A stretch of 26,867 nt of DNA, from positions 1 through 26,867 of the IMG/VR virus record IMGVR_UViG_3300042508_000032; one strand, given 5' to 3'. Below the pieces are notes generated by a model, which saw only the letters and a program-made list of their open reading frames with translations, was not told where the DNA came from and ran no database searches. This stretch comes from a virus. The translations under genes were made by a program, and so were the position numbers. The stretch's first letter is position 1. Each line of letters begins with the position of its first letter. Shown here in pieces: positions 1-26,867 of the stretch.

Positions 1-32
1 CAATTTGCCGTCGTCTTGTTTGCCTTCTTGCT

Positions 33-215
33 ATGACCTACATCCTCCACACCGGCCCGTGGCACATCGGGCCATTCCCGACCCACATCGCGGCGCAGCA
101 CTTCGCTGAGAGCCACGGCATCGACGACTACCGCATGATCCCCCTCGATGATCCGGCCGAAGCGCCGGGGAGAATTGCGCGAATGGCGCGCGAACGGCGC
201 GAGGCTGCCGCCTAA
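33..215 (+). CDS. Small hypothetical protein, 60 aa
   Basis: I do not recognise a function. The product is soluble, with an aromatic/histidine-rich N-terminal half (HTGPWHIGPF) and a charged, Ala/Arg-rich C-terminal helix. It shows no signal peptide or membrane segment. The ATG has no clear Shine-Dalgarno sequence, and the frame stays open upstream to the window edge, so the start could lie further left. It sits left of the attachment site. If that site is attP, this is a phage gene at the far end of the phage map; if the site is an element boundary, it belongs to the neighbouring element. Codon use resembles that of the phage genes. Confidence 0.5.
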   Translation: MTYILHTGPWHIGPFPTHIAAQHFAESHGIDDYRMIPLDDPAEAPGRIARMARERREAAA

Positions 216-254
216 GCCGTTGATCTGATGGCCCAATTCCGCGCGCGCATCTGG

Positions 255-300
255 CTTCGAAGCTGATGGTTTGCAGGTTCGAATCCTGCCGGGGCCACCA
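255..300 (+). other. Attachment-site core: 3' half of a tRNA gene (probably tRNA-Arg)
   Basis: Bases 273-289 form a perfect T-arm: stem GCAGG/CCTGC around loop TTCGAAT. They are followed by a 7-base acceptor strand CGGGGCC, discriminator A and encoded CCA (298-300). Upstream are a 5-base variable region and the strand GCTGA (262-266), which fits the 3' side of an anticodon stem after a loop-like CTTCGAA. The 5' partner strand TCAGC is absent; TCTGG stands there, with two mismatches. No D-arm is present upstream. GGCCC at 230-234 could pair with GGGCC at 292-296, but the rest of a 5' half is missing, so this is not a functional tRNA gene. Tyrosine recombinases often integrate in tRNA 3' halves, starting at the anticodon loop, and int begins 103 bases downstream. 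Resemblance to tRNA-Arg(UCU) is from memory. Confidence 0.75.
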
Positions 301-402
301 CGCAATCTGCAGGAATCTCACGCTTTCTCATCTGGACAGTTCACCGCCGTTCGCGCAGAATCACGCCCGTTCTCGGGTTTCTGTGATAACGGCGGGATAA
401 CG

Positions 403-1494
403 ATGAGACGGTGGGAAGCAGACGGACGCGTGCCAGGCCTGGGGCAGCTGGTGCTGCCGTCCGGTGTGCGCACCTGGTATCTGCGGTTCAGGGACAGCAG
501 CGGCCGGCAGCGCTTCCACAAGCTGGCGCGGGCCGATCGCATGAACCGCACCGTTGCGCGCGACCAGGCCCTGCAGCTGCTGGCCAGCGTCGCCCGCGGC
601 ACCGATCAGGTAGCGGCGCCCGGCGCCACCATGGCGCAGCTGCTTGAGCTGCTCGAGACCCGCCACTACGCCAAGCTGCGGCCCAGCACCGCAAAGAACT
701 ACCGCGGGTTCTGGCGGCTGTACGTGCTGCCCGCCATGGCCGGCCGGAAGGTGGCCAGCGTCACCCGGCAAGATGTGCTGCAGCTGCTGGCACCCATGGC
801 ACCGGTGCAAGCGAACCGCACGCTGCAGATGCTCAAGGCTGCCTTCAACCACGCCGAGCTGTGGGGGCTGCGGCCTGAGCACAGCAACCCATGCCGGCGG
901 ATCCCGAAGCACACCGAGCAGCCGCGGCGCCGATACCTGAGCCAGCAGGAAACGGCCCAGCTGCTGGCGGCCTGCGATCAGCTGCAGGCGACGCCGGTGC
1001 AGTGGCGGTTCACGCAGTTGGTGCGGCTGCTGCTGTTTACCGGTGCGCGGCTGAACGAGATCAAGGCGGCGCGGTGGGAATGGTTCAACCCGGCCGCGGC
1101 AACGCTGGTGATTCCGCCAGAGCAGCACAAGACCGGCGGCGACGGCCACGCGCGGGTGATCCACCTGAGCGCGCCGGCGATGACGGTGCTGCTCGAGCTG
1201 CAGGCACAGGCCCAGACGCCGTGGGTGATCGCTGGCCAGGGTGACGGCCCGCTGGTCGGGTATCACAAGCTATGGGGCCGGCTGCTGGCCGCTGCAGGGC
1301 TGCAGCAGCTGCGCATCCATGACCTGCGGCACAGCTACGCCAGCATGGCCGTGAGCGCCGGCCTGAGCCTGCCGCAGATCGGTGGGCTGCTGGGCCATGC
1401 CAGCCCGGTGACGACAGCGCGCTATGCGCACCTGATCAGCGATCAGGCGGCAGAGATGGCGGCCAAGGTGACGGCGCAGATCCGGGGACGCTGA
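403..1494 (+). CDS. int: Tyrosine recombinase (phage integrase)
   Basis: This 363-aa site-specific recombinase would insert and excise the phage at the adjacent tRNA-derived site. The N-terminal part (about 1-65) resembles the arm-binding region of P4-type integrases (LVLPSGVRTWYLRFRD). A helical core-binding domain follows (about 75-165), then the catalytic domain (about 180-355). Catalytic residues are visible: Arg216 in TGARLNEI, Lys243 in HKTGG, His306 and Arg309 in HDLRH, His332 in LLGH, and the nucleophile Tyr341 in ARYAHL. I chose the ATG at 403 because GGCGGGA lies six bases before it. The frame is open back to 271, but that part only translates the tRNA half. The gene is on the strand opposite to the structural genes and ends at a terminator shared with the endolysin 3' end. 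Confidence 0.96.
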   Translation: MRRWEADGRVPGLGQLVLPSGVRTWYLRFRDSSGRQRFHKLARADRMNRTVARDQALQLLASVARGTDQVAAPGATMAQLLELLETRHYAKLRPSTAKNYRGFWRLYVLPAMAGRKVASVTRQDVLQLLAPMAPVQANRTLQMLKAAFNHAELWGLRPEHSNPCRRIPKHTEQPRRRYLSQQETAQLLAACDQLQATPVQWRFTQLVRLLLFTGARLNEIKAARWEWFNPAAATLVIPPEQHKTGGDGHARVIHLSAPAMTVLLELQAQAQTPWVIAGQGDGPLVGYHKLWGRLLAAAGLQQLRIHDLRHSYASMAVSAGLSLPQIGGLLGHASPVTTARYAHLISDQAAEMAAKVTAQIRGR

Positions 1495-1501
1495 CCGGGC
1501 C

Positions 1502-1525
1502 GCCCTAGGCATGAACACCTAGGGC
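1502..1525. repeat. Perfect 8-bp inverted repeat downstream of int
   Basis: GCCCTAGG and CCTAGGGC are separated by 8 bases, just after the int stop codon. There is no T-run, so it is not a classic terminator on its own. It could be an RNA hairpin that protects or processes the int 3' end, or a protein-binding palindrome. No function can be assigned from sequence alone. Confidence 0.6.
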
Positions 1526-1551
1526 ATGATGGCAGCTGAACGGAAACCCCG

Positions 1552-1582
1552 ACCCGGCTGGGCAATCCTAGCCGGGTTTTTT
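1552..1582 (+). terminator. Rho-independent terminator of int
   Basis: An 8-bp perfect stem ACCCGGCT/AGCCGGGT with a 10-base loop is followed by six T residues (1577-1582). It would end int transcription. The T-run overlaps the TAA stop codon of the convergent endolysin gene. On the minus strand the same hairpin lacks a good T-run, so it is mainly a plus-strand terminator. Confidence 0.88.
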
Positions 1583-2657
1583 AGTAGTCCCAGCGCAGGC
1601 GCGGCCGGCCCTTGCGGATGCCCACATGTGCAAATCCTTTGGGTGCGCCGTAGCCGAGACTGTAGGGCCAGTTCTTGTCGCACCAGTCCTGGACCGCGTG
1701 GATGTCAGCCCCATGCACGAAGAAGTCCACCGCACCCACGCCGGGCGCGTCGTAGAGATGCTCGCTGCCTGAGGCGCCACCCACCTGCCGGTTGATGGCC
1801 GGCGGCCTGTAGCCCGACGTGATCACCACCGGCTTACCACCGAAGGCGCCACGCACGCGCTCGAGGAACGCTGCCAGCTCGGCGGCTGTATCGACCTGAT
1901 GCTGGTGGTCGAACCTGCGCGCCTCCTGATCCAGGGCAAACTCGCCCAGCCGTATGTGGGGCGTGATGTGCGCTGAGAACGGGCTGGCGGGCGTCAGCTT
2001 GGCCGGTTGGCGCTCCTGCTCAGCCAGGCCCCACAGGCGGCCCTCGGCCTCTCTGCGGCGCTTCAGGCCAGCCTCGACGTTGCTGCCCGGGTTGCGGTAC
2101 AGCAGTAGCGCCTCAGGCACCTTGGCCCACTCCTTCGCCTTCAGCCGTTTGCTGATGGTCTCGAACCCAGCGGTGCCGTAGAAACCCGAGCCTAGGTTGT
2201 AGGCGAACGAGATCAGCGCGCATTTCTGCTGGTCGCTCATCGCCACCCAGAACGGCACGGTCGCGCGCAGTTTCTCGGCGATGCGGTCCACCTCGCTGCG
2301 CAGCAGCATGTCGGCCTCGACCCGGTTGATCTTGTCGCCTTTCTTGACCTTGCGGCCGTCGCTGTAGCGCGTGGTGCCCCAGCCGATGGTCCACGGGTCG
2401 CCGCCGCTCAGCGGGTCTGGGTAAGCCTCAAGGTGACAGCCCTCAAACTGCTGGATCAGCTGCAGCGCTGCGCCCAGGTCAGCCTGCTTGCCGTCTTGGC
2501 TCCAACTGCTGAACCACGACCGGTCGCGGCGCATCGCTGCCGCGTAGCCGTTGACCGCCAGATCTTGCTCGAGCTGCTCGATCGCTGCAGCCTGATGCGG
2601 CAGGCCTCGGTAGTACCGGAACAGCTGCCCCAGCGTGATCGGCGAAGTGTTGGCCAC
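1581..2657 (-). CDS. Two-domain endolysin: GH24 lysozyme plus M15-type peptidase
   Basis: This 358-aa cell-wall hydrolase would release virions at lysis. The N-terminal 50 residues carry a conserved cyanobacterial/cyanophage segment (LFRYYRGLPHQ, MRRDRSWF). A T4/lambdoid-type glycoside hydrolase 24 domain follows (about 60-215), with the Glu-Asp-Thr triad at Glu72 (QFEG), Asp81 (YPD) and Thr90 (WTIGWG). The C-terminal domain (about 225-358) resembles metal-dependent peptidase M15 (D-Ala-D-Ala carboxypeptidase-like). It has SGYRPP at 281-286 and likely zinc ligands His300 (SEH), Asp311 (AVD) and His344 (HVGI). The H-to-D spacing is longer than usual because of an insert (LYDAPGVG). The start is GTG, three bases after the preceding small membrane-protein gene. 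There is no signal peptide, so export would need a holin. It is the last gene of the leftward cluster. Confidence 0.92.
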   Translation of the reverse strand: MANTSPITLGQLFRYYRGLPHQAAAIEQLEQDLAVNGYAAAMRRDRSWFSSWSQDGKQADLGAALQLIQQFEGCHLEAYPDPLSGGDPWTIGWGTTRYSDGRKVKKGDKINRVEADMLLRSEVDRIAEKLRATVPFWVAMSDQQKCALISFAYNLGSGFYGTAGFETISKRLKAKEWAKVPEALLLYRNPGSNVEAGLKRRREAEGRLWGLAEQERQPAKLTPASPFSAHITPHIRLGEFALDQEARRFDHQHQVDTAAELAAFLERVRGAFGGKPVVITSGYRPPAINRQVGGASGSEHLYDAPGVGAVDFFVHGADIHAVQDWCDKNWPYSLGYGAPKGFAHVGIRKGRPRLRWDY

Positions 2658-2660
2658 TGC

Positions 2661-2849
2661 TCAGCGCTTGGCGAGGGGTGTGATGATGCCGGCCAGGATC
2701 TCGATCGCGCGGTAGGCCTTCACGCCGATGCGGGTGACGGTGCCGAGCGCTTCGTTGTCCTTGGGTGTGGGGGTGATGTTGACGATCGCCAGGGCCAGGC
2801 CATGAACGGCGACGGCGACGGTGACGATCTCAGGGATGTGGTTCAGCAT
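2661..2849 (-). CDS. Small membrane protein, candidate holin or lysis accessory
   Basis: This 62-aa product has one clear hydrophobic segment (about residues 6-26, VTVAVAVHGLALAIVNI). A 'TPTPKDNEAL' linker and a second weakly hydrophobic, amphipathic C-terminal stretch follow. The TPTPKD linker is familiar to me from short phage membrane proteins next to lysis genes. It lies directly upstream of the endolysin, with a 3-base gap, so a role in endolysin release is likely but not shown. A possible GAGG ribosome site lies about 13 bases before the ATG, further than ideal. Confidence 0.7.
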   Translation of the reverse strand: MLNHIPEIVTVAVAVHGLALAIVNITPTPKDNEALGTVTRIGVKAYRAIEILAGIITPLAKR

Positions 2850-2873
2850 GATGTGTACTGATGCCTCTTCAGG

Positions 2874-3107
2874 TTAGTTGCGCACTTCAAGTGCCCGCAC
2901 GCGCTTGTCGAGATCTGCGAGCTGCCCGCGGGCGTCGTTCTTGAGTTCTTGGATGGCAGCTGCGGTGGCCTGCACGGTCGCTTCGATGCGTGCAGCCTGC
3001 ACCTGCATGGAGACGAGCAGCGCCCCGATGGCGACGAGGCCGGCGGCGATTGCTGCGGGGAGAGAGGCAGCAAACACCCCACCCACGGACTTAGGATCGT
3101 CTGCCAT
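2874..3107 (-). CDS. Small membrane protein with C-terminal coiled coil, candidate holin/spanin
   Basis: This 77-aa product has an N-terminal transmembrane segment (about residues 10-33, Ala/Leu/Val rich). A long polar helix (about 37-77) with heptad-like spacing follows (ARIEATVQATAAAIQELK, LADLDKRVRALEV). One membrane anchor plus a periplasmic or cytoplasmic coiled coil is the usual form of i-spanins and of some small holin-like proteins. With the adjacent 62-aa membrane protein and the endolysin it forms a probable lysis cassette. No strong Shine-Dalgarno sequence precedes the ATG. Confidence 0.7.
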   Translation of the reverse strand: MADDPKSVGGVFAASLPAAIAAGLVAIGALLVSMQVQAARIEATVQATAAAIQELKNDARGQLADLDKRVRALEVRN

Positions 3108-3181
3108 CGGGGGGCGTGCGGCTCGCTCCTATGGTAACGAGCCGAAGGGCACCACAAGCAGCGGCAGCAGGCAAGCTGAGG

Positions 3182-3319
3182 TTAGCGGCCTTGTCCCCGG
3201 TAAGGCTTGCGGCCTCTACGGCGTGGCCGCGAATGTTGGCCGAATCCTTGGCGTGTGGTTTTCGGCGCTCCGGGTTGGTGGTCGATCCGCGCGGTTCCGG
3301 TCTTTGACTTGACGGCCAT
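3182..3319 (-). CDS. Short basic cyanophage-type protein, 45 aa
   Basis: The product is 45 residues, very rich in Arg, Lys and Gly, with the landmarks KSKTG near the N-terminus, TRQG in the middle, RPRRRGRK and a terminal YRGQGR. I recall short proteins with the same KSKTG...TRQG...RGQGR pattern from T4-like cyanophages; their function is unknown to me. The charge suggests RNA, DNA or ribosome binding, but that is inference. The ATG overlaps the stop codon of the upstream gene as TGATG, indicating translational coupling. It is shorter than common ORF cutoffs. The following 74 bases, up to the next gene, hold a weak 7-bp hairpin (3119-3144) and no other gene that I can see. Confidence 0.82.
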   Translation of the reverse strand: MAVKSKTGTARIDHQPGAPKTTRQGFGQHSRPRRRGRKPYRGQGR

Positions 3320-3798
3320 CAGGTCTCGGGCTGGGGCTCCACGGCAGGCTGCGGCGCGTAGGGGTCCACCGGCCAGGCTGGGTAGTCAGGCCCGGTGATG
3401 TAGGCGGCCAGCGCGTCGGTGTCGGCGGTGTCGCGGATGGCGGTCGCCTTCACGCCGGTGGCCAGCCGGATGTCTTCGCGCCAGGTCTTCAGCACCGGGT
3501 CGGCCACTTTGCCGTTGTCAGCCTCGCGGATGATCACCCAGTCAGTCGGCTGCAGCAGCGTGTTCGCCGTGGTGCGTGTGGCGGCTACCCACTGTTCGAC
3601 CAGTTGCGTGTGATCCTTGGGCAGGCCTGGTCCCCAGTAAAACCGCTGATCGTAGGGCGCGGGGTCGGGCACCTCCTCGATGCCGATCGCCTCGCGCTCC
3701 TCAGGGCTGGCCAGCCTGAGCCAGTTGGCGGGGTACTGGATGCCGTCGTGGGTGAACGCCACGTCTGGGCTGAGGGGGCGGCCGTCGAGGAGGAACAT
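3319..3798 (-). CDS. Probable tail-fibre chaperone-like protein, 159 aa
   Basis: The protein begins MFLLDGRPLSPDVAFTHDG, which resembles the N-terminal part of phage proteins with DUF4376-like C-termini that often follow fibre genes. The centre has PYDQRFYWG. A helical segment follows (about 65-145, LVEQWVAATRTTANTLLQ...IREAD...TWREDIRL), then a proline-rich tail. Its place directly after two fibre genes supports a role in fibre folding or attachment. No Shine-Dalgarno sequence is visible before the ATG. The 57-base gap upstream carries three CTAG-containing words but no hairpin that I trust. Assignment to the family is tentative. Confidence 0.7.
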   Translation of the reverse strand: MFLLDGRPLSPDVAFTHDGIQYPANWLRLASPEEREAIGIEEVPDPAPYDQRFYWGPGLPKDHTQLVEQWVAATRTTANTLLQPTDWVIIREADNGKVADPVLKTWREDIRLATGVKATAIRDTADTDALAAYITGPDYPAWPVDPYAPQPAVEPQPET

Positions 3799-3855
3799 GG
3801 GTCTAGGTCCGTGGTTGCAGTCTAGGGGCAGTGGCAGTCTTGTTCTCTAGTGGGG

Positions 3856-6327
3856 TCAGCGGGCGCGGGCGTATTGGAAGGGTGATTCGGCGAACGCTGC
3901 CCACACATAAGTGCCGCCGTTTGTGTTCCAGTCAGAGAATGTCCCCTCCCTAACCTTGAACCCGTTGCTAAGAAGATCGACTGGATATTCAGTCGTTTCA
4001 GCGATGCTTAGGTTTGAAAACAGGTTCAGGTTGGTAACGTTGTATCCCGGTCTGGACGTATCTTTAATTGTCCAGTTTCCTGTGGAGTCACTGCGCTTGA
4101 CCATGATCCACCTCGGCCTAAACCCGGTATACACAAACGGCCCATCCGCGCTGCCATTGCCGGTGTAGCTGCCGAAACTAGAGTACCCGACTACTGGGGC
4201 GAAGCAGTAGGCGACGTAGTTGTCACCACCTTGATTGGCAGAGTTAAAATTTCCTACATAAAACACGGCTGATGTTGGCGTTGTGTTTTGCCAAGTTGCT
4301 TGCGTAGCAAAGGCGTCAGTGAGATTTAACTTGAGATATCCAGTGTTTCCTGCTGATGCATGATAAACCCCCCAGTTGAACGCAGAGCTGCTTCTGTTTT
4401 TGGTGATAAAAAATTGTGGTGGCACGCCTAGCCCGTGCCCAATCGTGCTGTTTGCGCCTGAACCCGTATAAGTAACAACACTAAACCCCGCACTTGCATT
4501 AGCCCGCACCTGACTAGAGATGGAGCCTACGGTGTTTGTGGTTGTTGTCGTCCCGGCGTCCCAAGCCCAGGCGACGTAGGTCGAGTTCAGATTGTTGGCG
4601 TTGTTTGCGCCGGTGGTGCCAGCCACGATCGTGAAGCCATCAGTCGTGACAGCACCAAGACCACCCTGCGTCAGCGTGGTCGGGTCGTACTCAGCGCTGG
4701 TCAGGTGCGTTGCGAGGTTCTTGTTGGCGCCCCTGACGGAATCGGCCAAGCGATGGCCAGGGCCGGCGCCGGTGGCTGAACGCTCCTTGTTCCACACCAG
4801 GTCGGGGTCAAACCCGACGCCTGTGATCGTGCGCGCGCCGCCGGTGCCGGTGTAAAGCACGGCGTTGAACACACTGCTCGGCCGCACAATCGCCGGCGCG
4901 GGCAGGTTTGCCGTGCAGAGCGCCTTGAAGCCGCTGGGGGCCGTGTAGGCAAAGGGGCGTTGGCCGAAGTTAACGCTGACGCTGTTTGTCGCATTAGCGC
5001 CTCCGGTGAAAACGAACCAATCAACATTATCGGTCAGGGTTGCCGTTGGATTGGCACCAGTGGCAGGGTTAGCAGTAGTTCCACCACTGCTGTCGTACCA
5101 AGTATTCTGGCGTCCCAAGAACAGTTTCACGCTTGCCGGATTGCTCGCGTCAATAGCGAGCTGGAACACGTCAGATGCCGCCGCCGACACGTTCCAGGGA
5201 TAAGAGCCGTTACTATGAAAATTGGCAATTCCTCCACCCCAGTTCCATCCATAAACCCCGCTGATGCCAGCTGCAAAGTTTCCAGCTAAGGATGAGCTGG
5301 CTTTTCCTATGCCTATTCCCCAGTTGCCAGCAGTATTAGCACTGGTTTCGCAATAAATTTTGACACCTTTAACAGCAAAGGTACTGCGCACATTACCAGC
5401 CGTTGTATTGGAAAAATCTAAATTGCCGTTTGTTAAAGTTATGTTGGACGAGCGGTCCAGCGGATTCAACGTGCAGTAATTCCCCCTAACCTCACCCCCC
5501 ACGCCCGTATCCGTCTGCGCGCCATTAGTGGGAACGTCTACGAGGGAGTCGTTGCCTGCACCAGCGGTGACGGAAAGGTTGTTCGGGGTCCAGTTGTTGC
5601 TGCCGGCGGCATCCTTGCCCAGCGTGGTGGCAGTTGCGGCGGAGTTATCAGCGAAGGTAAGTCTGAACCCGTTGGTGCCGTAGCTGCCGGTGTATGCCTT
5701 CGGGATGAGCTGGCCGGTGGTGGCGTCGGTTTCGGTGAAGCTGCTGGGGGTCAGCGCTTGGCCGTCGATGAAGTAGATGTCGGCTAGGTAGCCGGAGAAA
5801 TACTGGGCGTTGTAAGAGCCAGCCCTACCAATGCCATGAGCAGAGGTTGTATTTAAGCGGGTATCAAAGTTTTGTGTAGGGTATGTTGAAGTTGAAAACG
5901 CTGTTATCTGAGTACCGTTCCAGTAAATCTTGACCCTGTTGGATGCGGTGGCCTGTGTCGTATCGACAGCAAACACAAGGTGGCCCCAAGAACTTGGGTC
6001 TCTAAATACTTGCGACGTGCGCAGATCCATATCGAGTGCTGATGCACCAATGTCGCCAAAACGAACCGTGTCGTCAGAAAAAAACTCGAACCACAAGCCG
6101 TTGAAGAAAGATGCGTCTGCAGTTCCAAAAACGTTTTGTCTAGACCCCAACCCACTCCGCTTCACCCACCCCGCCCAGGTCCACGTCTTGCGGTTGCCAG
6201 CAGATGCGGGGGTGCGGCTGAGATACGCCGAGTCGGGTGCGTTTAGGCGGATGCTCCTAGATATGCCCGTTGCAGCGGCAGCAGCACTACGAAGCAGGAG
6301 CGGGTTAGCGGAACCGGGAACCAGCAT
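3856..6327 (-). CDS. Receptor-binding/fibre protein with LamG-like and SPRY-like domains
   Basis: This 823-aa protein is probably the distal fibre or receptor-binding subunit. Residues about 15-205 look like a concanavalin/LamG-type beta-sandwich (WTWAGWVKRSG, WGHLVFAVD, VKIYWNGTQI, YLADIYFIDGQAL). Residues about 300-425 look SPRY-like (GVKIYCETS, WGIGIG, VFQLAIDASN, VKLFLG). The rest (about 450-823) has three related glycine/aromatic blocks with words such as ITGVGFDPDLVWNKERS, VPPQFFITKNRSS and FRPRWIMVKRSDS, each followed by a 'YVAWAWD/YVAYCFAP/YVWAAFAES' word. Domain names are from memory. I chose the ATG at 6327 because it overlaps the upstream stop codon as TGATG; the frame extends 22 codons further, to 6393. 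Base composition is patchy and locally AT-rich. Confidence 0.85.
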   Translation of the reverse strand: MLVPGSANPLLLRSAAAAATGISRSIRLNAPDSAYLSRTPASAGNRKTWTWAGWVKRSGLGSRQNVFGTADASFFNGLWFEFFSDDTVRFGDIGASALDMDLRTSQVFRDPSSWGHLVFAVDTTQATASNRVKIYWNGTQITAFSTSTYPTQNFDTRLNTTSAHGIGRAGSYNAQYFSGYLADIYFIDGQALTPSSFTETDATTGQLIPKAYTGSYGTNGFRLTFADNSAATATTLGKDAAGSNNWTPNNLSVTAGAGNDSLVDVPTNGAQTDTGVGGEVRGNYCTLNPLDRSSNITLTNGNLDFSNTTAGNVRSTFAVKGVKIYCETSANTAGNWGIGIGKASSSLAGNFAAGISGVYGWNWGGGIANFHSNGSYPWNVSAAASDVFQLAIDASNPASVKLFLGRQNTWYDSSGGTTANPATGANPTATLTDNVDWFVFTGGANATNSVSVNFGQRPFAYTAPSGFKALCTANLPAPAIVRPSSVFNAVLYTGTGGARTITGVGFDPDLVWNKERSATGAGPGHRLADSVRGANKNLATHLTSAEYDPTTLTQGGLGAVTTDGFTIVAGTTGANNANNLNSTYVAWAWDAGTTTTTNTVGSISSQVRANASAGFSVVTYTGSGANSTIGHGLGVPPQFFITKNRSSSAFNWGVYHASAGNTGYLKLNLTDAFATQATWQNTTPTSAVFYVGNFNSANQGGDNYVAYCFAPVVGYSSFGSYTGNGSADGPFVYTGFRPRWIMVKRSDSTGNWTIKDTSRPGYNVTNLNLFSNLSIAETTEYPVDLLSNGFKVREGTFSDWNTNGGTYVWAAFAESPFQYARAR

Positions 6328-9212
6328 CAGCTCAGGTTGGTGATCAGGGTGGCGGTAATCTGCGTGGAAGACTGCACCGCGTAGACGATGCAATCACGAG
6401 CGTTGGCAGCAGTGGTCAACGTCGGCGCTGTACCGCCGGAGAAGTCCCACTGCGAGCCATAGGCCAGCGTGCGGCTGCCGGTGGCGTCCTGTGTGATCCA
6501 GATACAGCCGCTCTGCCCTGCTGTCAGGTTGGTGGGGTTGGCCAGCGTGCGGTTGCCGGCCAGCGTCACGCTGAAGTTGTTGGCCGCTGCAAAGTCGGGA
6601 GTGATGGTGGCGCCATCAGTGAGCGCCGAGATGGTGCCCCGCTGCGCTGCGCTGAACGACTGCGCCGCGTTCGTGACGGCAACGTTGGTGATCGCGCCAG
6701 CGCTGCCATTGACCGACAGCACGCCGGTATTGGCGACCGCAGTGCCCGTCACTGAGATGCCCGAGCCAGCGGTAACAACGGTGATGTTGGCCGAGCCGTT
6801 AAAGCTCACGCCTTGGATGTTGCGCGCTGTAGCCAGCGTGGTCGCCGTGCTGGCGTTGCCCGTCAGCGCTGCGGTAATCGTGCCGGCCGAGAAGTTGCCC
6901 GACGCATCCCTGGCGACGATCGCGCTGGCGGTGTTGGCGTCGGTTGCGGTCGTGGCCGAGTTGGCCACCTTGCCCGCTGTGCTGATCGTGCTCAGCTTGG
7001 TGTCAGCGATCGAGCCGGCCAGCATCGTGTTGGTGACCGATCCGGTGTCGCCGGTGGTGACCACTGTGCCGGTAACGGCCGGGAAAGTCAGCGTGTTGGT
7101 GCCGGCCGCTGCTGCAGGCTGAATCGTCAGCGAGCCGCTGGTCGAGCCAGGCATCGCCACGCTGCTGATACCCGTCAGCGCTTGGTTGGCTGAGCTGCGG
7201 TTCAGCGCGACCGACGTGGTGCCAAGGAACAGGCTGCTGTTCGCCAGCACTGCGCTCGGGATGGTGCCGCTCAAGTTGCCGGCGGTGAGCGATGTCAGCG
7301 CCGAACCGTTGCCGCTGAATGCCGCCGAGATCGTGCCAGCGTTGAAGTTGCCGGATGCGTCACGCGCGACGATGGCGTTAGCCGTGCTGCTGCTGGTGGC
7401 GGTGGTGGCGCTGTTGGCCACCTTGCCGGCCGTTGAGATCGTGGCCAGCTTGGTATCAACGATCGCCGCGCTGGCGTTGATGTCGGCGTTGACGATCGCG
7501 CCGGACAGCACCACCGTGCCCGTTGCGTCAGGCAGCGTGATGGTTCGATCAGCGGTCGGGTTGGTGACTGCCAGCGTGGTCTCGCTGGCGTCAGCGCTGC
7601 TGCCTTCAAAGGTCAGGCTGCCGCTGCTGCCGATCTCAAGGTTGCCGGTGACGGTGCCGCCAGCTTTCGACAGCTTCTCGTCGTCCAGCTCCTGCAGCGC
7701 TGTCTGAACGTTGTTGGCTGCGAGGTCGCCGTAAGGCGTGAAGGCGATGTTGCTGGCGATCTGACCGGCGATCGCGTTCGACACGTCCACCAGGTCCCAG
7801 GTTGCCCCGTTGCTGATGATCATGTCCGGCGGCGCCAGCGCCACGGCCGGAGCCGGGGATACGCCGGTGCCGGAGTCAGAGACCACGACGTAGTACCGGA
7901 TGTTGGTGCTCGATGCTGCCGGCAGCACCGCGCCAACCACAAGGCCCGCAGCTGAGCCCTGCGTGGTGACGGACTTCACCCGGTTGGTCGCAGCGTTGTA
8001 GGTGCCCGCGTAGACCAGGTCACCAGAGATAACGGTGATCGGCTGCCACGTGTTGCCGTCGTACAGGTACAGGTCGCCGTTCGTGGCATCGAAGAACTGC
8101 TGTCCGGCGAAGTCAGGCGTCGGGAAGGTGACCACGCCGCTGGTGCTGCCAGCGCCGCCAAACTTCACGGTCGCGTAGTTGGCCAGCTTGGCGCCGGTGA
8201 TGCTGTTGGTGCCAAGCACGCTGGCGCTGATCGTGCCAGAGGTCAGCTTGCCCGCTGGCAGGTTGGGAATGTCGGTGTCGGCCAGCGTGGTGCCGGTGGT
8301 GACGTGCCCCTGCGCGTCGATCGTGATTTTCGTGTAGGTGCCAGCCGCCGCGCTGTTGGTGTGGTTCAGCGTGCCGGAGCCGTCAACGCTGAGGCCGCTG
8401 CCGGGGAGCACCGCGCCACGTGCGCCGCCGGTAGCGGCTGGCATGTCGCTGCTGATGATTGCCCGGCCGGCGATCACAAGGCCCTTGGCGCTGTAGTCCA
8501 CCAGGGAGTAGGTGCCGCCGCTGGCCGTCAGATCGTTGTCGATCTCAAGGCGGGTGCCATCCATGCGGAGGCCTTCGCCGTTGACCGCCACACCGCCCTT
8601 GGCGCCGCTTGTAGCGGTCGGCAGGTCATCGCCTGCGATCGTGCGATAGGCGACCGCACCAGCGTTTGCGGTCGGGCCGGCCAGGAATTGCGCCGCGGCG
8701 CTGGTGTTGTCGAGCGTGGCGCTGATCGTTGCCTGGTCGCCGACGTTGGTGACGACAATGTTGATCACGCCGGCAGTGCTGCCGACCACCGAGTTCAGCG
8801 TGCCGGTGGATGAGAAGCCGGTCCAGGCGCTGCCGTTCCAGACGAATAGGTTGTTGTCGTCGGTGTCGAGCGCCAGCTGGCCCACATAGTCGCCAGAAGC
8901 CGGCAGCGTGGTCACCAGCCTGCAGCTGCTGTTGTCGGCGAGCTTTACGCCTGTGACGGCGTCAGCGGCCAACTGCGTTGCGCCGACGCTGGCATTGGTC
9001 AGCCGATCGCCAGAGATGCTGGCCGCGTTAAACAGGATCTTCGCGCCGGGAATGGTCGCGTCAGCGATCAGGGTGACGCCGTAGCCGATCGCGTCCTGAA
9101 CGGTGATCTTCTTAGTCTCGCTCGCTGAGACATCGACAGCCGCAAACAGGTCACCGGCTGCCAGGTTGGCGCCGGCTAGGGCTGAAAGCTCGGAGATCTT
9201 TAAGTCTGCCAT
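6327..9212 (-). CDS. Long repetitive tail fibre protein, 961 aa
   Basis: The N-terminus (MADLKISELSALAGANLAAG followed by an SETKKITV word) matches a type common in cyanophage fibres and probably attaches the fibre to the tail tip. The body is low-complexity, rich in Ala, Ser, Thr and Gly. Recurring words include GDRLTNASVGATQLA, GDLPTATSGAKG/SDMPAATGGARG, DRTITLPDATGTVV and IVARDASGNF, as in beta-helical or triple-stranded shafts. A 52-residue unit occurs twice. The C-terminus (about 880-961) is a compact globular-looking end (FSVTLAGNRTLANPTNL, GCIWITQDATGSRTL) seen in phage fibre tips. GAGGTGAC lies just before the ATG as ribosome site. Its stop overlaps the next fibre start. Confidence 0.88.
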   Translation of the reverse strand: MADLKISELSALAGANLAAGDLFAAVDVSASETKKITVQDAIGYGVTLIADATIPGAKILFNAASISGDRLTNASVGATQLAADAVTGVKLADNSSCRLVTTLPASGDYVGQLALDTDDNNLFVWNGSAWTGFSSTGTLNSVVGSTAGVINIVVTNVGDQATISATLDNTSAAAQFLAGPTANAGAVAYRTIAGDDLPTATSGAKGGVAVNGEGLRMDGTRLEIDNDLTASGGTYSLVDYSAKGLVIAGRAIISSDMPAATGGARGAVLPGSGLSVDGSGTLNHTNSAAAGTYTKITIDAQGHVTTGTTLADTDIPNLPAGKLTSGTISASVLGTNSITGAKLANYATVKFGGAGSTSGVVTFPTPDFAGQQFFDATNGDLYLYDGNTWQPITVISGDLVYAGTYNAATNRVKSVTTQGSAAGLVVGAVLPAASSTNIRYYVVVSDSGTGVSPAPAVALAPPDMIISNGATWDLVDVSNAIAGQIASNIAFTPYGDLAANNVQTALQELDDEKLSKAGGTVTGNLEIGSSGSLTFEGSSADASETTLAVTNPTADRTITLPDATGTVVLSGAIVNADINASAAIVDTKLATISTAGKVANSATTATSSSTANAIVARDASGNFNAGTISAAFSGNGSALTSLTAGNLSGTIPSAVLANSSLFLGTTSVALNRSSANQALTGISSVAMPGSTSGSLTIQPAAAAGTNTLTFPAVTGTVVTTGDTGSVTNTMLAGSIADTKLSTISTAGKVANSATTATDANTASAIVARDASGNFSAGTITAALTGNASTATTLATARNIQGVSFNGSANITVVTAGSGISVTGTAVANTGVLSVNGSAGAITNVAVTNAAQSFSAAQRGTISALTDGATITPDFAAANNFSVTLAGNRTLANPTNLTAGQSGCIWITQDATGSRTLAYGSQWDFSGGTAPTLTTAANARDCIVYAVQSSTQITATLITNLS
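6856..7464 (-). repeat. Internal duplication of a 52-residue fibre unit
   Basis: Two copies lie at about 7308-7464 and 6856-7013. They begin IVDTKLATISTAG and IADTKLSTISTAG and end NFNAGTISAAFSGN and NFSAGTITAALTGN. By my count 42 of 52 residues are identical. Between them is a unit ending in TLTFPAVTGTVV, which echoes RTITLPDATGTVV before the first copy, so the true repeat period is about 450 bases. Confidence 0.85.
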
Positions 9213-9226
9213 GTCACCTCAGCGAG

Positions 9227-10123
9227 CTAGCCATCGGCATCTTGAAGCAGGCTAGCAGTGGCATCCTGTTCGAGAAGGATGTCGTCGCTGCTCTCCTGCA
9301 GAATCTTGTTTGCGGGCACTGTCTTGGTCCGCAGCCGGATCGGTCCGGTCGTGATGAAGTCGGCCGTCATCTCGACGATCGTGCCAGGCGTGAACTGCAC
9401 GGCTGAGCCGGTGAGCACGCCGCTGATCTCGTACCAGATCAGATCATCAGCCTGCCCGGCGACGCCGCTCGGGTTGTAGTCGGGCGCCTTGAGGTACAAC
9501 TGCGCGCTGAACTCGCTGCCCACTTCGGTGCGCAGTGCCAGCTGCAGCAGGTAGTGCGCCGTTTCGTAGCCGCCGCCGCCGCAGCAATCTTTGTAGTCCC
9601 ATTGGCAGCTGATGCGGCCTGAGCCGGACATCAGCGAAGACCACTGCGACCTGAACTGATCCGACAGCGCGGTGATGTCCACGGCCTCACGCTGCGTGCT
9701 CAGCTCGTAGCTGGTGATCGCGCCCAGGATGCGCTGCTGCGCGTTGGCGATGACCACCCTGATCGGGATGTCGGTCGCGAGGCTGTCGAGCGCGATCGCG
9801 CTGGCGCTGCCGCCATCCATCGCGTCGGCGAACGTGGAGTACAGCCGCACGCCGCCCAGCTCATCGACGTTCACAAACCACTTGCCGCTCGACTGCTTGG
9901 TGGCATTTGACCATCCGGCAGTGCTGACCCATGCCAGCGTCGCGCCGTTGGTGCTAGTGATCTCCACCTGGTCGCCGGTGATCAAGTAGCCCTGGTCAAA
10001 GTCAAACGAGAACCGCTTGCGTCCAGCGTTGACATCTGACGGGTTGATCACCGATTCGAGCGCGCCCTGATCCGACTTGCGCTGCAGCGTGATCCTGCCG
10101 AACGTGCCGAGATAGATCGCCAT
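9227..10123 (-). CDS. Tail structural protein, 298 aa
   Basis: I recognise the general type, a minor tail/virion protein of lambda-like cyanobacterial prophages, but not a precise function. The N-terminus (MAIYLGTFGRITLQRKS) and the central block (ITSYELSTQREAVDITALSDQFRSQ...GSGRISCQWDY) resemble tube-like tail proteins. In those, a 'baseline versus modified domain' motif is followed by a beta-rich half. There is a Cys pair in a glycine run (DCCGGGGYE, about 190-198) and a C-terminal LLEQDATASLLQD word. The ATG overlaps the stop of the preceding gene as TGATG, so the two are likely co-translated. It sits between the tail tip gene and the fibres, which suggests a tail-tip or fibre-anchoring part. 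Confidence 0.75.
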   Translation of the reverse strand: MAIYLGTFGRITLQRKSDQGALESVINPSDVNAGRKRFSFDFDQGYLITGDQVEITSTNGATLAWVSTAGWSNATKQSSGKWFVNVDELGGVRLYSTFADAMDGGSASAIALDSLATDIPIRVVIANAQQRILGAITSYELSTQREAVDITALSDQFRSQWSSLMSGSGRISCQWDYKDCCGGGGYETAHYLLQLALRTEVGSEFSAQLYLKAPDYNPSGVAGQADDLIWYEISGVLTGSAVQFTPGTIVEMTADFITTGPIRLRTKTVPANKILQESSDDILLEQDATASLLQDADG

Positions 10124-10554
10124 CAGACGCTCGCTGCGCTCAACGCGCCGGTGCCCTGGAAACTGATCTGAGCCGACACGATCTCGCCGACCGATGCGCC
10201 GATGCTGGCGCTGGTGATGTAGGCCGTCAGGCCGATGTCGTTCAGGTCGCTGCCATCTGCCAGCCGCAGCGTGAGGCTCACGGTGTCAGTGCTGCTCACG
10301 CCATCGGTGCCGGTCTTCACCAGCTTGCGCAGCAGGCTGCTCGCGTCGATGCCGCCGTTCTCGGCCTTGTAGTAGATCAGGCTGGCGCTGCCCGAAAATG
10401 ACTGCACTCCGGGCGTGAAGCTGCGCACGTTGTCGCCCAGGCTGGTGGTCTCGAGCAGCTCCACATCTGCCTGCAGCGCCCAGCTGGTCACCTTGACCAG
10501 CGCGGTGCCGCCCAGCAGCAGCTGACCATCGCGCCCGGTGTAAGCCTTTGCCAT
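10123..10554 (-). CDS. Tail tube-like structural protein, 143 aa
   Basis: The protein is short and beta-rich. Its N-terminus (MAKAYTGRDGQLLLGG, VTSWALQADVELLETTSLGDN) is typical of tube-fold tail proteins, and SFSGSASLIYY and VSAQISFQGTG are typical strands of that fold. The separate 310-aa gene at 20057-20989 is the better major tail tube candidate, so this may be a second tube-fold protein used at the tip or in decoration. It has the clearest Shine-Dalgarno of the left part: GGAGG (10562-10566), seven bases before the ATG, which suggests strong translation. Confidence 0.75.
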   Translation of the reverse strand: MAKAYTGRDGQLLLGGTALVKVTSWALQADVELLETTSLGDNVRSFTPGVQSFSGSASLIYYKAENGGIDASSLLRKLVKTGTDGVSSTDTVSLTLRLADGSDLNDIGLTAYITSASIGASVGEIVSAQISFQGTGALSAASV

Positions 10555-10576
10555 TGGTCAGCCTCCTATCAGCAGT

Positions 10577-10951
10577 CTAGAGAACCCCGACCAGCTTCAC
10601 CTGCACGGTGCTGATGCCCGGCTTGACGCTGCTGATCTGGGGCGGCGCGTCGTAGCGCCACGCTGCACCGGTCACCGCGTCGATCGTGCTGCTGCTGGCC
10701 GCCCAGCCGGCGCGCACGGCGCTTGGCAGCGTGAACGTGTCGTAACTGCCGCGAACCTCATCGAAGTGCGTCACGAACTGCTCGGCCTGACTGTCGGTGA
10801 TGTTCTCGTAGGTCAGCGCCAGCGACTGATCGACCCGTTTGCTGCCGTACAGGATGCGCGACTCAGCGCCGGACTGCGAACGGAAGGTCTTGACCGGATA
10901 GGAGCCGGGGTCAAACTCGCGGCCTGTTGGTTGCAGCGTGGGGTAGGCCAT
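10577..10951 (-). CDS. Small tail protein (tip/completion type), 124 aa
   Basis: Visible features are the N-terminus MAYPTLQPTGREFDPGSYPV and a central block, RILYGSKRVDQSLALTYENI followed by QAEQFVTHFDEVRGSYDTFTLP. The central block resembles small distal-tail proteins that contact the hub. I cannot name the family with certainty. The ATG overlaps the stop codon of the large tail tip gene as TGATG, and the gene is followed by the tube-like gene after 22 bases. Length and position suit a lambda gpM/gpL-like or post-J accessory role. Confidence 0.7.
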   Translation of the reverse strand: MAYPTLQPTGREFDPGSYPVKTFRSQSGAESRILYGSKRVDQSLALTYENITDSQAEQFVTHFDEVRGSYDTFTLPSAVRAGWAASSSTIDAVTGAAWRYDAPPQISSVKPGISTVQVKLVGVL

Positions 10952-13900
10952 CAGGTCTCGAATGCAAAACGGCTGTCATTGAGTACATCTTGCGCCATCA
11001 GGCTAGACAGGTTGTCGTCGCAGGGAAACTCAGAAGCCGTGATCTGCACGGTGTTGTCGTCAGAAAGCGTGAGCTGCTCGACCATGTAGACGTTCTGCGA
11101 TGTGGTCGCCTCAAGCAGCGTGAAGATCGTGCCCCATAGCGACTGATCCTGCGTGCGGCCGCCGCTGATCGACAGGGTCGCCTCGCTCACGTCTTCTGAG
11201 CCGCTCTTGTAGTACAGGATCCGGTACTGCCCATCGGTCAGCGTGGTGGCGCTGGTGACCACGCCAGAGCCGCTGATCGTGCCGTTCTTGGCGGCGCTGT
11301 AGGGGCTGGCCTCGGTGACGACCTTGATGAACTCACCCGGCGCCAGGTTGAGCCCGTAGGGAGTCGTGCGGAATCGGATGGTGTGGTTGACGCGCTGTCG
11401 GATCGACAGGAAGAACTTGCCCACCATGCGCGCGTGCTGCTCGCTGGTGCAGTAGGCGGTCATATCGAACGACTCGCTGGCGGTGAACTCGTCAGCGTCG
11501 GCCCACCGCACGACGATGTTGCGCTCTTGCGGCAGCTGGTTCTTGGTCTCGTCGCGGTAGCGCACCACCGCCTGAAATGGCTTGCGCTCCTCGGCCGCGA
11601 GATACTCCAGCTCGAAGCTGTCTTCGAGGATGTTGCCGGCGGTGAACAGCTGGCTGATCGTGACCGGGCCGGTGCTGATTTCGCCAGCAGCGGTGATCGG
11701 CAGCGCGGGCACGATGCTGAACTTGCCGTCGCGGATCACGAAGTTGCACAGGAAGAATGGCGCGGTCTCGCCGATGTACTGCCGCACGTTGACCGCATCA
11801 CCCAGCACGCCGTCAAAGAACAGCCGGTTCGCTTTGAGGAACTTGGCGGTCGTGACGAAGTCGGCCGTGTTGATCAGTGGCGCGTTGTCGGCGGTCATGT
11901 TCAGCACCCGGCCCAGGCCCGCTGTTGCGTTGGTCAGCAAGTAGAACACAAGGTCGCTGAACAAGTTCGACGGGCCGACCGGTGTTGCTGCGTCGTCCGG
12001 ATGGAAGCGTGTGACCGGGACGCCGTTCGCCAGCCACAGCCGGACCTGATCGACGTTGCTGAAGTTGCGGCTGGCCTTGAGTACCAGGCCGCAGATCGTC
12101 ATGCGGTCATAGCTTGGCGCGGTCTCGTTCGAGACGATCTCGTTGACGTAGGCGATCCGATGCTCAGGCTGGCTCGCGTTCGACTTCTCGACCAGGTTGC
12201 CGTAGAAGCTCACGTCGGCGTACTGGCTTTGCGTTTCAAACTCACGCGCGGCCGTGAACACCGACGGCGCCAGCTCAAGGTTGCTGATCGCCTGCACGAT
12301 GAACTGAATGCCGACGCCGGTGCTGACGTACTGCTGCGCGAATGGGTTGGATGCGCTGACCGCATAGTTGCGGCTGAACAGGTCGCCTGCGTTCCAGTTG
12401 GTTGACGTGTTGCTATCGCGGCTCGGCGTGATCGTCGGCGTGGCCCAGAGCTTGGTGATCCCTGACCAGTGGTTCGGATCGCTGTAGACCGTGCTCGACA
12501 GCGTGAGCCGGATCTTGCGATCGCCTGATGTGTAGTTGACCGTCGCGGTGCGGATCTGCCCGATGTCGTAGTTGCGCGCCGGGCCGAAGATCTCCTCGAA
12601 CGCACCCTGTGAACGGCCTTGTGGCTGCGCGGTGCTCTGCACGCCGGTGACGCTCAGCTTCACGCCGCTGCTCAGGATGGTGCCTTCGCCGGGCACAGAT
12701 CTGAACGGGTTACTGGCGCTGATGTTGCGCGAGACGATGAACTCCTGAAACGTGTTGAAGCCGCCTGAGCTGCCTTTTACGTTGTACTCAGTGATGAACC
12801 AGTAGAACGTCTGGCCGCTGAAGTGCCCGCCCGGCAGCCGGCTCTTGGTTGCTCTGTACTCAAGCTCAATCCACTGGTTGTTCGGCAGCTGCTCGCGCAC
12901 CTGACGCGTCGTGAACCCGCCCTCGGGCACGGTCGAGTTGTCGGCCGAGCCGAACAGCTCATACGTGAACGAACCGCTGCGGCCCTGCGTGAAGCCTGAA
13001 GGGTTGCTGTACAGGTCCACGTACTGGACCGCCGCGGCGGTCGTGGTCGTGCCCTCCACGTCCGGCAGATAGCTGTTGATGCCGACCGCGTTGGGATAGC
13101 TGCGCGTCTTGACCGATCCGGTTGCGCTTGGCTTGCTGGTGAACTCAGCGTTCTTCTGGATCTCAGCCTTGCGCACGACGCGCCCGACCGACGTGACCGA
13201 AAACCGGCCGTAGACAGTGTCGAAGTCAGCGCTGAGGATCGACCGCTCGCCGCTGTTGCCGACCGATGCGGCTGCGTTCAGCTGCCAGAACTCGGCCTCG
13301 TCAGGCGAGTTGCGCATGTCTGCGCCGTTCTTCGGGATGAACTGGAACTCGTACTGCCGGCGCTCGGGGTGCTTGAACCGCAGGAAGTTGTAGAGGTCGG
13401 TCGGTTGGTTGCCCACCACCACGAACCGCATACCCAGCGGCTGCCAGCCGTAGGCCTGCCCGTTTGCGTCGAGGCCAGCCGGCCGCAAGAACACGGTGAA
13501 TACCGACGCGCGGCGGACGTAGGAGCTGATCGTGCCGCTGTTCAGGTTGACCCGGTTGCGTTCTGCGTCGCGCAGCTCGTCAGGCGTTGGGATGGATTGG
13601 AAGTTGCACAGCCCGTTGATCCGCTGGAACACGTTCGACCGCAGCCCGATCTCGGTCACCTCGCACGCCCTGGTGTTGCGCACGGTGCCCTTTGAGAACC
13701 GCATGAGCGGATAGAACGCGCCACCTGCGTGCAGCTTGTTGGTCGCGCCGTTGTCGTCGCTCAGGTAGTTGCTGGTCAGCATTGCCGGCGCCACCAGGCC
13801 GATCGTGTTGTTGGCCGGTGGGTTGGTGTCGATGCACTTCAGCTCGATCACCTGGTCCTGATTGTCTTCAGGCCGCCACTGCGACAGCTTGCGGCCCGTC

Positions 13901-15204
13901 ACCTGCCACGTGGTGCGGGCGATCATGAACAGCTCGCCGATCTGCAGCGCGTCGTCGGCCGCGATCCGCTGTTCGTTCAGCTCACTGTTGATGTCGTCAA
14001 CCTTGACCGAGCCAGCCTCGTAGATGTTCTCGGGGATCTGCTTCGCGACAATCGTGAATTTGATCACATCGCCCACGTTCACGCGGCGCTCCTCAGTGCC
14101 GACCGAGTTGGCCACGCCAACACCGTTCAGCGCCGTGATGCCCATGCGGCGGCTGTAGTTGCGGCCGGTGCCGGACTGATACAGGTCGCGCACAGCGTTC
14201 GGCCCGTCGGCCCTGCCGTTGTTGTCGCCGGCGATCTTTATCCGCTCGTAGATCAGGTTGTTGCCGGGGTCGTCTTCCTGGTCTTCGAGCACCGGGATCG
14301 TGACGACGCGCCAGTTGACGCGATAGCCGGAGCCGTTGGCGATCGGCGCGTAGCAACCGAACTCGGCGTTGTTGCTCAAGCTGTGCGCTGAGCTGAAGCC
14401 GTAATCGTTTTCGCTGCGGCCGGTCGGGCAGCTGTAGATGTCGTCAAAGGTCTCGGGGTCGGCGCTCTCGGGCGTGCCGCGCGTGCCATAGATGCGGTTC
14501 ACCGCTTTGATGCGGCTGAAACCTGAGATCGTCGTGTTGCGCTTCCAATAGAACGTGAACGCGTTCTCGTAGATCGCGTCGAGCGCGCCGTTGCCGATGA
14601 AGATGCCGTTCAGGCTTGGCGGGTCGATGCCTTGCGGTGTTTGGCCCGCGTCGCGCCCTTGCTCGCCTACCACGAGCAACAGCTTGATCGCCTGCTGCGT
14701 GCCGTAGCTGAACATGCGCGACCACACCAGCCGCGGGCTGACCAACATGCCGCCGGTCTCGCCGGTGTAGCGGCCGAACACGATCGGGATCGGCTCGCCG
14801 TAGTTGGCCAGCTCGGCCTGGCTGTCGAAGCCAAAGGTTGGGCTGAATCGTGACGGGCCGTTAATGCTGCCCAGGTTGCGCTGCTGGATGTCGTTCGCCG
14901 GCCGCTCCTTAGGCTTTGGCGTCAACAGGTACGAGACGGCCGACAGCGCCACGCCAACCACCAGGCTGACGATGATCGAGATCGGATCCATCCGCACATC
15001 GGGGATGTGCTCGTAGCCTGCAGGCCGCGGCCCAGCGCGCCGCACTGCCTCAGCCACCAGAAACCGGTACTCAGCCTCGCTGCAGCCGATCAGCTCGATT
15101 ATCTGCTTCTCGAACGGAAGCAGTGGCGGGTTGTAAGACTTCGCGCCGGCGACCAGCAGACCTGCCTTTGCTGTTGGTTGCAGTACAGGATCCCGGTCTG
15201 CCAT
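10951..15204 (-). CDS. J-like tail tip / central hub protein
   Basis: About 1417 aa from the chosen ATG. It would form the tail tip that joins the tube to the fibres and helps host recognition. The N-terminus has a conserved helical block (PFEKQIIELIGCSEAEYRFL...RPAGYEHIPDV). A hydrophobic segment follows (about residues 71-93, MDPISIIVSLVVGVALSAVS), then the hub domains (YGEPIPIVFGRYTGETGG). Residues about 1100-1300 match the phage J C-terminal hub (KANRLFFDGVLGDAVNVRQY, SIVPALPITAAG, EFIKVVTEASPYS). The start is uncertain: ATG 15204 overlaps the NlpC-like gene by 106 bases, and the next ATG (14994) would remove the conserved N-terminal block. The frame is open to 15312. The fold assignment is from family knowledge. 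Confidence 0.9.
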   Translation of the reverse strand: MADRDPVLQPTAKAGLLVAGAKSYNPPLLPFEKQIIELIGCSEAEYRFLVAEAVRRAGPRPAGYEHIPDVRMDPISIIVSLVVGVALSAVSYLLTPKPKERPANDIQQRNLGSINGPSRFSPTFGFDSQAELANYGEPIPIVFGRYTGETGGMLVSPRLVWSRMFSYGTQQAIKLLLVVGEQGRDAGQTPQGIDPPSLNGIFIGNGALDAIYENAFTFYWKRNTTISGFSRIKAVNRIYGTRGTPESADPETFDDIYSCPTGRSENDYGFSSAHSLSNNAEFGCYAPIANGSGYRVNWRVVTIPVLEDQEDDPGNNLIYERIKIAGDNNGRADGPNAVRDLYQSGTGRNYSRRMGITALNGVGVANSVGTEERRVNVGDVIKFTIVAKQIPENIYEAGSVKVDDINSELNEQRIAADDALQIGELFMIARTTWQVTGRKLSQWRPEDNQDQVIELKCIDTNPPANNTIGLVAPAMLTSNYLSDDNGATNKLHAGGAFYPLMRFSKGTVRNTRACEVTEIGLRSNVFQRINGLCNFQSIPTPDELRDAERNRVNLNSGTISSYVRRASVFTVFLRPAGLDANGQAYGWQPLGMRFVVVGNQPTDLYNFLRFKHPERRQYEFQFIPKNGADMRNSPDEAEFWQLNAAASVGNSGERSILSADFDTVYGRFSVTSVGRVVRKAEIQKNAEFTSKPSATGSVKTRSYPNAVGINSYLPDVEGTTTTAAAVQYVDLYSNPSGFTQGRSGSFTYELFGSADNSTVPEGGFTTRQVREQLPNNQWIELEYRATKSRLPGGHFSGQTFYWFITEYNVKGSSGGFNTFQEFIVSRNISASNPFRSVPGEGTILSSGVKLSVTGVQSTAQPQGRSQGAFEEIFGPARNYDIGQIRTATVNYTSGDRKIRLTLSSTVYSDPNHWSGITKLWATPTITPSRDSNTSTNWNAGDLFSRNYAVSASNPFAQQYVSTGVGIQFIVQAISNLELAPSVFTAAREFETQSQYADVSFYGNLVEKSNASQPEHRIAYVNEIVSNETAPSYDRMTICGLVLKASRNFSNVDQVRLWLANGVPVTRFHPDDAATPVGPSNLFSDLVFYLLTNATAGLGRVLNMTADNAPLINTADFVTTAKFLKANRLFFDGVLGDAVNVRQYIGETAPFFLCNFVIRDGKFSIVPALPITAAGEISTGPVTISQLFTAGNILEDSFELEYLAAEERKPFQAVVRYRDETKNQLPQERNIVVRWADADEFTASESFDMTAYCTSEQHARMVGKFFLSIRQRVNHTIRFRTTPYGLNLAPGEFIKVVTEASPYSAAKNGTISGSGVVTSATTLTDGQYRILYYKSGSEDVSEATLSISGGRTQDQSLWGTIFTLLEATTSQNVYMVEQLTLSDDNTVQITASEFPCDDNLSSLMAQDVLNDSRFAFET

Positions 15205-15470
15205 GTCACCGCGAATGCCCATCCGCCTTGCGGGATGAGCAGAACGTCCCCATCGTAGAGGGGCTGCGGCACCCTGTAACCCCAACCCAGCAAATCCCTC
15301 AGAATCTCCCATCTGTTCGCCTCATACCATCGCTCCTTGAATGGCGGCGCCGGGATCTCGAGCCGGGCCAGCACCTCGTAGACAAGGTGAATGCAGTCGA
15401 TCTCCGGCCCGCTGCCGTCAGCGCCCAGCCGAAAAGGCCGGCCAACAAGATCACTGCAATCTGATCGCAC
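15099..15470 (-). CDS. NlpC/P60-like tail protein (gpK-like)
   Basis: This 123-aa protein corresponds in order to lambda gpK, which sits between the tip proteins and J. The N-terminus GRPFRLGADGSGPEIDCIHL carries the likely catalytic Cys (DC, residue 26) of the cysteine peptidase family. 'YDGDVLLIPQGGW' is the usual strand-turn before the catalytic His. At the position where HVGI is expected, the sequence reads WAFAVTWQTGILY, so the histidine seems to be missing and the protein may be inactive or structural. The start is GTG at 15470, inside the end of the previous gene (20-base overlap). The last 106 bases also encode the J-like N-terminus in another frame. Confidence 0.82.
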   Translation of the reverse strand: MRSDCSDLVGRPFRLGADGSGPEIDCIHLVYEVLARLEIPAPPFKERWYEANRWEILRDLLGWGYRVPQPLYDGDVLLIPQGGWAFAVTWQTGILYCNQQQRQVCWSPARSLTTRHCFRSRSR

Positions 15471-15915
15471 TGGTAACCGGGATCGCGCCGATGAGCTTCT
15501 GCGTCAGACGCCGCATCGGCACATCGCTGCCGACTGCATCGAGCACCGTGCTGAGCGTCACCTGCAGCCCTACCTCGTCCCATTTGCCGCCGGCTACCTG
15601 GCCGACGTATTGATGCAGTCGCGTGAATTGCGACCGATCGTCTGGGTTGAGCAGCATCACGTCGATGGTGGCCAGCCAGCGGTTGTCGATCGACTCGACC
15701 GCCCAGTTGCGGCTCAGCGTGTTGTTGGGCAGCACCAGGCTCGCCTCAGTGTTGTCACCCGTGCGGTTGACCGTGACGCCCGAGAACCCGAACGGCAGGA
15801 AGCCGTAGCTGTTGCCGCTGTGGGTGATCGTCTCGCCGATGAAGAAGTTCTGGAATTGGTGCAGCGTGACAGCGTTGAGGCTGAACGTCAGAAAGTTGCC
15901 GACCGCTAGTTCCAT
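15451..15915 (-). CDS. Tail tip protein, gpL/DUF1833-like
   Basis: This 154-aa beta-rich protein has landmarks ITHSGNSYGFLPFGFSGVTVNRTGDN, ASLVLPNNTLSRNW and RWLATIDVMLLNPDDRSQ. The pattern resembles distal-tail proteins that follow the tape measure gene (lambda gpM/gpL region, DUF1833-like). The name is by position and general look. The ATG overlaps the tape measure stop codon as TGATG, so the two are translationally coupled. Its 3' end overlaps the NlpC-like gene by 20 bases. Confidence 0.78.
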   Translation of the reverse strand: MELAVGNFLTFSLNAVTLHQFQNFFIGETITHSGNSYGFLPFGFSGVTVNRTGDNTEASLVLPNNTLSRNWAVESIDNRWLATIDVMLLNPDDRSQFTRLHQYVGQVAGGKWDEVGLQVTLSTVLDAVGSDVPMRRLTQKLIGAIPVTSAIRLQ

Positions 15916-18900
15916 CAGACCCCGACCTTCCTGCGTGTGCTGGCGCTTGTCTGCAGCCGCCTGAGCGTTTGCTGTTCACCGCGTGCTGCGCCCTCGCGTG
16001 CGGCACGCTGCAGCCCCTGCTGGAACTGCTCGGCGGTGACGTACTCGACGTTATTGATCCGCTCGACCGTATAGCGCACGTCGATCGCGCCACCGGCCGC
16101 CACAGCGCCACCAGCAGCCGCGGCCATGTCGCCGTCGTTGGTGACCGTCCCAGTCGCGCCCATCGGCCGGTAGCGGTCCAGCACATCGTTGCGCTGCTGC
16201 ACCTTCACCGGGATGTTGCGGCCGTCAGGCAGCGGCACGTAGGCCTCCGGGCCGCGCTCGCCGTAGACAGCCATCTGTGGGCTGTTGGCGATGCCGCCGC
16301 CCGCGTAGCGCCGCAGGGGCAAAGGTCCGACATTCGTCATCACGCCGCCGTCGGCGAACTTTAGGAACCCGCCAAGCCCGAGACCGCCGGCCAAGCTGTT
16401 AAGACCGAACCGAATCAGCGCGCTGCCGATGTCCTTCAGCACGCCGCTAGCGATCGCCTTCAGCTTGTCCTCCAGGCCCTCGGCGCCGGTCATCGCCGCC
16501 TCGATGGCCGCGTCAATGCCGCCGATGATGCCCTGCGACAGCGTGTTGCCGATCGACTGCGTCAGGTCAGACAACAGCTGCTGCTGCCGATTCAAGTTCT
16601 CAAGCGCCTGCTGCTGCCGGCCGATCTCATCGACGATGCCCTGCTCGGCGAGCAGCCGCTGCTGCACCTCTTGCTTCAGGCCCTCGAGCTGCGCACGCTG
16701 CTGCGGGTTGAGGTCAGAGCGTTGCAGCTCAAGGTCGAGCTGGTTCTGCAGCGCCTCAAGACGCTCAATCTCTCGGTTGGCGATGCTCTCAGCCTCGACA
16801 CGCTGCTGCGCCATTTCAGGGCTCAGCCCGCCACGCATCAGCTCATAGAGCCGCTGCTGATCCTGCAGCTGCTGCGCTGCACTGCGGGTTGCGCCGTCGA
16901 GATCCTGCTTGTACTCGCCGAACTTGCCCAGATAGCCGTTGAACAGGTCGTTGAAGGCCTGCTGGTTTTTGACCGCCTGCTCGGTGCCGATCGTGCCGCC
17001 CAGCTGCTGCCCTGCGCGCTGAATGCCGCCCATCAGGCCCGAGCTGTTGAACCCGCCAGCGGCAGGTCCCATCGGCTGCGCCTGCATCGCATTAGGCAGG
17101 AACTGCCGGTAAGCGCCGGAGCGGAACACTGACCAGGCGCCGAAGCCCTGCGACTGAAACACACGACGCGCGGCCATCGCATTCGTGGCCGGGTCAAACA
17201 GCTGCGCGTTGTTGCCGATGCCGAACTGCCGGCGCCGCTCAGGCCCCATTGCGCCCAGCATGTTGACCTGCCACAGGCCGTAGCTTTTGTCGCCGGTGGC
17301 TGCGTTGCCGTTGAACGCGCTGCTGCGGCCGCCGCTCTCGGCCATCGCGATTGCCGCCATGATGCGCGCGTCGCGATCGTTAAAGCCGGCTGCCTTGGCA
17401 AGGCCGACCAGCGTGCCAACGCTCAACCGGCCGCCCTGCACCGATCCGCTGCGCAGGTTTGACGGGCCGACCATGCCGCCGGTAACGCCGCCACCTGCGC
17501 CGCTGAGCGCACCAGCTGCGGCCTGCGCGCCGCCGACCATCTTCGCCGCCAGCTTGTCGCCTGCGTCCTGCAGGATGTTGCTGACCGATCTGGCGTAGCC
17601 CTCCTGGATCTTGCCGATGCCGTCGGCGACGCTGGTCTTAAAGTCCTCCAGCTGGCGCTGCAGCTGCACCTGGCGATCGGTGGCGGTCTGTTCGTTCTGG
17701 ATGCGCTGCTCGCTGTAGCGCCGCGAGATCTCGCCCAGCTCACGCGCCGCGTCGATGCCCTCGGTGCTCAGGCCCGCTGCTGCCAGCCGCTGCCGCTCCA
17801 CCTCGAGCGCTTGGTCTTGCTCTTGCTCAGCAATCCGACGACGTGCTTCAGCAATGCTCCGCTCGATCTGCAGCCGCTGATCGCCCAGGTCGCGCTCAAG
17901 GTCAGCCGCGCGCTTAATCGTCTGCTCGCGGAAGTCGGCCAGCTGCTCGGCGTTGCGCTGCGCAGCGTCGGCCAGCTTTTCTTCGGCATCGAGTCGAATC
18001 TTGGTTTCGTCTTCGAGCGCTTTCTTGCGTGTGGCAGCTCTTGAAGCCTCCCGCTCTTTGTCGGCGGCTTTTTGTGCGTCAAGTTGGCTGGTATCAAGCC
18101 GGTCGCTTTTTGCCGCCTGAATGGCCGCCTGGCCTTGCAGCTGCTTAAGTTGCTCGTCGTAAGCCTTTCTGAAGTCAGGGTTGAGGAAGCTGATTAAGCC
18201 CCCCATCGTTTCGCTTCCATAAGTCTGCTTTGCGGCGCCTCTAAAGGCCCGCTCTTTCAGAACGGCTTCATTACCGCCCTCCAGCCGGGACTTGTTGTAA
18301 CGCTGCAGCGCGTCCGCAGCGCCGCTGACCGCTTTCGTAAACAGCTGGACCAGGCCAACAGCGATCGGACCAAAAGCGTCACCGATCGCCACCTGCAGCT
18401 TGTTGGTCGCGTTAGACAGATCCTTAACGGCCTGCTGACCTGTGCCGAATGACTTCTCGAGCTTTGGTAGTTCTTTCTCGCCCAGCTCCCTTAGCGCTTC
18501 GATCAACACGTCTGTGGTGATCTTGCCCTCGGCGCCAAGCTCCTTAAGCTGACTGCGCGTCACTTTGCCGAAGGTGCCCAGCTTGGTCATCTGTTCAGCA
18601 ACAGCCTGACCAAGGGCTGGCGCCTGCTCGAGGATCGACCGAAGCTCGTCACCTTGCGCACGGCCGCTGACCAGCGCTTGCTTGAGCTGAATCATCGCCG
18701 CGCTGGTTTCTTCAGCGGTCGCGCCGCTTGTACGCGCAGCCACGTTGAAACCCGTGAAGATTTGCTCAAGCTCTTTCAGGCTCACGCCAGTCGGTCGCAG
18801 GCCTGCGTAGAGCTTGGCGAAGCTATCTGTCGCTTCGGTGTTGGTGATCCGCAGCGTGTCGGCCAGGCGCGCAGCGATCTCCTGAGCCTGGTTGTATTCG

Positions 18901-19382
18901 CCGTAAGTGTCAGCAAGCGCCTTGAGCCGCACCTGAGCGACTTCGGCCTCCATGCTTGCGTTGGCGATGCCGCCAACGATTCTGGAAACGCCAAGCGTGC
19001 CGGCAACAGCGGCAACGCCTGCAAACCCGCCTCTAACGCCGCTTAAAGCCCCAAGAAGGCCACCCTGGCCGCCGGCGCTGTCTAGCCTGGCCTGCTGCCG
19101 CTGCAGCTTTTCCAGCTCGGCGCTGTAGAACCTGAATTGACGGCTGCCGATCTGCGCTTCATTGCGCAGGTTGCTCATGACAGTGATCTGCCGCTGCAGC
19201 GCGTTAATCGACGTGCCTGCTGCTGCAGATAGCTTGCGGCTGGCGTTGTAGAGCTGATCAAGGTCGCGGCTTGAACGCGAGGATTGCTGCCCAAGCCCTT
19301 GCAAAGCGCGCTTCAGCTGGTCGAGCCCTTGGCCCTCCAGCTTCGCCGTGAACCGCAGTGCGGTGTCGAGGGTCATCGCCAT
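15915..19382 (-). CDS. Tail tape measure protein with embedded lysozyme-like domain
   Basis: This 1155-aa protein sets tail length and travels down the tube at infection. Residues about 1-120 are coiled (LDQLKRALQGLGQQSSRSSRD). Residues about 130-320 form the tape measure domain (ARTSGATAEETSAAMIQLKQ, ALVSGRAQGDELRSILEQAP, AEGKITTDVLIEAL). A long coiled coil follows (about 420-560). Around 650-760 is a lytic-transglycosylase/lysozyme-like domain with Glu682 in AMAESGG, then SYGLWQVNM and QGFGAWSVFRSGAY. A further coiled coil follows. The C-terminus has membrane-prone stretches and YGERGPEAYVPLPDG, a typical end of tape measure proteins. AAGGAGGG lies about seven bases before the ATG, inside the end of the GT reading frame. 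The embedded domain probably loosens peptidoglycan at entry. Confidence 0.94.
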   Translation of the reverse strand: MAMTLDTALRFTAKLEGQGLDQLKRALQGLGQQSSRSSRDLDQLYNASRKLSAAAGTSINALQRQITVMSNLRNEAQIGSRQFRFYSAELEKLQRQQARLDSAGGQGGLLGALSGVRGGFAGVAAVAGTLGVSRIVGGIANASMEAEVAQVRLKALADTYGEYNQAQEIAARLADTLRITNTEATDSFAKLYAGLRPTGVSLKELEQIFTGFNVAARTSGATAEETSAAMIQLKQALVSGRAQGDELRSILEQAPALGQAVAEQMTKLGTFGKVTRSQLKELGAEGKITTDVLIEALRELGEKELPKLEKSFGTGQQAVKDLSNATNKLQVAIGDAFGPIAVGLVQLFTKAVSGAADALQRYNKSRLEGGNEAVLKERAFRGAAKQTYGSETMGGLISFLNPDFRKAYDEQLKQLQGQAAIQAAKSDRLDTSQLDAQKAADKEREASRAATRKKALEDETKIRLDAEEKLADAAQRNAEQLADFREQTIKRAADLERDLGDQRLQIERSIAEARRRIAEQEQDQALEVERQRLAAAGLSTEGIDAARELGEISRRYSEQRIQNEQTATDRQVQLQRQLEDFKTSVADGIGKIQEGYARSVSNILQDAGDKLAAKMVGGAQAAAGALSGAGGGVTGGMVGPSNLRSGSVQGGRLSVGTLVGLAKAAGFNDRDARIMAAIAMAESGGRSSAFNGNAATGDKSYGLWQVNMLGAMGPERRRQFGIGNNAQLFDPATNAMAARRVFQSQGFGAWSVFRSGAYRQFLPNAMQAQPMGPAAGGFNSSGLMGGIQRAGQQLGGTIGTEQAVKNQQAFNDLFNGYLGKFGEYKQDLDGATRSAAQQLQDQQRLYELMRGGLSPEMAQQRVEAESIANREIERLEALQNQLDLELQRSDLNPQQRAQLEGLKQEVQQRLLAEQGIVDEIGRQQQALENLNRQQQLLSDLTQSIGNTLSQGIIGGIDAAIEAAMTGAEGLEDKLKAIASGVLKDIGSALIRFGLNSLAGGLGLGGFLKFADGGVMTNVGPLPLRRYAGGGIANSPQMAVYGERGPEAYVPLPDGRNIPVKVQQRNDVLDRYRPMGATGTVTNDGDMAAAAGGAVAAGGAIDVRYTVERINNVEYVTAEQFQQGLQRAAREGAARGEQQTLRRLQTSASTRRKVGV

Positions 19383-19385
19383 GGC

Positions 19386-20044
19386 TCAGCCCTCCTTGTG
19401 CATTGCGGCCAGTGCTGCGCCTTCCATGATCTGCAGATCCTCCAGCAAGGCGCGCTGATCCTTCACTTCGTACAGTCTAAGGAGCCACTCCACGGCCGAG
19501 TAATCGAGGCCGATCACGCCGCCAGCACTTGCGCGCCACTGCGTCTGCACACGGCACCACATCAGCACCGCCTCCCAGTTCTCCTCCCACACCTCAAACT
19601 GATCAGGCGCCGCTGGTTCAGGTGCTGGCATCCCGAACACTGCGGCATCAGCTGCGGTTTCGTCTTTTTCACCGCCGCGAGCCCAGAACTCAGCGGCGGC
19701 GATTAGTTTTTTCGTTTCGCCTTGCTCAGGCTGTCGAGCCAGCTGCTCACGACAGCAGCAGCGACCAGCGGGACGTTCAGCAGGTCGGCTTTTGCCTTCT
19801 CGCTGTACGGGACCTGATCGCCTTTGCCGTCTTGAATACCGGACCAGCCGACCAGCACCTCGCTGCACAGCTCGTCATCGTTGAGATCGCCGGACTGGAT
19901 CCGGTCCCAGATCTCGCGGATCCGGGCCTGCGGCAGCCGGCGAAACTCAGCGTCAAAGGTCTGTTTGTCGAACCGGCCGCCATCAACGGGAAACTCAACG
20001 GCGACCGGCCAGCTGTACGACTCGCTCTGAGACAGAACGAACAT
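19386..20044 (-). CDS. Tail assembly chaperone GT (product of -1 frameshift)
   Basis: The product is made by reading G (20044-19706), slipping back one base and continuing in the -1 frame from the CTA codon at 19706 to 19386, giving about 219 aa (113 + 106). The T part contains an FEVWEENWEAVLMWC word, an RASAGGVIGLDYSAVEWLLRLY word and an ALLEDLQIMEGAALAAM word, which match DUF1799-type gpT domains as I recall them. In lambda, G and GT coat the tape measure protein and recruit tube subunits. Order here (tube, G, GT, tape measure) is the same. No independent ribosome site or convincing start exists for the T frame; its upstream part is only a shadow of G. Confidence 0.9.
19703..20044 (-). CDS. 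Tail assembly chaperone G
   Basis: This 113-aa protein is the unshifted product, located between the tail tube and tape measure genes. It starts MFVLSQSESYSWPVAVEFPVDGG and has a mostly helical body (FDAEFRRLPQARIREIWDRI), then ALSKAKRKN-like basic residues just before the stop. The type matches gpG-like tail chaperones that begin with a beta segment and end at a slippery site. GGAG lies six bases before the ATG. The stop codon TAA follows the slippery heptamer directly, so most ribosomes make G and a minority make GT. Confidence 0.92.
   Translation of the reverse strand: MFVLSQSESYSWPVAVEFPVDGGRFDKQTFDAEFRRLPQARIREIWDRIQSGDLNDDELCSEVLVGWSGIQDGKGDQVPYSEKAKADLLNVPLVAAAVVSSWLDSLSKAKRKN
19706..19712 (-). 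promoter_or_regulatory. -1 programmed frameshift slippery site A AAA AAC
   Basis: On the minus strand the zero-frame codons are CGA AAA AAC TAA, which give a textbook X XXY YYZ heptamer, A AAA AAC. After a -1 slip the Lys and Asn tRNAs re-pair on AAA AAA and translation goes on with CTA ATC. The zero-frame stop immediately follows. The -1 frame is open for 106 codons and encodes a DUF1799-like domain. Confidence 0.93.
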
Positions 20045-20056
20045 TCGGGGCTCCTA

Positions 20057-20989
20057 TCAGGTGTAGGCGAGACTCAGTTCGTCGTTGCCTGCCGATGTGG
20101 GCAGCGCAACGTAGGGCAGGTTCAGCATCTGGATGCCGTCCTGGTCGGCATAGGTCGGCTGACCGATGTCGATCTTCTGAGCTGTGAACGTGACGATGTT
20201 ACCGGCGGTCTGACCGTGCTGGAAGCTGATCGAGCCGGTGGTGTCGTTGTTGGCGATCGCGAAGAAATCCTTTGTCGCCAGCGCCGGAGCCTCGATCACG
20301 GCAGTGCCCGCAGGGGCGCGGTTGGTGATCAACACCGACTTATCGCAGCCCACCAGCTCGCGATAGATCACCTCGTTGGCAATGTCGAAGGTCAGCGACT
20401 GCAGGCAGGCGCTGTAGGACAGGATCGAGAAAGCGGTGGTGTTGCCCGCCTTAAAGATCACCGGGGTGGCCTGGTTGGTATAGGTCGTCGCAGGAGCGGC
20501 GGTATCGGTCGGGGCGTTGTAAATGCCCGTCATCGTGAAGTTCAGGGTCGGAATCTGACCGACTTCAGCGTTCAGGCTGAAAGTGCCGCGGCAGCCGGTG
20601 ATCGGGTGCAGCACGCCGTCCACGTTGACGTGGATGGTGCAGCTGCTGAAGCTGCTGGAGACCGGCGCATAGGTCACCGATGTCGTCGCCACAACGGTCT
20701 CGGACAGGCCGCAGGCCTTGAGCAGCGAGCCGTAGCGAGGAGCGGTGCCAGCGGTGCCGGACCCGGCAAACTCAACCTCAAAGGTCACGCCAACGCGCGT
20801 GTTGGCCAGCAGACTCTCAGAGTTGCCGAGATAAGGCCGGATCAAATCGCGGCTGACAGTGTCGGACTCGATCGGCGTGATCTCGAGATTGCGCACCAGC
20901 ACGGCGTCAGAGCCGGCGGGCGAGCTGCTGGTGCCGTAGGTGGCCTCAGTTTTCGCCAGAATCAGACGTTTGCGGGTTAGCAGAGCCAT
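20057..20989 (-). CDS. Major tail tube protein
   Basis: This 310-aa protein would form the tail tube by stacking rings. The beginning (MALLTRKRLILAKTEATYGT...) and the 'SDTVSRDLIRPYLGNSESL' block are typical of phage tail tube proteins of this kind. Strands follow such as GVTFEVEFAGSGTAGTAPRY, ITGCRGTFSLNAEVGQIP and LNFTMTGIYN. It lies just upstream of the G/GT chaperones and downstream of the tail terminator, which is the standard place. The first 44 bases overlap the end of the preceding 57-aa gene in another frame. The stop TGA is followed by the ribosome site for G. Confidence 0.9.
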   Translation of the reverse strand: MALLTRKRLILAKTEATYGTSSSPAGSDAVLVRNLEITPIESDTVSRDLIRPYLGNSESLLANTRVGVTFEVEFAGSGTAGTAPRYGSLLKACGLSETVVATTSVTYAPVSSSFSSCTIHVNVDGVLHPITGCRGTFSLNAEVGQIPTLNFTMTGIYNAPTDTAAPATTYTNQATPVIFKAGNTTAFSILSYSACLQSLTFDIANEVIYRELVGCDKSVLITNRAPAGTAVIEAPALATKDFFAIANNDTTGSISFQHGQTAGNIVTFTAQKIDIGQPTYADQDGIQMLNLPYVALPTSAGNDELSLAYT

Positions 20990-21119
20990 CGCTCAGATCC
21001 TCAGGTTGGGGTTCGGAGGGTTGGGCCGGCTCTGTCCGCTCGATGAGCTTCCTCTTGCCGGTTTTTGGATCCAGGAGGTAGGTCCCGCCCTGGCCGTGAT
21101 ACTCATCCACTGTAGCCAT
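20946..21119 (-). CDS. Small phage protein, 57 aa, before tail tube
   Basis: The product starts MATVDEYHGQGGTYLLDPKT, continues with basic residues (GKRKLIERTE) and ends in an acidic, Pro/Ser/Asp-rich disordered tail. Short proteins with the 'YHGQGGSY' motif occur between tail terminator and tail tube genes in related phages, as far as I recall; no function is known to me. I chose the ATG at 21119 because it overlaps the upstream stop as TGATG; the frame extends to 21173. Its 3' end overlaps the tail tube start by 44 bases. Confidence 0.8.
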   Translation of the reverse strand: MATVDEYHGQGGTYLLDPKTGKRKLIERTEPAQPSEPQPEDLSDGSANPQTSDSGEN

Positions 21120-21547
21120 CACACACTCGCTAGGTTTGCGACCGCAGTGCGGTACTGGACACGATAGTCGCACTGGATCTCTCCAGCTGCGCCATCAGCT
21201 TCGGTGAAGTTGAACGTCACGCCGATCGGCTGCACGTCGATCGCGTAGCCGCCCAGCGTTAGGTCGGCCATCAGCTTGGCGTGCAGGCTTTCGATGATCG
21301 GGTCGGCCAGCTGATCCGGCACCGCACCGCGCACGATCACGCTGATGCGCACCACCATCGACCAGTCCAGCGTTGGCAGGCTGGTGTTCTGCGCCGCGTT
21401 GTCGCTGATCGGTTCGATCACGATCGCCGGCGACTCCGCCCTGCTGATCGGTTCAACCCGGCTGCGGTAGATCCGCGTGCTCACGCCGGTGGTGCCCGCC
21501 AGCGCGGTTGCCACAGCTGCCAGAACTCGCTCGCGTCGGGTCGTCAT
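21119..21547 (-). CDS. Tail terminator protein (gpU-like)
   Basis: This 142-aa protein begins with an amphipathic helix (RRERVLAAVATALAG). Beta strands follow (VSTRIYRSRVEPISRAESPA, WSMVVRISVIVRG) and a second helix (LADPIIESLHAKLMAD). The C-terminus has GEIQCDYRVQYRT, the typical closing strand of the tail terminator / minor tail protein U fold. The gene lies after the connector and before the tube, as in lambda-like phages. The ATG overlaps the stop of the connector gene by four bases (ATGA). It would cap the finished tail and join it to the head. Confidence 0.84.
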   Translation of the reverse strand: MTTRRERVLAAVATALAGTTGVSTRIYRSRVEPISRAESPAIVIEPISDNAAQNTSLPTLDWSMVVRISVIVRGAVPDQLADPIIESLHAKLMADLTLGGYAIDVQPIGVTFNFTEADGAAGEIQCDYRVQYRTAVANLASV

Positions 21548-21822
21548 GTCTTTTGCAGTCCGATCTCAACGAAAGCGCCGTCGTCGATCAGCCGCGTCTC
21601 GCGCACCTGATACGCCACGCCGGCGACAGTGATCGCGTCGCCGAACTTCAAACCGCCAAAATCGGCAGCGCGCGCCGTCAGGCTGTAGTCGGTGCTCAGC
21701 ACCATGTCGCCGCTGATGATCTGGCTCGGCATGTCCAAGATGCCTAATGCCGTGGTGGCGCCAGCCGTGCAGCTGACGCCGAAATCGTTCAGGAAGACGC
21801 CGAGATCCTCAGTCAGCGCCAT
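21544..21822 (-). CDS. Head-tail connector, gpFII-like
   Basis: This 92-aa protein has the pattern of lambda FII-like head-tail joining proteins: an N-terminal helix with LNDFGV, a strand block (GDMVLSTDYSLTARAADFG), GLKFGDAITVAGVAYQVRE and a final strand (DDGAFVEIGLQK). It would sit at the bottom of the neck where the tail docks. It overlaps the upstream 59-aa gene by 14 bases and the downstream tail terminator gene by four. Confidence 0.82.
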   Translation of the reverse strand: MALTEDLGVFLNDFGVSCTAGATTALGILDMPSQIISGDMVLSTDYSLTARAADFGGLKFGDAITVAGVAYQVRETRLIDDGAFVEIGLQKT

Positions 21823-21988
21823 CAGCCTTCACCTTGCGGGCTCGCGGCTTCGGCTCCTCAGCCGGCGCTTCACCAGCGCGGCCCATGCGCAGCAGATCAG
21901 CGGCCACGTCAGAGTCCAGCTCGTAGACCTTGCCGGCTTCTAAGAACTGGCCGCGGGCAGCGCAGTCGGTGTGAATCAAGACTTTCAT
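21809..21988 (-). CDS. Small phage protein, 59 aa, after capsid
   Basis: The product begins MKVLIHTDCAARGQFLEAGK and continues VYELDSDVAADLLRMGRA, then ends in a charged Ala/Glu/Pro/Lys tail. Short proteins of this type (a small beta-barrel-like start plus 'A..L...G.A') are common between capsid and connector genes; the function is unclear, possibly head completion. The start is the first ATG after the capsid terminator. There is no recognisable Shine-Dalgarno sequence, since the preceding bases are the T-rich tail of that terminator. The gene overlaps the FII-like gene by 14 bases. It is one codon short of a 60-residue cutoff, so it would be missed by such a filter. Confidence 0.82.
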   Translation of the reverse strand: MKVLIHTDCAARGQFLEAGKVYELDSDVAADLLRMGRAGEAPAEEPKPRARKVKADGAD

Positions 21989-21990
21989 CA

Positions 21991-22018
21991 GAAAAAGAGG
22001 GGGCGGTTTCCCGCCCCC
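21991..22018 (-). terminator. Rho-independent terminator after the capsid gene
   Basis: Read on the minus strand, GGGGGCGG, a GAAA tetraloop and CCGCCCCC form a perfect 8-bp GC-rich stem, followed by TCTTTTTC. It starts ten bases after the capsid stop codon. Because essential tail genes follow on the same strand, it is probably leaky or antiterminated and would raise capsid mRNA relative to tail mRNA. Confidence 0.85.
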
Positions 22019-22027
22019 AGCTCCTTA

Positions 22028-23371
22028 TCAGGTGGTGACATCCAGGATGGCAGCGAAGCTCTTGGGATCGCGCACAGCCACGTCGTAGGTGACGATGCCG
22101 CGGACGCTGGTCAGAGCCTTGCTGAAGTCGTCCTGATCTTCGCCGACGGTGATCTCGAGGCCGTTACCCCAGAAGCCGACCATGGCCTGGCTGAAGTCGC
22201 CCATCAGCAGAGCCGAACAGACGCCGGAGCTGCTGCCCTTGGTCAGGTTGCTGGGCACCTGGTTGGTCAGGGCGAGCGGGTAACCGTTCAGGTTGACGGG
22301 GGTGGGGCCGCGGCCGATGGCGTTCAGCTGATCGTTGACCAGGAACGGGCCGTCGCCGGTGGTGGAACCACCAGCACGGAGCTTCTTCAGAGCAGCGGAG
22401 ACCTTGTAGTTGGTCAGGTACGCCACGTTCGCAGCGTTCACCACGCCGTTGGCCTGCATCACGGCAGACTCGAGATCGACCACCTTTTCGACGGTGATAG
22501 CGCCACCGTTGGTGCCCATTGCCACCGAACCGATGCCGGAGGTCTGCATGATGCCGGTGGGCTGGCCGCTGGAGCCAGAGCCGTTGAGGATGCCCAGGTC
22601 GATGGCGAGGTTGATGCCATCGGTCAGGTCACGACGCACCAGCTCCTCGATGCCAGGGGTGCCCTGCAGCAGAGTCTGGCGGCTGTACTTGGACAGAGCA
22701 GCCAGGTTCTTGGGGCTCATGGTCACTTGGTCGAAGGTGGACTCCGACTGAGTGATCGCGGTGGTCTGGGTGCTCAGGTAGTAGGTCGAAGCCACACCGG
22801 AGCGGCGGGGGATCGCCACGTTGCCGACCAAGCCAGGCATGGTGCGCACGCCCAGCTGAAGCATCAGGGCGTTGTTCCGCAGGAACTCGATGAAGTCATC
22901 GGCCAGCAGATCGGTCGCAACCAAGTTGCCGCCGGTCGATGCACCCGAGGTCACGTAGGTGGCGCGCTGGTTCAGGGCAGCGAAGGGGACGAAGAAAGAG
23001 CGCTCGGTCGTCTTGGCGACGCCGGACTTCTCAACCTCTTTCGACAGCTCACGCACCAGGCCGGCCTCGCGGCTCGACCAGTCGCCGGTGAGCATGGCGC
23101 GGATACCAGCGGTGATGCTGTAACCGGCGCGCTCCTCAGCGGCCATCTCAACAGGAGCCACGGTCTCAACCGGCTTAGCGCCCAGCTTGTCGAGCACAGC
23201 AGCGCGAGCCTCATCAAGGCCGCGGCCGCTTTCGATCAGCTGACGGCCAAGCTCGGCCATGCCGTGCTTCTCGGTCAGGGCAGTGATGCCAGCAATACGG
23301 GCGCGCTCAGCTTTGGCAGCCTCGGCAGCCGCTTCAGCCCGCACCGCCGTGAGATCGGGGGTGTTTTCCAT
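22028..23371 (-). CDS. Possible internally started capsid with scaffold domain
   Basis: Met183 of the protease-capsid gene (ATG at 23371) is preceded by GAGG with a five-base spacer (GAGGTTCAA then ATG), the best ribosome site in the head region. Initiation here would give a 447-aa scaffold-plus-capsid protein without protease. This would solve the problem that a fused gene makes protease and capsid in equal amounts, in the manner of lambda C/Nu3, where a second product starts inside the first. It is an inference from sequence; no product is proven. Confidence 0.55.
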   Translation of the reverse strand: MENTPDLTAVRAEAAAEAAKAERARIAGITALTEKHGMAELGRQLIESGRGLDEARAAVLDKLGAKPVETVAPVEMAAEERAGYSITAGIRAMLTGDWSSREAGLVRELSKEVEKSGVAKTTERSFFVPFAALNQRATYVTSGASTGGNLVATDLLADDFIEFLRNNALMLQLGVRTMPGLVGNVAIPRRSGVASTYYLSTQTTAITQSESTFDQVTMSPKNLAALSKYSRQTLLQGTPGIEELVRRDLTDGINLAIDLGILNGSGSSGQPTGIMQTSGIGSVAMGTNGGAITVEKVVDLESAVMQANGVVNAANVAYLTNYKVSAALKKLRAGGSTTGDGPFLVNDQLNAIGRGPTPVNLNGYPLALTNQVPSNLTKGSSSGVCSALLMGDFSQAMVGFWGNGLEITVGEDQDDFSKALTSVRGIVTYDVAVRDPKSFAAILDVTT

Positions 23372-23917
23372 TTGAACCTCGGGTTCGGTTTCGGGGGTTG
23401 GTGATGCGGCTGTGGCCGCAGGATCAGACTCGAGAGCCCGACCCATACCCACAGTGGGGTCTGCAGGTATGCTAACCACGCTGATCTCGTAGGGAGTCCA
23501 ACTGGTAGCGACGAAATCACCGCTGCCGCGTTGTTCCATATCGTTGATCGCGTAGCCGAAGGACACATTCCGCAGAACGCCGTCCTTCACATCAGCCAGC
23601 ACCTCCTGTGCAAAGGAGTTGCGGCTGAACTTCACGCTGGCATAGCCGCGCTTTTTCTCGCCGTCGATCCATGCGCGCTCGACCACGCCAATCACCTTGT
23701 TCGGGTCGTGGTTGAACAGCAGCGGCGCCGAGTCGTTGAGGCGGCCAAGGTCCACGCTGCGCTCGTCGTGCTGCAGCACCTCGTTGCCGAAGTACCGGGC
23801 CACCGGGAACTCGCTCGAGAACGGGAACTCAATGCTGCGCTCGTCTTCGCTGACCGCAAAATCGGTCACCTCAGCGCGCTTCAGCAGCTTTCCCTCTAGA
23901 TCACGCGATAGGTCCAT
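22028..23917 (-). CDS. Fused prohead protease and HK97-type major capsid protein
   Basis: This 629-aa protein joins two usual head genes. Residues about 1-160 are an S78-type prohead protease with a likely triad of His70 (LLFNHDPNKVIG), Ser119 (VLRNVSFGY) and Glu144 (PYEISVVSIPADP). Residues about 165-290 are a Pro/Glu-rich linker and an Ala-rich coiled region like a scaffolding delta domain (AEAAAEAAKAERARIAGI). From about 300 to the end is an HK97-type capsid (SSREAGLVRELSKE, GNLVATDLLADDFIEFLRNN, IPRRSGVASTYYLSTQ, LTDGINLAIDLGILNGSG). I chose the ATG at 23917, which overlaps the portal 3' end by 17 bases; the frame is open to 24160, but that part is a shadow of portal. Self-cleavage would free mature capsid. 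Confidence 0.92.
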   Translation of the reverse strand: MDLSRDLEGKLLKRAEVTDFAVSEDERSIEFPFSSEFPVARYFGNEVLQHDERSVDLGRLNDSAPLLFNHDPNKVIGVVERAWIDGEKKRGYASVKFSRNSFAQEVLADVKDGVLRNVSFGYAINDMEQRGSGDFVATSWTPYEISVVSIPADPTVGMGRALESDPAATAASPTPETEPEVQMENTPDLTAVRAEAAAEAAKAERARIAGITALTEKHGMAELGRQLIESGRGLDEARAAVLDKLGAKPVETVAPVEMAAEERAGYSITAGIRAMLTGDWSSREAGLVRELSKEVEKSGVAKTTERSFFVPFAALNQRATYVTSGASTGGNLVATDLLADDFIEFLRNNALMLQLGVRTMPGLVGNVAIPRRSGVASTYYLSTQTTAITQSESTFDQVTMSPKNLAALSKYSRQTLLQGTPGIEELVRRDLTDGINLAIDLGILNGSGSSGQPTGIMQTSGIGSVAMGTNGGAITVEKVVDLESAVMQANGVVNAANVAYLTNYKVSAALKKLRAGGSTTGDGPFLVNDQLNAIGRGPTPVNLNGYPLALTNQVPSNLTKGSSSGVCSALLMGDFSQAMVGFWGNGLEITVGEDQDDFSKALTSVRGIVTYDVAVRDPKSFAAILDVTT

Positions 23918-25460
23918 CAGTGGCCTCGTCGTCGTCGTTGTCTTCCACATTATCGGCAGGCGCTGCTTCTTCCTGCTCGACCGGTTCAGCTGCCTCCAGC
24001 TCGTGCTCAGGGTTGCTGTCGAAATACAGCTCAAGCTCGTCAGCGCGATCGACCTCTGACTTGCGCGCCAGCAGCAGCTCCTCGAGGTCGCCGCCTTGCT
24101 CGGCCACGACATCCGCCTGCGTCTTGAATCCGCAGCGCACCGCTTCCTTGTACGCCTCAACTTCCTTGGCCGGGTCCACCCACGCCCACCCGCGCGGCAT
24201 CCACCGCACCATCCGGTAGCGCTCAGGGTCGGTCTCGTAGGCCGGCAGGTTCAGCGCACCGCTCAGCACCGCCATTTCCAGCCAGGCCTCGAACACCGGC
24301 CGGTGGAAGTTTTCGATCATGAAGTGCTGCAGCGCTTTCCAGTTTTCGCGATCCTCCAGCAGGCTCAGCCGGCTGCTGCTGTAGTTGGTTTGGCTGAAGT
24401 CGCGGCTGATCGTCTCGTAGCTGCAGCCCACACCGGCTGCCATCGCGCGCAGCATCGCCCGCATGAACGGCTCGAGCTGCCCGTCCGGCGCATCCAGCTG
24501 CGGCACAGTCACAGACTCGCCCGGCGCCAGGTACTTGAACACACCCGGCTCGAAGTTGCTCACCCGCTCGCCGTCGAGCACCTCATCGCCGACCAGCTCG
24601 CCCTCAGGGCTGGTGATGAACCCCATCAGCGCGCTGCTTGCCCGTGCGCGCACCACCTCCGCCTGCTCGTAGCCGGCCACCATGTGCAGCCGCTGGATCG
24701 CGCTGGCCAGCATCGGCACGCCGCGCGTCTGGCCCGGCCTGTCCATCAGGTACAGGTGCAGCACATCATCAGCTGCCACGAACCGGTGCCGCGGCGCACC
24801 CACAGGCGTGCCACCCACGCCGCTGTCGCCGGGGTGCTTGGTCAGGAACGCATAGCGAACAGGCCGGCCCCAGCGGTTTAGCTCGACGCCCATCCGCCAC
24901 TCGTTGCCCTCGACCGTGCTGCCGCCTGTGTACGTGTCATCGAGCAGATCGCTCTCGACGATCTCCAGCGCAAACGGCACTTTGCTGCGGCCGAACGGCT
25001 GCCGCACCATCCGCACGAACACCTCGCCGCTCTCAGCCATCGAGCCGACCAGCAGCCGCTCCATGTCCGTGAAGCTCAGCCGGCCAGCCGTGTGGCAGCT
25101 GTCCTTACGGCCCCACACCGCCCACGCGCTCTCGATCGCATCGTTCACCGCCTGATCCAGCCGGCCACCGCCGCGCTGCATCCGCACCTGCGCCTGCATC
25201 CTGATGCCGGTGCCGATCACGTTGTTCTTGACCGCACGGATCGCCTGCCGCGCGTAGTCGTTGTCGCGCACCAGCTGGCGGCTGCGGTTCCGCAACCGCT
25301 GCAGGCTGCCCTTGATCTCAGCATCAGCGCTGGTGCCAGATGTCACCCAGTCGCTGGTCAGCCGGCTAACCTTGGCGCCCTCATACATGCGCCGCCGTGG
25401 TGCCGGCAGCGTCGCCGGTGTCCGACGGAACAGCTCGCGCAGTGCAGTACGAACGCCCAT
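23901..25460 (-). CDS. Portal protein (lambda B family)
   Basis: This 519-aa protein would form the dodecameric portal through which DNA is packaged. Landmarks are RSRQLVRDNDYARQAIRAVK, NNVIGTGIRMQAQ, WAVWGRKDSCHTAGRLSF, AESGEVFVRMVRQ, LHLYLMDRPGQTRGVPMLASA, GVGCSYETISRDFSQTNYSS and RMVRWMPRGWAWVDPAKEV, which together are characteristic of lambda B-type portals. The C-terminal 60 residues are strongly acidic (LELYFDSNPEHELEAAEPVE). The ATG overlaps the upstream stop codon as TGATG, and the 3' end overlaps the protease-capsid start by 17 bases. Confidence 0.95.
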   Translation of the reverse strand: MGVRTALRELFRRTPATLPAPRRRMYEGAKVSRLTSDWVTSGTSADAEIKGSLQRLRNRSRQLVRDNDYARQAIRAVKNNVIGTGIRMQAQVRMQRGGGRLDQAVNDAIESAWAVWGRKDSCHTAGRLSFTDMERLLVGSMAESGEVFVRMVRQPFGRSKVPFALEIVESDLLDDTYTGGSTVEGNEWRMGVELNRWGRPVRYAFLTKHPGDSGVGGTPVGAPRHRFVAADDVLHLYLMDRPGQTRGVPMLASAIQRLHMVAGYEQAEVVRARASSALMGFITSPEGELVGDEVLDGERVSNFEPGVFKYLAPGESVTVPQLDAPDGQLEPFMRAMLRAMAAGVGCSYETISRDFSQTNYSSSRLSLLEDRENWKALQHFMIENFHRPVFEAWLEMAVLSGALNLPAYETDPERYRMVRWMPRGWAWVDPAKEVEAYKEAVRCGFKTQADVVAEQGGDLEELLLARKSEVDRADELELYFDSNPEHELEAAEPVEQEEAAPADNVEDNDDDEATDGPIA

Positions 25461-26071
25461 CAGAACCTCACGAACAAGTTGTGAGGGTTGCCTAGGCCGT
25501 TAGCGATCAGTGCCGCTTTCTGCTCACGCTTCACCTCAGTCTTAAGGCTACTTTCCAGCGTCAACAGATCAGTCATTTCCATTTTCTTCAGGCGGCGGTT
25601 GCCGATGCTGTACTCAGCAACAGCACCGCCAGACACGATCGCGCGGATCGCAGCCTGCACGGCGTCGAGATCTTTCTGCGCCTGCGTGCGGCCATCAAAC
25701 GCGCTCGGCTGGCCCGTGTAGTCCAACCCAGCCAGCACCGTCAGCTGGCCCGCGCCGATGGTTGTGACAGCACCGCCCACCGTGGCAGTTGCCACCGCTT
25801 GCCAGTACCACTCCCCGGCCACGAACCCGTCGGTCGTCGCCTTCGCGATCGTAAACGTCCACCCCGTGCCAGCAGGCGTGCCAGCCACCGTCACACCCGC
25901 TACCGTCGCGCCCTGGTGGTTGTGGTTGGTGCGCAGGTAGTAAGTCAGCCCGTGGTTGCTGCCGTCGATCGGCCGGCCCAGGTTGTCACGCGTCGCCTCA
26001 TCCCGCCACGTCACCGTGTCGCCGGCTCTGATCTGGGCAGGGATGTTCACGGCCTCACCAGTTCGTGGCAA
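25460..26071 (-). CDS. gpW-like head-tail connector with N-terminal extra domain
   Basis: This 203-aa protein occupies the gpW slot between terminase and portal. The C-terminal part (about 125-203) reads AQKDLDAVQAAIRAIVSGG, then AEYSIGNRRLKKMEMTDLLT, two helices and NLFVRF, the pattern of gpW-like proteins (Y.I..R.L.......L). The N-terminal 120 residues (IPAQIRAGDTVTWRDEAT, GWTFTIAKATTDGFVAGEWY, WQAVATATVGG) look like an immunoglobulin-like beta domain, which gpW itself lacks. The start overlaps the terminase end by 17 bases. The two-domain form is one I have seen in phages of other bacteria, so it may be a known variant. Confidence 0.78.
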   Translation of the reverse strand: MPRTGEAVNIPAQIRAGDTVTWRDEATRDNLGRPIDGSNHGLTYYLRTNHNHQGATVAGVTVAGTPAGTGWTFTIAKATTDGFVAGEWYWQAVATATVGGAVTTIGAGQLTVLAGLDYTGQPSAFDGRTQAQKDLDAVQAAIRAIVSGGAVAEYSIGNRRLKKMEMTDLLTLESSLKTEVKREQKAALIANGLGNPHNLFVRF

Positions 26072-26867
26072 ATCCAGGCGCTTTGCCTTTGCTCGATCTT
26101 AGCTGCGGCTTTGGTGTGCCATCAGCTGCGTTCTGCAGCCTTGTTTCCAGCTGGTCCCACATTGTTCGCCGGTCGTACCGCTGGTAAAGCCGATGTACCG
26201 CCGCGTATGCGTAGACCAGACAATCCAGCGCCTCGTTGCGCGCGCTTGGTTTCTTCACCCACTCGCGCACCGGGAAGCCCTTCACGTATCGCAGCGCCTG
26301 CTTCTCAGCCGTCAGCTGCTCGAAATACTCAGCCCCCGTCTGCGCATGGAAGTGCAGATAACCCGGCCCCGGCTCGTTGTGCTTCAACCGTCCGAACAGC
26401 GTCGTCTTGATCGTGTCGCCACCCACCGGCCACACCATCGCGCCGCGCTTCAGCGTCTGGCCCTTTGCGTTGATGTCCACCTTGCCCGGCTTGCCGATCG
26501 GTGCTTTGCCCCGCTGGCTTTGGCCCTTGATCGCGATCACGCCCTGCGCCTGCCGCTCGCGCGCGTACTGGTAAACCTCCGCTGTCGCGTGGCCGCCAGA
26601 GTCCACCGCCACCACATCAGCCCGCAGCTTTGCCCCGCTGCTGTGTTCCCACTCGTGCAGCACCAGCACATCCAGCTGCTTCCAGACCTCCGGCCGACAC
26701 GGGTCGCCGAAGATCTCCTGATGGTCCACCAGCCAGCCCTCCTCATCGCGGCCCCACGCCCACACGCTCACCGCCAGCCGGTCGCCCGCTGATCCGCCGC
26801 CGCCTTGCACGTCCACGCCGATCGTCATCAGCACCGCACCATCCGGCAGCCGGCCCGGCCCATACGC
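26055..26867 (-). CDS. Terminase large subunit, C-terminal part (cut by window edge)
   Basis: This is the right-hand end of the window. The ORF is open to the last base and so lacks its ATPase domain here. The visible 270 residues contain the nuclease domain of the lambda gpA type. The first acidic motif is GRLPDGAVLMTIGVDVQ (Asp of GVDVQ), the second VDSGGHATAEVYQYAR (Asp of VDSGG), and the third ARNEALDCLVYAYAA (Asp of LDC). The C-terminus is a basic, Gly/Ala-containing tail (KGKAPGFATNW). The enzyme cuts concatemeric DNA and, with its missing ATPase half, packs it into the prohead. It ends inside the next gene by 17 bases. Confidence 0.94.
   Translation of the reverse strand, partial: AYGPGRLPDGAVLMTIGVDVQGGGGSAGDRLAVSVWAWGRDEEGWLVDHQEIFGDPCRPEVWKQLDVLVLHEWEHSSGAKLRADVVAVDSGGHATAEVYQYARERQAQGVIAIKGQSQRGKAPIGKPGKVDINAKGQTLKRGAMVWPVGGDTIKTTLFGRLKHNEPGPGYLHFHAQTGAEYFEQLTAEKQALRYVKGFPVREWVKKPSARNEALDCLVYAYAAVHRLYQRYDRRTMWDQLETRLQNAADGTPKPQLRSSKGKAPGFATNW

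Follow-up and report, generated by a model that had tools for sequence, protein, structure and literature searches.

The window, a viral sequence of 26,867 nucleotides analysed at its full length (IMG/VR record IMGVR_UViG_3300042508_000032), carries on its minus strand the tail genes tail tube, G, T and tape measure in that order, which bears out the reading of G and T as a tail chaperone pair in the initial annotation. By domain search, the tail tube protein lies upstream (310 aa; 20057-20989; PF18906 Phage_tube_2, 7e-29) and the tape measure protein downstream (1155 aa; 15915-19382; PF20155 TMP_3, 1.6e-34; TIGR02675). The tape measure protein also holds a transglycosylase/lysozyme-like domain, SLT_3, at residues 661-751. 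Between them lie G (113 aa; 19703-20044) and T, a −1 frame extension of 106 aa plus stop (19386-19706), which stops 3 nt short of the start of the tape measure gene (19382).

Read directly on the minus strand, the zero-frame 3′ end of G is GCG AAA CGA AAA AAC TAA, followed by TCG. The slippery heptamer, A AAA AAC with AAA AAC as its zero-frame codons, runs from 19712 to 19706, and the TAA of G (19703-19705) abuts it. The initial annotation had given the same heptamer position and CGA AAA AAC TAA context, with the stop at once after, and all of its numbers are right; it had left the strand unstated, and we find the heptamer on the minus strand, in phase with the 113-aa ORF of G. The −1 frame is open for exactly the 106 codons that had been counted (19706-19389; stop at 19388-19386), and its translation from the C at 19706 begins LIAAAEFWARGG. 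This anatomy, together with conservation in relatives, predicts a GT fusion of 219 aa (19386-20044) that would comprise the 113 residues of G and then LIAAAEF.... AAAAAAC occurs three times in the window against 0.76 expected; by itself this count is weak evidence, and we rejected it as support.

T matched PF08809 (DUF1799) with E = 3e-18 and 66.3 bits, above the curated cut-off of 26, so that the DUF1799-like domain proposed for the −1 frame is indeed there; it also matched phrog_680 (3.5e-32). The kinship of G to known tail assembly chaperones is supported by a weak match to phrog_313, ‘Tail assembly chaperone’ (E = 4e-4), and by model resemblance: a Foldseek search with its AlphaFold model (mean pLDDT 82) returned viral models named ‘tape measure chaperone’ (best named E = 6e-4), and the model resembled the HK97 chaperone 2ob9 weakly (Z = 2.9). 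G also matched phrog_569 (1.3e-17), and a PDB sequence search using the G profile gave no convincing match.

The closest portal proteins are those of S-LBS1, S-CBS1 and S-CBS3 (64-67% identity), and the label ‘cyanobacterial-type’ given earlier to this phage is therefore fair. Elsewhere on the minus strand, one ORF (22028-24160) fuses a prohead protease (PF04586) to the major capsid protein (PF05065); the TTG at which it was called to start makes it overlap the portal gene and probably lies too far upstream. Another (1581-2657) encodes a lysis enzyme in which phage lysozyme and peptidase M15 domains are fused. A tRNA 3′ half (TTTGCAGGTTCGAATCCTGCCGGGGCCACCA; 270-301) lies next to the called tyrosine integrase gene (271-1494) and is probably the attachment site; ARAGORN found no complete tRNA.

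We gathered junctions by protein similarity, not by motif, from IMG/VR, bacterial genomes and isolate phages; since the loci share ancestry, the counts below are of non-independent events. All 59 IMG/VR loci with full-length relatives of G (39-90% identity) carry A AAA AAC with an immediate TGA, TAA or TAG and T in the −1 frame. For scanning the collections, the broad alignment of T proved too diverse and a closer one took its place. A further 116 T loci were gathered independently by protein similarity, 36 from bacterial genomes and 80 from IMG/VR, some on contigs common to the G set. The heptamer is followed immediately by a stop in 110 of these (107 by script; L081, L093 and L172 by hand), four have one codon between heptamer and stop, and an in-phase X XXA AAC is present in 115. 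After removal of duplicates, and with at most one codon permitted before the stop, 154 of the 158 distinct junctions combine A AAA AAC or G GGA AAC with an immediate G stop and T in the −1 frame, and the other four have a single intervening codon. Isolate phages are represented with both A AAA AAC-stop (S-CBS1, S-CBS3, S-LBS1, HK639, PHB10, Smarc2, MED16, phiES15 and pAEv1818) and G GGA AAC-stop (PS-1, RC1 and SYP). G GGA AAC stands in place of A AAA AAC in 13 sequences, which requires at least four changes on the T tree. The expectation that related phages would conserve the heptamer thus held: it lies at the junction, in phase, in all of the roughly 60 G relatives and nearly all of the 116 T relatives. 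It is this conservation, rather than the number of heptamers, that gives the site its strong support.

Four more relatives, which the 158-junction set excludes, deviate further. L106 has G GGA AAC with its stop 36 nt downstream, and in ZDD2 the heptamer lies 9 nt upstream of the stop. L082, from a Synechococcaceae MAG (425-461), has a run of eight A with the stop about 27 nt downstream, and slippage there may be of another type or occur during transcription. Klebsiella phage vB_KpnS_Op1_ER4 (L072; 1500-1534) has a DUF1799 T in the −1 frame without X XXY YYZ, hence without a canonical heptamer; CAA AAG near its stop is a possible tetranucleotide shift site.

We then weighed this reading against other ways in which G and T could be expressed. 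T might be translated as a gene in its own right, from a start codon within the −1 frame and with coupling to termination of G; the window has a GTG at +66 and an ATG at +75 nt in that frame, and GenBank records annotate such internal starts. However, T residues are conserved from Leu1 onward, upstream of these candidates, and Leu1 is invariant in the alignment. No start is present near the junction, the first possible ones vary in place from 21 to 189 nt downstream among relatives, and no Shine-Dalgarno sequence was found before the first in the window. Just past the heptamer, in a stretch that in most loci lies ahead of every usable start, diversity at −1 frame codon positions 1, 2 and 3 is 0.24, 0.32 and 0.48, highest at the third. 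Together, the third-position diversity, the conservation of Leu1 and the variable starts favor reading through the heptamer over a separate start, which would also leave the heptamer unexplained. Homologues with a separate T, its own start and no heptamer, named in the initial annotation as evidence that would contradict it, were sought in more than 170 loci and found in none of the cyanophage and prophage relatives; one Klebsiella phage, Op1_ER4, lacks a canonical heptamer. We regard a separate T gene as very improbable.

Polymerase slippage on the A run, producing mRNAs with an inserted base that fuses G and T, would find six A at the site in the window and A8, with a displaced stop, in L082. 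Six A, however, make a short run for slippage by the polymerase, and the 13 relatives with G GGA AAC, which contains no long homopolymer, have it at the same place; this substitution points to tandem tRNA slippage rather than slippage during transcription, of which we think the chance slight. Also in favor of frameshifting, lysine in G is encoded by AAG 351 times vs 112 for AAA, yet the heptamer Lys is always AAA at A AAA AAC sites. Viewed in isolation, a one-base frame change with an immediate stop resembles a pseudogene or a sequencing error that has split one long gene, but the identical junction in isolate phages and independent metagenomes refutes this by conservation and makes such damage vanishingly improbable. 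On comparative evidence, the junction is almost certainly genuine, a programmed −1 frameshift site of the same kind as lambda G/GT.

An immediate G-frame stop after the heptamer requires CTG-A, CTA-A or CTA-G in the T frame. Elsewhere in T, 162 of 1381 CTN codons (11.7%) create one, vs 154 of 158 at the junction. Where the next base is G (n = 9), seven junctions use the rare CTA and keep the immediate stop, while the remaining two use CTT and stop one codon later. Because the residue at T position 2 varies (I, T, K, R or E), the stop is not a mere by-product of a fixed peptide. For a stop-codon mechanism, the background is common knowledge of the field and the review PMC5009743. The excess of immediate stops at the junction and the seven uses of CTA suggest, tentatively, that the abutting stop is itself part of the signal; if so, which we hold to be possible but on balance doubtful, slow termination would poise the Lys and Asn tRNAs to slip, and the G:GT ratio would depend on release-factor availability.

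A second candidate element is an RNA stem-loop (10 bp + 5 bp; 19669-19702, minus strand) that folds 3 nt past the heptamer. A 92-nt segment of RNA from the window has a folding energy of −35.9 kcal/mol (z = −2.3). Against synonymous shuffles that preserve the T protein, z was −2.4, and none of the 200 shuffles reached so low a value. Synonymous-shuffle z was about −2 to −3 in close relatives, −2.6 in S-LBS1, which has a different stem sequence, and near zero in several other lineages. Covariation was weak, a +3-column shift scoring nearly equally, and RNAalifold found no compensated pair in the stem-loop; we therefore do not claim it as conserved. It is plausibly a local stimulator rather than a defining feature.

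The sequence anatomy, the conserved heptamer, stop and −1 frame, and the domains were observed directly; from these sequence data we infer the slippage itself, its efficiency and the chaperone function. Most ribosomes would stop at TAA and release G as a 113-aa tail assembly chaperone. A minority would slip into the −1 frame at A AAA AAC, with tRNA-Lys and tRNA-Asn re-pairing in tandem, possibly aided by the downstream stem-loop and by the stop codon that awaits decoding in the A site. These shifted ribosomes would read 106 more codons, yielding the 219-aa GT that ends in the DUF1799 domain. If the pair works as gpG/gpGT do in lambda, the tape measure protein would be coated by many copies of G and few of GT, with the T part recruiting tail-tube subunits.

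Frameshifting of the lambda G/GT type is already well known (Levin 1993; Xu 2004, 2013, as cited in PMC5009743), and occurs here with a DUF1799 extension. The phase of the heptamer, the gene order and the open, conserved −1 frame all fit the proposed lambda-like logic with a different heptamer. As in lambda, a two-product tail chaperone lies between the tail tube and tape measure genes, an X XXY YYZ heptamer sits near the 3′ end of G, and T is in the −1 frame; unlike lambda (G GGA AAG), the window has A AAA AAC, a stop directly after it and a DUF1799 T part. The contrast with the lambda heptamer stands, but A AAA AAC is not new for G/T pairs, being the G/T shift site of the haloarchaeal virus HCTV-2, which differs from the window in being an archaeal virus (PMC5009743). 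In E. coli, A AAA AAC is far less prone to shifting than A AAA AAG (PMC5009743), and this counts against our reading. Burkholderia phage KL1 (gp18/gp19) offers a predicted precedent with G GGA AAC-TGA, a heptamer-stop arrangement noticed earlier in that single phage (PMC3483164); KL1 differs from the window in host and heptamer, and has an extra tail gene before the tape measure gene. Serratia phage Smarc2 shares A AAA AAC-TGA and a T with a DUF1799-type extension, but only about 40% identity in T and no common stem-loop. The nearest named relatives, the cyanosiphoviruses S-CBS1, S-CBS3 and S-LBS1, have the identical heptamer-stop junction. Within the part of the literature covered, we found none linking DUF1799 to frameshifting and no cyanophage literature describing this junction site. 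The sole new point is the lineage-wide heptamer-plus-stop signature, which is mildly new.

In the S-CBS1, S-CBS3 and S-LBS1 records the frameshift is unannotated and T is truncated. The earlier remark that ORF callers would give T a false N-terminus holds for S-CBS1, S-LBS1 and PS-1. The annotated start of S-CBS1 gp14 lies about 70 nt past the junction codon, that of PS-1 PS1_65 is about 66 nt late, and that of S-LBS1 A20 is about 200 nt past the junction, which is covered by a reverse-strand ORF. HK639 has no annotated T gene, the RC1 CDS begins at the junction CTG, and the Smarc2 annotation, at the same type of site, joins the two frames as a ‘pre-tape measure frameshift protein’. The site fills a systematic gap in the annotation of cyanosiphoviruses and of many prophages, in which T is truncated, mislabelled or missing, and X XXA AAC plus a stop before a DUF1799 frame provides a simple pattern for automatic detection of tail-chaperone fusions. 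The conserved stop adjacency offers a testable case for termination competing with, vs promoting, −1 slippage.
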